A stretch of 64,000 bases of DNA from Desulfuromonadales bacterium (GTDB taxonomy: Bacteria; Desulfobacterota; Desulfuromonadia; Desulfuromonadales; BM103): positions 62,001-126,000 of the forward strand of contig JAQYVZ010000003.1 in the NCBI GenBank assembly GCA_030145205.1, given 5' to 3'. A model generated the notes under the pieces. The model worked only from the letters and a program-made list of their open reading frames with translations, did not search any database and had not been told where the DNA came from. Positions within the stretch are counted from its first letter, which is position 1; each line of letters opens with the position of its first letter. The translations under genes were made by a program, and so were the position numbers. Below, one piece after another: positions 1 to 64,000 of the stretch.

Positions 1-299
1 AGGCCGTAATTCTCAAACGCGAAATAGATGGTAACACCGGTCAGACCGAGTGCCAGCAAAGGCAGCCAATCCTGTCGGGCAATCGGTCGCCATTGGCTGC
101 GCACAAACGGCCAGAGCAGAGCCGACGCCAGAACAAAACGAGAACACGCCAGGCTCATCGGCGGAATCTCCTGGACAGAAGCCCGGATCACGGCATAGGA
201 CAACCCCCACACGATGATGCAGAACAAGGCCATACACAAAGGCCAGAGCTTTGAAGAGGAAACCACGCTGCTACCCAATTGTCGCTTTTCTGTTTCCAT
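1..299 (-). CDS. EamA/DMT-family permease, N-terminal part (cut by window edge)
   Basis: Reading from an ATG at 299 on the minus strand, the frame stays open to the window edge and gives about 99 residues. After a polar N-terminus (METEKRQLG) there is a hydrophobic segment containing CIIVWGLSYAVIRASV, then PPMSLACSRFVLASALLWP and a second membrane segment. This is the TM1-TM2 pattern of EamA (drug/metabolite transporter) proteins, which have ten helices. The substrate cannot be told from the fragment. A second EamA protein lies at 3455-4363. The rest of the gene is outside the window. Family call is fairly secure, function open. Confidence 0.75.
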   Translation of the reverse strand, partial: METEKRQLGSSVVSSSKLWPLCMALFCIIVWGLSYAVIRASVQEIPPMSLACSRFVLASALLWPFVRSQWRPIARQDWLPLLALGLTGVTIYFAFENYG

Positions 300-580
300 C
301 CCGACAAAATACCTCATCATGCCGCAAACAGTGGCAAGCAGCTTAATATAGGCAACCTTTACAAAAAGCGACAGACACAGCCTGCCACTTAATCGTAAGT
401 CACAGATACAGTTTAGAAAACTGGGCGGGCTTGCTTCTCAACCTGCCACCACCCGTTAAGACAAAAATATCCTTAAAGATGTCTCTGTACTCTCCGTGTC
501 CTCCGTGATGCAACAAGCTTTTGAACCATAGAAAAAGGCGCCAGGAAGGCGCCTTTTAAATTCCGGAAACACGCTTTAAG
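300..580. other. Intergenic region between EamA fragment and glnQ-like gene
   Basis: No open frame is supported here. The right end holds the terminator described separately. Around 481-510 there is a short imperfect tandem stretch (ctccgtgtcctccgtg). The rest is unremarkable and probably contains the promoter of the EamA gene at its left edge. Confidence 0.5.
532..558 (-). terminator. Intrinsic terminator of the amino-acid ABC transporter operon
   Basis: AAAAGGCGCC and GGCGCCTTTT form a perfect 10-bp stem around a five-base loop. It lies 23 bases past the stop of the minus-strand ATPase gene, with a U-rich run on that strand. Confidence 0.85.
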
Positions 581-1315
581 TTAGAGCACCTGGTTCAGGA
601 ACAGTTTGGTGCGTTCTTCGCGCGGCTCAGTGAAAAAGTGCTCAGGCGTGCCCTCTTCGACCAGCTTGCCGTAATCCATAAACAGCACCCGGTCGGCGAC
701 TTCGCGGGCAAAGCCCATCTCGTGAGTGACGACCACCATGGTCATGCCTTCGCGGGCCAGTTGCTTCATGACATCCAGGACCTCACCGACCATCTCCGGG
801 TCGAGCGCACTGGTCGGTTCGTCGAAAAGCATGACTTTAGGATCCATGGCCAAAGCACGGGCAATCGCAACGCGCTGCTGCTGACCACCTGACAAACGGG
901 ACGGATACTCATTTTCCTTTTCAGGAATCCCAACCTTCTGCAGCAGTAACCGCGCTTTTTCAGTCGCCTCATCGCCGCCCCGGCGCCGTACGATCCTTTG
1001 CGCCAGCGCGATGTTCTCCAGCACGCTCTTGTGCGGAAACAGGTTGAACTGCTGGAACACCATGCCGACCTCGGCCCGCACTTTATTCAGGTCGGTCTTG
1101 CGATTCGCCAGGTCTTTGCCGTCAATAACGACATGCCCGGAGTCGAAGATTTCCAGACCGTTCAGACAGCGCAGGAAAGTCGACTTACCAGAACCGGACG
1201 GGCCGATAATGACAACCACTTCGCCTTTGTCCACGGTGGTCGAGACATCATCCACGGCACGAACCACCTGGCCACGACCGGTAAACACTTTGACAACGTT
1301 GCGTGCATCAATCAC
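581..1315 (-). CDS. glnQ: Polar amino-acid ABC transporter ATP-binding protein (GlnQ-like)
   Basis: This 244-residue protein powers uptake of a polar amino acid. It has the full ABC set: Walker [10 protein letters not shown] (about 39-47), Q-loop [10 protein letters not shown], signature LSGGQQQR (about 142-149), Walker B VMLFDEP and switch VVVTHEM. Length and the FNLFPH stretch match the GlnQ/HisP/ArtP group. It starts at GTG, overlapping the stop of the permease gene by 8 bases, with GGAGG about 10 bases upstream, so translation is probably coupled. It is the last gene of a three-gene minus-strand operon (binding protein, permease, ATPase) ending at a strong terminator. The exact amino acid (glutamine, glutamate, arginine or other) cannot be read from sequence; the symbol denotes the family. 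Confidence 0.9.
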
Positions 1316-2267
1316 TGATCGAAAGCCTCCGTTCCATATAGAACACCAACTGCGACAGGACTGAGGTGATGATCAGGTACATCGCCGCAATCGTCAGCCA
1401 GATTTCGAAGGTGGCGAAGGTGCTTGTAATAATCTCGCGTCCCGATTTGGTCAGGTCGGTAATGGCGATAACCGAGACCAGCGAGGAATCCTTGATCAGG
1501 CTGATGAACTGTCCCGCCAGCGGCGGCAGGATCCGCTTAAAGGCCTGCGGCAGAATAATATACACCATCGCCTGGATCAGGTTCATTCCCAGTGAGCGGG
1601 CTGCCTCCATTTGCCCCCGGGAGATCGACTGGATCCCGGCGCGGACAATTTCTGCGACATAGGCCCCGGCAAAAATGGCCAGAGCACCCATACCGGCGAC
1701 ATTGCGGCTGAGATCGAAAACAGTGCCAATAAAGAAGTAGGCAATGAAGATTTGGACCAGCAGGGGCGTGCCGCGAATAAATTCAACGTAAATAGCGGCC
1801 ATCCCACGCAGGGTGTAATTCTTGGAGATACGGGCCAGCCCGGTTAACAGGCCGATGATCAGGGCAAGGACGCTCGCCCCGGCCGACAACCAGAGTGTCG
1901 TCCAGAGACCGGTCATCAGCGGACCGAGACTCCATTCGGTGGTAAAACCGATGGTATCGTCCTCGAACAGGTCTTCGCCTTCGCTGACCCGCAGAGTGTC
2001 GGTGCCGACCGCGACCTGCACCACCTCTCCTGACTCGGAGGTCAGGGTGACCGTACTCGTCCCTTCCGCATTGATAATGCGACTGACTTGACCATCAAAG
2101 GGAATCTGGTGAGACTCTTCCGCCTGATAGAAGAAGTACTGCGGCACCCGGTTCCAGCGCCAGGTGTAGTCGATGCGATTTACGGCCCCCCATGTGCCGG
2201 CGGCCATCCCGATCAGGATGACCGCCAACAACAGTTTCCAGAGCCACAAGCGTTGTGTGGAAACCAA
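1308..2267 (-). CDS. Polar amino-acid ABC transporter permease with extra periplasmic insert
   Basis: Inner-membrane permease, 319 residues. TM1 is at about 10-28. It is followed by about 80 hydrophilic, beta-rich residues (about 30-110, including [17 protein letters not shown]). The canonical HisM/GlnP core comes after that, with helices and the coupling motif [22 protein letters not shown] near 220-240. Ordinary GlnP/HisM permeases are about 220-240 residues, so the insert is the odd part. It lies between the binding-protein gene (20-base gap) and the ATPase gene (8-base overlap). I infer that the insert faces the periplasm and could contact the binding protein. Confidence 0.88.
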
Positions 2268-2287
2268 TATTCAGATCCTTATTGGAA

Positions 2288-3088
2288 TTACTGCAGGGCC
2301 TTCATCCAGGCATCGTCCTCGAACCACTTGGCGTAGATCTTGTCATAGGTGCCGTCGTTCTTGACCTGGTTGAGAAAATTGTCGAGCCAGTTAATGAAAT
2401 CAGGATCGCCCTTGCGGACGGCCCAGGCCAGCGGCTCATAAGTGAAGGGTGTGTCGAGATGGACCATCTTGCCCTGACCACGCTGTACATAAGCAGCAGC
2501 ATTATAGGGCAGGTCATAAATAAAGGCGTCAATCTTACCGTTGACCAGCTCCAGCACACCTTCCTGCTCGGTCTCGTAAGAGATGTACTTTGCCTTGGGG
2601 ATCATGCGCTTGGTTCCCTGCTCGCCAGTCGTGCCGAGTTTGGAAGCCACGGTATACTTGGGATCGTTCAGGTCTTTGTAAGTCGAGACGGTACCGGCGA
2701 GGTCTTTCTTCAGCAGAATAGTCTGACCGATAACGATGTAAGGCGACGCAAAATTGATCTGCATGTTGCGCTGCTGGGTCAGGGTCATGCCGGACATGAT
2801 GACATCGAACTTCTTGGTGATCAGCGCCGGGATAATGCCGTCCCATGCCGTGGAGACCAGTTCAAGTTTCACATCCATCGCCTTGGCCATGCGTTTGGCC
2901 ATGTCCACATCGAAACCAACGATTTCACCCTTCTTGTTGGTCAATTCGAACGGCATGTAGCCAGGCTCCATGCCAACGCGCAGGCTACCGCGCTTCTGAA
3001 TGTCTTCGAGAGTTCCGGAGAAAGCAGGAACACTCAGGGCCAACGACACAACAACCAGTACGGACAGGACAGCAATCAAACGTTTCAT
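2288..3088 (-). CDS. Polar amino-acid ABC transporter substrate-binding protein
   Basis: Periplasmic receptor of 266 residues. A signal peptide (KRLIAVLSVLVVVSLALSVPAFS) is followed by the family-3 solute-binding fold: LRVGMEPGYMPFE, VGFDVDMAKRMAKAM, WDGIIPALITKKFDVIMSGM, and the late hinge motif AFIYDLPYNAAAY. The start has a strong ribosome site (GGAGGAGAAC). It is first in the operon with permease and ATPase genes, so its promoter should lie between 3089 and about 3150. This is a typical length for the GlnH/ArtJ type. The ligand is a polar amino acid, not resolvable further. Confidence 0.9.
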   Translation of the reverse strand: MKRLIAVLSVLVVVSLALSVPAFSGTLEDIQKRGSLRVGMEPGYMPFELTNKKGEIVGFDVDMAKRMAKAMDVKLELVSTAWDGIIPALITKKFDVIMSGMTLTQQRNMQINFASPYIVIGQTILLKKDLAGTVSTYKDLNDPKYTVASKLGTTGEQGTKRMIPKAKYISYETEQEGVLELVNGKIDAFIYDLPYNAAAYVQRGQGKMVHLDTPFTYEPLAWAVRKGDPDFINWLDNFLNQVKNDGTYDKIYAKWFEDDAWMKALQ

Positions 3089-3151
3089 GTGTTCTCCTCC
3101 AATGTCAGTTGGGTCCAGCCTTCACAACAAGGTCCAACAGCCAGACGGCTG

Positions 3152-3307
3152 TCAATAAGACTTCCCTTCGTCAAGCAATTCCTCAATCACCATCGGGATG
3201 TCGCAATCGGGGCAATTCGGAATATCCTGGTCGGGAAGATAGATGATCTCTGTGAATTTGCATCGTGGGCACTTGACTTGTACAGGCTCTTTTCTGCCGC
3301 GTTCCAT
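3152..3307 (-). CDS. Small zinc-ribbon protein (51 aa)
   Basis: A 51-residue frame on the minus strand starting MERGRKEPVQVKC. It has a CPRC knuckle near residue 13 and a CPDC knuckle about 20 residues later, separated by a hydrophobic strand (EIIYLPDQDIPN). This is a classical two-knuckle zinc ribbon. The tail is acidic (EELLDEGKSY). I chose the ATG at 3307 because AGAGG lies about 9 bases upstream; an in-frame ATG at 3325 has no such site. It sits between the ABC operon and a divergent permease gene. Short proteins of this sort occur in related genomes, but I know of no function. Four correctly spaced cysteines make it likely to be real. Confidence 0.65.
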   Translation of the reverse strand: MERGRKEPVQVKCPRCKFTEIIYLPDQDIPNCPDCDIPMVIEELLDEGKSY

Positions 3308-3454
3308 AAGTGGCGCCTCTACCATGCAAGGGTTGTGACGTGAAAATTTTGTTTGACAAAACAGTCTCGCTTATACCATAAGAGAGAGCCGTTCGACAAG
3401 CTGATAAAAAATATCATAAATTCTCGTTTTCACAACAATACCGCGCCACTGCCT

Positions 3455-4363
3455 ATGAATCGTCAACCAAGCCGCCCCCTGGCTGAACTCCTGCTGGTCA
3501 CCGTCACCGTTTTCTGGGGGGGGACCTTCCCCTTGGTCAAGGAAGCGATTGTTGACCTGCCGGTCATGTCCTTCCTCTGGGTGCGGTTCCTGCTGGCGGC
3601 AATTCTCCTGCTGCTGTTTGCCGGGCGCGGCATTCTCACGCTCGGCTGGCGCGGCGTTGGCCGCGGCGTCCTGCTCGGCACTCTGCTGTTTCTCAGTTAC
3701 CTCTTTCAGACTTGGGGCCTGGCCCTGACCACATCAACCAACACCGGCTTTCTGACCGGGCTTAACGTTGTCTGGGTACCCTTGCTGGCCGGACCGCTCC
3801 TGCATAAATCACCGGCCTTCGGTGCAAAAATTGGCGTCAGTCTCGCCCTGTGTGGCCTCTTCCTGCTAACCTGGCAACCCGGCACGCTATCGGTCAACCC
3901 CGGCGACCTGCTGGTACTGGTCTGCTCTTTCTTTGTCGCCCTGCACATCCTCGGCCTTGATGCTCTCACCGAAGGCTTCGACGGCCGCGCCCTGACCTTT
4001 GTCCAGGTTGCAACCATGGCGATATGGAGTCTGCTTGGCAGCCTCGCCTACGAGCCGGTTACCTGGCCACGCAGCTGGCCCATCGACCTGGTCGTCGCCC
4101 TGGTGATCACCGCTGTGTTTGCCACCGTCTACGCCTTCTGGGTGATGACCTCCTTCCAGCGCCTGACCACCCCGACCCGAGCTGCGCTGATTTACACCCT
4201 CGAACCGGTGTTCGCTGCCATCTTCTCGATTCTACTGCTCGCCGAGCAGCTTTCGTCGCTCGCCTGGGTGGGTGGAGCCATGATCGTACTGGGTATGGTG
4301 ATCGCCGAGTTACTACCCGCACCCAAGCCGGTCGAAGCAGCGGTCGAACCGCCTGGATCCTGA
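3455..4363 (+). CDS. EamA/DMT-family permease
   Basis: A 302-residue, ten-helix inner-membrane protein made of two EamA repeats: the first from VTVFWGGTFPLVKEAI, the second from LLVLVCSFFVALHILGLDAL. The end has the family signature YTLEPVFAAIFSILLLAEQLS. EamA proteins export or import small metabolites; this one's substrate is unknown. The frame is open from 3353, but a TTGACA-like element lies at about 3354-3359, so I prefer the ATG at 3455 (MNRQPSRPLAELLLV), where the protein matches the family's usual N-terminus. No clear Shine-Dalgarno sequence precedes it. It is separate from the sucAB operon downstream. Confidence 0.85.
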   Translation: MNRQPSRPLAELLLVTVTVFWGGTFPLVKEAIVDLPVMSFLWVRFLLAAILLLLFAGRGILTLGWRGVGRGVLLGTLLFLSYLFQTWGLALTTSTNTGFLTGLNVVWVPLLAGPLLHKSPAFGAKIGVSLALCGLFLLTWQPGTLSVNPGDLLVLVCSFFVALHILGLDALTEGFDGRALTFVQVATMAIWSLLGSLAYEPVTWPRSWPIDLVVALVITAVFATVYAFWVMTSFQRLTTPTRAALIYTLEPVFAAIFSILLLAEQLSSLAWVGGAMIVLGMVIAELLPAPKPVEAAVEPPGS

Positions 4364-4425
4364 GCGACAAGTCCCCCATCGACACAAACGTCACGCCAAC
4401 GCTCCATTCAGCAACCGGCTCAGAA

Positions 4426-4454
4426 TTGCATGCGCCGCGCCACCTTGTTATACT
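4426..4454 (+). promoter_or_regulatory. Sigma-70 promoter of the 2-oxoglutarate dehydrogenase operon
   Basis: TTGCAT (4426-4431) and TATACT (4449-4454) are separated by exactly 17 bases. That gives a start near 4461 and a leader of about 50 bases before the sucA ATG at 4510. Confidence 0.7.
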
Positions 4455-4509
4455 GATCTGGTTGGAATTTTACTGATTTACGGGACCCTTCCGATCTGAC
4501 AGGACCGCC

Positions 4510-7200
4510 ATGAGCCTAGAAAGTAACATCAGCCCGAAATGGCTGGATGAACAGTATCGTCTGTGGAAAGAAAACCCCGACGCACTTGATGAACAGTGGC
4601 AGGCATTTTTCAAGGGATTCGATCTTGCCCAGGAAACGGAGTTTGGTGACCGCGACCTGGCGGCGCGCAACTCAGCCGTCGATTCCCTGATCTACCGCTA
4701 CCGCGACCTCGGTCACCTGATGGCCTGTACCGATCCGCTCTCCCCCTGTCCCGCAGAGAATCCACTCCTTGCGCTGCAAGCCTTCGACCTGGACGAGCAA
4801 GATCTCGACACCACCTTCTTTCCGCTGCGTTTTCCGCAGCAGAGCGCGACCCTCAAAGAGATTATCGCCCTGCTGCGAGACACCTACTGCCGATCGGTCG
4901 GTGTCGAATTCATGCATATTCAAAACCCACTGGATCGTCAGTGGCTGAAAGACCGCATGGAGGCGACCCGCAATCGACCGGCCCTGACCCGCGACGAAAA
5001 GCTGGCCATCCTTGCCAAGCTGCAGGAAGGGACTCAGTTTGAAGCCTTTTTGCACAAGAAATTCCTCGGTCAGAAGCGCTTTTCTCTGGAAGGGGGCGAG
5101 GTCCTGATCCCGCTGCTCGAATCGCTGGTCGAAAAATCTGCGGAGTTGGGCGTTTCCGACCTGGTGATGGGCATGTCGCATCGCGGTCGCCTGAACGTGC
5201 TGGCCAACATTTTCACCAAGCCTTTTGAGAACATTTTTGCCGAATTCAAGGATAACCTGGAGCTGGCTTTTGTCGGTGAGGGGGACGTCAAGTACCACAA
5301 GGGGTATTCCGTCGACAGGACCATGGCGTCCGGCAAAACGATCCATCTCAGCCTGGCCGCCAACCCGAGTCACCTGGAAGCCATCGACCCGGTGGTCATT
5401 GGCAAATGCCGGGCTCGTCACAGCAATTACGGCCCCGGCGGCAGACAGCGCGTCCTGCCCGTACTGATCCATGGTGATGCGGCCTTTGCCGGCCAGGGGA
5501 TCATACCCGAGGTCCTCAACCTGTCACAGCTGGATGGCTACCAGTCGGGCGGCACTATCCATATTGTCGTCAACAACCAGATCGGCTTCACCACTGACCC
5601 GGCCCACGCCCGCTCGACGCTGTACGCAACCGATGTGGCAAAAATGCTGATGATCCCGATCTTCCACGTCAACGGTGAGGACCCGGAAGCGGCGGTCCAC
5701 GCCACCCAGCTGGCCCTGGAATACCGACAGAAGTTCCGCAAGGATGTTGTCATCGAGGTGATCTGCTATCGCCGCCACGGCCACAACGAGGGAGACGAAC
5801 CCTTCTTCACCCAACCGCTGATGTATGAGAAGATCCGCCGGCGCCCACCCCTGCATGAAGTTTATGCCTCCAGATTATTGGAGGAGGGTCTTGACCCACA
5901 GGCAATCGCGCAGCAGCTCGACGCCATTCGGCAACGTCTGGAAACGGCCTACACCTCCGAACCACAGGGTCAGGAGGATATCGGATTCCAGGCGAAGTGG
6001 AGCGGCTTTCAGCGCGAGTATACGCCGAAGGGGCCAGACACACAGGTGCCCGCAGAAAAGCTGCGGACCCTGTCGGCTCGCTTAGCTGCCATCCCCCCCG
6101 GCTTTGCCGCCCATCCGAAGATCGCCAAGCTGCTGCAAAAACACCAGGAGACGGTTGAACAGGGCAATGAGATCAACTGGGCGACGGCAGAAGCCCTGGC
6201 GTTTGCCTCCCTGCTGACCGAGGGACATCCGGTACGACTCTCCGGCCAGGATTCCCGCCGCGGAACGTTCAATCACCGCCATTCGACCCTGGTCGACCAA
6301 AACAATGGGCGGCTGCATGTTCCGCTGGCGTTCCTGGAGCCGGGTCAGGCGTTCATGCAGGTTTACGACAGCATGCTTTCTGAAGTTGCCGTGCTCGGCT
6401 TTGAGTATGGCTATTCCCTGGAAGAACCAAACGGCTTGACCATCTGGGAAGCTCAGTTCGGCGACTTCGCGAACGGCGCCCAAGTGATTATCGACCAGTT
6501 TCTGGCCGGCAGCGGCACCAAATGGGACCGCTTTAGCGGCCTGACCCTCTACCTGCCGCACGGCTACGAAGGGCAAGGGCCAGAACATTCCAGTGCGCGG
6601 ATCGAACGCTACCTGCAACTCTGCGCCGACCACAACCTGCTGGTTGCCAACCCAAGCACACCGGCCCAGTTGTTCCACTTGCTCCGCCGTCAAGTGCTCT
6701 TGCCTTTCCGGCGACCACTGATCATTTTTACCCCGAAAAGCCTGCTCCGCCACCCGCGTTGCAGCAGTCAGCTGGACGCTTTCTGCAAAGAAGGCTTCCA
6801 AGTGTTCCGCCCTGCTGTGACGCCATCTGAGGAGGCAAAAACCCTTCTGTTCTGCTCGGGCAAAATTGTCTACGACCTGCAAGCCCAGATCGACGAGGAG
6901 CAGCGCACCGATATAGCAGTGCTGTGCGTCGAACAGCTCTACCCGTTCCGGGAGGATCTGTTGCGTGAGCAACTGGCCCGCTTCTCCAGGGTCGAACACT
7001 ACACCTGGGTTCAGGAAGAACCGGAGAACATGGGTGCCTGGAGTTTTGTGCGCCCGCAGCTGACCCGCTTACTCGGTCATGAACCGACCTATGTCGGCCG
7101 CCCCGCTTCGGCGACGACTGCAGTCGGCTCGCACCGCCGCCACCAGCAGGAGCAGAAGCAACTGGTTCAAACCGCCCTTTCCCTGCAGAAGGATGCCTAA
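4510..7200 (+). CDS. sucA: 2-oxoglutarate dehydrogenase E1 component
   Basis: Thiamine-diphosphate-dependent decarboxylase of the 2-oxoglutarate dehydrogenase complex (TCA cycle, cytoplasm). At 896 residues it is close to the usual 900-930. Visible landmarks are: the N-terminal E2-binding segment (SPKWLDEQYRLWKENP); LVMGMSHRGRLNVLAN; LSLAANPSHLEAIDPVV; the ThDP/Mg motif HGDAAFAGQGI...NLSQL; NNQIGFTT; and in the C-terminal transketolase half EYGYSLEEP and EAQFGDFANGAQV. ATG is at 4510 with AGGA upstream, behind the promoter at 4426. sucB begins immediately after the stop, and lpdA follows. This is a complete oxidative complex in an apparent anaerobe; see findings. Confidence 0.96.
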   Translation: MSLESNISPKWLDEQYRLWKENPDALDEQWQAFFKGFDLAQETEFGDRDLAARNSAVDSLIYRYRDLGHLMACTDPLSPCPAENPLLALQAFDLDEQDLDTTFFPLRFPQQSATLKEIIALLRDTYCRSVGVEFMHIQNPLDRQWLKDRMEATRNRPALTRDEKLAILAKLQEGTQFEAFLHKKFLGQKRFSLEGGEVLIPLLESLVEKSAELGVSDLVMGMSHRGRLNVLANIFTKPFENIFAEFKDNLELAFVGEGDVKYHKGYSVDRTMASGKTIHLSLAANPSHLEAIDPVVIGKCRARHSNYGPGGRQRVLPVLIHGDAAFAGQGIIPEVLNLSQLDGYQSGGTIHIVVNNQIGFTTDPAHARSTLYATDVAKMLMIPIFHVNGEDPEAAVHATQLALEYRQKFRKDVVIEVICYRRHGHNEGDEPFFTQPLMYEKIRRRPPLHEVYASRLLEEGLDPQAIAQQLDAIRQRLETAYTSEPQGQEDIGFQAKWSGFQREYTPKGPDTQVPAEKLRTLSARLAAIPPGFAAHPKIAKLLQKHQETVEQGNEINWATAEALAFASLLTEGHPVRLSGQDSRRGTFNHRHSTLVDQNNGRLHVPLAFLEPGQAFMQVYDSMLSEVAVLGFEYGYSLEEPNGLTIWEAQFGDFANGAQVIIDQFLAGSGTKWDRFSGLTLYLPHGYEGQGPEHSSARIERYLQLCADHNLLVANPSTPAQLFHLLRRQVLLPFRRPLIIFTPKSLLRHPRCSSQLDAFCKEGFQVFRPAVTPSEEAKTLLFCSGKIVYDLQAQIDEEQRTDIAVLCVEQLYPFREDLLREQLARFSRVEHYTWVQEEPENMGAWSFVRPQLTRLLGHEPTYVGRPASATTAVGSHRRHQQEQKQLVQTALSLQKDA

Positions 7201-8400
7201 ATGGATATCAAAATCCCTGAAGTCGGTGAATCAATTCATGAAGCCTTGGTCTCCAGCTGGCTGAAAGAGGATGGCGCAACGGTTCGTCAGGATGACGTCA
7301 TCTGTGAGCTGGAAACCGACAAGATCAACGTGGAGATCACGGCCGAAGCCTCCGGCATTCTCCACATCAAAGTTCCGGCCGGGGAGACCCTGCCGATCGG
7401 CACACTGATTGCCACCCTCGAAGAAGGCGAGGTGCCGGAGCAGGCAGAAACGGCAGCGCCGACCGAAGCAGCTCCGGTGACGATCCCACCGCCACAGGCC
7501 CAGACGACCGCCGCACCAGTCAACCCGGCGGCAACGCGCCTGGCGAAAGAAAAAGGTCTTGATCCACATGAAATCACCGGCCAGGGCCGGGACGGCCGCG
7601 TCCGCGTACAGGATGTCATGGCTGCCGAGCCACCCACACCGGTCGGACAGGCCCCGACATCCCAACCGATTGTCGCGTCGTCCGCTGCTCCGGAAGCCGG
7701 TCGCCCGGTGACCCGCCAGCCGATGTCGCCACTCCGCCAGAAAATCGCCCAGCGCCTGCTGCAAGCACGCCAGCAGACCGCCATGCTGACCACCTTTAAC
7801 GAGGCGGACCTGGAACATGTCCTGACGTTGCGCAAGAAGCACCAGGCGCCGTTCCAGAAAAAGCATGGCATTAAACTCGGCCTGATGTCGTTTTTTGTGA
7901 AAGCCTGCATCGAAGCCCTTAAGGAATACCCGGCGGTTAACGCCCGCATCGACGGCAACGACATCGTTTACCACAACTACTACGACATCGGCATTGCCGT
8001 TGGCACCGACCGTGGCCTGGTCGTGCCGGTGTTGCGCAACGCCGATGACCTGACCTTTGCCGAAATCGAACAGACCATCGCCGATCTCGGCGAAAAAGCC
8101 CGCGCCAAAAAGCTGACCCTCGCCGACCTGGAGGGTGGCACCTTCACCATTTCTAACGGCGGTATCTACGGTTCGATGCTCAGTACGCCGATCCTGAACA
8201 CACCGCAGTGCGGTGTTCTCGGCATGCACGCCATCCAGGACCGGGCCGTGGTGCAAGATGGTGAAATCGTTATCCGACCGATGATGTACCTGGCCTTGAG
8301 CTACGATCACCAGTTGATCGACGGCCGGGAAGCAGTCGGTTTCCTGAAAAAGATCAAAGACTACATTGAGGACCCGGAAGAGCTGCTTCTGGAACTCTGA
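7201..8400 (+). CDS. sucB: Dihydrolipoyl succinyltransferase (E2 of 2-oxoglutarate dehydrogenase)
   Basis: 399-residue E2 core. It has an N-terminal lipoyl domain (residues 1-76) with the lipoylated lysine in [11 protein letters not shown], a Pro/Ala linker, and a peripheral-subunit-binding domain ([27 protein letters not shown], about 105-135). The catalytic domain from about 165 ends with the active-site motif [17 protein letters not shown]. The start ATG abuts the sucA stop (TAAATG), with AGAAGGA inside the end of sucA, so translation is coupled. It transfers succinyl groups to CoA and scaffolds E1 and E3. Length is normal, with one lipoyl domain. Confidence 0.96.
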
Positions 8401-8431
8401 TACGCTCTACACCCTTGATTTTGGAGTTAAT

Positions 8432-9835
8432 ATGTCTGAGCACTACGATCTGATCATTATCGGCGGCGGCCCGGGCGGATATGTGGCCGCATTACGAGCT
8501 GCCCAACTCGACCTGAAAGTGGCCGTTGTCGAAAAACGTGACGCCCTAGGCGGAACCTGCCTCAATGAGGGTTGCATTCCGAGCAAGGCATTGCTTGATT
8601 CCAGCGAGTTGTTTGCCCTGGCACGCGACCGCTTCGATCGACACGGCATCCTGATCGACGCCCCCCAACTCGACCTGGCAAAAATGCTCAAGCGCAAACG
8701 GGACATCATCCAGCGCTTGACTCGCGGTATCGCCAGCTTGTTCAAAAAAGGCGGCATTGCTCTGGTGAACGGTACCGGCCGTCTGGGTCCTGACATCGAT
8801 GATCTCCGTCAGGTCCTGGTCACAACAGCAGACGGTGAGCAGACCCTTCAAGGCAAGACCATCCTGCTGGCTGCCGGCAGTGAAGCCATTGAACTACCTC
8901 ACCTGCCGTTTGATGGCAAGCAGATCGGTCAAGCACGTGATGCTCTGGAATATAGCGAGGTCCCCGAACACCTGGTCGTGCTCGGTGGCGGCTATATCGG
9001 CCTCGAGCTCGGCTCGGTCTGGCTACGCCTTGGCGCTAAGGTCACCGTGGTTGAGATGCTCGAAGAGATCTTGCCGAACACGGACCTGGAGATCGCAGTG
9101 CAGCTGCGACGGAGCCTCGAAAAGCAAGGCATGACCATCCTGACCGGTACCCGGGTTACGGCCGCAGCTACGGGTGAAGTGGTGACGGTGACCCTGGAAG
9201 GGGACAGCCCGGGGGACTTGGTCTGCGACAAGTTGCTGGTCGCCGCCGGCCGCAGACCGGCAACGGCAGGACTTGGTCTGGAAGAGGCCGGCATCCGTCT
9301 CACGGACCAGAAGCAGATTGAGGTGGATGAGAACTACGCAACGTCAAAAGCCGGAATCTACGCCATCGGCGACCTGGTTGCCGGACCGATGCTTGCCCAC
9401 AAGGCGATGGATGAAGGCATCACTTTTGTCGAGCGTCTGCTTGGCAGGCTCCCAGAAGTTGATTACGACCTGGTCCCCGGCATCATGTACACCATGCCGG
9501 AGCTGGCTGCCGTCGGCGCCACAGAGGAGCAACTCAAGGAGCGCGGCGTCGTTTATAATGTCGGCAAATTCCCATTCATGGCCAGCGGCCGAGCCCGCTG
9601 CATGGATGAACCGGAGGGCATGGTCAAGGTACTCGCAGCGCCGGACAGCGGCCACATTCTCGGTGTCCACATCATGGGTCCGAAAGCCTCTGAGCTGATT
9701 GCCGAAGCGGTCAGTATCATGGCATTTGGCGGCAGTATTGAGGATGTGGAGCTGATCATGCACCCGCATCCGACCCTGAGCGAAGCGTTCAAGGAGGCCG
9801 CCCTGGCGGCGGCAGGCAAGGCTGTTCACGCCTGA
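8432..9835 (+). CDS. lpdA: Dihydrolipoyl dehydrogenase (E3)
   Basis: 467-residue FAD flavoprotein that reoxidises dihydrolipoamide with NAD+. Landmarks are: the FAD-binding GGGPGGYVAALRAAQ; the redox disulfide in GGTCLNEGCIPSKALL; the NAD site VVLGGGYIGLELGSVW; YAIGDLVAGPMLAHKA; and the dimer-interface HPHPTLSE. The frame is open from 8366 (overlapping sucB), but the flavin fold begins at MSEHYDLIIIGGG, so I take the ATG at 8432, which has GGAG 7 bases upstream. Third gene of sucAB-lpdA, 31 bases after sucB. It may also serve other lipoyl complexes. Confidence 0.95.
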   Translation: MSEHYDLIIIGGGPGGYVAALRAAQLDLKVAVVEKRDALGGTCLNEGCIPSKALLDSSELFALARDRFDRHGILIDAPQLDLAKMLKRKRDIIQRLTRGIASLFKKGGIALVNGTGRLGPDIDDLRQVLVTTADGEQTLQGKTILLAAGSEAIELPHLPFDGKQIGQARDALEYSEVPEHLVVLGGGYIGLELGSVWLRLGAKVTVVEMLEEILPNTDLEIAVQLRRSLEKQGMTILTGTRVTAAATGEVVTVTLEGDSPGDLVCDKLLVAAGRRPATAGLGLEEAGIRLTDQKQIEVDENYATSKAGIYAIGDLVAGPMLAHKAMDEGITFVERLLGRLPEVDYDLVPGIMYTMPELAAVGATEEQLKERGVVYNVGKFPFMASGRARCMDEPEGMVKVLAAPDSGHILGVHIMGPKASELIAEAVSIMAFGGSIEDVELIMHPHPTLSEAFKEAALAAAGKAVHA

Positions 9836-9944
9836 GAGTGATCAATGATTGCATCATTGCGGCTGATGTTTTAATCTACCGCCATCTTTTTGTCTGGCCG
9901 TGCCTTTGGCTGCTGATCATCCCCTTTCCAGAAGGAATTTTGCA

Positions 9945-10400
9945 ATGAAACGTGTTGTTGCCTTACTACTGCTCCTCACTCTGGTTCTGCCCGTCTCCCA
10001 GGTTTTTGCCGCGTCACAGCTCAAAGACAACTATTCAGACGCCGAGTTGATTGGCATTCTGATTGCTGACGGCTACAGCGCCATCGAAAAACTTAAAGAC
10101 GGCGTCATCAAGGTCAAGGTTGACGGCAGCACTTACCTGCTGTTAAACGACGAAGACGGTGATCTGCAAGCATATTTTGCCATCAGCGATGCTGTTATCA
10201 GCTACCGCGACATCAATGAATGGAACAAGTCAAAGCGCTTCTCGCGTGCCTACCTGGATGATGACGATGATCCCGTCCTCGAAGCCGACCTCCTGGCGGA
10301 TGGCGGCCTCAGCGAGAAACATGTCACTGAGTTCTTCGGCATCTTCCTGCAATCTGTGCGTGCTTTCGTGGACTTCCTGGTGGAGAACAACCAGAGTTGA
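9945..10400 (+). CDS. Small secreted protein, function unknown
   Basis: 151 residues. A clear signal peptide (MKRVVALLLLLTLVLPVSQVFAAS, cleavage after VFA) precedes a soluble domain with NYSDAELIGILIADGYSAIEKLKDGVIKVKVDGSTYLL. This resembles the YbjN-like or sensory-domain fold often annotated as type III chaperone-like. An acidic stretch (DDDDDP) follows near 105. The ATG at 9945 has AGAAGGAATTTTGCA upstream; the frame extends left to 9900 without ribosome site. It stands alone between lpdA and the lysE-type gene. The YbjN-like idea is only an impression of pattern; the function is unknown. Confidence 0.7.
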   Translation: MKRVVALLLLLTLVLPVSQVFAASQLKDNYSDAELIGILIADGYSAIEKLKDGVIKVKVDGSTYLLLNDEDGDLQAYFAISDAVISYRDINEWNKSKRFSRAYLDDDDDPVLEADLLADGGLSEKHVTEFFGIFLQSVRAFVDFLVENNQS

Positions 10401-10461
10401 TTTTTAAAACCGGCAGGTCCGGCGGCAACCAGCTCCGAGCCTGCTGTAGTTCAGGATTCCC

Positions 10462-11088
10462 ATGCTTCCAACTGAAACCCTGATCCCGTTTACCGCCGCA
10501 GCCATTCTGCTTTGCCTGGCCCCCGGCCCGGACAACATCTTTGTTCTGACGCAGTCGGCGCTACGCGGCAAGCGCGCCGGATTGTCAGTCATGTTCGGCC
10601 TCTGCACCGGGCTGATTGGCCACAGCGCGGCAGTTGCTTTGGGCGTCGCCGTAATTTTCCAGACATCTGCGCTCGCTTTCACCATACTCAAACTGATCGG
10701 CGCCGCCTACCTCGTCTACCTGGCCTGGCAAGCATTTCGCGCCCCGGCCGTACCGCTGACCGCAACCGGCAACGACACTCCTGAGTTCGGCAAGCTGTAT
10801 CGGCGCGGCATCATCATGAACATCACCAATCCGAAAGTGTCGATTTTCTTCCTGGCCTTTCTGCCGCAGTTTGCCGACCCTGCGCTCGGCCCGATTGCAC
10901 CCCAGATCCTGTTGCTGGGGCTGGTATTTATCCTGTCAACAATCCTGGTCTTCGGCGCGGTGGCCTTGCTCGCCGGGACACTGGGTGAGTGGTTGAACCG
11001 GTCTGAAAAGATCCAGGTCATCATGAACCGACTGGCTGGCACCGTCTTTGTTGCCCTGGCACTCAAGCTCGCAACTGCCGAACGCTAA
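10462..11088 (+). CDS. LysE/RhtB-family amino-acid exporter
   Basis: 208-residue inner-membrane protein with about six helices. It has the LysE-family signature near the N-terminus (LCLAPGPDNIFVLTQSALRGKRAG, with the conserved APGPD) and the later motif NITNPKVSIFFLAFLPQF. These proteins export basic or neutral amino acids or homoserine lactones by proton antiport. Length is typical for RhtB. It is followed 23 bases later by a small HAD-type gene in the same direction; the two may be co-transcribed and share the terminator at 11611-11643. The substrate is unknown. Confidence 0.9.
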   Translation: MLPTETLIPFTAAAILLCLAPGPDNIFVLTQSALRGKRAGLSVMFGLCTGLIGHSAAVALGVAVIFQTSALAFTILKLIGAAYLVYLAWQAFRAPAVPLTATGNDTPEFGKLYRRGIIMNITNPKVSIFFLAFLPQFADPALGPIAPQILLLGLVFILSTILVFGAVALLAGTLGEWLNRSEKIQVIMNRLAGTVFVALALKLATAER

Positions 11089-11111
11089 CCCGACCCTTAC
11101 GGGAGGAACAA

Positions 11112-11582
11112 ATGCTTCAGATCGAGATCCCCGGACACGACAGCCTGCTGATCCAGCACCTGCTGCTCGATTTCAACGGCACCATCGCCTTTGACGGCAA
11201 ACTGATTGACGGCGTAAAAGAAGCTTTAGCCTGCCTGACTAAGGACATCGACATTCATGTGGTCACGGCAGACACCTTCGGCGATGCCAGCGAACAATTG
11301 GAAGACTTGCCTGTTAAGCTGACCATCCTGCCGGACATTGGCCAAGACGAAGCGAAGCAGGGCTACCTGAACACGCTTGGCAATGAAATGACAATCGCTA
11401 TCGGCAATGGCCGCAACGACTGCCTGATGCTGCAGGATGCGGCGATCGGTATTGTGCTGATTCAGGGGGAAGGCGCTGCCCAAGTGACTGTGCAGGCGGC
11501 GGATATTGTCTGCACCAGCATTGTCAACGCGCTTAGGCTACTACTCAATCCGAAGCGTCTGATTGCAACCCTGCGCTGCTGA
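11112..11582 (+). CDS. Soluble P-type-ATPase-like HAD-family protein
   Basis: 156 residues. It carries the phosphorylation-loop motif LLDFNGTIAFDG (residues 17-28), where DxNGT replaces the DKTGT of P-type ATPases. The last motif, AIGNGRNDCLMLQDAAIGIVL, corresponds to the GDGxND box. This matches the small soluble group (COG4087-like) that resembles an isolated P-domain without membrane or nucleotide domain. The aspartate nucleophile is present, so phosphatase or phosphotransfer activity is possible; the substrate is unknown. A very good ribosome site (GGGAGGAACAA) precedes the ATG. It lies directly behind the LysE-type gene. Confidence 0.82.
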   Translation: MLQIEIPGHDSLLIQHLLLDFNGTIAFDGKLIDGVKEALACLTKDIDIHVVTADTFGDASEQLEDLPVKLTILPDIGQDEAKQGYLNTLGNEMTIAIGNGRNDCLMLQDAAIGIVLIQGEGAAQVTVQAADIVCTSIVNALRLLLNPKRLIATLRC

Positions 11583-11610
11583 TGACCCACGTCTACCACA
11601 CCAGACTTAA

Positions 11611-11643
11611 AAACGAGGGGGCGGCAGAATTGCCGCCCCTTTG
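11611..11643. terminator. Bidirectional terminator between convergent genes
   Basis: GGGGCGGCA and TGCCGCCCC pair perfectly around GAAT, with A-rich sequence on the left and TTTGATATTTT on the right. It separates the plus-strand HAD gene from the minus-strand enoyl-CoA hydratase gene and can serve both. Confidence 0.8.
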
Positions 11644-11672
11644 ATATTTTGAGAGTTTCTGGATGCGTCCGT

Positions 11673-12449
11673 TTACTTCTTAAGCCAAGCCGGTTTGCGT
11701 TTTTCCAGAAAGGCCGCGACCCCTTCTTCAGCTTCATTGCCTGCGCAAATTGAGGCAAACAGGTCGTCCATAATATCGAGCTTTCGGTCGTAGGAATCTT
11801 CCATCAACCGGTTCAGGCCTTCTTTACCAACCCGCAACGCAATCGGGCTCTTCTTGACAAGCTTCTCCGCCAACTTGAGGGTTGCTGCTTCCAGTTCATC
11901 ATCGGGAACCACCTGATTAACCAAGCCGAGCCTTTCAGCCTCTGCGGCGTCAAACATATCCCCGGTCAGCACCATTTCGAGTAACTTCTTGCGACCAATA
12001 ACTTTCGACATTGGTGCGGCCGGTCCCAAACAGATCAGGCCCACGTTAATCGCCGTCGTGCCGAAGGTGGCCGATTCAGCGGCAACCGTCAAGTCGGCGC
12101 CGAAAGCCAAGCCAGCCCCATTGGCTAGAGTATAGCCATGCGCTGCAGCAATGGTGGTTTTGGTCATCTTGCCGAGGGTGTGATAGAAAGCGTCAATCCC
12201 ATAAAGAAATTTTCGATAGTCACTGTGGCTCTTGTCATTAAACTGGTCCAGGGAAATTCCTGTACAAAAGTTCTTGCCGTTAGCGTTGATGATGACAACC
12301 CTTACCTCGTCATCATTTTCCATTGCCCACAACGCATCATCCAATTGCTTGGCAAATTCAGGCGTAAACGTGTTCATCTCATCGGGACGATTCAGGGTGA
12401 TAAAACCGATGAGGTTCTCTTTCCGCGTCAAAACAACTTGCTCTGCCAT
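11673..12449 (-). CDS. Enoyl-CoA hydratase/isomerase family protein
   Basis: 258-residue crotonase-fold protein. The N-terminal strand LIGFITLNRPDEMNTFTPEF, the oxyanion-hole segments (NFCTGISLDQF and ANGAGLAFGADLTVAAESATFGTTAINVGL) and the C-terminal ...AFLEKRKPAWLKK are all typical. The usual first catalytic glutamate of hydratases (GGG-cE) is not obvious; GAGLAFGADL and TTAINVGL stand there instead. A reaction other than classical hydration is possible. Start chosen at 12449 because AAGGAGGATGCA lies directly upstream; the open frame runs 36 bases further. Single gene, minus strand. Substrate unknown. Confidence 0.85.
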   Translation of the reverse strand: MAEQVVLTRKENLIGFITLNRPDEMNTFTPEFAKQLDDALWAMENDDEVRVVIINANGKNFCTGISLDQFNDKSHSDYRKFLYGIDAFYHTLGKMTKTTIAAAHGYTLANGAGLAFGADLTVAAESATFGTTAINVGLICLGPAAPMSKVIGRKKLLEMVLTGDMFDAAEAERLGLVNQVVPDDELEAATLKLAEKLVKKSPIALRVGKEGLNRLMEDSYDRKLDIMDDLFASICAGNEAEEGVAAFLEKRKPAWLKK

Positions 12450-12588
12450 TGCATCCTCCTTGTTAAAATAAAACAACGTTTCCACTTTATCTCAACAGGT
12501 GGGATCTTCAAACCTTTTTTTATAACACCGGGAGTTTTTTGAAGAATATATTTCAGAGTTTGGATTATCCAACAACAATTTGAGACAA

Positions 12589-12617
12589 AAAAAGGGGCGC
12601 CAAGATGGCGCCCCTTG
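12589..12617 (-). terminator. Terminator of the TRAP-uspA operon
   Basis: AAGGGGCGCC and GGCGCCCCTT form a perfect 10-bp stem with a five-base loop. On the minus strand it is followed by seven U residues, and it begins a few bases after the uspA stop. Confidence 0.88.
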
Positions 12618-12620
12618 ATC

Positions 12621-13109
12621 TTAGTCCCCCAGCGGGACAATCAGAATCGGGCGATGTGACTTACGCAAAACCTTCTCAGCAACACTGCCGAGGAACGCGT
12701 AATTCATCATCCCCTTGCCGTGGCTGCCAAGCACGACCAGGTCGGCATTCAACTTGTCGGCTGCCAGCAGGATTTCCGCAACCGGGGCCCCATGATGAAC
12801 CTGGATGCTCTTTACATGGGACAGGCTGGATTCAACATCCTCCATATTGGCACGCACAAAGGCATCAACTTTGGCCCGGATTATCGTCTGCATATCATCT
12901 TCATGTTCCAGTTCCAAATCCGAGAAACGATCTTCACCGACAATTGATGCAACATAACTCACAACAGAGGCGTCCATTTCTGGCATGACGTGCAACACAT
13001 GCAGCTCCGCATCATAGGTTTGCGCCAGGTCCATCGCATGACTGAAGGCCCGAGCAGCATTCTCCGTTAAATCCGTTGCATACAAAATGGTCCGATAACG
13101 CGCACTCAT
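12621..13109 (-). CDS. Universal stress protein, UspA family
   Basis: 162-residue single USP domain. It has the N-terminal ILYATDLTENAARAFSHAMDLA and the C-terminal ATP-binding loop motif GSHGKGMMNYAFLGSVAEKVLRKSHRPILIVP, which fits G-2x-G-9x-G(S/T); the ATP-binding subtype is therefore likely. GAGGTGAGTT precedes the ATG. It follows the fused TRAP permease by 14 bases and ends at a strong terminator, so it is the last gene of the TRAP operon. This arrangement is known from the Halomonas ectoine TRAP system (TeaD). I infer that it modulates this transporter. Confidence 0.9.
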   Translation of the reverse strand: MSARYRTILYATDLTENAARAFSHAMDLAQTYDAELHVLHVMPEMDASVVSYVASIVGEDRFSDLELEHEDDMQTIIRAKVDAFVRANMEDVESSLSHVKSIQVHHGAPVAEILLAADKLNADLVVLGSHGKGMMNYAFLGSVAEKVLRKSHRPILIVPLGD

Positions 13110-13123
13110 AACTCACCTCAACT

Positions 13124-15232
13124 TTAAATTGCGGGTGCTGGCTGGATGCGATCACGGACTTTCTGGATCATGAAGACCACTCCCCAGAGCGCCAGTCCAG
13201 CCAGATACATATAATAATAATTGCCCAGGCCGGCAATTCTGCCGAAGAAATCCGGGCGGAACATAATACACGAAACCCCGAGCAGCAACGGGATATCGTA
13301 CCAGCGATTGCGGGCAACAAACCAGCCCTGGGTCGCGGATGCAAAGGCACAGGTGCCCACACAAGTCATTGCAAAAATCATGATTGCCTTGGGCCAGCTG
13401 GTAATCCCCCAGAGCAACAGGTCATGATTAAAGATAAACACGAAGGGTAAAATTGCGGTACGGATATCGTACATAAACCCCTGCAGGCCGGTCTGGATCG
13501 GGTCAGATTTGGCAATAGCCGCCGCCGCGTAGGCGGCTAGCCCAACCGGCGGTGTATCATCAGCCAGAATCCCGAAATAGAAGCAGAACAGGTGAGCAGC
13601 GATCAGAGGCACGATAAAACCCTGATATCCCGCGAGCGTCACGATAACCGGTGCGGTCAGTGACGCCATGACGATGTAGGTTGCCGTTGTAGGCAGGCCC
13701 ATCCCCAACAGCAAACTGGCGAAGGCAGTGATTGCCAGCATGATGTAGATATTGCCCTGGCTGAGTTGGTCGATGATGTCGGTGATCAGACCACCCAGGC
13801 CGAGGGTGACCACGCCGACGATAATGCCAGCGGCGGCGGTCGCGATAGCTACGCTGACCATGTTGCGGGCACCGGCGATCAATCCGGCGAGCAGGTCACT
13901 ACCTCCCTGGTAGAAGGCTTCGGCCATACTACCCTCGCGCTTCTTGAGGAGCAGCCTGGCCGGGTGCTGCAGCAGCATGATCACGATCAGGATCAGCGTC
14001 GCCCTGAAGGCGGCCAGGTCGGGTGAATGTCGCGGTACGATCAGTTCGTACAACAGCACGAACAGGGGGACCAGGTAGTGCAGCCCGTTCAGCAGCGTCT
14101 TGACGAAAATCGGCAGTTCGGCTTTCGGAAGGCCACTCAAGCCGAGCTTGCACGCCTCGATATGGGTCAGATAAAAGAGCGTGGCGTAGGACGCGAAAGC
14201 CGGGATCGCCGCCGCCTTGCAGACTTCAAGATAAGGGATGTTGACATACTCGGCGATAATAAAAGCAGCGGCACCCATAATCGGCGGCATGATCTGACCA
14301 TCAGTGCTGGCAGCAACCTCTATTGCAGCCGCCTTTTTGGGTGGATAACCGACCTTTTTCATCAACGGGATGGTAAAAGTTCCCGTGGTTACAACATTGG
14401 CGATACTTGATCCGGACACCAGTCCGGTCAGCCCACTGCTCAAGACCGCAGCTTTGCCAGGCCCTCCCTTGTAGCGACCCAGCAAGCTCATCGCAAGGTC
14501 AATGAAGAACCGACCGCCACCGGCCCGGTCAAGCATCGAACCGAACAGGACAAACATAAAAACGATCCGCGCCGAAACATCGAGCGGAATACCGAAGATC
14601 CCCTCCGTAGTCAGGGAGATCTGACCGATATAGCGGGTCATACTGACACCCTTGAATGCTATCACATCCGGCATGTATGGGCCGAAAAAGGCATACAGGG
14701 AAAAGATCATGGCAATAATCGGCAAAGCCGGTCCGATCACCCGCCTGGCACCCTCGAGCAGGAAGATGACCAGCAGAGCACCAAAGATCATATCGCGTTG
14801 GGTTGGCAGACCGACCCGGCTCGACAAACCTTCGTAATCAAGGGAAATATACAAAGCCGCCAGACATGCGATTGCCGCCAGCACAAAATCTCCCCAGGGA
14901 ATTTTGTGCTTTTCGCTCAACCAACGCAGCCCGGGAGTTTTGATATTACGCTTGAAAGTCGGGAACGCCATAAACACGATCAGAAAGGCGAAACCAAGAT
15001 GGATTGAACGAATGATGGTCGAATTAAGGGTCAACCAACTTGCCAGTGACAACTGGAACAGTGACCAGGTCACTCCGATAGTCGGGACAACGAAACGCGT
15101 CCAATCCCGCGGTCTGCGCAGGCCCAGCTCTTCCTCTTCCTGGATTTGACGCGCAAGATCGACACCTTCGGCTTCGTTCTCTTCAGTCTTCTGTTCTTCG
15201 TCCAAGCCTTGTTTGATCTGCTCTTCGGTCAT
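13124..15232 (-). CDS. TRAP transporter fused permease (DctQ-DctM type, TAXI class)
   Basis: 702-residue membrane protein carrying both the small (about residues 40-200) and large TRAP permease subunits in one chain. Landmarks of the DctM half are LDRAGGGRFFIDLAMSLLGRYKGGPGKAAVLSSGLTGLVSGSSIANVVTTG, PPKKAAAIEVAASTDGQIMPPIMGAAAFIIAEY, GLPTTATYIVMA and FGILADDTPPVGLAAYAA. The fused architecture is usual for TAXI-type systems. The binding protein is encoded upstream with a terminator-like hairpin in the 160-base gap, and uspA follows. TRAP systems import organic anions using a Na+ or H+ gradient. The substrate is not determinable, though dicarboxylates or amino acids are plausible. Confidence 0.93.
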   Translation of the reverse strand: MTEEQIKQGLDEEQKTEENEAEGVDLARQIQEEEELGLRRPRDWTRFVVPTIGVTWSLFQLSLASWLTLNSTIIRSIHLGFAFLIVFMAFPTFKRNIKTPGLRWLSEKHKIPWGDFVLAAIACLAALYISLDYEGLSSRVGLPTQRDMIFGALLVIFLLEGARRVIGPALPIIAMIFSLYAFFGPYMPDVIAFKGVSMTRYIGQISLTTEGIFGIPLDVSARIVFMFVLFGSMLDRAGGGRFFIDLAMSLLGRYKGGPGKAAVLSSGLTGLVSGSSIANVVTTGTFTIPLMKKVGYPPKKAAAIEVAASTDGQIMPPIMGAAAFIIAEYVNIPYLEVCKAAAIPAFASYATLFYLTHIEACKLGLSGLPKAELPIFVKTLLNGLHYLVPLFVLLYELIVPRHSPDLAAFRATLILIVIMLLQHPARLLLKKREGSMAEAFYQGGSDLLAGLIAGARNMVSVAIATAAAGIIVGVVTLGLGGLITDIIDQLSQGNIYIMLAITAFASLLLGMGLPTTATYIVMASLTAPVIVTLAGYQGFIVPLIAAHLFCFYFGILADDTPPVGLAAYAAAAIAKSDPIQTGLQGFMYDIRTAILPFVFIFNHDLLLWGITSWPKAIMIFAMTCVGTCAFASATQGWFVARNRWYDIPLLLGVSCIMFRPDFFGRIAGLGNYYYMYLAGLALWGVVFMIQKVRDRIQPAPAI

Positions 15233-15343
15233 ACGTCAAACTCCATTACATCGCCAGATTGCGGCGCAACATGCAAGGAAACAGAGCCATAACCAAAACA
15301 AAGAGTTGTCCTGCTTCACCTTCTTTTTGGTTATAGCGCCGAA

Positions 15344-15374
15344 AGAAAAAAGGGGCACGGTTGCCCGTACCCCC
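15344..15374 (-). terminator. Intra-operon terminator/attenuator between TAXI binding protein and permease
   Basis: CTGGGGGTACGG pairs with CCGTGCCCC (one G-U) around GCAA and is followed on the minus strand by UUUUUUC. It lies just after the binding-protein stop and before the permease start. It probably lowers permease expression relative to the abundant binding protein. Confidence 0.75.
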
Positions 15375-15392
15375 AGAGAATATCAGCAGAAA

Positions 15393-16361
15393 TTACTTCA
15401 GGCCTGCTTCTTTGTAGTACTTCATGGCGCCCGGGTGGATCGGGGCACTCATGCCCTGCAGCATGCTTGCTTTGGAGAGGGTGCTGTAGGCTGGGTGGAG
15501 CTTCTTGAAATCGTCGAAGTTCTCGAAAACTTCTTTGGTGATTGCATAAACGATATCGTCAGAAACATCAGCAGAAGTTACGAAAGTTGCCTTGACGCCG
15601 AAGGAGGCCACGTCTGCCTTGTTGGCAACTCCGGGGTACATGGCAACCGGAATCACAGAAGGAGCATAGTAGGGGAACTGGGCTACCAACTTGTCAACGA
15701 TCGCCTTGTCGATCGGCACGAAGTTAACCTTACGGGCACCAGCGACGGCTTCTTTGACCGAACCGTTAGGATGGCCAACCGTGTAGAAGAATGCGTCAAT
15801 GCGCTCGTCCTGCAGCATGCCTGCGGACTCGGCGGCCTTGATGCCTTCAGCCTTCAGGTCGGTTTCGTAATTGATGCCGGCGGCTGCCAGCAGATCAAGA
15901 GCGTTACCACGCTGGCCGGAACCGGGATTGCCGATATTAACGCGCTTGCCCTTGAGATCGGCAACACTGTTGACGTTTGCATCAGCGGCGGCAACCAGCG
16001 TCACCGACTCGGGGTGGATCGAAAAGACCGCCCGCAGTTTCGTTTGCGGCTTACCTTCCCAGTCAGCCGTACCATTAAAGGCCTGGTACTGACGATCAGA
16101 TTGAACTACGCCAAACTCGAGGTCGCCAACCATGATGGCATTAACGTTGAAAACCGAACCACCGGTAGACTCAACCGTAGCACGCAGATTGTACTCTTTG
16201 CGCTTCTTATTGACCATCTTGCTGATTGCGCCGCCGGTCGGATAGTAAACGCCGGTGACTCCACCAGTACCGATCGTCACGTACTGGGTCGCCGCAATGA
16301 CATCAGCCATGGAGCCAACGACAAAGAGTGCCGCGAACAGAAATACCATCAGTTTTTTCAT
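15393..16361 (-). CDS. TAXI-family TRAP transporter solute-binding protein
   Basis: 322-residue periplasmic receptor. It has a signal peptide (KKLMVFLFAALFVVGSMADVIA), then the TAXI-family opening QYVTIGTGGVTGVYYPTGGAISKMVN, the motif VSVG-like VNIGNPGSGQRGNALDLLAAAG, and a C-terminal ...LHPAYSTLSKASMLQGMSAPIHPGAMKYYKEAGL. The PIHPGAMKYYKE end is characteristic of the family. AAAGGAGAG precedes the ATG. It is first in an operon with the fused permease and UspA. Ligand unknown; the family includes glutamate-binding members. Confidence 0.92.
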   Translation of the reverse strand: MKKLMVFLFAALFVVGSMADVIAATQYVTIGTGGVTGVYYPTGGAISKMVNKKRKEYNLRATVESTGGSVFNVNAIMVGDLEFGVVQSDRQYQAFNGTADWEGKPQTKLRAVFSIHPESVTLVAAADANVNSVADLKGKRVNIGNPGSGQRGNALDLLAAAGINYETDLKAEGIKAAESAGMLQDERIDAFFYTVGHPNGSVKEAVAGARKVNFVPIDKAIVDKLVAQFPYYAPSVIPVAMYPGVANKADVASFGVKATFVTSADVSDDIVYAITKEVFENFDDFKKLHPAYSTLSKASMLQGMSAPIHPGAMKYYKEAGLK

Positions 16362-16522
16362 GCTTTTCTCTCCTTTGCAGTAGGTAGGCCGACCTTGCAG
16401 TGTCGGCTATCGGGAATGATAAAAGATGAATACGCTGCAAACAGTGTTTTATTCTAACGGAGGCCTCCCAGTTCGTCAAGTCGCCATAAAAAAACCTGAG
16501 CGTCCATTATATACGCATCCCC

Positions 16523-17551
16523 TCAAAAAGAGTTGAGTCTACGGAGGAAAGCTTTCAAAAGTCCATAGTTACTCCGGTTGAACCGAAACACCAGACGGGG
16601 CAGGTCGAGCAGGTCGGGCTGATCATATTCTTCCGGCAGAGCTGCGGTCACACGTAATTGACTGCCTTTTTCAATGATCTCGCTGAATTCCGAGGCGAGG
16701 ATCGACACCTGCTCGGCATGCAGCTGCTTGTTCAAACGGATCACCAGCTGGGAATCGACCCAGCGACTTGAATGATAGACCCGGTAGAAATCATGGATGA
16801 CCTGAGCGGCCTCAAACGGGTCGCGGGTGATCGTGAACAGGCTCATGTCCAGGCCGGAGATCATGCCGCGTTGCAGCATAGTGACCTTAATGAGTTCAAA
16901 CCATGGCCCCCAGTAGGAGCCATCATCGTCATCGATCAGGATCAGGGGGATTGGCGGGTTCTTGCCGGTCTGCATCAATGTCAGGGTTTCCATCGCCTCA
17001 TCGAGTGTGCCGAAGCCACCCGGGAAGAGCGCCACGGCCTCAGCTTCCTTGAGAAAGGCAACCTTGCGATTGAAGAAATATTTATAGGTGATTACATTCG
17101 GGCTGTTCTGCATAACCGGATTGGTTTCCTGCTCAAACGGCAGGCGGATATTGACGGCAAAAGAGTTCTCCGCACCAGCGCCCTCGTTGCCGGCCTGCAT
17201 GATGCCAGGACCGCCGCCGGTAATCACCATGTAACCGAGACGAACCAGCTGGCGAGAAAAGGTGACACATTTCTGGTAAACGGGATCCTCCGGCTCCGTG
17301 CGCGCAGACCCGAAGATCGTCACTTTCTTGCGGTCCCGGTAAGGCCCAAACAGCTTGCTGGTATAACGCATCTCCTTCATGGTGGTGCGCAGCATTTTGA
17401 GGTCTGCAAGATAGTCGTTTTCCTGACCGGTCTTGAGGGCACTGATCACCATCTCCCGAATAATTTCAGGGTGGTGAATGTCGCACATGGCGAGTATCTG
17501 ATCGATGAGTTCATCCAGGGCGCCGTTGTCACGCTGAAAACTGATTTTCAT
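16523..17551 (-). CDS. LOG-family nucleotide-binding protein
   Basis: 342-residue Rossmann-fold protein with the LOG signature PGGFGTLDEAMETLTLMQTGK and the upstream glycine loop VITGGGPGIMQAGNEGAG. LOG proteins in plants and bacteria release cytokinin bases from their ribotides or act as nucleotide 5'-monophosphate hydrolases. This longer type has an extra N-terminal helical segment (residues 1-70) and a C-terminal extension of about 80 residues. The ATG at 17551 follows AGGTG by seven bases; an adjacent in-frame GTG at 17554 is the alternative. It lies 40 bases downstream of the cysteine-cluster gene. Confidence 0.85.
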   Translation of the reverse strand: MKISFQRDNGALDELIDQILAMCDIHHPEIIREMVISALKTGQENDYLADLKMLRTTMKEMRYTSKLFGPYRDRKKVTIFGSARTEPEDPVYQKCVTFSRQLVRLGYMVITGGGPGIMQAGNEGAGAENSFAVNIRLPFEQETNPVMQNSPNVITYKYFFNRKVAFLKEAEAVALFPGGFGTLDEAMETLTLMQTGKNPPIPLILIDDDDGSYWGPWFELIKVTMLQRGMISGLDMSLFTITRDPFEAAQVIHDFYRVYHSSRWVDSQLVIRLNKQLHAEQVSILASEFSEIIEKGSQLRVTAALPEEYDQPDLLDLPRLVFRFNRSNYGLLKAFLRRLNSF

Positions 17552-17590
17552 CACATTGCACCTTTCAAGTAGACGTTGTTGGGTCTCAGT

Positions 17591-18151
17591 TTACTCCCGA
17601 CCGGCAGCCGACTTCAAGAGGGACTGTCCGTCGCTCCGTTCCAGGGCGATCAGCAGACCGCGCAAGCTGGCCACGGGGTAACGCGCGGCGATCTCCTCGT
17701 ACACGCAACGCAAGCGTTTTTCAAGCTGGTAAAAACGCTGCTGATCGGCAGCATTCAGGCCGGCCTCAACCTCATCACAAAGAAAGGTGACACAGTTGAA
17801 CGGACGGAATGGGGCGTCGAGGGTACAGCCCTGTTCGCCCAAAAAAGGACAGGGCCGCGACGCATCAGGACGAGGAGGGGCCAGATCCTGCAGCAGGTAA
17901 CCCAGCAGATTGGTAAGTGTGAAATGATGGCGGCCGCAGTCGCAGCACTGCCCATGACAGCTGGTGCAGGCATGCGGCCCCCGGGCCAACTGGAACAACT
18001 GATCCAGTTCGCATTGGTAGTCGGCGATGAGTTGCAGGCGAGCCGTCAGCCAGTTACGTTCGGCCTCTGGCAGACCGGTCAATTCGGCGGAGCAGCGCGT
18101 CAGGAGGGTATCCCAGGAGCGGGAATGAAATCCACATAAATGAGGAGGCAT
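17591..18151 (-). CDS. YkgJ-like cysteine-cluster (metal-binding) protein
   Basis: 186 residues, eleven cysteines. The diagnostic stretch is ACTSCHGQCCDCGRHHFTLT (about 61-80), followed by CPFLGEQGCTLDAPFRPFNC and FLC. This is the CxxxxCC...CPF...GC.ly..RP..C pattern of the zinc/iron-chelating YkgJ family (UPF0153). The biochemical role of these proteins is unknown; several sit near methylation or RNA genes. It lies between rnpB and the LOG gene on the same strand. No clear ribosome site precedes the ATG at 18151, so the true start could be slightly downstream. Confidence 0.75.
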   Translation of the reverse strand: MPPHLCGFHSRSWDTLLTRCSAELTGLPEAERNWLTARLQLIADYQCELDQLFQLARGPHACTSCHGQCCDCGRHHFTLTNLLGYLLQDLAPPRPDASRPCPFLGEQGCTLDAPFRPFNCVTFLCDEVEAGLNAADQQRFYQLEKRLRCVYEEIAARYPVASLRGLLIALERSDGQSLLKSAAGRE

Positions 18152-18191
18152 CGAGGCGATAAGGACTCTTTCCTGGCATGGAGAAAAACGT

Positions 18192-18588
18192 GGCCGAAGA
18201 AAATCGTAAGCCGGGTTCTGTTCCCCGGCGAAGTTGCCTCCGCAGGGGCGGTGATCATTCCTCTAGGGCTGCCGTTGCCGACAGCCTCAAGCGACCTGAC
18301 CCGGGGACTTCGGGCGGGCAACCCTCAAACGTCCCCCTATTTGGTCTTGCACCGGATGGGGTTTACCGAGCTGCCGGCGTCACCGCCGGCACTGGTGAGC
18401 TCTTACCTCACCCTTTCACCCTTACCCACCTTCGCCGAAGCTTTGATGGGCGGTCTGCTTTCTGTGGCACTTTCCCTGGGGTCGCCCCCGGTCCCCGTTA
18501 AGGACCATCCTGCCCTGTGGAGCCCGGACTTTCCTCCCCCCACCACCGCCGAGGCGACGGCGGGCGGCGATCACCCGATTTTCTCCGA
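18192..18588 (-). ncRNA. rnpB: RNase P RNA, bacterial type A
   Basis: Catalytic RNA that matures tRNA 5' ends. On the minus strand the universally conserved block GAGGAAAGTCCGGGCTCC (P4 5' side) lies at about 18514-18537. The 3' conserved block with CCCGGCTTA is near 18205-18215. The terminal helix P1 is formed by GGAGAAAATCG at the 5' end and CGATTTTCTTC at the 3' end. Loops such as GGTAAGAGCTCACC and ACCAAATAGGGGG are also recognisable. About 397 nucleotides, normal for type A. The exact ends are uncertain by about 5 bases. Protein-like frames across it are spurious. Confidence 0.95.
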
Positions 18589-18602
18589 CCACGAAATCGG
18601 AA

Positions 18603-19313
18603 CTAGTCCGGTTTTTCGATATACAGCAAACGGTTGCAATGCGGGCAGGACTGCACATCCTTGACCACATACAGGCTATTGAACTGCTGCGGAGGCAGAT
18701 GCATGTGGCAACCGAGGCAAGCCCCGCCTTTCGCCTCAACCACCGCAAGACCGTTGCGACGCTCCAACAGCAGCTGGTAGCGCTTGCGCAGACTGACCGG
18801 CAATTGCTCGAGCAGCTCTTCACGCTGGCTGCCCATGGTGTCGAGGCGTCCGTCAAGCTCAGCCAGTTCGGTGTCGATCTCACCGCGCTTGGCGTCTGCC
18901 GCCTCGCTCAGACCGGCCAGCTCACCATCTTTCTCGTCCTTGTCGGCACCGAGAGCGGAGAGTTCACTGTCCTTCGCGCCAATCTGCTCAGTCAATTCCT
19001 TGACAAGCTTCTTGGCCATATCGACTTCCTTGAGGATCGCAACATACTCCTTCTGAGTCTTGATCTGCGGCAGGCGCTCCTCGGAGCGGGTAATATTCCC
19101 TTCCTCGATGGTCAGAGCCTCCGTCAGTTCGCTGCGTTGCTCGTCAAGACCGTTCATCTCGGTCGTCAGACTGTCCACCATGGCCTGGATGCGATCCAGT
19201 TCGCCCTGCAACAGGCCCTGTTCTCCGAGAAATTTCTGGCGTTGCTCAAGAAGAGTGTGCCGATCCCGATCCAGAGCCTGCAAATCTTTCAGCAACTGCA
19301 ATTTTTCCTGCAC
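18603..19313 (-). CDS. Coiled-coil protein with C4 zinc ribbon
   Basis: 236 residues. The first about 175 form a long antiparallel coiled coil rich in Glu, Leu and Lys. The C-terminus has a zinc ribbon CLGCHMHLPPQQFNSLY...CPHCNRLLYI. This is the zf-RING_7/DUF164 family, common in Deltaproteobacteria, Chlamydia (CdsZ) and Actinobacteria. In chlamydia it aids type III secretion; elsewhere the role is unknown, with RNA or nucleoid binding suggested. Start is GTG with GGGAGG upstream. It lies between the nif3-like gene and rnpB in the same direction. Confidence 0.88.
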   Translation of the reverse strand: MQEKLQLLKDLQALDRDRHTLLEQRQKFLGEQGLLQGELDRIQAMVDSLTTEMNGLDEQRSELTEALTIEEGNITRSEERLPQIKTQKEYVAILKEVDMAKKLVKELTEQIGAKDSELSALGADKDEKDGELAGLSEAADAKRGEIDTELAELDGRLDTMGSQREELLEQLPVSLRKRYQLLLERRNGLAVVEAKGGACLGCHMHLPPQQFNSLYVVKDVQSCPHCNRLLYIEKPD

Positions 19314-19385
19314 GATGATGCCTCCCTTATCTGTTTCTTTGCTGCGCTTGTTATCATTACCTAAAAAAACAACGGTTGCACCCTT

Positions 19386-20510
19386 TCAAACTGTTCGAAA
19401 TGGGTCTACTGCACCGTCGTAATCTTGAAAATTCGCGTCCCAATCATTCTGCTCCGCGGCATGATTCAAAAGCCGGCTGAGGTTCCGTGCCATCAGCGCT
19501 TCGGTTGCAAAGTGGCCGGCATCCACCAAAGCCATCCCGAGTGCTTCCGCTGCCTTGGCCTCATGATACTTAACATCGCCCGTCACCAGGACATCGGCAC
19601 CAAAGCGATGCGCGACCTGAATCAGACTGGCGCCACTTCCGCCGCATAAAGCCACTTTACGCACCGAACGATCTGCCGACCCGACAAGCCGGACACTATC
19701 GCACCCCAAGGCTCCACGAACCTGTTCTGCAAAAGCCTGGAGCGAACACGCCTCCGTCAACTTGCCGATCCGGCCAAGGCCGGCTCCGGCGCGCTGGTTC
19801 TCCAGCGGAATCAGATCGTAAGCGACTTCCTCATACGGGTGCACCTTAAGCAAACGGGTCAGCACCTTGCTCAAACGCGGCCGTGGCACGATCAGTTCCA
19901 ACCGCACCTCTTCAACTTCTTCGCGTTTGCCGATCTGGCCGATAAATGGCGAGCTGCCTTCTCCCGGCCGGAAGGTTCCGGTTCCAGACTGACGAAAGGA
20001 GCACTGGTCGTACTGGCCGACATGTCCGGCACCGGCGGCAAACAGGGCTTCAGCAACTTCAGCTTCGTGGCCGGACGGCACGTGCACGACCAATTTCAGG
20101 AAATGTCCTGGTGCCGGTACGAGAGGTGCCGCATCCTGGATGTCCAGAAGGTCGCCCAGCCAGCTGTTCAAACCGGGCTGCGCGGAGTCGAGATTGGTGT
20201 GAGCGCTGAGGATAACGAGATCATTCTGAATGGCGTGGAACAGGATACGACCGGTTTCGTCCTCCGGTGTCAGGCGCTTGATGCCACGAAACAACAGCGG
20301 GTGATGCGTGATCAGTACCTGGGCTCCGGCTTCGCGAGCCGCCTGAACAGCTTCCATGTCGGGATCGAGGGCAACCATTCCCTGGCTGAAGCGTGCTGAC
20401 GGGTCCCCAACCTGCAACCCGACATTGTCCCACTCTTCTGCCAGTTCAGGCGGAAAGAATGTGTTCAAAAGTCCGATCAGGTCGTGTATGCGAGGGGTTA
20501 TCTTGCCCAT
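19386..20510 (-). CDS. Nif3-like dinuclear metal-centre protein (long form)
   Basis: 374 residues. The N-terminal half begins PRIHDLIGLLNTFFPPELAEEWDNVGLQVGD and has metal ligands in VLITHHPLLFRGIKRL and SAHTNLDSA. The C-terminal half has VALCGGSGASLI, TGDVKYHEAKAAEALGMALVDAGHFATE with further His/Glu ligands. About 100 residues between them (about 130-235) form the extra PII/CutA-like domain seen in the YqfO type, longer than E. coli YbgI. Proposed roles include GTP cyclohydrolase I-like or general metal hydrolase functions, unproven. ATG is preceded by AGGTGGC. It lies downstream of the tRNA and terminator. Confidence 0.92.
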   Translation of the reverse strand: MGKITPRIHDLIGLLNTFFPPELAEEWDNVGLQVGDPSARFSQGMVALDPDMEAVQAAREAGAQVLITHHPLLFRGIKRLTPEDETGRILFHAIQNDLVILSAHTNLDSAQPGLNSWLGDLLDIQDAAPLVPAPGHFLKLVVHVPSGHEAEVAEALFAAGAGHVGQYDQCSFRQSGTGTFRPGEGSSPFIGQIGKREEVEEVRLELIVPRPRLSKVLTRLLKVHPYEEVAYDLIPLENQRAGAGLGRIGKLTEACSLQAFAEQVRGALGCDSVRLVGSADRSVRKVALCGGSGASLIQVAHRFGADVLVTGDVKYHEAKAAEALGMALVDAGHFATEALMARNLSRLLNHAAEQNDWDANFQDYDGAVDPFRTV

Positions 20511-20520
20511 GCCACCTATG

Positions 20521-20556
20521 AAAAAAAGAGTGCAACTCTAGGATCAGGTTGCACTC
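20521..20556 (-). terminator. Terminator downstream of the CAT tRNA (rpoD transcript end)
   Basis: GAGTGCAAC and GTTGCACTC pair perfectly over an 11-base loop, with seven U residues on the minus strand. It closes the rpoD-tRNA unit and lies just upstream of the nif3-like gene's start. Confidence 0.88.
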
Positions 20557-20614
20557 GTGGGATAATCAATGTGTTACGTCTGGTGATGACATCTGCCCAT
20601 CCGGGACTGGTGGG

Positions 20615-20690
20615 TGGTGGGCCCACCAGGATTCGAACCTGGGACCGACCGGTTATGAGCCGGTGGCTCTGCCAGCTGAGCTATGGGCCC
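20615..20690 (-). tRNA. tRNA with CAT anticodon (Met elongator or Ile2)
   Basis: 76 nucleotides including an encoded CCA. The acceptor stem GGGCCCA/TGGGCCC, D-arm AGCTCAGCTGGCAGAGC, anticodon stem ACCGG/CCGGT around CTCATAA, and T-arm CCAGGTTCGAATCCTGG are all intact. CAT can be elongator methionine or lysidine-modified isoleucine. The initiator form is excluded because the first pair is G-C rather than a mismatch. Without the other CAT tRNAs for comparison I cannot decide. It lies 50 bases after the rpoD stop on the same strand and before a terminator. Confidence 0.95.
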
Positions 20691-20742
20691 GCGAAACATC
20701 AAAAAACCAGTGTATTCAGGGTAAAGCTGACTGTCAATCACT

Positions 20743-22497
<1,755 letters not shown>

Positions 22498-22583
22498 TCA
22501 AATCCCCTCGGGGTACGGACATGCCGGACAATGCCGGACACATTTCGGACAATCCGAGCATTATAAACCTAAAATACTATTTT

Positions 22584-24365
22584 TCAAGGACTTTTTTTAA
22601 TTTTAAGGTTGACTTCGGTTCTTTCTCGCAAACATTCATTCAAAGCGGCCTCGTCACCCCGCTGTCGCGCATCTTCTTCAAGCAAATCAAGCTCTTTCAG
22701 GCGTTGCCGCAACAGGCCACGGCGAACCGCCCGGTGACAATCATCAAAGATCTGCTCGGCTCCTTCCGCCCAGGCCTCGTCCTCCTCAATGAGCAAATTG
22801 GCCAGCAAGGCCTGGAGGTCGGAATCTTGCGTCGTATCGACCAGGTTATCCGGCAGCGCTCCCTTGTCAGACTGCCGTTCCAGCAGATGTTCGCCGGTCT
22901 GGCGATAGGTTTCATTCAGAAAGAGGCTCTCCGGTCCGGCTTCCGCCACGCGCTGTCGAACCCCTGTGTCGACCAGCATCAACTTCAGCAGGTAACGCTG
23001 CGTGCGGTCTTCAGGACCAGACAGTCCAGACGGCTTCCTCGGCGCCGGCTTTACTCCCGGCGGGCGGCGCGGCGAGACAGCCACGCCGCGGCTCTTCAGC
23101 AGGTCTTCGGACAGCCCCGTCCGGGCGGCCAGTTGCTTGCGATAGAGGTCTTTCTGCAAATCGCTCGGCAGCTTCCTTAGCCTCTCCAGAACCTCCTCAG
23201 CAGCCTTGGCCCGCCCCTCTACACTGCCATCCCCTGCGGCGAGGCGGTCTTCCATAAAGACCTCAAGGACGGGACGGGCAAGATCAAGGGTCGCCTGAAA
23301 GGCCTCCGGCCCCTGATCATGCAACAGGGAATCGGGGTCGGCGCCGGCAGGCAGACTGACCATTTTGACCGTTAGCCCTTCAGGAAGCAGCACATCCATG
23401 GCCCGGAAGCTGGCCTGGCGGCCCGCAGCGTCTTCATCAAAAACGAGGGTGACCGTTTCAACATAACGTTTCAGCAAACGTCCATGTTCGTTGGTCAAAG
23501 CCGTACCACAAGTGGCCACGGCGTTAGCAAAACCGGCTCTCGCCAAGGCCATCTGGTCAAAGTAGCCCTCGACAACCAGGACATCCCGGCTATGCCGCAT
23601 GGCATCACGCGCCTGGCAAAGCCCGTAGAGGGTTCCGCTTTTCCGGTAGACCGTTGTCTCGGGCGAGTTGATATACTTGGGCAGGCTGTCATCCAGCACA
23701 CGACCACCGAAAGCGACCACCCGCTCCTGCAAGTCGAAGATCGGAAACAACAGCCGATTTCGAAACAGGTCATAATCACCGCGGCCTTTCTGTCCCTCCC
23801 TGACCAGACCAACATCGCGTAAAAGGTCACGACCAAACCCCTTGGCGACCAGGTGCTCGGTCAAAGCCTCCCAACGCTCAGGCGCAAATCCGAGACGGAA
23901 TGCTCGCACAGTCTCGCCATCGTATCCTCGCTGCCGCAGATAATGTCTGGCTTGGGCTCCTGCCGGATCATCCAGCAGAATCTGGTGATAGAAGGCACAG
24001 GCCACATCGTTGATTTTCAGAAACTGCTCGCTGCGTTCGCGACGTCGGTTCTCTTCCGGGCTGTCCGGCGTTTCTTCGACCTCGATCCCAACCCTCTCCC
24101 CGAGGCGCTTGACCGCCTCCGGAAAGGTCAGACCCTCCATGCGCATCAGAAAGGTGAACACATTCCCGCCGACGCCGCAGCCGAAACAGTGAAAAATCTG
24201 CCGTGGTTCATTGACGTTAAACGACGGGGTCTTCTCCTGATGGAAAGGACAAAGCCCTTGATGATTGCCGCCAGAACGTTTTAGAGGCAGGTAGCTCGAC
24301 ACCACCTCAACGATATCGACTCGGTTACGGATTTCCTGGATGGCCTCTTCCGAAATTCGTCCCAT
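22584..24365 (-). CDS. dnaG: DNA primase
   Basis: 593 residues. The N-terminal zinc finger is CPFHQEKTPSFNVNEPRQIFHCFGCG (about 40-65). The catalytic core has the RNA-polymerase basic motif region and TOPRIM elements VVEGYFDQMALARAG and VTLVFDEDAAGRQASF. The C-terminal DnaB-binding part is variable. It makes RNA primers at the fork. Its ATG overlaps the mutS2 stop by one base (TAATG), with GAGGGG upstream, so it is translationally coupled. rpoD follows after 86 bases. Confidence 0.97.
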   Translation of the reverse strand: MGRISEEAIQEIRNRVDIVEVVSSYLPLKRSGGNHQGLCPFHQEKTPSFNVNEPRQIFHCFGCGVGGNVFTFLMRMEGLTFPEAVKRLGERVGIEVEETPDSPEENRRRERSEQFLKINDVACAFYHQILLDDPAGAQARHYLRQRGYDGETVRAFRLGFAPERWEALTEHLVAKGFGRDLLRDVGLVREGQKGRGDYDLFRNRLLFPIFDLQERVVAFGGRVLDDSLPKYINSPETTVYRKSGTLYGLCQARDAMRHSRDVLVVEGYFDQMALARAGFANAVATCGTALTNEHGRLLKRYVETVTLVFDEDAAGRQASFRAMDVLLPEGLTVKMVSLPAGADPDSLLHDQGPEAFQATLDLARPVLEVFMEDRLAAGDGSVEGRAKAAEEVLERLRKLPSDLQKDLYRKQLAARTGLSEDLLKSRGVAVSPRRPPGVKPAPRKPSGLSGPEDRTQRYLLKLMLVDTGVRQRVAEAGPESLFLNETYRQTGEHLLERQSDKGALPDNLVDTTQDSDLQALLANLLIEEDEAWAEGAEQIFDDCHRAVRRGLLRQRLKELDLLEEDARQRGDEAALNECLRERTEVNLKIKKSP

Positions 24366-26758
24366 TATCCCCTCAACTCCACAACGGTCACATTATCCCC
24401 TCCCTGTGAAGGGTCGGCAGCATGCAGGCTGGCAACGTCACTGCGGCCGACCAAAGCTTCCCTGACCGCCCGCCGCAACACCCCCTGGCCAGCGCCGTGA
24501 ACGACCTCCAGACTGAACTGTCCATACAGATGGGCATCGTCCAGAAACTGTTCCAGCAAGGGCATCGCCTCATCGACCCGCTTCCCCACCAGCAACAGCC
24601 GGGGCAGAAAAGCCTTCCGCTCGACGCGATCGCGAATTTTCGGTGGACTCACTTTTTTTTGAGCAAATCGGCGCGGCTGGTATTGCCGTAGGGCCGCCAT
24701 CGGCTGACGCAGCGTTTTGCCGCCCGCGACCAGCTCGACCCGGCGGCCATCGACCCGAACCACTTCAGCATCAACCGCCAGTGAAGGCACGTAAAGCAGT
24801 TCCCCCGGCGCTGCCGTCTCCGGGACCACTCCAGGGGGTTCAGTCTTGACGACGGGCAGTTTTTCACGCACCTCGCGCACGGCCCGGGTCAGACGCGCCT
24901 GTTCCTTGGGCTGAGCCTCCACTCCACGCGCCTGGCGGAACAGATCACGCAGCTGCGCTTCCGCCTCGACCAGGATCCGGTTCCCCTGCTGGCGCGTTTC
25001 CGAAAGAATCGACTGCTGCCGCTCCTGCAGCTCCTGATGGAGCTTACGCCGCAGGGTCTTTTCCTGTTCGGCCTCGCGCCGCAAACTGCCGGCAGCATCG
25101 AGTTCTCCCTCGAGAGCGGCTCGCAAAGATTGCAGCCGTTCAACGACCATCAGGCTTTCGCGTTCGTCACCGCCGAGATATTCCTCGGCGCGCGCCAGCA
25201 GATCGTCCGGCAAACCAAGCCGCCGAGCAATCGTAAAAGCGTGACTTGCCCCGGGAATCCCGTAGTGCAAGCGGTAGGCCGGTTGCAAGGTCTCTTCGTC
25301 AAATTCGACAGCAACATTTTCGACGCAATGCTCCAGATGCGCGTATCCCTTGACCACATGCAGATGGGTGGTGGCAATGGTACGTGCCCCCACCAGCCGT
25401 AAATGATCGAGAATCGCCAGAGCGAGGGCAGAGCCTTCACCGGGGTCGGTGCCGGTACCCAGTTCATCCAGCAGCACCAGTGTTGCAGCATCTGCCTGCT
25501 CGAGGATTGTCCGCATCCGCACCAAGTGGCCGGAGAAGGTCGACAGGTGATGTTCGAGGCTCTGGTCATCGCCGATATTAGCCAGGACACTCTGAAACGG
25601 ATACAGCTGGCTGTCCGGTGCGCAGGGTAGTGGCAAACCCGCCCTGGCCATCAGGACCAGCAGCCCCGCCGTCTTCAGGGCCACGGTTTTTCCACCGGTA
25701 TTGGGGCCGCTGACGATCAGGCTTTCCTGTTCTTTCGACAGACGCAGGTCAATCGGCACCACCGGTTCCTGACGATTGTCCGCTTGTCCGGCCAGCACCA
25801 GCAAGGGGTGCCTGACCTGCGCCAGATCCAGCATCGGCTCGGCAGATAGGCGGGGGATACTGCCATCCAGATCCCGGGTCAAACGAGCGACCGCCTGCCG
25901 CAAATCCAGCCTGGCTAGAATCTGCTGGTTGTCCATGAGGTCCCGGCGTGACTCCCGAACCCCCTTGGTCAGTCGCGCCAGAACCCGGTCTTCCTCCCGC
26001 TGGATGTCGCGCAGCAGCATCTGCAGCCGGTTATTGCTGTCGAGCACAGCGGCCGGTTCCAGATAGAGGGTCTGACCACTGGAGGACACATCGTGCACAA
26101 ACCCCTTGATGCGGCCGCTATGGTCGGCACGGACCGGCAACACGTAGCGGCCGTTTCGGTCGGTAATCAACTGTTCCTGGAAGACTCCCTGCAGGGCATC
26201 ATCTTCCAGCAATACGGCCAACTGTCGCTTGATCCGACCACGTTCCGTCTGGACCTGGCCGCGCAGGTCCCCCAGCTGGAACGAAGCGGAATCCAGAATT
26301 TCGCCGCGCGATCCGATACAGCTGCGGATCTCGTCGGCCAGGTCGGGAAGCGACACCAGGTCCCGGCCCAGTTCGGTCAAATGCGGCGTCTCTTCCTGGG
26401 TCAGCAACAGCTTTCGGCAATCCTGCGCCGCCTCGATTGCCTTCAACACTTCAAACAGCGCCTCCGGCTCAAGACGACGGCCTTCAATCCGCAGGCCCTC
26501 GAGCAGCAGGGACAAATCTTCCCCCTGGCCAACCGGGATCAACCGTTTCTGCTGAAGCAGGAACAACGCCTCGCCCGCCTCCGCCAGAGCCGCTTCGATC
26601 TCCTGCCGGTCCCGCATCGGCCGCAGCTGCACAGCAACCTGCTTGCCATACACAGTTTGCGTCCTCCCGGCCAGGGCGGCAATCACTTTATCGAACTCCA
26701 GGAGCTTGAGGCTTTCAACAGCCAGATCTGTCAACACCGCAGCACGGGTTTCCTTCAT
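24365..26758 (-). CDS. mutS2: Endonuclease MutS2 (recombination suppressor / ribosome collision factor)
   Basis: 797 residues. It has the MutS-type core and clamp with coiled coil (about 140-300), Walker A SGPNTGGKTVALKTAGL (about 340), Walker B TLVLLDELGTGTDPGEGSALA, then TTHLHVVKGYAH. A long coiled-coil insert and KOW-like segment follow, with a C-terminal Smr nuclease domain ending VVHGAGQGVLRRAVREAL (HGxGxG present). MutS2 suppresses homologous recombination or rescues collided ribosomes, depending on species. ATG overlaps the cvpA stop by four bases; dnaG overlaps its stop. Confidence 0.95.
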   Translation of the reverse strand: MKETRAAVLTDLAVESLKLLEFDKVIAALAGRTQTVYGKQVAVQLRPMRDRQEIEAALAEAGEALFLLQQKRLIPVGQGEDLSLLLEGLRIEGRRLEPEALFEVLKAIEAAQDCRKLLLTQEETPHLTELGRDLVSLPDLADEIRSCIGSRGEILDSASFQLGDLRGQVQTERGRIKRQLAVLLEDDALQGVFQEQLITDRNGRYVLPVRADHSGRIKGFVHDVSSSGQTLYLEPAAVLDSNNRLQMLLRDIQREEDRVLARLTKGVRESRRDLMDNQQILARLDLRQAVARLTRDLDGSIPRLSAEPMLDLAQVRHPLLVLAGQADNRQEPVVPIDLRLSKEQESLIVSGPNTGGKTVALKTAGLLVLMARAGLPLPCAPDSQLYPFQSVLANIGDDQSLEHHLSTFSGHLVRMRTILEQADAATLVLLDELGTGTDPGEGSALALAILDHLRLVGARTIATTHLHVVKGYAHLEHCVENVAVEFDEETLQPAYRLHYGIPGASHAFTIARRLGLPDDLLARAEEYLGGDERESLMVVERLQSLRAALEGELDAAGSLRREAEQEKTLRRKLHQELQERQQSILSETRQQGNRILVEAEAQLRDLFRQARGVEAQPKEQARLTRAVREVREKLPVVKTEPPGVVPETAAPGELLYVPSLAVDAEVVRVDGRRVELVAGGKTLRQPMAALRQYQPRRFAQKKVSPPKIRDRVERKAFLPRLLLVGKRVDEAMPLLEQFLDDAHLYGQFSLEVVHGAGQGVLRRAVREALVGRSDVASLHAADPSQGGDNVTVVELRG

Positions 26759-27234
26759 TTCAGAACCTGTCGGCTGCCTTCAAGGATGGCGCTGCCGAGT
26801 TCAACGAAGGGTGGCGCCAGGAGGGATGTTTTGATCTGGGGGCTGACCCAGGGGAGAGGCCGCAAAGAGAGGGCAAAAATGACAACAGCCAGCAACAGGA
26901 GACCCTGGGCCAGGCCGAAGAAACCACCGATAACCCGGTTAAAGCCCCCCAAGAACAGGAGCTTGATGAAACGGGACAACAGGAAACCGAGCGCCAGGAA
27001 CAGAATCATGGTGCAGACAAACAGCAGGGTAAATGTGAGGGCGATCACAACCGGAACCGGCCAGTCGACTTTTTGCAGCAGTTGCTCGGCGAGCAGCCCG
27101 TGGTACTGAAACGCCAGAAAGGTTCCGACAAACAGACCGGCCAGCGAGCAGACCTCTTTGAGCAGACCGCGCAGCAAGCCCTTGACAACAAAGCCGGTCA
27201 ACACAACAAGGATGACGATATCAAGGCCATTCAT
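26755..27234 (-). CDS. CvpA-family membrane protein
   Basis: 159-residue inner-membrane protein with four predicted helices. It has the CvpA opening LDIVILVVLTGFVVKGLLRGLLKEVCSLAGLFVGTFLAFQYH and the second motif FIKLLFLGGFNRVIGGFFGLAQGLLLLAVVIFAL. CvpA is linked to colicin V production and envelope stress; its mechanism is unknown. It lies between yqeY (41-base gap) and mutS2 (4-base overlap), and the cvpA-mutS2 pairing is common. GGATCGCCATCTCC precedes the ATG. Confidence 0.9.
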   Translation of the reverse strand: MNGLDIVILVVLTGFVVKGLLRGLLKEVCSLAGLFVGTFLAFQYHGLLAEQLLQKVDWPVPVVIALTFTLLFVCTMILFLALGFLLSRFIKLLFLGGFNRVIGGFFGLAQGLLLLAVVIFALSLRPLPWVSPQIKTSLLAPPFVELGSAILEGSRQVLK

Positions 27235-27275
27235 GGAGATGGCGATCCTTTTCGGAAAGCGGGGGCGGCCGGTGA

Positions 27276-27719
27276 CTAACTCCCCAGTTTTTGACGCACC
27301 AGGGTGCTGACCAGTTTGCCGTCAGCACGCCCGACAGTTTGGGCCATCACCTGCTTCATCACGGCGCCCATATCCTTCATGCTTGAGGCCCCGAGATCCG
27401 TGATGGCCGCATCGATCATCGACTGAACTTCCTCTTCGGTGAGGGGCTGCGGCAAGAACTCCTGCAGAACAGCGAGCTCCTGCTCTTCCTTCTCGGCAAG
27501 CTCGGGCCGGCTGTCGCGATATGCGGCGGCGGCTTCGCGACGCTGCTTGACCAGGGTGGAAAGCACCTTGATCACGGCCTCGCCATCAAGTTCGCTGCGC
27601 GTTTCGATTTCCGCATTTTTGATCGCTGTCCGGGCCATGCGGATCGTGCTGAGCCGCAGAGCATCCTTGGCTCTCATGGCCGATTTCATCTCATCCATCA
27701 AACGTTCCTGGATCGTCAT
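27276..27719 (-). CDS. GatB/YqeY-domain protein
   Basis: 147 residues, the normal length of YqeY. Landmarks are LMDEMKSAMRAKDALRLSTIRMARTAIKNAEIE, VLSTLVKQRREAAAAYRDSRPELAEKEEQELAVLQEFLPQPL and MGAVMKQVMAQTVGRADGKLVSTLVRQKL. The domain resembles the tRNA-binding tail of the amidotransferase GatB. Free YqeY is thought to act in tRNA-dependent amidation or as an accessory factor, unproven. The ATG at 27719 follows GGGGAG by ten bases; an upstream in-frame TTG lies within that site and is less likely. Confidence 0.9.
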   Translation of the reverse strand: MTIQERLMDEMKSAMRAKDALRLSTIRMARTAIKNAEIETRSELDGEAVIKVLSTLVKQRREAAAAYRDSRPELAEKEEQELAVLQEFLPQPLTEEEVQSMIDAAITDLGASSMKDMGAVMKQVMAQTVGRADGKLVSTLVRQKLGS

Positions 27720-27746
27720 ACTAAGAGCTCTCCCCTTCAAGACAAC

Positions 27747-28073
27747 TTAACTGCGACTGGCCTTCTCGACAAGCCCCGACAGACCGAAACGTCGGGCGAG
27801 CTCCGCATAAATTCGTTCCGGCGGCAGATCGTAATGGGCCAGCAGGATCAAGGTATGGAACCAGAGATCGGCCACTTCGTAGACGACCTCGTCCAGGTTG
27901 CCGCCCTTGCCGGCAATCGCCACTTCAGTGGCTTCTTCACCGACCTTGCCAAGAATTTTGTCGAGTCCCTTGGCGTACAGAGACGCCACGTAGGATTCTT
28001 CAGCCGAGCTGGCCTTGCGCTCCTGTACCACCTGGTAGATGGCATCAAGGATTTGCTGGTTCATTTCCGACAT
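27747..28073 (-). CDS. hisE: Phosphoribosyl-ATP pyrophosphatase
   Basis: 108 residues. The second step of histidine synthesis (PR-ATP to PR-AMP plus pyrophosphate). The MazG-like metal motif is seen in KVGEEATEVAIAGKGGN and DEVVYEVADLWFHTLILLAHYDLPPERIYAELARR. HisE is alone here, not fused to HisI, and no hisI lies in the window. The ATG at 28073 has GGGAG six bases upstream; the frame runs further left into hisF. Located just behind hisF. Confidence 0.94.
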   Translation of the reverse strand: MSEMNQQILDAIYQVVQERKASSAEESYVASLYAKGLDKILGKVGEEATEVAIAGKGGNLDEVVYEVADLWFHTLILLAHYDLPPERIYAELARRFGLSGLVEKASRS

Positions 28074-28084
28074 CCCACTCTCCC

Positions 28085-28858
28085 TTAAACTTGAATTCTG
28101 ACCGGCACCTGGTGTTGCGCCAAGTATTCCTTGCATTCCGAGATGGTATATTCCCGAAAGTGGAAGATGCTCGCCGCCAGGGCGGCGCTGGCGCCCCCCT
28201 CGATCAAACCCTCGCGGATATGCTCCAGATTGCCGACACCACCCGAGGCGATCACCGGAATCCCAACCCGGTCGCTGACAGAGCGGGTCAGGGCAATATC
28301 GTAACCGTCCTTGGTGCCGTCACAGTCCATCGAGGTCAACAAGATCTCCCCGGCGCCATAACTTTCCATGCGTTCAGCCCACTCCAGCACGTCAATGCCG
28401 GTGGGGTTGCGGCCACCGTGGGTGTAAACCTCCCAGGCCAGCGGGTCGGAGCCAGGCACGCGGCGGGCGTCAATCGCCACCACGATGCACTGCGAACCGA
28501 AACGCTCTGCCGCTTCACGCACAAACTCCGGACGATGCACTGCTGCCGTGTTGATCGACACCTTGTCGGCACCGGCATTGAGCAGATTACGGATATCGGT
28601 TACTTCACGAACACCACCTCCGACGGTTAGTGGCATGAAGACCCGATCGGCCGTCGCACGCACGATATCAAGGATGATGTTGCGCTTATCGCTGGATGCG
28701 GTGATATCGAGAAAGGTCAGCTCATCGGCGCCCTGTGCGCAGTAGGCTTCGGCCGCCTCGACCGGGTCGCCAGCGTCTCGCAGTCCGACAAAGTTGACTC
28801 CCTTGACGACTCGGCCGTCCTTGACATCGAGACAGGGGATGATGCGTTTCGTCAACAT
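28085..28858 (-). CDS. hisF: Imidazole glycerol phosphate synthase, cyclase subunit
   Basis: 257-residue TIM barrel. Works with HisH to form imidazole glycerol phosphate and AICAR. Catalytic aspartates are in [15 protein letters not shown] (residue about 11) and [11 protein letters not shown] (about 130). Phosphate loops TVGGGVRE and IASGGVGN are present. The ATG at 28858 ([11 protein letters not shown]) follows GGTGAGATC and sits two bases after the hisA stop. Co-directional with hisA and hisE; hisH is separated by hisA and a repeat element. Confidence 0.96.
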
Positions 28859-28859
28859 G

Positions 28860-29594
28860 TTAGCGGATCTCACCTTTCGTCAGGGCGACGGCCTCGCGCA
28901 GGTCGATCGCCCCGGAATAAATCGCCTTGCCGGTAATCACACCGGCGACACCGGAGGATTCGATCGCCATCAACCGACGGATATCGTCGAGGGTCGAAAG
29001 GCCGCCGGAAGCGATGACCGGGATATTGATCGACTCGGCCAGCGCCCTGGTTGCCTCGATATTCGGTCCCTGCATCATGCCGTCGCGGGCGATGTCGGTA
29101 TAGATGATTGCCTCGACACCGAAGCCCTCCATCTCCTTGGCCATCTCGGTGGCTTTCTTTTCAGTGACATCGGCCCAGCCGCGCACGGCTACCAAGCCGT
29201 CCTTGGCATCGATACCGACGACGATCTGTCCTGGAAAGGCCTTGCAGGCTTCCGCGACCAAAGCCGGATTCTCCTTGGCGATAGTACCGAGGATGACCCG
29301 GTCGATACCGAGTTCAAGGTAGGCCTCGATCGTCTGCATGTCACGGATGCCGCCACCGAGCTCGGAGGGGATGTCAATCGCCTTGACGATCGCCTCGATT
29401 GCCTCCTTGTTCTTCGGCACCCCGGCAAAAGCCCCGTCGAGATCGACGATATGCAGTAGCTCACCACCCTGCTCCTGCCAAATGCGCGCCTGTGCACCCG
29501 GGTTGTCGTTATAGACGGTGTCCTTGTCCATCAGGCCCTGTTCGAGCCGGACACATTTGCCTTCCTTCAAATCAATTGCGGGGAGAATGATCAT
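28860..29594 (-). CDS. hisA: ProFAR isomerase
   Basis: 244-residue TIM barrel, fourth step of histidine synthesis. It has the catalytic aspartate in [13 protein letters not shown] (about residue 8), the second acid in [17 protein letters not shown], and phosphate loops ELGGGIRDM and [15 protein letters not shown]. The ATG at 29594 has GGAAGG upstream; the longer frame adds six residues without support. A 250-base gap holding an inverted-repeat element separates it from hisH, which is unusual inside a his operon. Confidence 0.96.
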
Positions 29595-29631
29595 TGTTAC
29601 CTTCCGAAGCAAAAATCAGAGGCTTTTATTG

Positions 29632-29826
29632 GCCGCGGATAAAATCTGATAAAGTCTGATTGAAGATCAAAACCTTTGGACGCTGATTTTCATGATTTAC
29701 GCTGGTCAAACCAAAGCTTAAATTCTTTTTGGTTTAAAAGCCTTTAAATCCGTTTTTTCTGCGTTAATCAGCGTCCCAAGCTTTTGTCTTTGCCTTTATC
29801 CGATTTGATCAGATTTTATCCGCGGC
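29632..29826. repeat. Inverted-repeat intergenic element A (between hisH and hisA)
   Basis: A 195-base element bounded by perfect 19-bp arms: gccgcggataaaatctgat at 29632-29650 and its complement at 29808-29826. Inside are a second pair of 11-bp arms (ggacgctgatt at 29678-29688, aatcagcgtcc at 29766-29776) and a central aaaccaaa/tttggttt hairpin. The block 29678-29704 is identical over 27 bases to the left arm of element B at 31104-31247. It carries no frame. It looks like a dispersed palindromic element transcribed with the his genes. Confidence 0.8.
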
Positions 29827-29844
29827 AAACGCCTTGTTTCTTTC

Positions 29845-30468
29845 TTATAACGTCCCAAAATTCTTGAATATGTTCAGGCCGACATTCTGGCTCTTCTCCG
29901 GATGGAACTGGGTCGCCATGACATTGTCCCGCCACACCGAGGCACAGAATTCGACATCACCGTAGCGGCAACTGGCCGCAACGTCATCGGTATTCTTTGC
30001 CGCACAGTAGTAGGAATGCACAAAGTAGACGAAGCTGTCATCCTCGATCCCGGAAAGGATCGGCGAGGCCTTTTTCAGGCTGATATTATTCCAGCCCATG
30101 TGGGGAACCTTGAGGCGTTCACCGCCCTCTTTCATACCGGCCGGGAAACGGACCACCTTACCGGGGATCAACCCAAGACCCTGATGGCGACCGAACTCCT
30201 CGCTTTCATCGAAGAGCATCTGCATACCGACGCAGATACCGAGCAGCGGCTTGCCCGCCTCGACATGCTGCAGCAACGGCTCGACAAAGCCACCACCGCG
30301 CAGATTGCTGATGCAATCCCTGAACGCACCGACACCCGGCAGGACAACCTTATCCGTCGCCAGAAGGTCGTCCGGATTGCTGCTGACCCGCGCATCAAAA
30401 CCGAGCTTTTCGAAAGCTTTTTCGACGCTACGCAGGTTTCCCATCTCATAATCGATAATCGTGATCAT
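29845..30468 (-). CDS. hisH: Imidazole glycerol phosphate synthase, glutaminase subunit
   Basis: 207 residues, class-I glutamine amidotransferase that feeds ammonia to HisF. Nucleophile cysteine in LLGICVGMQMLFDESEEFG, catalytic His-Glu in TQFHPEKSQNVGL. The N-terminus is ITIIDYEMGNLRSVEKAFEKLG. The ATG at 30468 overlaps the hisB stop region (TAGCATG), so I reject a much longer frame running into hisB. It ends 18 bases before element A. Confidence 0.96.
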   Translation of the reverse strand: MITIIDYEMGNLRSVEKAFEKLGFDARVSSNPDDLLATDKVVLPGVGAFRDCISNLRGGGFVEPLLQHVEAGKPLLGICVGMQMLFDESEEFGRHQGLGLIPGKVVRFPAGMKEGGERLKVPHMGWNNISLKKASPILSGIEDDSFVYFVHSYYCAAKNTDDVAASCRYGDVEFCASVWRDNVMATQFHPEKSQNVGLNIFKNFGTL

Positions 30469-30469
30469 G

Positions 30470-31060
30470 CTATTCCAACGTCCCCTTTGAAGACAGAACC
30501 CCTTCAACGCGCGGATCGAACCCGGTTGCTTCGTCCAGCGCACGCGCCAACGCCTTGAACACAGCTTCGACGATGTGATGCAGGTTGTCACCATAAGCGA
30601 GGTTGACGTGCAGGTTGATGCCACCATGGTTGCAGAAGGCGGTCAGAAACTCCTCGACCAGTTCCAGGTCGAAGTTGCCGACCTGGGTTTTCGGCAGCGG
30701 CACATTGTAGACAAGGTAGGGCCGGCCGGAAAAATCGAGCACCACCGCCGCCAGAGATTCATGCATCGGCATGGTGGCCCGACCGAAGCGGCAGATGCCG
30801 GCCTTGTCGCCCAACGCCTGCTTAAACGCCTCCCCCAGACAGATTCCCAGGTCCTCGACCGTGTGGTGAGCATCAATCTCCAGGTCGCCGTGGGCCGCGA
30901 TGTCGAGATCGAAGAACCCGTGCCGGGCAATCTGGGTGAGCATGTGATCGAAGAACGGCACACCCGTTTCGATCTGGTGTTTGCCGCTGCCATCCAGGTT
31001 CAGGGTCAGCGTGATCGCTGTTTCGTTGGTGGTACGTTCGATGTTCGCTGTACGAGCCAT
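30470..31060 (-). CDS. hisB: Imidazoleglycerol-phosphate dehydratase
   Basis: 196-residue monofunctional dehydratase (no phosphatase domain), Mn-dependent. The duplicated HHxxE metal motifs are [17 protein letters not shown] and the later [11 protein letters not shown]...[26 protein letters not shown] and [18 protein letters not shown] also fit. The ATG at 31060 follows GGAGGATCGA; an upstream in-frame GTG lies within that ribosome site. Element B lies just upstream, between hisB and hisD. Confidence 0.96.
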
Positions 31061-31103
31061 TCGATCCTCCACAAGGAAATCTAAAAAACATCAAAGGCTT
31101 TAT

Positions 31104-31247
31104 TGGACGCTGATTTTCATGATTTACGCTGATCAATCAAAACCCGAAAACCAAAGGCTTATGGTTTAAAGTCTTTCAAACAAAAAACAGAGCTTAATGC
31201 TTTAGCTTTTGACTTTTATCAGCGTAAATCATGAAAATCAGCGTCCA
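31104..31247. repeat. Inverted-repeat intergenic element B (between hisD and hisB)
   Basis: Perfect 30-bp inverted repeat: 31104-31133 (core ggacgctgattttcatgatt) and 31218-31247, around an 84-base centre. The centre includes a smaller aaacc/ggttt pair. The right arm ends four bases before the hisD stop codon. The arm shares 27 identical bases with element A. In RNA it would form a very stable hairpin in the hisD-hisB spacer without a terminator-type U-tract. Confidence 0.85.
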
Positions 31248-31251
31248 GAAT

Positions 31252-32556
31252 TTACGCTTTTGACTTATCTTTCAACCGGATCGACACCGACTTGGCGTGA
31301 GCGTCCAACCCTTCCAGTTCTGCAATGGTGACAACCGCGGGTCCCAACCGATCCAGCCCGGCCTGTGTCAGGGAAATCAGACTCGATTTCTTGACGAAAT
31401 CCTCGGTGCCGAGCGGTGAGAAGAAGCGGGCAGTGCCGCCGGTCGGCAGGGTGTGGTTCGGTCCGGCCAGGTAGTCGCCGGCAGCCTCCGGAGTGTGATG
31501 GCCCAGGAAAACCGCGCCGGCATGACGAATCTGTTTCAACAACTCGAACGGCTCGTCCACGGCCAGCTCCAAGTGCTCCGGAGCAATCCGGTTGCTGAAG
31601 GCGGCCGCTGCTTCCAGATCAAGGGCCAGGATAATTGCGCCGTAATTGTCGATCGACTGGCGGGCGATCGCGGCCCGGCTGAGCTGGGCCAGCTGCGTTT
31701 CGATCGCCGCCTGCACTTTCTGACCAAAGTCCGCGTCGGTAGTGATCAGGATCGACGACGCCAACTCGTCATGCTCTGCCTGTGACAAAAGATCCGCAGC
31801 GATATGCGCCGGGTTGCCGCTGCCATCGTTGATAACCAGAATTTCACTCGGTCCGGCAATCATGTCGATGTCGACCCGGCCGAAGACCATGCGCTTGGCG
31901 GTCGCCACGTAGATATTGCCCGGCCCGGTGATCTTGTCGACCCGCGGTACGGTTGCTGTCCCATAGGCCAGGGCAGCCACCGCCTGGGCGCCGCCGACTT
32001 TAAAGATCCGGTCGACTCCGGCCAGATCGGCAGCGGCCAGCACATAGGGGTTGACCTCGCCGTCCGGCATCGGTACCACCATGATGATCTCGCCGACTCC
32101 GGCCACCTTGGCGGGCACCGCATTCATCAAAACCGAAGAGGGATAGGTCGCCTTGCCGCCCGGCACATAAATGCCAACCCGGTCGAGTGGGGTGACCATC
32201 TGCCCAAGCTGAAGATCCGGCTCATCATCGGAGAGCCAGGTTTCTTCTTTCTGCTTGCTGTGAAAAGCCGCAATCCGCTCAGCAGCCAGTCGCAACGCCT
32301 CCAGAGCCTCCGGATCGACCTGCGTCAGGGCCTGGTCAATTTCCGCGCGGCTGACTTCGAGAGACTCGGTGTTCAACGACAAACGATCAAAACGCGCCGT
32401 GTAGTCGAACAGCGCCTGATCGCCACGCTGGCGCACATCAGCGATGATATCGCTGACCGTCTGTTCGACCCCGGCCGGCACCGTCTCGGCGCGTTCCAGA
32501 ATCTGCTGAAACAGGGCGTCAAAATCGGGATCTGAGAATTGCAGAAATCGGATCAT
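31252..32556 (-). CDS. hisD: Histidinol dehydrogenase
   Basis: 434 residues, zinc enzyme for the last two oxidations of histidine synthesis. Landmarks are DRVGIYVPGGKATYPSSVLMNAVPAKVAG, GPGNIYVATAKRMVFGRVDIDMIAGPSEILVI and the C-terminal FFSPLGTEDFVKKSSLISLT with ligands (including the late GLDAHAKSV histidine). The ATG at 32556 has AAGGGTAAGACG before it. It follows hisG closely; its stop codon sits beside element B. Confidence 0.96.
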   Translation of the reverse strand: MIRFLQFSDPDFDALFQQILERAETVPAGVEQTVSDIIADVRQRGDQALFDYTARFDRLSLNTESLEVSRAEIDQALTQVDPEALEALRLAAERIAAFHSKQKEETWLSDDEPDLQLGQMVTPLDRVGIYVPGGKATYPSSVLMNAVPAKVAGVGEIIMVVPMPDGEVNPYVLAAADLAGVDRIFKVGGAQAVAALAYGTATVPRVDKITGPGNIYVATAKRMVFGRVDIDMIAGPSEILVINDGSGNPAHIAADLLSQAEHDELASSILITTDADFGQKVQAAIETQLAQLSRAAIARQSIDNYGAIILALDLEAAAAFSNRIAPEHLELAVDEPFELLKQIRHAGAVFLGHHTPEAAGDYLAGPNHTLPTGGTARFFSPLGTEDFVKKSSLISLTQAGLDRLGPAVVTIAELEGLDAHAKSVSIRLKDKSKA

Positions 32557-32588
32557 CGTCTTACCCTTCGGCCGCAGTCGGGCCGCTC

Positions 32589-33251
32589 TCAACCCGAAAT
32601 ACGGGGGCCGTCTTCAATCACCTGCTCAAGGTCTTCCAGCAGCTTGGTGATCCGCCGGTGCTTGGTCTTCAGGCTGGCCCGGTTGACGATCAGGCGGCTG
32701 GTTACGTCGGCGATGGTTTCAACCTCCACCAGGCCGTTCTCGCGCATGGTGGCACCGGTCGAGACCAGGTCGACGATCCGCTCAGCCAGGCCGACGATCG
32801 GCGCCAGCTCAATCGAACCATACAGCTTGATCAGCTCGACCTGAACCCCTTTTTCAGCAAAAAACCGCTCCGTGACATTCGGGTATTTGGTTGCGATCCG
32901 GATGTTGGACCAGCCCGCCGGGTCGTCATCGCGCCGCAACTCCGCCGGTTCAGCCACCACCAGCCGGCAATAACCGAACTGCAGGTCAAGCGGCTCATAG
33001 AGGTCCCGGTTCTGTTCCAGCAGGGTGTCCTTGCCAACGACACCGATGTCGGCACTGCCATACTCGACATAGGTCGGCACATCCTGGGCACGCACCGCCA
33101 TAAAGCGGAATTTGTCCTCGCGGTTCTCGAACACCAGCTTGCGGCTACTCTCAGCCATCTCCGGGCAGGTGATGCCGATCTTACCGAACAGGCTCATGGA
33201 GTCCTGCATGATACGCCCCTTGGGAAGGGCAAAAGTCAGAAAATCGCTCAT
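32589..33251 (-). CDS. hisG: ATP phosphoribosyltransferase, short form
   Basis: 220 residues, first committed step of histidine synthesis. Catalytic-domain landmarks are TFALPKGRIMQDSM, DVPTYVEYGSADIGVVGKDTLLE, RIATKYPNVTERFF and the PRPP loop IVDLVSTGATMRENGL. The roughly 80-residue regulatory ACT-like domain of the long form is absent. By family knowledge short HisG needs a HisZ partner, and none is encoded in this window. ATG preceded by AGGGAACA. Located between murA and hisD. Confidence 0.95.
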   Translation of the reverse strand: MSDFLTFALPKGRIMQDSMSLFGKIGITCPEMAESSRKLVFENREDKFRFMAVRAQDVPTYVEYGSADIGVVGKDTLLEQNRDLYEPLDLQFGYCRLVVAEPAELRRDDDPAGWSNIRIATKYPNVTERFFAEKGVQVELIKLYGSIELAPIVGLAERIVDLVSTGATMRENGLVEVETIADVTSRLIVNRASLKTKHRRITKLLEDLEQVIEDGPRISG

Positions 33252-33273
33252 TGTTCCCTACTCGCTTACGGAA

Positions 33274-34533
33274 TCATTGTTCGGCCGGGACTCGCGTGAT
33301 GTCCGCCCCCAGGCAACGGAACTTCTCTTCCAGGGATTCGTAACCCCGGTCGAGGTGATAAATTCTTGAAATCTCTGTGGTATTGTCTGCCGCCAGCCCG
33401 GCCAGAACCAGACAGGCACTGGCTCGCAGATCGGTCGCCATCACTGGCGCACCGAGCAGTTCGGATACCCCTTTGATGGTCGCAGTGTGCCCTTCAATGG
33501 TGATGTCCGCCCCCATCCGCTGCAACTCGCAGACATGCATAAACCGGTTTTCGAAAACCGTCTCCGTGATCATACTCGATCCGCCACACAAGGTCATCAG
33601 AGTCATGAACTGCGCTTGCATGTCGGTCGGGAACCCGGGATATGGCTGGGTCTTGATATCGACCGGTCGCAACTGTGCGGGACCGGTGACCCGAACACCC
33701 TCCTCCGTCACCTGGCACGCGGCGCCCGTCTCCTCAAGTTTGCTGAGCAGTGCCTCCATATGGTCCGCTCGGGCATTTTGCACCAGGACCGAGCCACCGG
33801 TCAGCGCCGCGGCGATCAGATAGGTCCCGGCCTCGATGCGATCCGGCATCACCTGGTAGTCCATGCCATGCAGCTGTTTGACCCCTTCGATGGTGATCGT
33901 AGCAGTGCCGTCCCCTTCGATTTTGGCACCCATGGTGCGCAGTGCGGCAGCCAGGTCGTCAATCTCAGGTTCGCAGGCCGCATTCTCAATGACCGTCGTC
34001 CCTTCGGCCAGCGTCGCCGCCATCATCAGATTTTCCGTACCGCCGACAGTCGGCGTATCCAGATAGATGCGTGCGCCATGCAGACGTTCCGCCCGCGCCT
34101 CGACATAGCCGTGATCCAGGGTGATCTCCGCACCCATCGCCTCCAACCCCTTCAGGTGCAGGTTGATTGGCCGGGCACCGATGGCACACCCGCCAGGGAG
34201 GCTGACCCGGGCCCGTCCGCAACGTGCCAGCAATGGGCCGAGCACCAGAACCGAAGCCCGCATGGTGCGCACCAGGTCATACGGTGCCTCCTTGCCGTTC
34301 AGGTCCTCGGCAAACACCTCCAGGATGCCCTTCTCGTTCTGAACACTGGCACCGAGACCGGTCAGCAACTGCTCCGCAGTGCGGATGTCACGCAGGCGAG
34401 GAACATTCCCAAGCCGATGTGGTCCGGGTGCAAGCAAGGTTGCAAACATCAACGGCAGGGCGGCGTTTTTGGCGCCGCTGGCTGACACGCAACCGTTCAG
34501 AGGCCGTCCACCATGAATAACGATCTTGTCCAA
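33274..34533 (-). CDS. murA: UDP-N-acetylglucosamine 1-carboxyvinyltransferase
   Basis: 419 residues, first committed step of peptidoglycan synthesis (cytoplasm, target of fosfomycin). The catalytic cysteine is present in [24 protein letters not shown] (about residue 117); other landmarks are [16 protein letters not shown] and the C-terminal [18 protein letters not shown]. The start is TTG at 34533, eight bases after GGAG, and the site overlaps the prmC stop. hisG follows after 22 bases, so cell-wall and histidine genes share a transcript. Confidence 0.95.
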
Positions 34534-34538
34534 GCAAC

Positions 34539-35399
34539 TTACTCCATACTTGTCTCGGCCTGCCCAAACACCACGCGGGGAAGGCCTGCATAATCATTTC
34601 GGGTCCCGCAGGCACGCAGCCCGGCGGCTTCGAAGAGAGCTTTGACTTCGTCTGCCTGCGTCGCGCCGATCTCGACCAGCAACCAGCCTCCCGGTTTCAG
34701 TATCTGCCGGGCTTGCCGGGCCAGATGCCGATAGGCGTCAAGACCGTCTGTCCCGCCAAACAATGCCAGGCGTGGTTCATGCTCCCGAACTTCCGGCATC
34801 AAAGCATCCCACTCACCTGCGGCGATATAGGGCGGGTTGCTCACCACCAGGTCGTAACGTTCCTCCGGCAGGTCTGCCAGGTCACCTTGCAGAAACCGAA
34901 CCCGCTCCGTCAAACCATTCTGAGCCGCGTTGTCTGCGGCGATCGCCAGTGCAGCAGCGCTGCAGTCGAGCGCCGTAACCTGCAACTGCGGTTTTTCCTG
35001 GGCCAGAGCCAAAGCAATGGCGCCACTGCCAGTGCCGACATCGAGAAGCCTTGCAGGGCCTCCGATCCGCGCCAGAGTCTCCTCTACCAACACTTCGGTG
35101 TCCGCTCTCGGGATCAGCACATCCGGGCAGACCCGCAGGGACAGAGACCAGAATTCGGTCTCCCCCAGGATATACTGGACCGGCTCATGCGCTGCCCGGC
35201 GCTGCACCCTGGAGCGATAAGTCGTCAGCTCCTCCGGCGTCAGGGGCCGTTCAAACTGCACATAGAGCCCAACTCGGTCGAGCTCCAAGGTATCGGCCAA
35301 CAGCAATTCGGCATCGAGCCGTCCGGACGGCAGGTCTTTTGACTCGAAATATTCCGCCGTCCAGCGCAAAATCTTGAGGACCGTCCAACGTTCGGTCAA
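34539..35399 (-). CDS. prmC: Release-factor glutamine methyltransferase
   Basis: 286 residues. N-terminal helical domain, then a SAM-binding fold with [20 protein letters not shown] and the catalytic [13 protein letters not shown] motif that binds the glutamine of the GGQ loop. It methylates release factors, fitting its place directly after prfA. I take the second of two nearby TTG codons (35399) because AGGAGG lies seven bases upstream; the first TTG (35405) is only one base from that site and overlaps the prfA stop. Confidence 0.92.
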
Positions 35400-35401
35400 G
35401 C

Positions 35402-36469
35402 TCAAGCCTCCTGGCCAGCCAGTTGCTCGGCCTGGAAATAGGTTGCCAGTGAGTTGAGCAGCTCGTCCAGTTCACCCTGCATGATGGCGTCCAACTTATA
35501 GAGGGTCAAGCCAATCCGGTGATCCGTACAGCGCCCCTGCGGGAAGTTGTAGGTCCGAATTCGTTCGGAACGATCACCACTACCAACCTGACTCTTGCGC
35601 TCGGCCGCCTGCTGTGCCGCCTGCTCTTCCTGCATGCTGTCGAGCAGGCGGGAGCGGAGAACCTTCATCGCCTTCGCTTTGTTCTTGTGCTGGGATTTCT
35701 CATCCTGGCAGGAGACCACGACCCCGGTCGGGACATGAGTAATCCGGACCGCAGATTCTGTCTTGTTGACATGCTGACCGCCCGCGCCGGAAGCTCGAAA
35801 GAGGTCGATGCGCAGATCGGAGGGATCGATATCGACATCAACATCTTCCGCCTCCGGCAGCACAGCGACCGTGCAGGCAGAGGTATGTATCCGTCCCTGC
35901 GCCTCGGTCTCCGGAACGCGCTGCACCCGGTGGGTGCCGCTCTCATACTTGAACCGGGAGAACGCCCCTTTGCCGCTCACCAGCGCAATCACTTCCTTGA
36001 ACCCACCAGCTTCCGAATCCGCCGCACTCAGCAGCTCGACCTTCCAACCCTGGCGCTCCGCAAAACGCGTATACATCCGAAACAGGTCGCCCGCGAACAG
36101 AGCGGCCTCGTCACCGCCGGTTCCGGCGCGCACTTCCATGATGATATTTTTATCGTCGTTGGGATCTTTGGGGATTAGCAGCTGCTTCAACTGCCCTTCG
36201 AGCGTTTGCTGCTGTTGTTCCAGTTCTTCGAGCTCGCTCCGCGCCATGTCACGCACATCCGGATCGGGATCCTTAAGCAGCTCCCGGCTACCGGTGATTT
36301 CCTCGCCCAGATCGCGAAAACGCGTGTAAACCCCGACCACGTCAGACAGATCGGCATGCTCTTTGGTCAGAGCACGATAACGGGCCTGGTCCTGCATCAC
36401 CTGCGGGTCGGCCAGGAGGCCTTCGACTTCGCGGAACCGATCAGCAATGTCCTCAAGTTTCGTGATCAT
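35402..36469 (-). CDS. prfA: Peptide chain release factor 1
   Basis: 355 residues. It has the GGQ motif in [21 protein letters not shown] (about 225-245) and the stop-codon reading tripeptide of the RF1 type, PET, in [26 protein letters not shown], so UAA and UAG are read. The start at [12 protein letters not shown] matches RF1 proteins; the frame continues five codons further upstream. RF1 does not read UGA, which matters for the selenocysteine candidate downstream. First of prfA-prmC-murA-his. Confidence 0.95.
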
Positions 36470-36629
36470 GGAGAATCCGACCAAAACAGCGTGTCGGTTC
36501 CGGCATCAAGTAAACGCCGGACCGTTTGACTGGGAAAGGGGTACAACGACATGTCGACCCCGGGGGACAACAGCCACTCCGAAGCGGAACACGGTACGGA
36601 TCATCGAGCGAGGACCGCTCCGAAAAAAA

Positions 36630-36661
36630 CAAAAAAAAAGGACGGCCCCGCAGGGCCGTCC
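36630..36661 (-). terminator. Terminator after rpmE
   Basis: GGACGGCCC and GGGCCGTCC pair perfectly around a four-base loop and are followed on the minus strand by nine U residues. It lies ten bases past the rpmE stop. Confidence 0.92.
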
Positions 36662-36670
36662 GGGGACCTT

Positions 36671-36877
36671 CTAATCCTGTTTCGCGTATTTCTTGCGGAA
36701 GCGCTCGATCCGGCCGGCCGTATCGACCAGCTTCTGCTTGCCGGTAAAGAACGGATGACATGCTGAGCAAATTTCCGTTGTGATCTCGTTGCCTTTAGTG
36801 GACCGCGTCTCGAAGGTGTTGCCACAGTGACATTTGACTGTCGCATCTTCGTACTTGGGATGGATACCTTCTTTCAT
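36671..36877 (-). CDS. rpmE: 50S ribosomal protein L31, zinc-binding type
   Basis: 68 residues beginning [16 protein letters not shown], with zinc ligands in CHCGNTF (about 16-22) and [24 protein letters not shown] (about 37-60). This is the C+ form that stores zinc. The ATG at 36877 follows AGGAGACAGAGC; the longer open frame is not supported. It lies 150 bases downstream of rho and is closed by a strong terminator. Confidence 0.95.
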
Positions 36878-37027
36878 GCTCTGTCTCCTGTATGGCCTGG
36901 CTGGTGTACAGACCTGAATAGTTACTATTACTACTGATGTGCAAAAGGGAAGAATCAATACCACCTTTCACGATTGATTGCAACCTTTTCCCGGCTCTCG
37001 GGGTAAGAACCACAGCAGGGTGTACGG

Positions 37028-38275
37028 CTAACGGTTCATACTATCCAAAAATTCCTGGTTGGTTTCGGTTTCGCCGAGCTTGTCGAGCAGGAATTCCATG
37101 CTGTCGACCACATTCATCGACGAGAGAACCTTGCGCAGCAGCCAGATCCGCTGCAGGTTGATTTCACCGGTCAGCAGTTCTTCACGCCGGGTCCCCGACT
37201 TGTTGATGTCGATGGCCGGGAAGGTCCGCTTGTCCACCAGGCGACGGTCGAGCAGCAACTCCATGTTACCGGTGCCTTTGAACTCCTCGAAGATGACCTC
37301 ATCCATCTTGCTGCCGGTATCAACCAGAGCCGTGGCGATGATGGTCAGGCTGCCGCCTTCCTCAATGTTGCGGGCAGCGCCGAAAAACCGCTTCGGCTTG
37401 TGGAGGGCATTGGAGTCGACACCGCCGGAAAGAATTTTGCCGGATGGCGGAACCACCGTGTTGTAGGCGCGTGCCAGACGGGTAATCGAATCAAGCAGGA
37501 TGACGACATCGCGCTTATGCTCGACCAGACGGCGGGCTTTCTCAATGACCATTTCGGCAACCTGGACGTGGCGGGTGGCCGGCTCATCAAAAGTCGACGA
37601 GATGACTTCGCCATCGACCGTACGCTGCATGTCAGTCACTTCTTCCGGTCGCTCATCGATCAGCAAAACGATCAGGTAGACTTCCGGGTGGTTCTGCGTA
37701 ATCGAGTTGGCAATGTTCTGCAGCAGAATTGTCTTGCCGGTCCGGGGCGGCGCCACAATCAGGGCTCTCTGCCCCTTGCCGACCGGGGAGACCATGTCGA
37801 CCACGCGCATGCCCAGGTTATCCGGCGTCGTTTCCAGAAAAATACGCTCTTCAGGATAGAGCGGCGTCAGATTGTCGAACAAGGTCTTGTCTTTGGCAAC
37901 CGACGGGTTCTCAAAGTTGACCTCCGACACCTTGAGAAGAGCAAAGTAACGCTCCCCTTCTTTGGGCGGACGGATCTGGCCGGAAACCGTATCACCGGTT
38001 TTCAGATTGAACCGGCGGATCTGCGACGGTGACACATAGATATCATCAGGACCGGGCAGATAGTTGGCATCCGGAGCGCGCAAGAAGCCGAAACCATCCG
38101 GCAGGATTTCCAGGACACCCTCACCGGAGATCGCGCCGTTCTTGGCAGAGGTCGCATTCAGAATACCAAAAATCAGGTCCTGCTTGCGCATCCCCGAAGC
38201 ACCTTCGACCCCAAGGTCATTTGCCATGGTGGCTAGTTCGGTAATCTTCTTTTCTTTCAGTTCCTTCAGGTTCAT
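37028..38275 (-). CDS. rho: Transcription termination factor Rho
   Basis: 415 residues, hexameric RNA helicase. It has an N-terminal helical part ([20 protein letters not shown]), a cold-shock-like RNA-binding domain ([35 protein letters not shown]), Walker [16 protein letters not shown], Walker [18 protein letters not shown], and the R-loop ending in [15 protein letters not shown]. The ATG at 38275 follows ACAAGGAGACACGA. A 57-codon upstream extension of the frame has no supporting ribosome site and is rejected. Confidence 0.97.
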
Positions 38276-38639
38276 TCGTGTCTCCTTGTACAGTAACGCA
38301 GGGAAGCCCTCTCGCGTCTCATGCACAATATTTGGTCTTCGTCGATGATATTCTTTATGGTCTCTGTTCAGATCAGGTAAGGGTCTTTTTGCAAAGGCGC
38401 CTTTAAAAACGGCAGGTTTGAGGTTCTCCCTTGCAGGAGCCGCCACATAAATGGTCCGGCAGTCAGGTCATAACAGTGTCAATGCGATTCAAATTTTGAA
38501 AACTCAGTTTATTTATTCAGTGGGTATTGTGGTTTGGAATGTCAGTATACAAGCGTGTATCAGATCAATTTATATTTTCGAAAAGGGGGTATGCCACCAG
38601 ATTATTCAAGGAAAGGTCCTTCGTTTCGTTGGGTCATAA
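38276..38639. other. rho leader / gluQ-rho spacer
   Basis: No supported gene. AT-rich on its right half. On the minus strand it should hold the rho promoter and leader (rho genes are often autoregulated through their leaders), but I found no convincing -35/-10 pair or terminator. Confidence 0.4.
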
Positions 38640-39626
38640 TTACCGGGTTTTCCCAGCGCTGTCAATGGCTATTTTACGTTTTTTTTCCAGTATATCCGCT
38701 ACCTGACGATCCGTACGGGGAACCCGCGAAAGATTAAAATGCGGAACAGCCCATGCCAGAATCTCCTCAGGCGTGCCTCCGCAGCCTTCTTTGGGAGGCT
38801 CCTGTCCCAGAAAAAAGAGGGCGCGCCACAGGAGTTCTGCTTCACAACCGGCGGCAATCGACTCGATCACTCCGTGCCGCTTGCTGATTTTCTGGCCGTC
38901 ATCACCCAGGGCCAACGGCAGATGCACATAACGGGGGATCGGGTAACCGAGACAGTTCTGCAGATAAACCTGGCGCGGTGTCGACAGCAGCAGATCCGCG
39001 CCGCGCACCACCTGGTTCACACCTGCTTCGGCATCATCCACAACCACGGCCAGCTGATAAGCGAACAGACCGTCGGCGCGCCGTAGTACAAAATCACCGA
39101 CCGCCTGCGCCAGACACTGCGCGCGCGCGCCATACACACCATCAGTGAAACAGACCTGTTCCTCCGGCACGCGGATTCTCTGCATACGGGGCCGCCGACC
39201 GGGCGGCAAACCGCGACGACATGTCCCCGGGTAGACTGGGCCTTCTTCGCCAGCATGCGGTGCGCTGGCCAAAATCTCCTTGCGCGAGCAGCCACACTCA
39301 AACAGCAGCCCCTGCTGCCGCAAGTGCTCCAGGGCCGACTGATAGGCTTCAGTGCGGCGGCTCTGCCAGACAACCGGCCCATCCCAGACCAGGGCCAACT
39401 GCTCCAGAGTGCGCATGATGGTGTCAGCGGCACCCGGCACCACCCTGGGCTGGTCCAGATCCTCAATCCGCAGCAGCCACTGTCCACCGGTCTGGCGCGC
39501 CAGACAAAAACTGCCGACAGCCGCCACCAGCGACCCGAAATGCAAAGGCCCGGTCGGACTCGGCGCAAACCGTCCGAGGACTGGAACGGACAAGGATTCT
39601 GAGCGGTTTGATTCGACAGCAGTCAT
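38640..39626 (-). CDS. gluQ: Glutamyl-Q tRNA(Asp) synthetase
   Basis: 328 residues. This GluRS paralogue lacks an anticodon-binding domain and glutamylates queuosine on tRNA(Asp). The class-I site is APSPTGPLHFGSLVAAVGS (HIGH equivalent), a zinc site is formed by CGC...YPGTC, and KISKRHGV replaces KMSKS. Its C-terminus ends soon after that region, as expected. I chose the ATG at 39626; the frame reaches 39686 but no ribosome site decides. It is divergent from the Rrf2 regulator gene, so the 39627-39784 region controls both. Confidence 0.9.
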   Translation of the reverse strand: MTAVESNRSESLSVPVLGRFAPSPTGPLHFGSLVAAVGSFCLARQTGGQWLLRIEDLDQPRVVPGAADTIMRTLEQLALVWDGPVVWQSRRTEAYQSALEHLRQQGLLFECGCSRKEILASAPHAGEEGPVYPGTCRRGLPPGRRPRMQRIRVPEEQVCFTDGVYGARAQCLAQAVGDFVLRRADGLFAYQLAVVVDDAEAGVNQVVRGADLLLSTPRQVYLQNCLGYPIPRYVHLPLALGDDGQKISKRHGVIESIAAGCEAELLWRALFFLGQEPPKEGCGGTPEEILAWAVPHFNLSRVPRTDRQVADILEKKRKIAIDSAGKTR

Positions 39627-39713
39627 GCGTGTGATGATGGCTCTGCCGGCCGATCTTGTCAACTTCTCCCGGCTGGTTCCATGCAATCGTACTCACAAAA
39701 GACTGACAAAAAG

Positions 39714-39760
39714 TTGACAAAACCCGAAAAAACGACTATTTGATTAGAGATTTTGTCAAC
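39714..39760 (+). promoter_or_regulatory. Promoter and inverted-repeat operator upstream of the Rrf2 gene
   Basis: TTGACA (39714-39719), 17 bases, TATTTG (39737-39742). A 10-bp inverted repeat, gttgacaaaa (39713-39722) and ttttgtcaac (39751-39760), covers the -35 box and the region just after the start. Another ttgtcaac copy lies near 39656, close to the gluQ start. This suits autoregulation by a dimeric Rrf2 protein. Confidence 0.55.
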
Positions 39761-39784
39761 TTTATCTATGGGAGGCACCTGACC

Positions 39785-40240
39785 TTGATTATCACTCGTG
39801 CCACTGAATACGCGATCCGCGCAGTTCTCTTCATGGCAGCTCAACCCCCTGGAGAAATTGTCTACAAACGCGACATCTGCAAGGCCCAGGAAGTTACTCC
39901 TGCTTTCCTGACCAAGATCTTGCAACCCCTGATCAAAGAGGGGATTGTCGGTTCCCAGCGTGGTGTCGGCGGAGGGTTTTTCCTGACTCGGGACCCCTCT
40001 GAAATCACGCTGCTCGACGTGGTTAAAACCCAGGAGGGCCCGGTTTACCTCAATCAGTGTCTGATTGAGCAAGGCAGCTGCAGCCGCGAATTCTTCTGCC
40101 CGGTTCATGGCGCCTGGAAGGAAATCCGCGAGGAATTCATGGCGATGCTCGATCGTTATGATTTTGCATCCATGGCAGCGCAGCAGGGTCAGTTCCATCC
40201 GGAAAGCCTGCTTGCAGCCAAAAACCCGGAAAAAGAATAA
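39785..40240 (+). CDS. Rrf2-family transcriptional regulator with Cys cluster
   Basis: 151 residues. Winged-helix DNA-binding domain: ITRATEYAIRAVLFMAAQP, DICKAQEVTPAFLTKILQPLIKEGIVGSQRGVGGGFFLTRDP. The sensor loop holds three cysteines (QCLIEQGSCSREFFC, spacing Cx6Cx5C), like the iron-sulfur ligands of IscR and NsrR. I take the TTG at 39785 as start, since GGGAGG lies nine bases upstream; the longer frame begins inside the operator. The regulator probably senses redox, NO or iron-sulfur status. Its neighbour is a decahaem cytochrome-porin pair, a likely target. Confidence 0.88.
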   Translation: MIITRATEYAIRAVLFMAAQPPGEIVYKRDICKAQEVTPAFLTKILQPLIKEGIVGSQRGVGGGFFLTRDPSEITLLDVVKTQEGPVYLNQCLIEQGSCSREFFCPVHGAWKEIREEFMAMLDRYDFASMAAQQGQFHPESLLAAKNPEKE

Positions 40241-40589
40241 AAAATACCCTGGAGACCAGGAGGGCAAGTCGTCCAGGGCAAAGTGGGAAACTGCGTCCAG
40301 CTTCCCTTGTGAATTTGCTGATCACTGAAATTATACCTTCAAGTATCGTAAACACCAGTGGTACAGGGCTTTTTTAATATTTTAATCGTTTAAGGGAGAT
40401 CCACCCGCGACCACGAGTCGCATCCTGACAGTCCCGGCATCGGCAAGATATTGCGAATATCCCCGGTCCGCAGAGCGTAATCACGCTTGTTGTTTCAACG
40501 TTTGCACTGTATCATACCGTTTGAACAAGCTCATTGCTGCCCTCTGCGAGTCAACAACCCGCGTGGCAATGCATCAAGGAGCCTTGACC
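40241..40589. other. Spacer between Rrf2 gene and decahaem cytochrome gene
   Basis: No supported gene. An imperfect 7-bp inverted repeat (ccctgga at 40247, tccaggg at 40272) follows the regulator stop, a weak terminator candidate. A short gttgtttcaac palindrome lies near 40489. The promoter of the cytochrome gene is expected here but not clear. Confidence 0.4.
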
Positions 40590-41570
40590 TTGCGACACCT
40601 TCTGTTCAGCTGCCTGCTTTTTTTGGGTCTATTGGCTGCCGCCTGCGGTACGGTCGACAGTTTGAAATCGGCCAGGCCGATTGCTCCGATCACAGAGTAC
40701 GAAGCTCTGCTGGTCGGCAGCCTTGAAGCCAACTATATCGGTGACGAAAGCTGCCTGAAGAGCTGCCACAAACACGACAAGATCGCCAGCGACTTCAAGC
40801 ACTCCGTCCATGGTGACCAGATTTCCGGTGAAACCGGCTTGCCGCTGGTTAATTGTGAATCCTGCCACGGCCCCGGCAGTCTGGCCATTGAGCATGCCGC
40901 CGAAACACAGAAGTGCGCTTTTGACACCCTGATCCCTCTTGAAGAGCTCCCCGCCCAAGCCCAATCGATGCTCTGCCTGAAATGCCATTCCGCCGCATCG
41001 ACGCCGATCCTGCACAACTGGACGGCGAGCACGCATGCCAACAACGACGTCAGCTGCTTCGATTGCCACCAGTTGCACAAAGGCCCGCAGCAGAAAGTCG
41101 ATCGGCATGAACAGGAGCAGATCTGCTTCAGCTGTCACCAGGAAGTGCGCATGCAGTTTGCCCAGTTCTCTCACCACCCGCTGCATCAGAAGGTGGTCTG
41201 TTCCGACTGCCACAATTCGCACGGTGGTACCCAGGAAAAATCCCTGTTGGGCAGTACGACCCGGGAGGTCTGCACACGCTGCCACATGGAATACCAGGGA
41301 CCTTTTGTGTACGAGCATGCCGACATCACAGAAGACTGCATCACGTGCCACGTTCCGCATGGATCGCCTAACAAGCCACTGCTGCAAGTCAGCCAGCCGT
41401 TCCTTTGTTTACAGTGCCACACGGGACACCTGAGCAGCCACTACGAGGAAACGCTCGATAGTCTGGCAGGCAAGCAGGCGTTTTACAATCGCTGCACCGA
41501 TTGTCACTCCGCCATCCACGGGACCGATATCCCTTCGGCCCACGGTCGCGGCTCTTTTATTGCCCGCTGA
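40590..41570 (+). CDS. Decahaem c-type cytochrome lipoprotein, MtrA/DmsE family
   Basis: 326 residues. A lipoprotein signal (RHLLFSCLLFLGLLAAAC, cysteine 19) starts at TTG 40590, eight bases after AAGGAG; the frame is open from 40521 but those residues do not belong to a signal peptide. Haem sites: nine CXXCH (CESCH, CLKCH, CFDCH, CFSCH, CSDCH, CTRCH, CITCH, CLQCH, CTDCH), plus an N-terminal CLKSCH with three residues between the cysteines. Ten sites are expected for MtrA/DmsE. Such proteins carry electrons across the periplasm into an outer-membrane barrel; the next gene encodes one. Lipid anchoring is unusual for MtrA. No extracellular MtrC-like partner is encoded nearby. Confidence 0.9.
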   Translation: MRHLLFSCLLFLGLLAAACGTVDSLKSARPIAPITEYEALLVGSLEANYIGDESCLKSCHKHDKIASDFKHSVHGDQISGETGLPLVNCESCHGPGSLAIEHAAETQKCAFDTLIPLEELPAQAQSMLCLKCHSAASTPILHNWTASTHANNDVSCFDCHQLHKGPQQKVDRHEQEQICFSCHQEVRMQFAQFSHHPLHQKVVCSDCHNSHGGTQEKSLLGSTTREVCTRCHMEYQGPFVYEHADITEDCITCHVPHGSPNKPLLQVSQPFLCLQCHTGHLSSHYEETLDSLAGKQAFYNRCTDCHSAIHGTDIPSAHGRGSFIAR

Positions 41571-41596
41571 CGGAATCGGAACCAAGGACTGATTTC

Positions 41597-43645
41597 ATGT
41601 TCAAGGTCGACATTGCACATTTTTCCGGACTGAGCCGACTCCTGATCGCGACGGGACTTATGTGCCTTACTGCGGCAACCCCGCTGTGGGCCAACATGGA
41701 AGAATCGTTTGAACAAGACTCTCACCAGATCGAGACCAGCATCGGCTATCGCGGCGTCAGTATCGACGATCACGCGGGACGTGCCAAAGAATATGACAGC
41801 CTGATCTCTAGCCCCACGTTTGACCTTGTCTACCGGGGCAGCTGCTCGTACAGCGAAAACTTTGTGGATGTCCACTATCTGAACGACAAGGACTATTATC
41901 TCGAAACCGACTTCAATATCCGTTCGCGGGTTCGCGTCCGTTTTTTGAACGAACGACTCTACCATGCCCTGGATCATTTCCCCTATGACACCGCGAGCGA
42001 TCCGGAGGCCAGGTCAGACGTGATCTTCGACGGGAATCTGCGGGTCAACTACACGGATCAAGACCCTGGCAAGGACTACTTCCTGCAGGTTGACCAAACG
42101 GAAGCGTTTGTGCGTTACAAATTCCCTGACTACCCAGCACATGCCAGCATCAAGTACTGGCGCTGGGAGAAGAAAGGTTCCCGGCAGCTGCGCTATGTCA
42201 ATGAAGACTGCACGAGCTGCCACATGCAGAGCCGCACCCTGCAAGTCGACCAGGTCACCGAAGAGGTCACTGCCGGCGTTGATGCGCACCTCGGCCTTGT
42301 CGACCTGATCTTCGAGCAGGTAGTCCGCACCTCCCGGAACAAGGCCGCCACCCCGGTTGATTCTTTTGGACTGAGTAGAGGCCGGCGAGACCCGGGGGAA
42401 TACCAGCATGATGACGCGCCCGACGCCAGCTTCACGCAAAGCACACTGAAAACGCACACGACACTCGGCGGCGGCTTTGTTGCCAGCGCCAGCGCTGCCA
42501 TCGGCAAACGTGAAAACGAATCCTCCCTGCAGGATGTCTCGTCTTCTAATGCGGAAACCGACTTCCGCAAACTCACTGCTGATACAACTTACTTCCCCTC
42601 GAAACATTGGACCCTGAATCTGCGCTACCGGAGGCTTGATCTTAATCAGGACAACCCCTCCTATATTGAAATGGATGGGGCCATCAAGTCGCCCTTTGCC
42701 GTGCGGGAAAGTCTCGATCTGGAGCGCAGTTACTACGAAGCGTCCCTCAGCTACCGCCCCTCAGCTCGACTGACCCTGAAGGGCAACTACCATCGGGAGG
42801 ACATCCACCGCAGCAACACCAATGGCCCGGTTGACAGCGTCATCGACCCCTATTGGGAGCTGCCTGAGGATGAAACGATTCAGAAGGCCCGGTTGACCGT
42901 TTCGGCACGTTTTCTGAAAAAGAATGCCTTAAAGTTGCAAGGCTGGTACGAATATCAGACCTCGGACGACCCTGCTTACAGCATTTCTATCGAAGAGGGT
43001 CAAACCCTGTATCTCAGTGCCATCTATCGCCACAACCCCCGCTGGGGTGGAACCCTCAGTGCTCGTTTCAGAGAATTGAGAAACACCGGCTACCGTTCCA
43101 GCCAGTTTGATGAGACAGACACGCTCTTGTACGTCGACCAGGATCGCAAGCAATGGCAACACAATGCCAGCATGGGCCTCTGGTTCATCCCCCGGGAAGG
43201 CGTGTCATTCGATGTCAATTACGGCTACCTTGGCTCTCACATCGAGCAGGACCTTCTGTATGGTCATACAGCCCCATCCTACGCCATTGAAGATCAGGCA
43301 GATTACCGTCAGACGGTGCACACCCTCTCGGCCGGCGTCAACTGGCAGATCTCGCAACAGATAAACTGTCGCCTCGAAGGCTATCAGATCCTCTCCAAGG
43401 CGAAATTTTCGCCCGATTTCCCAACGGAAACGCTTGCAATCGGCGTAGCCTCCAACGACGACCTTGAAGAGGTCAGCCAGGTCGACTTGCAGCAGAAGGG
43501 TCTCAAAGGTCGCGTCGACTGGAAGTTCAATGAGCAGTGGCGTGCCAACCTCGAAATGACCTTGGACGATTATGAGGACAAAGACAGCGATCTGTTCGAC
43601 GGTACGGTCGAAACCTGTATGGTCAACCTGACCCGTTCCTGGTAA
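41597..43645 (+). CDS. MtrB/PioB-like outer-membrane barrel with CXXCH motif
   Basis: 682 residues. Signal peptide FSGLSRLLIATGLMCLTAATPLWAN, then a long alternating beta-strand protein with many aromatic strands (WTLNLRYRRLDLNQ, YYEASLSYRPSARLTLKG, GVSFDVNYGYLGS) ending in ...CMVNLTRSW, a terminal aromatic typical of outer-membrane proteins. This fits the MtrB/PioB family that sheathes a decahaem cytochrome. At residues 205-209 it has CTSCH, a haem-attachment motif not expected in a barrel. ATG at 41597 follows AAGGA. It lies 26 bases after the decahaem gene, so both form one conduit operon. Confidence 0.82.
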   Translation: MFKVDIAHFSGLSRLLIATGLMCLTAATPLWANMEESFEQDSHQIETSIGYRGVSIDDHAGRAKEYDSLISSPTFDLVYRGSCSYSENFVDVHYLNDKDYYLETDFNIRSRVRVRFLNERLYHALDHFPYDTASDPEARSDVIFDGNLRVNYTDQDPGKDYFLQVDQTEAFVRYKFPDYPAHASIKYWRWEKKGSRQLRYVNEDCTSCHMQSRTLQVDQVTEEVTAGVDAHLGLVDLIFEQVVRTSRNKAATPVDSFGLSRGRRDPGEYQHDDAPDASFTQSTLKTHTTLGGGFVASASAAIGKRENESSLQDVSSSNAETDFRKLTADTTYFPSKHWTLNLRYRRLDLNQDNPSYIEMDGAIKSPFAVRESLDLERSYYEASLSYRPSARLTLKGNYHREDIHRSNTNGPVDSVIDPYWELPEDETIQKARLTVSARFLKKNALKLQGWYEYQTSDDPAYSISIEEGQTLYLSAIYRHNPRWGGTLSARFRELRNTGYRSSQFDETDTLLYVDQDRKQWQHNASMGLWFIPREGVSFDVNYGYLGSHIEQDLLYGHTAPSYAIEDQADYRQTVHTLSAGVNWQISQQINCRLEGYQILSKAKFSPDFPTETLAIGVASNDDLEEVSQVDLQQKGLKGRVDWKFNEQWRANLEMTLDDYEDKDSDLFDGTVETCMVNLTRSW

Positions 43646-43693
43646 GCGTCCCGGTTCATCAGCAGTGTCAGGCACGCCGACTGGCGGAATTCA

Positions 43694-43722
43694 TTGACAA
43701 CCCACTGACATTTCGCTAGAGT
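43694..43722 (+). promoter_or_regulatory. Sigma-70 promoter of the metX riboswitch transcript
   Basis: TTGACA (43694-43699), 17 bases, TAGAGT (43717-43722). The predicted start near 43729 lies about 12 bases before the SAM-I aptamer. Confidence 0.65.
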
Positions 43723-43740
43723 TTTCCCTAACATAAGTAC

Positions 43741-43863
43741 GTCTTTATCCAGAGTGGCGGAGGGATTGGCCCGACGATGCCACAGCAACCGGTCTGCTGA
43801 AGCGACAGCATCAGCAGATGCCAGGTGCTAATTCCTACCCCCGAATGGGGGAGAGATGAGGAC
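43741..43863 (+). promoter_or_regulatory. SAM-I (S-box) riboswitch aptamer
   Basis: All S-box landmarks occur in order: P1 5' strand GTCTTTATC, then AGAG, GGAGGGATTGGCCCGACGA, GCAACC, a P3 hairpin (GTCTGCTGA...TCAGCAGA), AGGTGCTAATTCCTACCC and the P1 3' strand GATGAGGAC. The two P1 strands pair over nine positions with two G-U. It senses S-adenosylmethionine and lies above a terminator and metX. Confidence 0.95.
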
Positions 43864-43899
43864 GGAACCTGCAGCGTCTTGGTCAATCTGTCTCTGCAT

Positions 43900-43933
43900 G
43901 GTCCCTTCTCACTCTTTGGGAAGGGACCTTTTT
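43900..43933 (+). terminator. Riboswitch-controlled terminator before metX
   Basis: GGTCCCTT and AAGGGACC form a strong stem followed by five U residues, 13 bases before the metX ATG. Fits a transcriptional OFF switch: SAM bound, terminator formed, metX silent. Confidence 0.9.
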
Positions 43934-43945
43934 ATTGGAGCGCTC

Positions 43946-45073
43946 ATGACCGGGTCGGTTGGTCTTGTCACAACCCAAATCGCTGAATTCGACACCGAAC
44001 TTCAGCTCGAAAGCGGTCGGCTGCTGGGTCCGATTGCCCTGGCGTACGAAACCTATGGGACCTTGAGCCCGGCCAGGGACAACGCCATCTGGGTCGCCCA
44101 CGCCTGGACCGGCGATGCCCACGCCGCAGGCAAGCTCAGCGCCGACGACCGCCGCTCCGGCTGGTGGGACGACATGATCGGCCCCGGCAAGGTGCTGGAC
44201 ACCGACCGCTTTTTCGTCATCTGCTCAAACGTGATCGGCTCCTGCTTCGGATCGACCGGTCCGACCAGCATCAACCCGCGCACCGGCAAACCGTACAACC
44301 TGTCTTTTCCAGTGATCATGGTGCGCGACATGGTGCGCGCCCAGCAGTTGCTGCTCGACCACCTCGGCATCGACCAAGTGCTGACCGTCATCGGCGGCAG
44401 CATGGGAGCGATGCAGGCTCTGGAGTGGGCGGTCCATTATCCGGAGCGCACCCGCTCGATCATTCCAATCGCCGGCTCCGGCTGCCAATCGCCGATGGCT
44501 GTCTCGCTGAACACGGTAGCCCGCCAGGCAATCTACAACGACCCCTTGTGGCGGAAGGGCAACTACAAACCGGAACACCCTCCGGCTGATGGTCTGGCCC
44601 TGGCGCGCTCAATCGGCCACATTTCGTTCCTGTCAGATGAGTCGATGCACCTCAAGTTCGGCCGCCGCTTCTCGGTTCGCGACGGCATCTTCGACTTTTT
44701 CGGGCAGTACGAAGTCGAGCGCTACCTCGAATACAACGGTCGGAATTTCGTCGACCGTTTCGACACCAACAGCTTCCTCTACCTGGCTAAGGCGCTCGAC
44801 CTGTACGACGTCGCCTGGGGCTTCGATGGCCTCGCAGAGGCGATTTCCCATATCAGCTGCGCCTCTCTCTGGTTTGCGTTCACCTCAGACTGGCTCTACC
44901 CCCCCTACCAGACGGAGGTGGTGGTCAAGGAGCTCGAAGCCCAAGGTAAACTGGTCGAATATCACTTGATCGAATCGGATTACGGCCACGACTCCTTCCT
45001 GGTTGAACCGGAAAAATTCACGCCGAAAGTTGTGGACTTTCTTGACCGACTCACAGGTGGACAGAGGACCTGA
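43946..45073 (+). CDS. metX: Homoserine O-acetyltransferase
   Basis: 375 residues, alpha/beta hydrolase. Acetylates homoserine for methionine synthesis. Nucleophile elbow [21 protein letters not shown] (serine about 151), then the aspartate region [14 protein letters not shown] and histidine in [14 protein letters not shown]. The family opening [31 protein letters not shown] is present. ATG 43946 has GGAG seven bases upstream; the frame extends left into the riboswitch terminator and is rejected there. The S-box makes methionine-cycle control direct. metW, often next to metX, is not here. Confidence 0.95.
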
Positions 45074-45196
45074 CGCGCTCTTTATAACCCGTCCCACCCC
45101 TGGATTTCCGCCGGCAGATTCTGTTGACTTCAAACGCCTTTTCGGGTTATCTATTAAAGATAGAATTTATGTTTTTTTGAGGGGGCGGAGGAAACG

Positions 45197-45244
45197 ATGC
45201 CCTTGACCAACCACCAGGCCTCGGAGAACCACAAGCCGCTGTAG
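45197..45244 (+). CDS. Candidate 15-aa leader ORF
   Basis: ATG at 45197 preceded by GGAGGAAACG, an ideal ribosome site, encodes MPLTNHQASENHKPL. Its stop TAG lies inside the 5' arm of the terminator at 45236-45272. It could be a leader peptide coupled to that terminator, or a chance frame at the end of the metX transcript. Confidence 0.3.
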   Translation: MPLTNHQASENHKPL

Positions 45245-45272
45245 CTGACATCACGTCAGGCAGCGGTTTTTT
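45236..45272 (+). terminator. Terminator downstream of metX
   Basis: Nested stem: CCGCTG/CAGCGG outside and CTGAC/GTCAG inside, followed by six U residues. It ends the metX transcript or attenuates the small gene at 45383. Confidence 0.85.
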
Positions 45273-45382
45273 GTTTTTCTCCAGACACCGGTTTCAGGGA
45301 CACTGCATAGCGACACCACCCGAGTGGCACCAGGATGTTTGCGCCACTCAAGCAGCGGGGAAGGTTCCTCGCGGAGGTCAAC

Positions 45383-45631
45383 ATGCCCGAACGAATTATC
45401 CGCAAACAGGAAGGCGAGCGTCACATCGAGGCGATTTTTCCGGACGGCACTGCCCACCATGTTCTGCCGCGCGTGCTTGATGTGCTGCTGGAAAACAACA
45501 GTGTCGCCAGATTTAGACGCGTGAGCGGCTGGGTTACAGTCGGCCTCGATCCGATCCGGGCCAAACGCAGAAGCGATGTTTGCCCGCTCTACTATGGTCC
45601 AGAACGACGTGCGATGCGCTGGGCCGTTTAA
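45383..45631 (+). CDS. Conserved-looking small protein, unknown function (82 aa)
   Basis: 82 residues: PERIIRKQEGERHIEAIFPDGTAHHVLPRVLDVLLENNSVARFRRVSGWVTVG..., ending in a basic stretch with one cysteine (RAKRRSDVCPLYYGPERRAMRW). No signal peptide or membrane segment. The composition and a good ribosome site (GCGGAGGTCAAC) support a real gene. I do not recognise a family with confidence. It lies 110 bases after the terminator behind metX, and an imperfect gagtggc/gccactc pair precedes it. Confidence 0.65.
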   Translation: MPERIIRKQEGERHIEAIFPDGTAHHVLPRVLDVLLENNSVARFRRVSGWVTVGLDPIRAKRRSDVCPLYYGPERRAMRWAV

Positions 45632-45673
45632 CCTGCGTTGATTGTTGCCAACACGAACGCGTCTCGAAGAACG

Positions 45674-45856
45674 TTACTTCTTTTTCTTCTCGTCAAACAA
45701 ATCCATCTGTGTGTAGCGGTGTTTTTCCACCTTGAACGGCAGGGGGTAGTAACGGGGACATTCCACCAGCAGGCTGCTCACCGGCTGTTTGCAGGGTCGC
45801 AGGCATTTGATGCAGAGCGGGTTGAGATTCTTGTCGGACGTGTCAATTGCGTTCAT
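45674..45856 (-). CDS. Small cysteine-containing protein coupled to selU (60 aa)
   Basis: 60 residues with cysteines in CIKCLRPCKQ and ECPRYYPLPF, ending in a lysine run (DEKKKK). Four cysteines in this spacing suggest metal or cluster binding. Its ATG overlaps the selU stop by four bases (ATGA), which argues strongly for a translated gene in the selU operon. Function unknown; a link to selenium or sulfur handling is only suggested by position. Confidence 0.65.
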   Translation of the reverse strand: MNAIDTSDKNLNPLCIKCLRPCKQPVSSLLVECPRYYPLPFKVEKHRYTQMDLFDEKKKK

Positions 45857-46914
45857 TGTTCTTGTTCCACGACATCCCGGGCAAGGATCTTCTGAATGGC
45901 CTCCTGCAACGCTCGCAGATCCCCGTCAGGATTCCGGATTTCGACTTCGATTCGTCGTTCGGGCAGGGTGTGCCGGTAGAGTGGGTCATAATAGCGCACC
46001 ATGAGTTCACGTACCAGATCTTGCCAACGCCCCGCCTCAAGCAGACCCTCCAGCTCAGCAATCGTCTCCTTGCCCAAACGCTCTTTGAGAGCCCGCAGCG
46101 GTCCAAGAAAAGCCTCTTTCAGTTCAGAGCCGACAGGGTAGTCCGCCAGGATATTGTCGACCCGGAGTTCCAGAGGCGCATTGATCCAGATTGAAACTTC
46201 GCGCTGCAGCGATTCATACAGACGCGGCGGCTGTACCAGCCGACCGATATGCCGGCTTTCCCCTTCCGTTACGACATAATCCTGCACACCAAGGTGCCTC
46301 AACTGATCCCACAGCAGGGACTCAAACATTTTTTGTGACGGTTGCTCCGCCAGGCCGAGATTACCAAAGGCGCTGCCGCGGTGGTTGGCGAAGCCTTCCA
46401 GGTCGAGGATCGGTCGCCCGGCCTCTTGTAAACGATGCAACAAAGCCGTTTTGCCGACGCCGGTCAAACCGCGCAACACAATCATGCGCCCCCAGTCTCC
46501 AGTCGCAAAATAGTCGAGGACATGCTTCCGGAAGACCTTGTGCCCCCCCTGGAGCTGCCGGGCAGGAAGCCCGGCAAGGTCGAGGAATTGGGCCATGGCC
46601 CGGCTGCGCATGCCGCCACGCCAGCAAAAAACCACGACGGGCGGTGAACCTGGCGATTTGGCGGCCATCACCTGGTCGACAAAACCGGGGATTTTGCCGG
46701 AGACCAATTTAACACCGAGCTGCCGAGCCGCCGACTTGCCTTCCTGTTTATACAGCGTGCCTACCTGGCGGCGTTCCTCATCATCAAGCAGGGGAACGTT
46801 GACCGCACCCGGAATCGTGGCCTCGGCAAATTCCGCCGGGCTGCGCGCATCCACGAGCAGGGCCCCCTTGTCTCGTAGAGACAGGGCATCTTGAAGAGAA
46901 ATCGATAAAGACAT
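45853..46914 (-). CDS. selU: tRNA 2-selenouridine synthase
   Basis: 353 residues. N-terminal rhodanese domain with LLVDARSPAEFAEATIPGAVNVPLL and the active-site cysteine in VVVFCWRGGMRSRAMA (about residue 96), then a P-loop domain with GLTGVGKTALLHRL. This is the SelU/MnmH (YbbB) architecture. It replaces sulfur by selenium, from selenophosphate, at the wobble 2-thiouridine of tRNA Lys, Glu and Gln, with a geranylated intermediate. Presence implies a selenophosphate supply (SelD) elsewhere in the genome. A 60-aa cysteine protein overlaps its end. Confidence 0.95.
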   Translation of the reverse strand: MSLSISLQDALSLRDKGALLVDARSPAEFAEATIPGAVNVPLLDDEERRQVGTLYKQEGKSAARQLGVKLVSGKIPGFVDQVMAAKSPGSPPVVVFCWRGGMRSRAMAQFLDLAGLPARQLQGGHKVFRKHVLDYFATGDWGRMIVLRGLTGVGKTALLHRLQEAGRPILDLEGFANHRGSAFGNLGLAEQPSQKMFESLLWDQLRHLGVQDYVVTEGESRHIGRLVQPPRLYESLQREVSIWINAPLELRVDNILADYPVGSELKEAFLGPLRALKERLGKETIAELEGLLEAGRWQDLVRELMVRYYDPLYRHTLPERRIEVEIRNPDGDLRALQEAIQKILARDVVEQEQ

Positions 46915-47045
46915 CGGGACAACCTTTCTCGGAGTCTGCCTTTATACTCCAGCAAGGTTCCCGCGACAAGCCCTGATCATGATGAGGAACAGGAAAGCTC
47001 CAGCAGGTTGTAAATCGCTTGGCAAAATGTAAGGAAAACGGGTTT

Positions 47046-47888
47046 CTAGCCTTGGGCCTGGTAGAATTCAGACGCAGGTTCGGCCGCAGGGACACTCAAT
47101 GCCGGCAGATGCTCAGGAACCCGGGCACAATCCAGGTTACGGCTCAAATCCGTTTTGGTCAGCACTCCGACAATCTTGTTCAGACTGTCGCGCACCAGCA
47201 ACCGCCGAACCGACTTTTTTTTCATCAGGCTGATGGCCTGAACGGGATGTGCAGAATCGGCAATTTCAACCACGGGAGACAGCGACACCTCACCGAGGTG
47301 ACTCATTCCAAGGTCCTGTCCACTGGTCACCAGCTGGACGACATTTTTTTCCGTAAAAAACCCGACCGGCCCCTGTTTGTCGGCGACCAGGATGCCGCTG
47401 ACGGCATGTCGTGCCATCAATGAGAGCGCGTATCTTGCCGTGGTTTCAGGAGAGGTCTGCCAGACTTTACGCGACATCAAATCCACGACAGCGAGTTCTT
47501 CCGGAAGCACCCTGCGATCCAGGGCTTGTACCAGCGTTGTTTGGGTAAACAGGCCCGCCACACGGCCCTGTCGATCAACGATAACCAGGTGTCGGACGGG
47601 GTGGTCCCGAAAAATTTCGCAGGCCTCGACCAGGGTGATCCCTTGCGCAGCGGTGACCACCTCTTTATTCATGACCTGTCTGACCGTAAGACCCGGCTGT
47701 CCGAGCATCCAGTTGGCAGCGAAGACGACATCCCGCTCCGTCAGGAGACCAACCGGTTTCTCCCCGGACAAGACCACCAGCGAACCGATCTTCTTCGCAG
47801 ACATCAATGCCAGACTGTCAAGAACCGAGCTCTCCGCATCAACGGTGACAACCGGACTCAACGTGCGCCGACCAATGGTAGAACGCAT
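47046..47888 (-). CDS. Four-CBS-domain protein
   Basis: 280 residues consisting of four CBS repeats (about 10-65, 68-125, 130-188, 195-255), with typical ends such as GLLTERDVVFA, GLFTQTTLVQAL, GFFTEKNVVQLV and GVLTKTDLSRNL. No fused enzyme or DNA-binding domain. Two Bateman modules usually bind adenine nucleotides; the partner protein is unknown. AAAGGAGCTGTA precedes the ATG. It is monocistronic on the minus strand, followed by selU after about 130 bases. Confidence 0.9.
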   Translation of the reverse strand: MRSTIGRRTLSPVVTVDAESSVLDSLALMSAKKIGSLVVLSGEKPVGLLTERDVVFAANWMLGQPGLTVRQVMNKEVVTAAQGITLVEACEIFRDHPVRHLVIVDRQGRVAGLFTQTTLVQALDRRVLPEELAVVDLMSRKVWQTSPETTARYALSLMARHAVSGILVADKQGPVGFFTEKNVVQLVTSGQDLGMSHLGEVSLSPVVEIADSAHPVQAISLMKKKSVRRLLVRDSLNKIVGVLTKTDLSRNLDCARVPEHLPALSVPAAEPASEFYQAQG

Positions 47889-48237
47889 TACAGCTCCTTT
47901 GGCAATTACGCCGTGGGCTCATGTCAAAAGGAAGCCCCTCCAGGCAGGCCCAAAAAAATCACATCCAGATCTTTGCAAGAAATGCAAATTCGGTTCCATC
48001 AATTACTACGATCTGCTAACAAATCTCTGCAACGCACCTGTGACCACCAGTAAAAACAGGACAGATCTTACGAATTACGCAAGAATGGCGGGTAATCCCC
48101 GCTGTAAAAGAGGATAATTTGAGGGGAAGTACGGCAAAAAAAGCACGGAATTTCGGGCATTCCACCCCACTTGCCGGGGAAAACACCGCGAAACAACGGA
48201 GAAGGGAACGTCTAATTACGGACCAGCCCGGCCCGCT
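47889..48237. other. Gene-free spacer
   Basis: About 350 bases. I see no convincing frame, hairpin terminator or RNA. The left end should carry the promoter of the CBS gene (minus strand). Confidence 0.4.
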
Positions 48238-48750
48238 TCAATCTTGGAAGGAGACTGTCAACGCGGCCTGGTAAACGGCGCGGTCCTGTTCAGAAAAACA
48301 GGCAAACAGCACCTGCATCTGCGGATGGGCTTCGAGAAAAGCTGTTACTTCGCGCAGGGCGATGCGACTCGCCCGTTCAATCGGGAAGCGGTAGACCCCT
48401 GTGCTGATCGAGGGAAAAGCGATGCTCTCGAGTTCGTGATCGAACGCCAGTTGCAGACTGTTTCGATAGCAACCGGCCAGCAGAGTGTCTTCGTTGCGTT
48501 GTCCCCCGTGCCAGACAGGACCGACCGTATGGATCACATGCCGTGCGGGCAAAGCGTAACCCCGCGTGATTTTCGCCTCACCGGTCGGGCAGCCATGCAG
48601 GGTCCGACATTCTGCCAGAAGTTCGGGGCCTGCGGCTCTGTGGATCGCTCCATCAACGCCGCCGCCGCCGAGCAGCGAATTATTGGCTGCGTTGACAATC
48701 GCATCGACCTGTAAGGTGGTAATATCTGCATGCAGGACCCGGACATCCAT
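48238..48750 (-). CDS. Macro-domain ADP-ribose hydrolase
   Basis: 170 residues, whole-length macro domain. The ADP-ribose-binding landmarks are [30 protein letters not shown] and [30 protein letters not shown], with catalytic Asn/Asp in the NAANN...GGGGVDGAI loop. The group removes acetyl from O-acetyl-ADP-ribose or ADP-ribose from proteins and nucleic acids (YmdB/MacroD type). Start ATG 48750 follows AGGAGG by five bases; an upstream GTG in frame falls within that site. Located in front of a small membrane protein gene. Confidence 0.92.
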
Positions 48751-48780
48751 AGGCACCTCCTGGGCAGGATGACAACAGCG

Positions 48781-49173
48781 TCAAGATGCCTGCGCGGGTT
48801 CTTCCAGCAGTCGACCGATCAGCAGGCCGACGGTCAAGCCGTAGAAACCACCGCAAGCACCGGTAAGTGCCAGCGCCATAACCGGCGCAGCATCGACAAG
48901 CGTGCCGGCAAACACGCCGCAGGCCAGGCCAACCGCTGCCAACAGCAATCCACCAGTCTGCATTCTGCCCTTCCTGGCAATCCACCAGCCGGCAACAGCC
49001 CAGACCAGAACAGCATGTGCCGCATATTCACTCAACAGAAGACGGGCCCAGAAGGCGTCTGTCAGACCGCTCACCGCCATGACGGACGGTAGCATCATAC
49101 TGGTCAGGCTGAGAGCCGCAGCACCGCAAAGGAACGCTCCAATGACTTGCCTGAGAAAAGGATTGACGAACAT
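48781..49173 (-). CDS. Small four-helix membrane protein, unknown
   Basis: 130 residues, about four membrane segments (FLRQVIGAFLCGAAALSL, AAHAVLVWAVAGWWIA, LLLAAVGLACGVFAGTLV, ALALTGACGGFYGLTVGLLIG). The frame is open to 49230, overlapping the symporter's end, but the ATG at 49173 gives a better start. It lies directly behind the sodium/solute symporter pair and could be an accessory to it. No recognised domain. Confidence 0.6.
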   Translation of the reverse strand: MFVNPFLRQVIGAFLCGAAALSLTSMMLPSVMAVSGLTDAFWARLLLSEYAAHAVLVWAVAGWWIARKGRMQTGGLLLAAVGLACGVFAGTLVDAAPVMALALTGACGGFYGLTVGLLIGRLLEEPAQAS

Positions 49174-49222
49174 GGTCTGACAGCCCCTCGTGGGTTCACG
49201 CGCGCCGAAACGGCTCGATAGA

Positions 49223-51013
49223 TTAATCACGCATCACAGGGTAGCGCAGGCTCACGACCAGATCCTGGATCTCCTTGGGAGGCTCCTTGGTCAGCCGTGA
49301 CACAACCCACATGACCGCAAAATTAAGCATCATCCCCAAGGTTCCAATCCCTTCCGGAGAAATGGCGAACCACCAGTTTTCGGGAAGGTTGGCGGCCGGA
49401 TTGATGAATTTGAAATAGATAATGTAGCCGGCCGTCAAGATGATACCGGAAAGCATCCCGGCCATGGCCCCTTCCTTGTTGGTTCTCCGGTTGAACACGC
49501 CCATGATGATCACCGGGAAGAAAGATGACGCCGCCAGGCCGAAAGCAAAAGCAACCACCTGGGCCACAAAACCGGGCGGGAAAATACCAAACAGCCCTGC
49601 GATGACGACGGCAACGGCTGCGGAGGCCCTGGCCCAGAGCAGTTCTGTTCGTTCCGCCATCTGCGGCATCAGAACCCCCTTTAACAGGTCATGCGATACC
49701 GAAGCGGAAATCACCAACAACAAACCAGCGGCCGTCGACAACGCTGCCGCCAGCCCGCCGGCAGCGACAAGAGCAACGACCCAGTTCGGCAAATTGGCGA
49801 TTTCCGGATTGGCCAGAACCATGATGTCACGGTCGACATAGATCTCGTTATCGGAAGCCGTCGGCCGGTTAACCAGCATCCGTTCACCGGAATCTCCGGC
49901 CCCCTCAGCAAAGCGCGGCTTGCCGGTAAAGGCCAGACCGGGTCGGTATTGCATAACACCGTCCTGATTTTTGTCCATCCAGGCGATCAGGCCGGTGGCT
50001 TCCCAGTTCTTGAACCACTGCGGCGCTTCAGTCGCATACAATTTATCATTGACTGTCAGTAGAAAATTGGTGCGGGCAAAAGCTGCCACGGCCGGCGCAG
50101 TCGTATAGAGCAGCGCAATAAAAAACAGTGCCCATCCCGCAGAGGAACGCGCATCGCGGATTTTGCGCACCGTAAAGAAACGGATAATAACATGTGGTAA
50201 ACCGGCGGTACCGACCATCAGAGCAATCGTAATGAAAAAGACATCCACCACAGCGCGCTTGCCCGCAGTATATTCACCGAAACCAAAGTCCTTCTGGATG
50301 CCATCCAGAACATCGAGCAGATACTGGCCCTGATAGGAGGCCTTGCCGAGCAATTCGGCACCTTCCGGGCTGATCGTTCCACCATAGGCAATCTGCGGAA
50401 CGGGGTTGCCGGTCAGCATGAGCCCAATAAAAATAGCCGGAATAAGATATGCGACGATCAACACGCAGTACTGAGCCACCTGGGTGTAGGTAATTCCTTT
50501 CATGCCACCCATGGTCGCGTAAAAGAACACCAGGGCCATGCCGATGATCACACCGGTATTGACCGGGACTTCCAGAAAGCGGGAAAAGACCACACCGACC
50601 CCGCGCATCTGGCCGGCCACATAAGTGAAGGAGACAAAGATCGCACAGAACAGGGCGATGACCCGGGCACCGGTCGAATAATAACGGTCACCGATGAATT
50701 CCGGCACGGTAAATTTGCCATATTTGCGGAGGTAGGGTGCCAGCAACAACGCTAGGAGGACATAGCCGCCGGTCCACCCCATCAGGTACATCGACCCATC
50801 CCGCCCCATGAACGAGATCAGGCCCGCCATTGAGATGAACGATGCCGCCGACATCCAGTCGGCGCCGGTGGCCATGCCGTTCGCGATCGGGTGGATAGTC
50901 TTTTCTGCGACGTAAAAATCGCCAGTCGTCGCCGCTCTACCCCAAATGGCAATGCCGATATAAAGCGAAAATGTCAGGCCGACAAAGACCCAGGTCCAAC
51001 CCAGAATACCCAT
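49223..51013 (-). CDS. Sodium:solute symporter, VC_2705/ActP-like, large subunit
   Basis: 596 residues, about 13 helices. SSS family landmarks: GDFYVAEKTIHPIANGMATGADWMSAASFISMAG, FTVPEFIGDRYYSTGARVIALFCAIFVSFTYVAGQMRGVGVVFSRFLEV, GTAGLPHVIIRFFTVRKIRDAR and AAGGLAAALSTAAGLLLVISASVSHDLLKG. Between helices there is a soluble loop (about 320-400) containing DKNQDG (347-352), like an EF-hand calcium loop. Paired with a DUF4212 small subunit upstream, this is the two-component class that likely imports acetate or related monocarboxylates with Na+. Substrate inferred only. Confidence 0.92.
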   Translation of the reverse strand: MGILGWTWVFVGLTFSLYIGIAIWGRAATTGDFYVAEKTIHPIANGMATGADWMSAASFISMAGLISFMGRDGSMYLMGWTGGYVLLALLLAPYLRKYGKFTVPEFIGDRYYSTGARVIALFCAIFVSFTYVAGQMRGVGVVFSRFLEVPVNTGVIIGMALVFFYATMGGMKGITYTQVAQYCVLIVAYLIPAIFIGLMLTGNPVPQIAYGGTISPEGAELLGKASYQGQYLLDVLDGIQKDFGFGEYTAGKRAVVDVFFITIALMVGTAGLPHVIIRFFTVRKIRDARSSAGWALFFIALLYTTAPAVAAFARTNFLLTVNDKLYATEAPQWFKNWEATGLIAWMDKNQDGVMQYRPGLAFTGKPRFAEGAGDSGERMLVNRPTASDNEIYVDRDIMVLANPEIANLPNWVVALVAAGGLAAALSTAAGLLLVISASVSHDLLKGVLMPQMAERTELLWARASAAVAVVIAGLFGIFPPGFVAQVVAFAFGLAASSFFPVIIMGVFNRRTNKEGAMAGMLSGIILTAGYIIYFKFINPAANLPENWWFAISPEGIGTLGMMLNFAVMWVVSRLTKEPPKEIQDLVVSLRYPVMRD

Positions 51014-51085
51014 AATACTCTCTACCCCTCGACACAGCTGACAATCGCCGACGGCAAACCACTCCGGCCAACAGCACCGCCCAGG

Positions 51086-51346
51086 TTAATCTTCATGCAC
51101 GTTGTAGCGGCGATCAAGACGGTTCATCAGTTGCACGTAGATAACAATCAACAGAACGAAAATAATTTCAGAGCCCTGGTTGGCAAACCAGAAGCCCAAT
51201 TTGAAACCGCCGATTTTGACGTGATCGAGAACATCGGCGGCCAACAGGCCGAAAACGCAGGAGACCACAAACCAGACGGAAAGCAGGACCGCAATATAGA
51301 TCAGGTTTTCGCGCCAGTAGGCGTCAAGTTTCTGCTGTTTGTCCAT
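51086..51346 (-). CDS. Sodium:solute symporter small subunit, DUF4212
   Basis: 86 residues with two helices (NLIYIAVLLSVWFVVSCVFGLLA and GSEIIFVLLIVIYVQLMNRLDRRY). The sequence ...LGFWFANQGSEIIFV... and the terminal MNRLDRRYNV are the DUF4212 signature. This family always neighbours the VC_2705-type large subunit, as here (72-base gap). Start ATG 51346 has GAGGAG upstream; the frame extends nine residues further without support. Confidence 0.92.
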   Translation of the reverse strand: MDKQQKLDAYWRENLIYIAVLLSVWFVVSCVFGLLAADVLDHVKIGGFKLGFWFANQGSEIIFVLLIVIYVQLMNRLDRRYNVHED

Positions 51347-51478
51347 CACATGGTCTCCTCGAAAATTCGGCAAACACAGGCAATTCCTTCAAAAAAAGAT
51401 ATCGTTGCCGTTCCGACCAGTCAACTTAAATCATGCTGCCTGACTTAACAACCCCGCCGGCCCGGCAAGAGGATTAAA

Positions 51479-51673
51479 TCAGCGCGCCCCCGGCAGGACA
51501 CCCGGGTTGCAAAGATCTTCAGCATGATCGGCCGCAGCATTGCAATTATGACAGACATAGGCAGGATTCTGACTACGTTCTCCGATTTCCGCCAGTTGGC
51601 CCCGTTTTTTCATCTCGCAGATATGCAAGAGGTGTCTTTCTTGCTGTTTGCACACATTCTCTTTCTGTGTCAT
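51479..51673 (-). CDS. Small cysteine-rich protein (64 aa)
   Basis: 64 residues, MTQKENVCKQQERHLLHICE..., with a C-terminal CHNC...LCNP motif (AYVCHNCNAAADHAEDLCNPGVL). CxxC followed 13 residues later by a third cysteine in LCxP suggests a metal site. ATG 51673 follows GGGAGATCCTG. Proteins with this C..C..LC-P ending are, to my recollection, common in Desulfuromonadia but of unknown function. It lies 132 bases upstream of the DUF4212 gene on the same strand. Confidence 0.65.
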   Translation of the reverse strand: MTQKENVCKQQERHLLHICEMKKRGQLAEIGERSQNPAYVCHNCNAAADHAEDLCNPGVLPGAR

Positions 51674-51760
51674 CAGGATCTCCCTGGTTTGAATGAACTT
51701 CACGCCGGCCAACTCAACCCTTACCAGCCCCGGTGGACGGCAGCAAGGGCCCTTGCAGGA

Positions 51761-51913
51761 TTATAGAGGATGCCCCCCCGTGAGTCCATACAGGATACCA
51801 GGAACCACTGCGACCACCAGAAAAGCAACCATGCCACGGCGCTCATCAACCGTGCTTTCACGGAAAAAGTCCGGTAGAACACAGTCTTGTGAACATTTGC
51901 CGACGGATCCCAA
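51761..51913 (-). CDS. Possible 50-aa CxxxC membrane peptide
   Basis: A minus-strand frame beginning at TTG 51913 encodes about 50 residues: KCSQDCVLPDFFRESTVDERRG, then a hydrophobic segment MVAFLVVAVVPGILYGLTGG. Composition looks protein-like (cysteine pair plus one helix), but there is no ribosome site at the TTG, and a longer competing frame overlaps it on the same strand. Listed with low confidence. Confidence 0.3.
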   Translation of the reverse strand: MGSVGKCSQDCVLPDFFRESTVDERRGMVAFLVVAVVPGILYGLTGGHPL

Positions 51914-52059
51914 CGTCTACAGCACAGGCTGCGACGCGTAACCCTGCGAAACCATTCCCGAGCACCCACATTTACCCGATCTGCGCATTTCTGGCATATC
52001 TGATGCATCTGTATTTCAACAACTTTGTTCCATTATCAACCTATCAAGGAGCACGTCTC

Positions 52060-52251
52060 ATGTTCAAACTCATCGTATTCTTATCGCCTCTGCTTTTTCT
52101 GGGCTACAGCTGGACCGCCAACTTCAAGCTACCTCGTTTGACCGAGGGCCCTGCTGATTTTTTCCTGATTCCCTTTTTGGGTTATCTCTCAATTATTCTG
52201 GTCGCTCAACTGACCGCTCGCCTGCCCACCAGAAAAGCAACCAATCGTTAA
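52060..52251 (+). CDS. Small two-helix membrane protein, unknown (63 aa)
   Basis: 63 residues: FKLIVFLSPLLFLGYSWTANFKLPRLTEGPADFFLIPFLGYLSIILVAQLTARL, giving two membrane segments around a short polar loop. AAGGAGCACGTCTC precedes the ATG at 52060. The frame is open from 51889 but only this part looks like protein. No family recognised. It sits between the minus-strand small genes and the ferritin-like gene. Confidence 0.6.
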   Translation: MFKLIVFLSPLLFLGYSWTANFKLPRLTEGPADFFLIPFLGYLSIILVAQLTARLPTRKATNR

Positions 52252-52482
52252 GTACTGCCCGTACATGGCAACCTTTTCGGACGACGATTCCAACTCCCAG
52301 CTGCGGCTCTCTTCGCATGGCCCCGGGCAGTCATTGCCCGTAACATTCGAGGATGGGCCTCAGAGTTTTTTTCTGACTCGGGAAATTGTCCCATTCGTCA
52401 AAAAAATCAAGACCTCACTATTAAAATATGCTATGAATAGCCGTTAATTGACATGTTGTCTTTTTAAAGAAGGAGAGCTCCC

Positions 52483-52944
52483 GTGGATAATCTGGACATT
52501 CAACAAGCAATCAAAGATTCGATCCAAACCGAGAAGGACGCCATGGACTTTTACAAGTATGGCGCTGAGCGGATGGCCAAGGAACAGGCCCGCAGTACGT
52601 TCGAGCTGCTGGCCCGAGAAGAATACCAACACGCCGAATCCTTCTTCAAAATTTATCAGGGCAATGACATTCCGTCCTTTCAGGACTTCATGAACGAGCC
52701 TCCCAACACCTCTTCCGCCTGGTGGCAGGCCCTGCAGAGCCTGCTGGTTCAGGATTTTGACGAGCGTAAAGCTCTCGAACTGGCAATTGAACAGGAAGAA
52801 GCGCTGGAGAAATCACTGCGAGAGATGGCGGCCCAGATGGACGACCCGGAAATCGCCAACGTCTATCTTGCCAATGCCAGCTCGACCCATCACCACCTTG
52901 AGGTCTGTGAAGACGATTACAAGGCCATGTTCGGTATGGGTTGA
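52483..52944 (+). CDS. Ferritin-like (rubrerythrin-type) di-iron protein
   Basis: 153 residues, four-helix bundle. Putative iron ligands: Glu in AIKDSIQTEKDAMDFY, EEYQHAESF (ExxH), Glu in ELAIEQEEALEKSL and STHHHLEVCEDDY (His/Glu). There is no rubredoxin-like CxxC domain, so this is an erythrin-only or COG1633-type protein. Likely roles are peroxide reduction or iron handling in an anaerobe. Start is GTG with AGGAG upstream, closed by a strong terminator. Confidence 0.88.
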   Translation: MDNLDIQQAIKDSIQTEKDAMDFYKYGAERMAKEQARSTFELLAREEYQHAESFFKIYQGNDIPSFQDFMNEPPNTSSAWWQALQSLLVQDFDERKALELAIEQEEALEKSLREMAAQMDDPEIANVYLANASSTHHHLEVCEDDYKAMFGMG

Positions 52945-52973
52945 TACCTCGCACTCAAGACCGCTGCACATAA

Positions 52974-53009
52974 AAAAGCCGCTTTCTCAATGAAAGCGGC
53001 TTTTTTTAT
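52974..53009 (+). terminator. Terminator after the ferritin-like gene
   Basis: AAAAGCCGCTTTC and GAAAGCGGCTTTT pair around a short loop, followed by seven U residues. The flanking A run lets it also serve the minus-strand small gene ending at 53037. Confidence 0.9.
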
Positions 53010-53036
53010 TGGAAGATCCTGTCACAATTCAAGACA

Positions 53037-53168
53037 TCAGAACAGACGGTCCGCAAGGTAACTCAGGGAGGGTCCGGCGATCAGAATTGCCGTGAGGAGT
53101 GCACATACCGTCAAGGTGACCAGAACTGCTACAGCCGGGCGGGATTTGACTTCTTGAAGAATGCGCAT
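53037..53168 (-). CDS. Small single-pass membrane protein, copy 2 (43 aa)
   Basis: 43 residues, MRILQEVKSRPAVAVLV..., one helix followed by the tail GPSLSYLADRLF. AGAGAGGACAACGTC precedes the ATG. The tail matches that of the 48-residue protein encoded 45 bases upstream (WPALSYLGAKLF), so the two are tandem paralogues. No family recognised; a membrane-bound subunit or stress peptide is possible. Confidence 0.6.
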   Translation of the reverse strand: MRILQEVKSRPAVAVLVTLTVCALLTAILIAGPSLSYLADRLF

Positions 53169-53212
53169 GACGTTGTCCTCTCTCTGATCCATCGACAGGG
53201 TCTGATGAACGC

Positions 53213-53359
53213 TTAGTTAAACAGCTTGGCGCCAAGGTAGGAAAGTGCCGGCCAGGCAATCAATACAGCGGATACAACGGCGAACACGCCGAGGATCGAA
53301 AGAATCAGGGCCAGGTAGCTACTCTTGACTGTATCCATCATGGTGCTTTGGGTTCTCAT
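53213..53359 (-). CDS. Small single-pass membrane protein, copy 1 (48 aa)
   Basis: 48 residues, MRTQSTMMDTVKSSYLALIL... with one helix (ALILSILGVFAVVSAVLIAW) and the tail PALSYLGAKLFN. A strong ribosome site (AAAGGAGACAAGTA) precedes the ATG. First of the tandem pair, downstream of a long AT-rich region. Both proteins share K-S near residue 9-12, the helix, and the (G/W)P-LSYL--(K/R)LF ending. Confidence 0.62.
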   Translation of the reverse strand: MRTQSTMMDTVKSSYLALILSILGVFAVVSAVLIAWPALSYLGAKLFN

Positions 53360-53715
53360 TACTTGTCTCCTTTAAGATGAACGATCTGAAACGGTTTTGC
53401 TGTTGAAGTTAAAGAGACTTTAACCTTAAACACCTTTCATGTCAACAAAAATATTAAATGTACTCAACAAAACAACTTCTGTCTTAAATACAGGTAATCT
53501 TTATTGTTTCCATAAAGAAACACCCCTCTTTCGCTAAATCCGTAACAGAAAATATGTATCAATATAAACAATATTTAATATGATTATTCTAAAAACAGGC
53601 AAAATAAGGCTCTCCGTGACAACGACCCAACACAAAAATCCCCCCCTTTATGGCCATTGGTATTTTTCCGGCCATCCGCTAATATAGACATATAACCCGC
53701 CACCTGGAGGTAGCC
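53360..53715. other. AT-rich divergent intergenic region
   Basis: About 350 bases much richer in A and T than the surrounding genome, separating the small membrane-protein pair (minus) from a lipoprotein gene (plus). No frame or clear hairpin. Probably holds both promoters; several TATAAT-like stretches exist but none is decisive. Confidence 0.5.
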
Positions 53716-54357
53716 ATGAAAACCGTGACATGCTGGTTCTGCCTGATCGCCCTCCTCATCCTGTCAGGCTGCTCCCGGACCACCCTGACCGGCGCCTGGA
53801 AAGATCCTGGCTACAACCAGCAGATTGAACGGGTTTATGTCATCGGTGTCTCCAAGCAGGAGCTGCACCGCCGACTGCTCGAAGAAGCTTTTGTTGATGA
53901 GCTATTGACCTACGGCGTGACCAGCGTCCCCAGCTACAAGGACCTGCCGGATGCAGACCAGGCGGACCGGGCGGCCATCGACGCGCAGGTACGCGCCAAC
54001 CGGGCAGATGCGGTCCTGATCACCCGGGTGCTTGGCCAACGAACCGAACAGGTTGTTCACCCCGGGCACACGACCTACCGCAGTTGGCCTTACTACGGGC
54101 CCAGGCATTACGATCCGGCACCCTACTACCGCAACTACTGGAGCTACTACGACCGCCGCTACGATATGGCCTACACTCCGGCAACCGTCTCCGAGTACCA
54201 GGTCGTGACTGCCGAGTGCAATCTCTACAATGCAAGCTCAGGCAGCCTGGTCTGGTCGGCCCAACTGGAAACCGTCATACAAAACAACTTCCAGAAACAG
54301 ATCACCAGCTTTGTTGACGTGGTCACCAGGAACCTGAGTGAGCAGGGGCTGATGTAA
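53716..54357 (+). CDS. Putative lipoprotein, DUF4136-like
   Basis: 213 residues. Lipoprotein signal CLIALLILSGC (cysteine 19). The mature part begins TTLTGAWKDPGYNQQIERVYVIGVSKQELHRRLLEEAFVDELLTYGVTSVPSYKDLPD. It then has an unusual tyrosine/proline/arginine-rich stretch (about 125-155, YYGPRHYDPAPYYRNYWSYYD) before a strand-rich end. The opening resembles DUF4136-type envelope lipoproteins that build a group with slipin and DUF4410 proteins. Function unknown. GGAGGTAGCC precedes the ATG. Confidence 0.72.
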   Translation: MKTVTCWFCLIALLILSGCSRTTLTGAWKDPGYNQQIERVYVIGVSKQELHRRLLEEAFVDELLTYGVTSVPSYKDLPDADQADRAAIDAQVRANRADAVLITRVLGQRTEQVVHPGHTTYRSWPYYGPRHYDPAPYYRNYWSYYDRRYDMAYTPATVSEYQVVTAECNLYNASSGSLVWSAQLETVIQNNFQKQITSFVDVVTRNLSEQGLM

Positions 54358-54431
54358 CGGAGTCACTCCGATCCCATTCAACTGACTCAAAAAGATTAAT
54401 CCAGGACTTCAACAACATTTTCGATGAACCA

Positions 54432-54464
54432 TAAAAAGCGCCCGCCAGTCTCCTGGCGGGCGCT
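54432..54464 (-). terminator. Terminator of the small membrane-protein gene at 54492
   Basis: AGCGCCCGCCAG and CTGGCGGGCGCT pair perfectly around a short loop and are followed by five U residues on the minus strand. Being symmetric it may also stop the lipoprotein transcript. Confidence 0.85.
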
Positions 54465-54491
54465 ATACAATCAGGCAATCTGAACGTCGCC

Positions 54492-54797
54492 TTATTTTTC
54501 CTTATCTATTGTGTATACCAGGGGGTCCGAAAAAGAGTATTTTTTACCGCTCACCGAACCACGATCCTCTGCGATCGCCTTGCGGATCGCCACAGCAACC
54601 TTGAAATAGGGAATGGAAGAGGCCAGACCGAGGGGGATCAACGTCAGTCCGATGACATAAAAAATCCTGAGGTCCAGCAGCATCGCCGCCAGGATCAATG
54701 CCCCGGCCACCAAGTTAATGTAAAAACCGAGCGCATTCAGCTTACAGGTCAGGATAATCTGGGTCTCCGTCTCCTGGCGATCGACAAACAAACTCAT
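54492..54797 (-). CDS. Two-helix membrane protein, unknown (101 aa)
   Basis: 101 residues with two adjacent hydrophobic segments (LGFYINLVAGALILAAMLLDL and FYVIGLTLIPLGLASSIPYF) and a charged C-terminal half (AIRKAIAEDRGSVSGKKYSFSDPLVYTIDKEK). Monocistronic, closed by a terminator, divergent from a DUF4136-type lipoprotein gene. No family recognised. Confidence 0.65.
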   Translation of the reverse strand: MSLFVDRQETETQIILTCKLNALGFYINLVAGALILAAMLLDLRIFYVIGLTLIPLGLASSIPYFKVAVAIRKAIAEDRGSVSGKKYSFSDPLVYTIDKEK

Positions 54798-55151
54798 ACT
54801 AACAACCTTTCCCGCGTCAGTCTCTACGCGAAATAACGGCCCCGTTCAGCGGAATCAAGGAACAGACCCTGTCTGCACAGGAACCTGCCAGCAAAGAGCA
54901 TCTCCTGCTGATGGGACGTTATCAATGGTGTGAAGCACCCTATGTTACAGCAGTCCTCCAACACCAGATTATAGAAGATTTTTTTGTTTGCCATGATCCG
55001 CAATCATGGCCGGCCTGTCAAGAAATGAAACCGCTCCTGTCAACACCAACCGGGCAAAACAACCCGCATCTTCGACCTTCTCGTATGGTACAAAACTTGC
55101 TATTTTAATAACGATTATTTTTCTGAGTGCCCACGTCATAAAGGAGACATG
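54798..55151. other. Divergent intergenic region
   Basis: About 350 bases with no supported gene. It should hold promoters for the membrane protein at 54492 (minus) and the lipoprotein at 55152 (plus). AT-rich near 55090-55130; no decisive boxes. Confidence 0.4.
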
Positions 55152-55943
55152 ATGGACTTTTTCAAAATCATTCGCTGGGGGCTTTGCCTGCTGGCAGCCT
55201 GCAGCTTCGGCTGTGCTGCTGTCAACGTCGATGTCGGTTCGACAATCGACTGGAGCAAGGTCTCCACTGTTACTCTGCAGCCCCCTACTGAAGACCCCTG
55301 GCAACTCGCCCCCGAGATCCGTAACGAGTTGCAGCAGACGGGCTTCACAGTGCTTGCGACGAACGACACCAGCGCAGACCTGCTGGTCCGCTACTTTACC
55401 AAGGAAGGTCCCGACCTGAACTCTGATGGTGACCTGTTGACCCGTCTGAAAAGCTTCCACGTCCAGTTCGTTGACCCGGCTACCAACGAGAACGTGGCGG
55501 TCGTCGATTATTTTTATGCGGACACCATGGCTGACCCGGCAGACGACAGCGTCTCCCTGGCCTTTGCCGAATTGCGTCGCGATATTCAGGCGGGCCGGAG
55601 TGTGACCACACCAGCGGCGCCGACCCAAGTGGCGGCACCGGAGCCGGCACCAGCCGTCGCCGAACCGTCCCAGCCCCAAGTGGAGGCAACGACACCACAG
55701 CAAGACCCCCAACCGGCCCAAGTGGCTCCGGCTGAAATAACCGTTCAACCCGCTGTCACGCCAAACGAAGCCCCGGCGGTTGCCGAGCAGACTGCTGTGA
55801 GCGTCACTCCAGCCGTCATTCCGACCATCGAAAAAGAGGAGGCACGCAAGATCACCCCGCGCACCGAATCTCCATGGGTTCCGCGATTTCATTCCTGGGG
55901 TTTTGAAGACTGGGGGGATGACGAGACTGTCGACGACTATTAG
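55152..55943 (+). CDS. DUF4136-type lipoprotein with Pro/Ala-rich tail
   Basis: 263 residues. Signal ending CSFGC (lipidated cysteine near 21), then a domain typical of DUF4136 (VDVGSTIDWSKVSTVTLQ..., LAPEIRNELQQTGFTVLATNDTSADLLVRYF, NVAVVDYFYADTMADP). From about 155 to 240 it is low-complexity Pro/Ala/Gln/Val. It ends with an aromatic/acidic tail (FHSWGFEDWGDDETVDDY). The tail could span the periplasm or bind the wall. Of two adjacent ATGs I prefer the second (55152), five bases after AAGGAG. Confidence 0.75.
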   Translation: MDFFKIIRWGLCLLAACSFGCAAVNVDVGSTIDWSKVSTVTLQPPTEDPWQLAPEIRNELQQTGFTVLATNDTSADLLVRYFTKEGPDLNSDGDLLTRLKSFHVQFVDPATNENVAVVDYFYADTMADPADDSVSLAFAELRRDIQAGRSVTTPAAPTQVAAPEPAPAVAEPSQPQVEATTPQQDPQPAQVAPAEITVQPAVTPNEAPAVAEQTAVSVTPAVIPTIEKEEARKITPRTESPWVPRFHSWGFEDWGDDETVDDY

Positions 55944-55968
55944 ACAACTCTTCTGCAGCAAAAGCCTC

Positions 55969-56011
55969 GGCCCGGACAACCTGTCACGCACTGGTTGTCC
56001 GGGCCGTTTTT
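55969..56011 (+). terminator. Terminator between convergent lipoprotein and ext genes
   Basis: Thirteen-base arms (GGCCCGGACAACC and GGTTGTCCGGGCC) pair perfectly over an 11-base loop, followed by G and five U residues. It abuts the last ext gene's stop from the other side. Confidence 0.9.
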
Positions 56012-56834
56012 ATGGCTGGACTTCGGGCGGAACGGCCTCCGGCTGCAGCTCGCGGCCCAGGCGCTCAAACTCGGGCGGCTTCAAAGAGAGCGGCGGCATC
56101 TGAGTCAGTTTACGAATCTTGCGCGGGTTCTTTAACCACTTTTCAAGGTTTTCAATCGTCCAGCGCTGCCCGTCATCGCCAAAGTTCTGGAGATAGTATT
56201 GGGTCAACAATCCCGACAGGTTCGGCCCGATGAGTCCGGTTCCAAGCCCGCCATAGCGTTCCGTCAGGGCGCGATGGCACTGGCCGCACTGTTTTTCGAA
56301 TTCAAGCTGTTCTAAAACACTTTCACCCTCGAAATGTACCACCGCGGGCCGCTCCTGCTCAACCGCACCCTTGCGGCGCGCCCCCGCCAGGATGGCGTTG
56401 ACCAGTTCAATCCGCTGCGCTTCCGAGAAATGAAATTCAGGCATAAACAGCACCGGGTATCGGATGGACTCCTCCAACTCCTCCGGCGAGGCATACTCTG
56501 GAGCCAGGTCGAGATCAGCGGCTAGGCGGTTGCCTTTGCCGTCACTGGCATGGCACCTGCGACAAGCATAATTCTTCAGGTGCTCTTCTCCCTGACGGGC
56601 GACCGGGTTGTTTTCAAGTGTAAAGGCGGCATAACGACCGGCAATCAAGCCGCTATGAGCGATATCGACACGTGTCGTTCCGAGACGACCGGCGTGACAG
56701 TCGACACAACCGCCCTCAGCGACATAATGCACCGGGTGACATTCGAGGCAGGAGTTTTGTGTGGCAGGCGCTTCTGCGGCGCACAAGGGCACCGGCAACA
56801 GCAACGCGCCTAGAAGCCAAAGACAAACGACCAA
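56010..56834 (-). CDS. extS: Tetrahaem c-type cytochrome of the ext-type bc complex (ExtS position)
   Basis: 274 residues. Signal peptide VVCLWLLGALLLPVPLCA, then four CXXCH sites: CLECH, CVDCH, CRRCH, CGQCH. The last two sit in cytochrome c-like contexts (RRCHASDGKGNRL, CGQCHRALTERYGGLGTGLIGPNLSG, with late methionines in MPPLSL as possible axial ligands). It is the final gene of the minus-strand ext-type operon and starts at TTG, overlapping the subunit IV gene by 25 bases. I infer that it takes electrons from the Rieske/cytochrome b core. The symbol rests on gene order, since no lipobox is seen. Confidence 0.8.
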   Translation of the reverse strand: MVVCLWLLGALLLPVPLCAAEAPATQNSCLECHPVHYVAEGGCVDCHAGRLGTTRVDIAHSGLIAGRYAAFTLENNPVARQGEEHLKNYACRRCHASDGKGNRLAADLDLAPEYASPEELEESIRYPVLFMPEFHFSEAQRIELVNAILAGARRKGAVEQERPAVVHFEGESVLEQLEFEKQCGQCHRALTERYGGLGTGLIGPNLSGLLTQYYLQNFGDDGQRWTIENLEKWLKNPRKIRKLTQMPPLSLKPPEFERLGRELQPEAVPPEVQP

Positions 56835-57223
56835 TTTTCACCCCGAAAATACATAGCGATCACCGTCAACAGGACGATGCCGCAGAAACTGAGCAGAGCG
56901 AGCAGGTTGACGGTGCGTTGATCGGCCGGCAACCACTGCGCCTTATCAGCCGGACGACTAATCGGCAGCCAGGGCAGCAGCAGAAACACCAGCCCCAGGC
57001 CGAGAATCAGATAGATCATGGCGTTCGAATAACTGACCAGTTCCTGAGTCCACATCAGGAACCAGGCGGACTTCGACGGATTCGGCACTCGGCCGATGTC
57101 AGCCGGTCCCTGCAAGGGTGCCTGCACGAAAAACGCAAAAAACAGCAGACACAACAGAGCCACGGCAAAAGCGACCTTAACGATGTTGAAAAAATGTGGG
57201 CTGGCCTTAACGTAATCGCTCAT
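56810..57223 (-). CDS. extQ: Cytochrome b subunit IV-like protein (ExtQ position)
   Basis: 137 residues, three helices (VKVAFAVALLCLLFFAFFVQAPL, AMIYLILGLGLVFLLLPWL, LLALLSFCGIVLLTVIAMYF). It matches the C-terminal half of cytochrome b as in b6c complexes, with the quinol-site region in NPSKSAWFLMWTQELVSYSN, though the classical PEWY is replaced by AWFL. It starts at an ATG overlapping the cytochrome b stop (ATGA). Part of the quinol-oxidising core with the b6 and Rieske subunits. Confidence 0.82.
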   Translation of the reverse strand: MSDYVKASPHFFNIVKVAFAVALLCLLFFAFFVQAPLQGPADIGRVPNPSKSAWFLMWTQELVSYSNAMIYLILGLGLVFLLLPWLPISRPADKAQWLPADQRTVNLLALLSFCGIVLLTVIAMYFRGENWSFVFGF

Positions 57224-57855
57224 AGGTAAGGTAAGACCCCCTTGTCTTTGCGAATCCGGTAAAAATGCAGCATGCAAAGAATCAACATGCAGAGCGGTAT
57301 GACCGCAATGTGCAGAACGTAGAAACGCACCAGTGACATCGGTTGACCGACGTCATCCGGCACCAGGAAGCTGCGCAGCAACTCACCGAAGGGCAGAGTT
57401 GCCAACAGGTTCATACCGGTTTGGGTCGCCCACAAGGCCAACTGATCCATCGGCAGCAGGTAGCCGGTATAGCCTTCGAACAGCGCCAGACAGAGGATCA
57501 CAAAACCGATGATCCAGTTGAGCTCGCGCGGCTTGCGATACGCCCCGGTCAACAACACCCGCAGCGTGTGCAGGAACAGCAGAATCAGGAAGGTGTTGCC
57601 GGCCAACCGGTGCAGGTTGCGGACATACCACCCGCCCGGCACGGAGTTCTCCAGATAGAGGATCGACGCGAACGCCCGCTCGGTCGACGGCTGGTAATGA
57701 AACAGCAGCAAGGCCCCCGACAGGATTAGAACCAGGAAGGCCGTAAACGCCAAACCGCCCAGGCAGAAGGTATAGGTCAGGCGCAGGTTGCTGCGCAGGA
57801 CCACCCGCGGGAACAGGTGCCTGATGAATTCCTTGAGAAAATCGTCTTCTTTCAT
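57220..57855 (-). CDS. extP: Cytochrome b6-type dihaem subunit (ExtP position)
   Basis: 211 residues with four helices. Haem-ligand histidines are in NLHRLAGNTFLILLFLHTLR (spacing 14) and FYVLHIAVIPLCMLILCMLHFYR (spacing 15). The 14/15 pattern is that of cytochrome b6 rather than mitochondrial-type b (14/14). GYTGYLLPMDQLALWA is the conserved quinol-site region. The gene overlaps both neighbours by four bases (Rieske and subunit IV), so the three are made together. Carries electrons from menaquinol across the inner membrane. Confidence 0.93.
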   Translation of the reverse strand: MKEDDFLKEFIRHLFPRVVLRSNLRLTYTFCLGGLAFTAFLVLILSGALLLFHYQPSTERAFASILYLENSVPGGWYVRNLHRLAGNTFLILLFLHTLRVLLTGAYRKPRELNWIIGFVILCLALFEGYTGYLLPMDQLALWATQTGMNLLATLPFGELLRSFLVPDDVGQPMSLVRFYVLHIAVIPLCMLILCMLHFYRIRKDKGVLPYL

Positions 57856-58247
57856 ACCATTACGACCAGGGAATCCCCCTGCTCCTCTACCTCCAGGCGA
57901 TGCAACGGTTTATCGGACGGCCCCTTCAACACGGCACCCTCCCGATCGAACACGCTGCCATGGCATGGGCAGACCAGATTCCGCGGGGTGACGTTGACGG
58001 TACAGCCGAGGTGCGTGCAGACCAGGCTCAAGGCGTAGATTTCTTCTTCGCGACGAAACACAGCCACGCGGGACTCACGGTAGACCAGTGCCCCCCGCGG
58101 CGGAATATCGCTCTTTTTGACAGTCAGGAGCGGTTTTTTCTGAGATTCGTCCCCGGGGACCAGGAACCGCCAGACCAGCAGGCCCCAGGCACCGACCAGA
58201 ACTAGTCCCTTGAGGAATCGTCGACGCGATCGACCAGAGTTTTCCAT
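57852..58247 (-). CDS. extO: Rieske iron-sulfur protein (ExtO position)
   Basis: 131 residues. The twin-arginine signal SRRRFLKGLVLVGAWGLLVWRF also acts as a membrane anchor. The 2Fe-2S ligands are in CTHLGC (about 86-91) and CPCHGS (about 104-109). The protein is short, with a compact Rieske fold. Its start overlaps the upstream 9-haem gene by 46 bases. It accepts the first electron from quinol at the periplasmic side and passes it to the c-type cytochromes of this cluster. Confidence 0.93.
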   Translation of the reverse strand: MENSGRSRRRFLKGLVLVGAWGLLVWRFLVPGDESQKKPLLTVKKSDIPPRGALVYRESRVAVFRREEEIYALSLVCTHLGCTVNVTPRNLVCPCHGSVFDREGAVLKGPSDKPLHRLEVEEQGDSLVVMV

Positions 58248-59443
58248 TTCGCTACATAAGCTTTCGTATACGCCACATTTTTCGCCGTGATCAACGCGTA
58301 ACGCGGCAAGTCCACAAAGGAGCCGTTGCTGACCCTCTGACCAGCCTGACTCCAGAAGGAACTCAGACCCAGGCCATCCAGATCAATCCGGTAGATCCGC
58401 TCCTCCTCTTTCTCCATCAGATAGCGGCGGCGGTTATCATGGCAATTATCGCACATGACAGTCCCACTACGCACCGTGTGCGGAAAAAAAGCCTTCCATT
58501 CCGCCTTCAGTAGACGATTTTCGACCGCAGGCGTGCCACCGCCGCGCAGATCGGTGTAATAAGCAATGAATTGCGGGCGGATCGGGCTGATGCGTCCGGT
58601 TGCGTTCACGCCCAGCGGCGGAGCGTTCTGTTGCCTGAGATAGGCGCTGACCAGATATTCACTTTGCTCCTTCGCCTGCAGGCGGTAGCGTTTGAGGACC
58701 TCCTCCTCGCGACCAGTGCGCAGGTAGAAGGTGCCATACTCCTGCGGCGCCCAGGCCGCATGACACGCGTAGCATTCCATGCCGGTCATGTGGGCGGCAA
58801 TCCCATGTTCGATCACCTGCGGGTCGGGTTGGTGACAATCGACACAGTCCCGCGAGGCCTTCTGCCCGTGCAACAGGCTCTGCATCGAATGGCAGTCCAT
58901 GCACTCCATGCCGAGTTCAGCATGAAGGTCCGGCCGCATCTTCAGGGAGGTCTCTCCCAGGAATTCCGCCCCACGCTGATAGCGGGGGTGGTCCTCGCGG
59001 GGAGCCATGCCGAGATACTCCCGGCCGACAAAGTACCCTTTGTGACAGCCCAGGCATTGATTCTGCGTCGCACGCGCGATCCGGTGGCCGTCGCCACCGT
59101 GGCAGTCGAGACAATCGGAGACATGGCAGCTGCCGCAGTTGTTGTTAAAAAACTGCGGGTCAAATGCCTCAAAGCTGTCGGCCACAAACTGTTTCTCCGC
59201 GAGCCGGGTCGTCATCGCCTGATCGAAAATCTGATCGTAGCCGACGTGACAACCGGTGCATCCGTCAGCCCGCGTGGCAAGCGACGACGGCCGCGGCGAG
59301 GCAGCAACGTCAGCACCATGACAGTCTGCACAGGCCAGCTCGGCATGCACCCCGGCAAGAGGCGACGGTCGACTCTCGGTCGCAGCAAACGCTCCGTTAA
59401 GGCTGAGCAGAAGCAGCGCGATTGAGACAAGTATCCAGCGCAT
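58202..59443 (-). CDS. extN: Nonahaem c-type cytochrome (ExtN position)
   Basis: 413 residues. Signal peptide RWILVSIALLLLSLNGAFA, then nine CXXCH sites: CADCH, CTGCH, CGSCH, CLDCH, CLGCH, CMDCH, CVDCH, CYACH, CDNCH. The C-terminal about 120 residues have no haem. Periplasmic and probably soluble. I chose the ATG at 59443 for its signal peptide; the frame runs further into extM, which it overlaps by 47 bases. AAGGAA lies upstream. Likely electron relay between the bc core and ExtM/ExtKL. The symbol is by position. Confidence 0.82.
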   Translation of the reverse strand: MRWILVSIALLLLSLNGAFAATESRPSPLAGVHAELACADCHGADVAASPRPSSLATRADGCTGCHVGYDQIFDQAMTTRLAEKQFVADSFEAFDPQFFNNNCGSCHVSDCLDCHGGDGHRIARATQNQCLGCHKGYFVGREYLGMAPREDHPRYQRGAEFLGETSLKMRPDLHAELGMECMDCHSMQSLLHGQKASRDCVDCHQPDPQVIEHGIAAHMTGMECYACHAAWAPQEYGTFYLRTGREEEVLKRYRLQAKEQSEYLVSAYLRQQNAPPLGVNATGRISPIRPQFIAYYTDLRGGGTPAVENRLLKAEWKAFFPHTVRSGTVMCDNCHDNRRRYLMEKEEERIYRIDLDGLGLSSFWSQAGQRVSNGSFVDLPRYALITAKNVAYTKAYVAKWKTLVDRVDDSSRD

Positions 59444-61250
59444 TATAGTCGAGTTCCTTCTGGTAAATCGGGTCTTTCGGATCGTCATGACAGACCAGAC
59501 AGAGATTGACGGCCAGAACCTTCTTAACTTCCACGGCATTGAACGGCCGCGACTCTTCACGGGTAATCGCCGAATAAGCCCGCACCCGCCCGTACTGCAT
59601 GGTCAGATAACCATCCAGCGGTTTGTCTTCCGATTTTTCGCAAATCAGGGTCGCCTCGATGCTGTTATCTTCCACCACGTGCTGACCGAAGCCAAGGAAA
59701 GCCGGATTGGCGTGGCACTCGGCACAGCCGATCGCTTTCGGTCCGGTGTTGTGTCCGAAAAACGGAGCAAAGCGCAACTGCGGGCGCCCCTTGAAAAGAG
59801 TGACATATTCATCCAGAACTTTTTTGCCCTGGGGATCAATCACCGTCACAAAAGTCTGGCAGCCTGGCGTCACCGTTGAAACTTTCCCGCGCTGGTTCAA
59901 CGCCAGCGGGAAGGGGTAAAGCATCCGGTAATCTTCAGACTCACTGAACCGTCCTGGCGTCTTAACGCCCTTGATGAAGTCGGTTCCCAATTCTCCCTGA
60001 TCATATTCGGTATGACAACCGTAGCACTGTGCCACGCTGCGCGAGTGGCACGCATAACACTCCATCCGCTCATGACCGACAACGGTGTGCTCCGGCGTGC
60101 CGGTGATCACCTTGCTCTCGTGCAGTTTGCCATCACGTTTGCCCTGCACCCAGATTTTTTCGCCTTCTTGGAACACATTCGAATACTTGCGGCCCTTGGA
60201 TGTCAGCACCATGGCGTCACCCTGCTGCATCCGCCGCGGGTAGTGCGCCGTTTCGCGCAGAGCCTCATCATTCTCCCGACTGATCACGGCGACTTGCGGC
60301 GACACCGTGGCGCTACCATGGCAATCCTCGCAGGCAATTTCAGTCTGCAGGTACATATTTTCATAGGCATAGCCGTCACCCATCACATCCCGCGAGGTAT
60401 GACAGTCGATGCACTCCATCCCCTTTTCATGATGGATGTCTGCCTGGATGCGGGTAATATTACGGGCGCCGCCAATCACTCTCGGTCCGGGGCGCCCCTG
60501 GCGAGTCGGCACCTCGCTGGTATTGCCGTCATTCCAACCCTCGTACGACAAGGCAATCCGACCGCTGCGGTTGTGACAGCGCATGCAGACAGTGTTATCC
60601 GGCAAAACGGCCATGGCGTGGCTGGCCGAGTGAGGCCACTTGCCCTTGACCGTCCGGTCAGCGCCCTGGTAGGTCGTATTGTCGTTATAGGGAAAATGGC
60701 AGGCCGCGCAACCGGAAGCATGACTGCCGCTCCAGATTCGGTTGGACTCAATACCGATATGGCACAGGGAGCAGAACTTGCGGTAAAGCTCGCCGGACAG
60801 GTTGTCGAGTTGGGTGACACTCTTCAATTCCAGTGCTTCGCCGCCAGCGTCATGCACTGCTTCAGGCCGGGTCGCATAGAGAGTGTCATCCTCCCCCTCC
60901 CAGGTGGCCTGGGTGTTCTTGATCATGCCGGTATTAGTGTACATCAGGTTGGCGCGCACCCGTTCCAGCTGGTACGGGTGGCATTTGCCGCAGGTTTTCT
61001 GCCAATACTTCGGATCTGCCGGGTTTTTCGGGCCGAACATGCCGCGATGCGAAGCCTGCTCAGCTGCAGCCAGAGGATCGCCGCCGTGGCAGGAGACACA
61101 CTCCGGGTGCGTCGCGGAGGCAGGCTCCAACCCCTGATGGCACTCGGCACAGGTTGAGCCGTCGCTCTGCTGTCGGCTGCAACCCGCAACACCCAGCAAC
61201 AAGACCACCAGAGCCAATACACATACTGCTGTGAAAATCCTGATGTTCAA
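59397..61250 (-). CDS. extM: Dodecahaem c-type cytochrome lipoprotein (ExtM position)
   Basis: 617 residues. Lipoprotein signal VLALVVLLLGVAGC (cysteine 24). Twelve CXXCH sites: CAECH, CVSCH, CGKCH, CSLCH, CAACH, CMRCH, CIDCH, CEDCH, CYACH, CYGCH, CAECH, CLVCH. The spacing (long haem-free stretches near 125-165 and 410-500) resembles the large multihaem proteins related to OTR and ExtA-like cytochromes. It is preceded by a terminator-like hairpin after extKL, so it may be expressed less. Likely lipid-anchored periplasmic relay. The symbol is by gene order. Confidence 0.85.
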   Translation of the reverse strand: MNIRIFTAVCVLALVVLLLGVAGCSRQQSDGSTCAECHQGLEPASATHPECVSCHGGDPLAAAEQASHRGMFGPKNPADPKYWQKTCGKCHPYQLERVRANLMYTNTGMIKNTQATWEGEDDTLYATRPEAVHDAGGEALELKSVTQLDNLSGELYRKFCSLCHIGIESNRIWSGSHASGCAACHFPYNDNTTYQGADRTVKGKWPHSASHAMAVLPDNTVCMRCHNRSGRIALSYEGWNDGNTSEVPTRQGRPGPRVIGGARNITRIQADIHHEKGMECIDCHTSRDVMGDGYAYENMYLQTEIACEDCHGSATVSPQVAVISRENDEALRETAHYPRRMQQGDAMVLTSKGRKYSNVFQEGEKIWVQGKRDGKLHESKVITGTPEHTVVGHERMECYACHSRSVAQCYGCHTEYDQGELGTDFIKGVKTPGRFSESEDYRMLYPFPLALNQRGKVSTVTPGCQTFVTVIDPQGKKVLDEYVTLFKGRPQLRFAPFFGHNTGPKAIGCAECHANPAFLGFGQHVVEDNSIEATLICEKSEDKPLDGYLTMQYGRVRAYSAITREESRPFNAVEVKKVLAVNLCLVCHDDPKDPIYQKELDYNALDTCLNRAASAQP

Positions 61251-61364
61251 AGAAATCAGATCCTTTTATCCACTTAATTTTCGGAATTCTAGCACAAAAG
61301 CCCCTGTGCTGAACACCAAACAGGCGGGCTGCTGGTCAGCCCCTCCGACAACCTCGCTGCATAT

Positions 61365-61420
61365 AAAAAATGCGGCTGGCTGTTTCCGTAAAAAGGGGGC
61401 TTACGGAAACAACCAGCCGC
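61365..61420 (-). terminator. Attenuating terminator between extKL and extM
   Basis: Twenty-base arms (61372-61391 and 61401-61420) pair with one mismatch over a short loop, followed by six U residues on the minus strand. It lies 36 bases after the extKL stop, inside the operon, and should set a step-down in expression from extKL to extM. Confidence 0.82.
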
Positions 61421-61455
61421 TAATAACAAGAGGCTTTGTACTGGAGACTAAACCC

Positions 61456-62799
61456 CTATTTGCTCACCGTAACCGTCTTGGTGAACTCCTGCCAGAGGAA
61501 GGGGTCACTCTTCATGTTGCCGTACGGCAGGTACCAGAGTTTCACATTAATATTGAGCGTATCGTCGAGCAGTTGACGCTCAATGATCCGGCCATTGTCA
61601 TCTTCGACATCTTCCGTGTAGAAAGGAATCTCGAAGTGTTCTTCGACCTCTTTGCCCGGAGGCAGGCCGGTGTCGTTGATGATGCCACTCTTCTCGTAAG
61701 GACCGCGACCCATTTTGTCGCCGCGGGCAAACTTCTGAGGCATCGGCATGTAGATAATTTCTTCGCTGTAAAGCTCGTCATCTTCGCTATCTGTTGCACT
61801 GACCGACAGAACCAGTCGGTTGGGGGTCGGTCAGCCATCAGGGATGGCGTGGCCGGTGCGGTTGGTCATCTTGACCTTGACGATCGCCTTAGGTGTGACC
61901 AGACGCCCGTCACGCCAGTTGGTACCGTAAGCTTCGACTTCGAAATCAACAGCAGCATCCGACATGACTTTAGAGCGGTAGCTCTGCATGTCGTGACCGA
62001 GGCCGCTCTTCTCCATGTGACATTCCTGGCAGGTCTCGGTGCCGCCTTCAGCGGTGTAGGCCCACAGGTAGCTGCCGTATGCAGTAGCGCACTGGGTCGG
62101 GTTGTCGAGTTCCAGATTGGGGCCGAGGCCGTGGCATTGACCACAGAGAATCGACTCGCTCATGATCGGGCTGACCTTGATTTCCGGATAGTTCTCGTCT
62201 TCGTGCTCACCCTCGGTCGCACCGTAGACTACGCCAGCCTGCGGGTAACCGTCGGTCCACTTGTGGGTGATCGCCATGCGGTTGTGGCAGACCAGGCAGT
62301 TGATGTTCAGGCTCAGCAGGGTTTCCTTGAGCTCCCCGAACTTCTCGTCGTCCTGATTGCGGTAGGCGTCCATCAGGCCGTAAATGTCGCCGATGAATTC
62401 CTTGGCAACGGCATCGGTGGCATCTGCCAGCTGCGGCAGGTGGCACTTGGCACAGCCCATCAGGTGTTCAACTTCAACATCTTCAGGTTTCTCAGCGCCG
62501 GAGAAGGCCCAGGAGAGGACACCGTTTTCCAGGGCGGTTTTCATGGTCGCAGCTGTCCGGCCGGTCCCGTACACGGGACGGGAATGGGCGGAGTTGGACC
62601 AGTCATCGTGAATTTCTTCGTGGCAGTCGATACAGCCGGTCGAGTCGTACATGGCGACCAGCTCTTCAATCGTGGTGGCCTTGCCCTTGGTGGCGGCGAT
62701 AGTGCCGTCCTTGCCGACTCCCGCGGCAAACGCCGGGGTGATCGCCAGGGCAATGGTCGCCACGCAGGCCAAAATCGTGGCCAGCGTAACTTTCTTCAT
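61456..62799 (-). CDS. extKL: Selenocysteine-containing pentahaem cytochrome (ExtKL)
   Basis: Read through an in-frame TGA, the gene gives 447 residues with Sec at 323. Signal peptide KKVTLATILACVATIALAITPAFA; five CXXCH sites (CIDCH, CAKCH, CLVCH, CGQCH, CQECH) all lie before the TGA. The TGA follows the conserved-looking TGHAIPDG and is followed by PTPNRLVLSVSATD. The downstream 124 codons stay open and protein-like (YMPMPQKFARGDKMG..., WYLPYGNM). A stem-loop starts at the TGA itself. Known biology: ExtKL affects selenite and tellurite reduction in Geobacter. Inference: Sec323 is a redox residue in the C-terminal domain. The alternative is a recent nonsense mutation or sequencing error. Confidence 0.85.
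61800..61833 (-). promoter_or_regulatory. Putative bacterial SECIS hairpin starting at the in-frame TGA
   Basis: On the minus strand the 34 bases beginning with the TGA form an outer stem TGACCGAC/GTCGGTCA (8 perfect pairs), an inner stem AACC/GGTT and a GACT apical loop beginning with G. Stem plus apical loop just behind the UGA is what SelB needs. The UGA-to-loop distance is about 13 bases, slightly shorter than usual. Confidence 0.65.
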
Positions 62800-62863
62800 C
62801 TTCGTAACCTTCCTTAAACTCTTAAACGGGGACTTTTAAAACATGCAAACTGCTTGAAATTCT

Positions 62864-63091
62864 TTAGCAGCCCTGCAGCATGTCCATGCCACCACCCTTT
62901 TTGGGTGCAGCAGCGGCGTCAACGTCCAGAGTAACCTTGGCGCCCTTCTTGATCTTGGCAACTTTACCCTTGGTGATTTCAACGGTAACTTTGTCGCCCT
63001 TGATCTTGGTGACCTTGCCTTCGAAGTCAGCTGCGAAAGCAACGCTGGTGAACATCATCATAACGGCGAGCAGTGCGATCATCTTTTTCAT
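62864..63091 (-). CDS. extJ: Small periplasmic protein (ExtJ position)
   Basis: 75 residues. Signal peptide KKMIALLAVMMMFTSVAFA, then about 55 residues with a short beta-like repeat (FEGKVTKIKGDKVTVEITKGKVAKIKKGAKVTLDV), reminiscent of a small OB/SH3 fold, and a Gly/Met tail ending in LQGC with a terminal cysteine. GGAGAAAAATC precedes the ATG. Lies between the porin and extKL genes. Its function is unknown; the lone C-terminal cysteine is odd and could pair with a partner or bind Se/Te compounds. Confidence 0.75.
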   Translation of the reverse strand: MKKMIALLAVMMMFTSVAFAADFEGKVTKIKGDKVTVEITKGKVAKIKKGAKVTLDVDAAAAPKKGGGMDMLQGC

Positions 63092-63128
63092 GATTTTTCT
63101 CCTTTTTTTTTGATCTGTCGCAAGAATT

Positions 63129-63156
63129 ACCCGGGGGCCTGGGAGGACCCCCGGGT
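63129..63156 (-). other. Intercistronic hairpin between extI and extJ
   Basis: ACCCGGGGG and CCCCCGGGT pair perfectly over a 10-base loop but no U run follows on the minus strand. More likely an mRNA-stabilising or processing hairpin than an efficient terminator. Confidence 0.6.
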
Positions 63157-63175
63157 GTGGGAGGGTGAAACGGGT

Positions 63176-64000
63176 TTAGAAAATCAGCTGCAGCTGAGCA
63201 GTCAGAGTATCAATGTCTTCTACGGCATCGTCTTCGTCGTAGTCAAGCTGGGAGTACTCCATGGTCAGCTTCAGGTTCTGGCCGCGCAGGTAGTAGTTGA
63301 AACCAACACCGATCCAGTCAACTTCCTGGTCGTAGACGTCGCCAAGCTTGGCATACGACCAGCTCTCGGAGCGGGCGAACAGCTGCAGAGGCATGTTCGG
63401 GAACATGTAACCAACCTTGACGTAGCCACCGTTCCGCTCGCCGTTAAAGCCAATCACACCGGCTTCCGGATCGGAAGTGTCATTCTGGTAAGCATCGTCC
63501 AGGTCGTAGTCAACATAGGCCGTGGAGAAAGTGAAGGTACCGACATCTTCAACCGGGTACTCGGCAAAGAGGTCAATCGTCCAGGCGCTGTAATCAATGT
63601 CATCAGCGCCAACCGTGGCGACTTCGTTTTCAAACTGGTAAGCAGCACCGATGGTCAGCACCTGCTTTTTGCCCATGTAAGTACCCTTGTAGCCGTAGCC
63701 CTTCTCGGGATCGAGCAGGGAGACGTGGGCGCGGGCCGAGTAGCGGATGTTCGAGTCGGTCGAAGCATCAGCACCGTTCATGGCGTCGACGCGATACTGG
63801 AACTTGTTGTCGAACAGGTTGCCCCACAGAGCCACACCCTTGTCGCGGGTCGAGACGAAGGGAGCGCGGAGCAGCACGGAGCGATCCAGGGTCAACGGCA
63901 TTTCACAAGCTTCCAGGTTTTCACGGGTCAGGCTGTACTTGAACTTACCAACCCAGAGGTTGGCGCTGTCGTTCAGCTTGAAGCGCATCACGGCGTCGAG
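63176..64000 (-). CDS. extI: Outer-membrane porin, C-terminal part (ExtI position; cut by window edge)
   Basis: At least 274 residues, open to the window edge. Alternating strands with aromatic ends (LWVGKFKYSLTRENLEA, VALWGNLFDNKFQYRVDAMNGAD, IDLFAEYPVEDVGTFTFSTAYVDYDL, GYVKVGYMFPNMPLQLFARSESWSY) and a C-terminal LQLIF ending in phenylalanine: a phosphate-selective-porin-like barrel. In the Geobacter ext cluster ExtI is a putative selenite/tellurite porin. The N-terminus and signal peptide are outside the window, so internal ATG/GTG codons near 63991 are not the start. Confidence 0.82.
   Translation of the reverse strand, partial: LDAVMRFKLNDSANLWVGKFKYSLTRENLEACEMPLTLDRSVLLRAPFVSTRDKGVALWGNLFDNKFQYRVDAMNGADASTDSNIRYSARAHVSLLDPEKGYGYKGTYMGKKQVLTIGAAYQFENEVATVGADDIDYSAWTIDLFAEYPVEDVGTFTFSTAYVDYDLDDAYQNDTSDPEAGVIGFNGERNGGYVKVGYMFPNMPLQLFARSESWSYAKLGDVYDQEVDWIGVGFNYYLRGQNLKLTMEYSQLDYDEDDAVEDIDTLTAQLQLIF

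Follow-up and report, generated by a model that had tools for sequence, protein, structure and literature searches.

An in-frame UGA in the multihaem cytochrome gene extKL of a Desulfuromonadales bacterium is very probably read as selenocysteine

Does the UGA in the middle of a multihaem cytochrome gene of a Desulfuromonadales bacterium end a protein, or does it encode selenocysteine (Sec) within a longer one? The question is raised by a minus-strand gene in the stretch of DNA analysed here, 64,000 nucleotides of contig JAQYVZ010000003.1, hereafter the window. The original prediction described one frame at 61456-62799 that is interrupted by a lone TGA directly after the motif TGHAIPDG, and translation bears out both the coordinates and the description: the frame comprises 448 codons with a single internal stop and a terminal TAG at 61456-61458, and 124 more codons stay open 3' of the TGA. 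Judged from sequence comparison, the gene, extKL, very probably encodes a presumably periplasmic pentahaem c-type cytochrome in which UGA 323 is decoded as Sec.

That ExtKL is a selenoprotein is already known. The Geobacter sulfurreducens genes GSU2937 and GSU2936 were proposed to form a novel selenoprotein in which the Sec position is exclusively TGA; in the accessible part of that paper, neither a SECIS nor non-Sec homologues had been found, and two separate proteins were allowed as an alternative (Fujita et al. 2007, PMC1914089). The name ExtKL, within extHIJKLMNOPQS, appears in the accessible text of a later study (Jahan et al. 2018, PMC5877670), and the corresponding text of a 2018 paper on Geobacter conduits states that a TGA for a predicted selenocysteine splits ExtK from ExtL (PMC6148476). 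ExtKL is also counted among selenoproteins in a table of a 2026 review (PMC13188914), and a paper on cable bacteria, as far as its text was available, describes pentahaem ExtKL homologues related to cytochrome c552 (PMC11976967). ExtKL is thus not new, because the family is curated, has been in print since 2007 and has a relative in the PDB.

The identity of the gene product is well defined. The read-through protein matches NCBIfam model NF040886, named "multiheme c-type cytochrome (seleno)protein ExtKL", with 613.7 bits (cut-off 250) over positions 7-422 of a profile of 423, that is, nearly end to end, and its two halves alone match adjoining stretches of the model (7-314 and 317-422). Five CXXCH motifs lie at residues 56-60, 116-120, 168-172, 219-223 and 257-261. 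The ATG is preceded by a ribosome-site-like stretch, AAGGAAGG. The features of the locus are collected in Table 1.

Table 1. Positions, within the window, of extKL, the elements around its in-frame TGA and the neighbouring genes
Feature	Position	Strand	Basis or remark
extS, c-type cytochrome lipoprotein	56010..56834	-	NF040971, 348.4 bits
extQ, membrane protein	56810..57277	-	NF040970, 211.1 bits
b-type cytochrome, ExtP-like	57220..57855	-	NF040969, 229.6 bits, below cut-off 290
Rieske-type protein, extO position	57852..58247	-	best match NF045928, 55 bits, below cut-off 250
extN, multihaem cytochrome	58202..59560	-	NF040967, 658 bits; NF040968 (labelled ExtO), 661.6 bits
extM, multihaem cytochrome	59397..61250	-	NF040943, 1094.3 bits
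extKL	61456..62799	-	NF040886 match: 447-residue read-through pentahaem c-type cytochrome, five CXXCH, C-terminal beta-rich domain
SECIS-like hairpin ACCGAC-UGGUUCU-GUCGGU	61802..61820	-	starts 13 nt after the U of UGA
In-frame TGA, codon 323, probable Sec	61831..61833	-	directly 3' of TGHAIPDG; homologue column mostly TGA
His317 of the TGHxIPDG-Sec loop	61849..61851	-	conserved in 72/72, six residues before Sec
Cys237, outside the CXXCH motifs	62089..62091	-	conserved in 72/72
extJ, small protein	62867..63091	-	NF040942, 70 bits, cut-off 52.5
extI porin, C-terminal part	63176..63991	-	NF040900, 458.2 bits, profile from position 119

The setting of the gene agrees with its identity. Among the cluster members within the window, ExtI, ExtJ, ExtM, ExtN, ExtQ and ExtS all exceed their NCBIfam cut-offs, and the N terminus of ExtI lies beyond the window end. 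The Rieske-type protein encoded beside ExtN has no match to an Ext model, and the ExtN cytochrome scores similarly against the ExtN model and against NF040968, whose description names the iron-sulfur subunit ExtO. The ExtO label of NF040968 may be misplaced. The original prediction also spoke of a selenium-respiration operon, which is supported only in part: without ExtI, the reduction of selenite and tellurite is impaired, whereas ExtKL itself figures in the accessible text only as the subject of a preliminary study (Jahan et al. 2018, PMC5877670), and extHIJKL contributes to metal reduction as well; for its absence, a table of the partly accessible conduits paper gives 66.3% of the wild-type value on Fe(III) citrate (PMC6148476).

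Several properties of the frame itself point to a coding sequence that continues past the TGA. When all places in the window at which a TGA joins two same-phase open stretches, each of at least 30 codons, were ranked by the coding score of the weaker half, the extKL TGA came first of 296 pairs. Three others from the best 12 of these 296 were rejected as selenoprotein candidates on the layout of the open reading frames (ORFs): at 4672 and 5524 the frames run antisense to an ORF of 896 residues, and at 19386 the TGA closes an ORF of 374 residues, a further ORF beginning at 19313. In comparisons of the window's extKL with four relatives (L060, L062, L063 and L010), nucleotide differences peak at third codon positions on both sides of the TGA; for L060 they number 30, 16 and 154 at codon positions 1, 2 and 3 before it and 15, 8 and 49 after it. 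In L060 and L062, the closest two of the four, synonymous changes exceed other changes both before and after the TGA; in L063 and L010, which are more distant, they do not.

Matches over the NF040886 cut-off were found by profile search in 40 of 395 genomes of the phylum. Taken alone, 50 places pass the cut-off, of which 43 have exactly one TGA, six are stop-free and one has a TAA. A total of 76 frames came from the cut-off-passing places, from two weaker ones (L058 and L059) and, among titled genome records, from 23 loci; removal of two identical rows left 74 aligned, and two rows without a residue at the Sec column reduced these to 72, a set that includes near relatives, same-genome paralogues, the distant L058 (below the family cut-off) and the fragment L059. 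At the codon-323 column, 66 of the 72 have TGA, four have Cys, all of them with TGT, one has Ile and one Val. The original prediction had expected UGA or Cys here and had regarded unrelated residues as evidence against Sec; 70 of the 72 have one or the other. The six non-Sec copies are spread over five genomes. Of these, G027, G281, G289 and G327 also carry a Sec copy; in the fifth, G203, no Sec copy was seen, and its second copy is cut by a contig end. Since one Ile and one Val copy exist, the Sec residue can be lost. Two arrangements of these copies may be recorded: tandem ExtKL copies without TGA at 938-3641 of L042 (genome G027), the Sec column holding Ile in the first copy and Cys in the second, and tandem copies without TGA in L022 (genome G203), with Val in the first. 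In-frame stops other than TGA were also seen, a TAA at codon 79 of the Cys copy L057 (genome G289) and a TAG at codon 364 of L064, which are either sequence errors or broken genes; the L057 copy may be broken.

The alternative that survives best, which we nevertheless consider very improbable, is that the TGA is a true stop, so that ExtK ends at 322 residues and ExtL is a separate product of a conserved operon. It has been published as a possibility, in the accessible part of PMC1914089, and it would accommodate the fact that all five CXXCH motifs lie in ExtK alone. Against it, the four Cys and two Ile or Val homologues continue the frame through the column; the structural model described below has, five residues past the TGA, the start of a new strand within one and the same beta-rich domain; NCBIfam models a single protein; and the relative in the PDB is a single chain of 450 residues. 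Moreover, no ATG, GTG or TTG occurs in frame 3' of the TGA before 61749, and no clear ribosome site could be seen by eye at that position, which agrees with the earlier observation that the downstream half has no ribosome site of its own.

For decoding as Sec, the genome has the machinery that the original prediction named as a check (selA, selB, selC and selD), and neither selB nor a tRNA-Sec is missing. In a profile search of the window's genome, selA, selB and selD adjoin on one contig (C248), each over its cut-off, and a tRNA-Sec with anticodon tca is present on another (C98) according to ARAGORN, with an Rfam score of 76.8. A second place exceeds the Rfam gathering score for tRNA-Sec with 48.2 bits and is a tRNA-Trp according to ARAGORN. 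The selD gene (L084, from about 1492) carries an in-frame TGA of its own near its start; therefore, going by this codon, the selenophosphate synthetase of the genome is probably a selenoprotein itself.

A candidate SECIS hairpin lies directly 3' of the UGA, and its pairing is better than the encoded protein requires when compared with codon-usage-weighted synonymous recodings that keep the protein. With the U of UGA counted as zero, the hairpin of the window spans nt 13-31 and recurs in nine other sequences, whereas in the other 55 of the 65 Sec sequences tested (L059 was omitted as too short) a different hairpin, at nt 18-37, has the best average support. The window-type hairpin has 6.00 of 6 Watson-Crick pairs (n = 10; recoded mean 3.10, maximum 4.00), a full score that arises by choice because the ten sequences were picked for containing the motif, and the other hairpin, in a 7-pair version at nt 17-38, has 4.80 of 7 (n = 55; recoded mean 3.62, maximum 3.89). 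When the sets were cut down to 20 and 4 less closely related sequences, a step that controls relatedness only in part and leaves the window-type set of 4 with the same motif-selection bias, both registers rank first of 265 hairpins, with z of 8.6 and about 6. None of 400 recodings of the thinned sets reaches the observed pairing of either hairpin; this count alone is not specific, because a few other hairpins also gave 0/400, at lower z (4.4-4.6). Neither of the two hairpins, labelled A and B, is seen in the six non-Sec homologues: hairpin A has 2.17 of 6 pairs against 1.79 after recoding (as many or more in 58 of 400 recodings) and hairpin B 1.83 against 1.73 (187 of 400). In a scan of all 265 hairpins in this non-Sec set, in which the L057 row is one codon out of register, the best z is 3.12 and lies elsewhere. 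Folding energies of single sequences agree less sharply, with a mean z of -1.13 relative to recoded sequences, p ≤ 0.05 in 17 of 66 and p = 0.057 for the window. No SECIS family was matched in an Rfam gathering search of the window, and a search of 61700-61900 with E up to 10 returned only a chance-level match to an lncRNA and no SECIS family. Two RNAs elsewhere in the window exceed their Rfam gathering scores, a SAM riboswitch at 43742-43862 (+) and an RNase P RNA at 18192-18586 (-).

These results also bear on whether the UGA might be read as another residue, by tryptophan insertion or near-cognate read-through. The open frame alone would fit such a reading, but the full Sec machinery in the genome, the complete lack of Trp at the column (0/72) with Cys as the commonest replacement, and the failure of the two hairpins to appear in the six non-Sec homologues leave it with an even smaller chance than two separate proteins. 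A nonsense mutation or sequencing error in a pseudogene, of which a lone stop in an intact frame has the look when fresh, is refuted by the recurrence of this TGA across many genera, in 66 of the 72 homologues, and by the constraint that persists 3' of it, and we give it practically no weight. Selenocysteine at codon 323, as the original prediction had it, is thus well supported by the comparative evidence from the TGA column, the Sec machinery and a hairpin that goes beyond synonymous recoding.

What the selenol might do can be considered on an AlphaFold model built with 42 sequences (mean pLDDT 86.4, pTM 0.81). The model is helical where the CXXCH motifs lie and continues as a beta-rich domain from about residue 284, and residue 323 lies in a loop between strands 300-313 and 328-336 of this C-terminal domain. 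Outside the CXXCH motifs, His72 (71/72), His269 (72/72) and His317 are conserved, and His317 is a possible haem ligand. Cys237, located where a low-confidence stretch of the model ends, is a possible redox partner of Sec323; it is also kept in the Ile and Val copies, which speaks against partnering with Sec as its only role. In the mechanism we propose, SelB and Sec-tRNA(Sec) would bind the hairpin and insert Sec into the loop six residues after His317, where the selenol may be a redox-active group that is fed by the haem chain and possibly paired with Cys237. ExtKL would then relay electrons, with the b-cytochrome/Rieske part of the inner membrane at one end and the ExtI porin at the other, and these electrons might serve the reduction of selenite and tellurite or of metal oxides. 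A bolder version is doubtful in our judgement: a Sec323-Cys237 selenenylsulfide charged by the haems would make ExtKL a true reductase that works through selenium instead of only a wire, and the SECIS register would have switched between lineages while Sec stayed in place.

In summary, the two lineage-specific SECIS-like hairpins and the few Cys, Ile and Val copies are likely to be small additions to what is known, a statement made relative to the accessible parts of the papers cited here. They provide evidence on two points left open in the accessible text of PMC1914089, namely the RNA element for Sec insertion and the existence of non-Sec homologues. A selenocysteine haem protein ties selenium biochemistry to extracellular electron transfer, a tie that is already on record, and treating every TGA as a stop splits genes such as extKL in two.

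Among proteins with known structures, the PDB contains a "Multiheme cytochrome c selenoprotein (MccSep)" (9wt8, 9wta and 9wtb) and its U325A mutant (9wt9 and 9wtc), names that suggest Sec in MccSep; a literature search by the names "MccSep" and "cytochrome c selenoprotein" found no paper on it. MccSep is a distinct protein, yet it matches the window's ExtKL over residues 7-446 with 665 bits in phmmer, and at the window's Sec column it has X in one chain sequence and Ala in the other. The MccSep entries are absent among the best 50 Foldseek matches of the model (PDB releases up to 8 April 2026). The best of these is 5ze8, a cytochrome c552 with five haems from Thermochromatium tepidum (E 3.8e-16; query-based TM-score 0.52), the remaining ones among the matches listed being partial or of low TM-score. 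Cytochrome c552 resembles ExtKL in fold, whereas the sequence similarity is weak (18% identity), and in a profile alignment it has Ala at the Sec column within the motif PHAMPTGA. From GSU2937-GSU2936 of G. sulfurreducens and the NF040886 family, no difference in kind was found: the window's ExtKL shares with them the five CXXCH motifs and the surrounding ext cluster.
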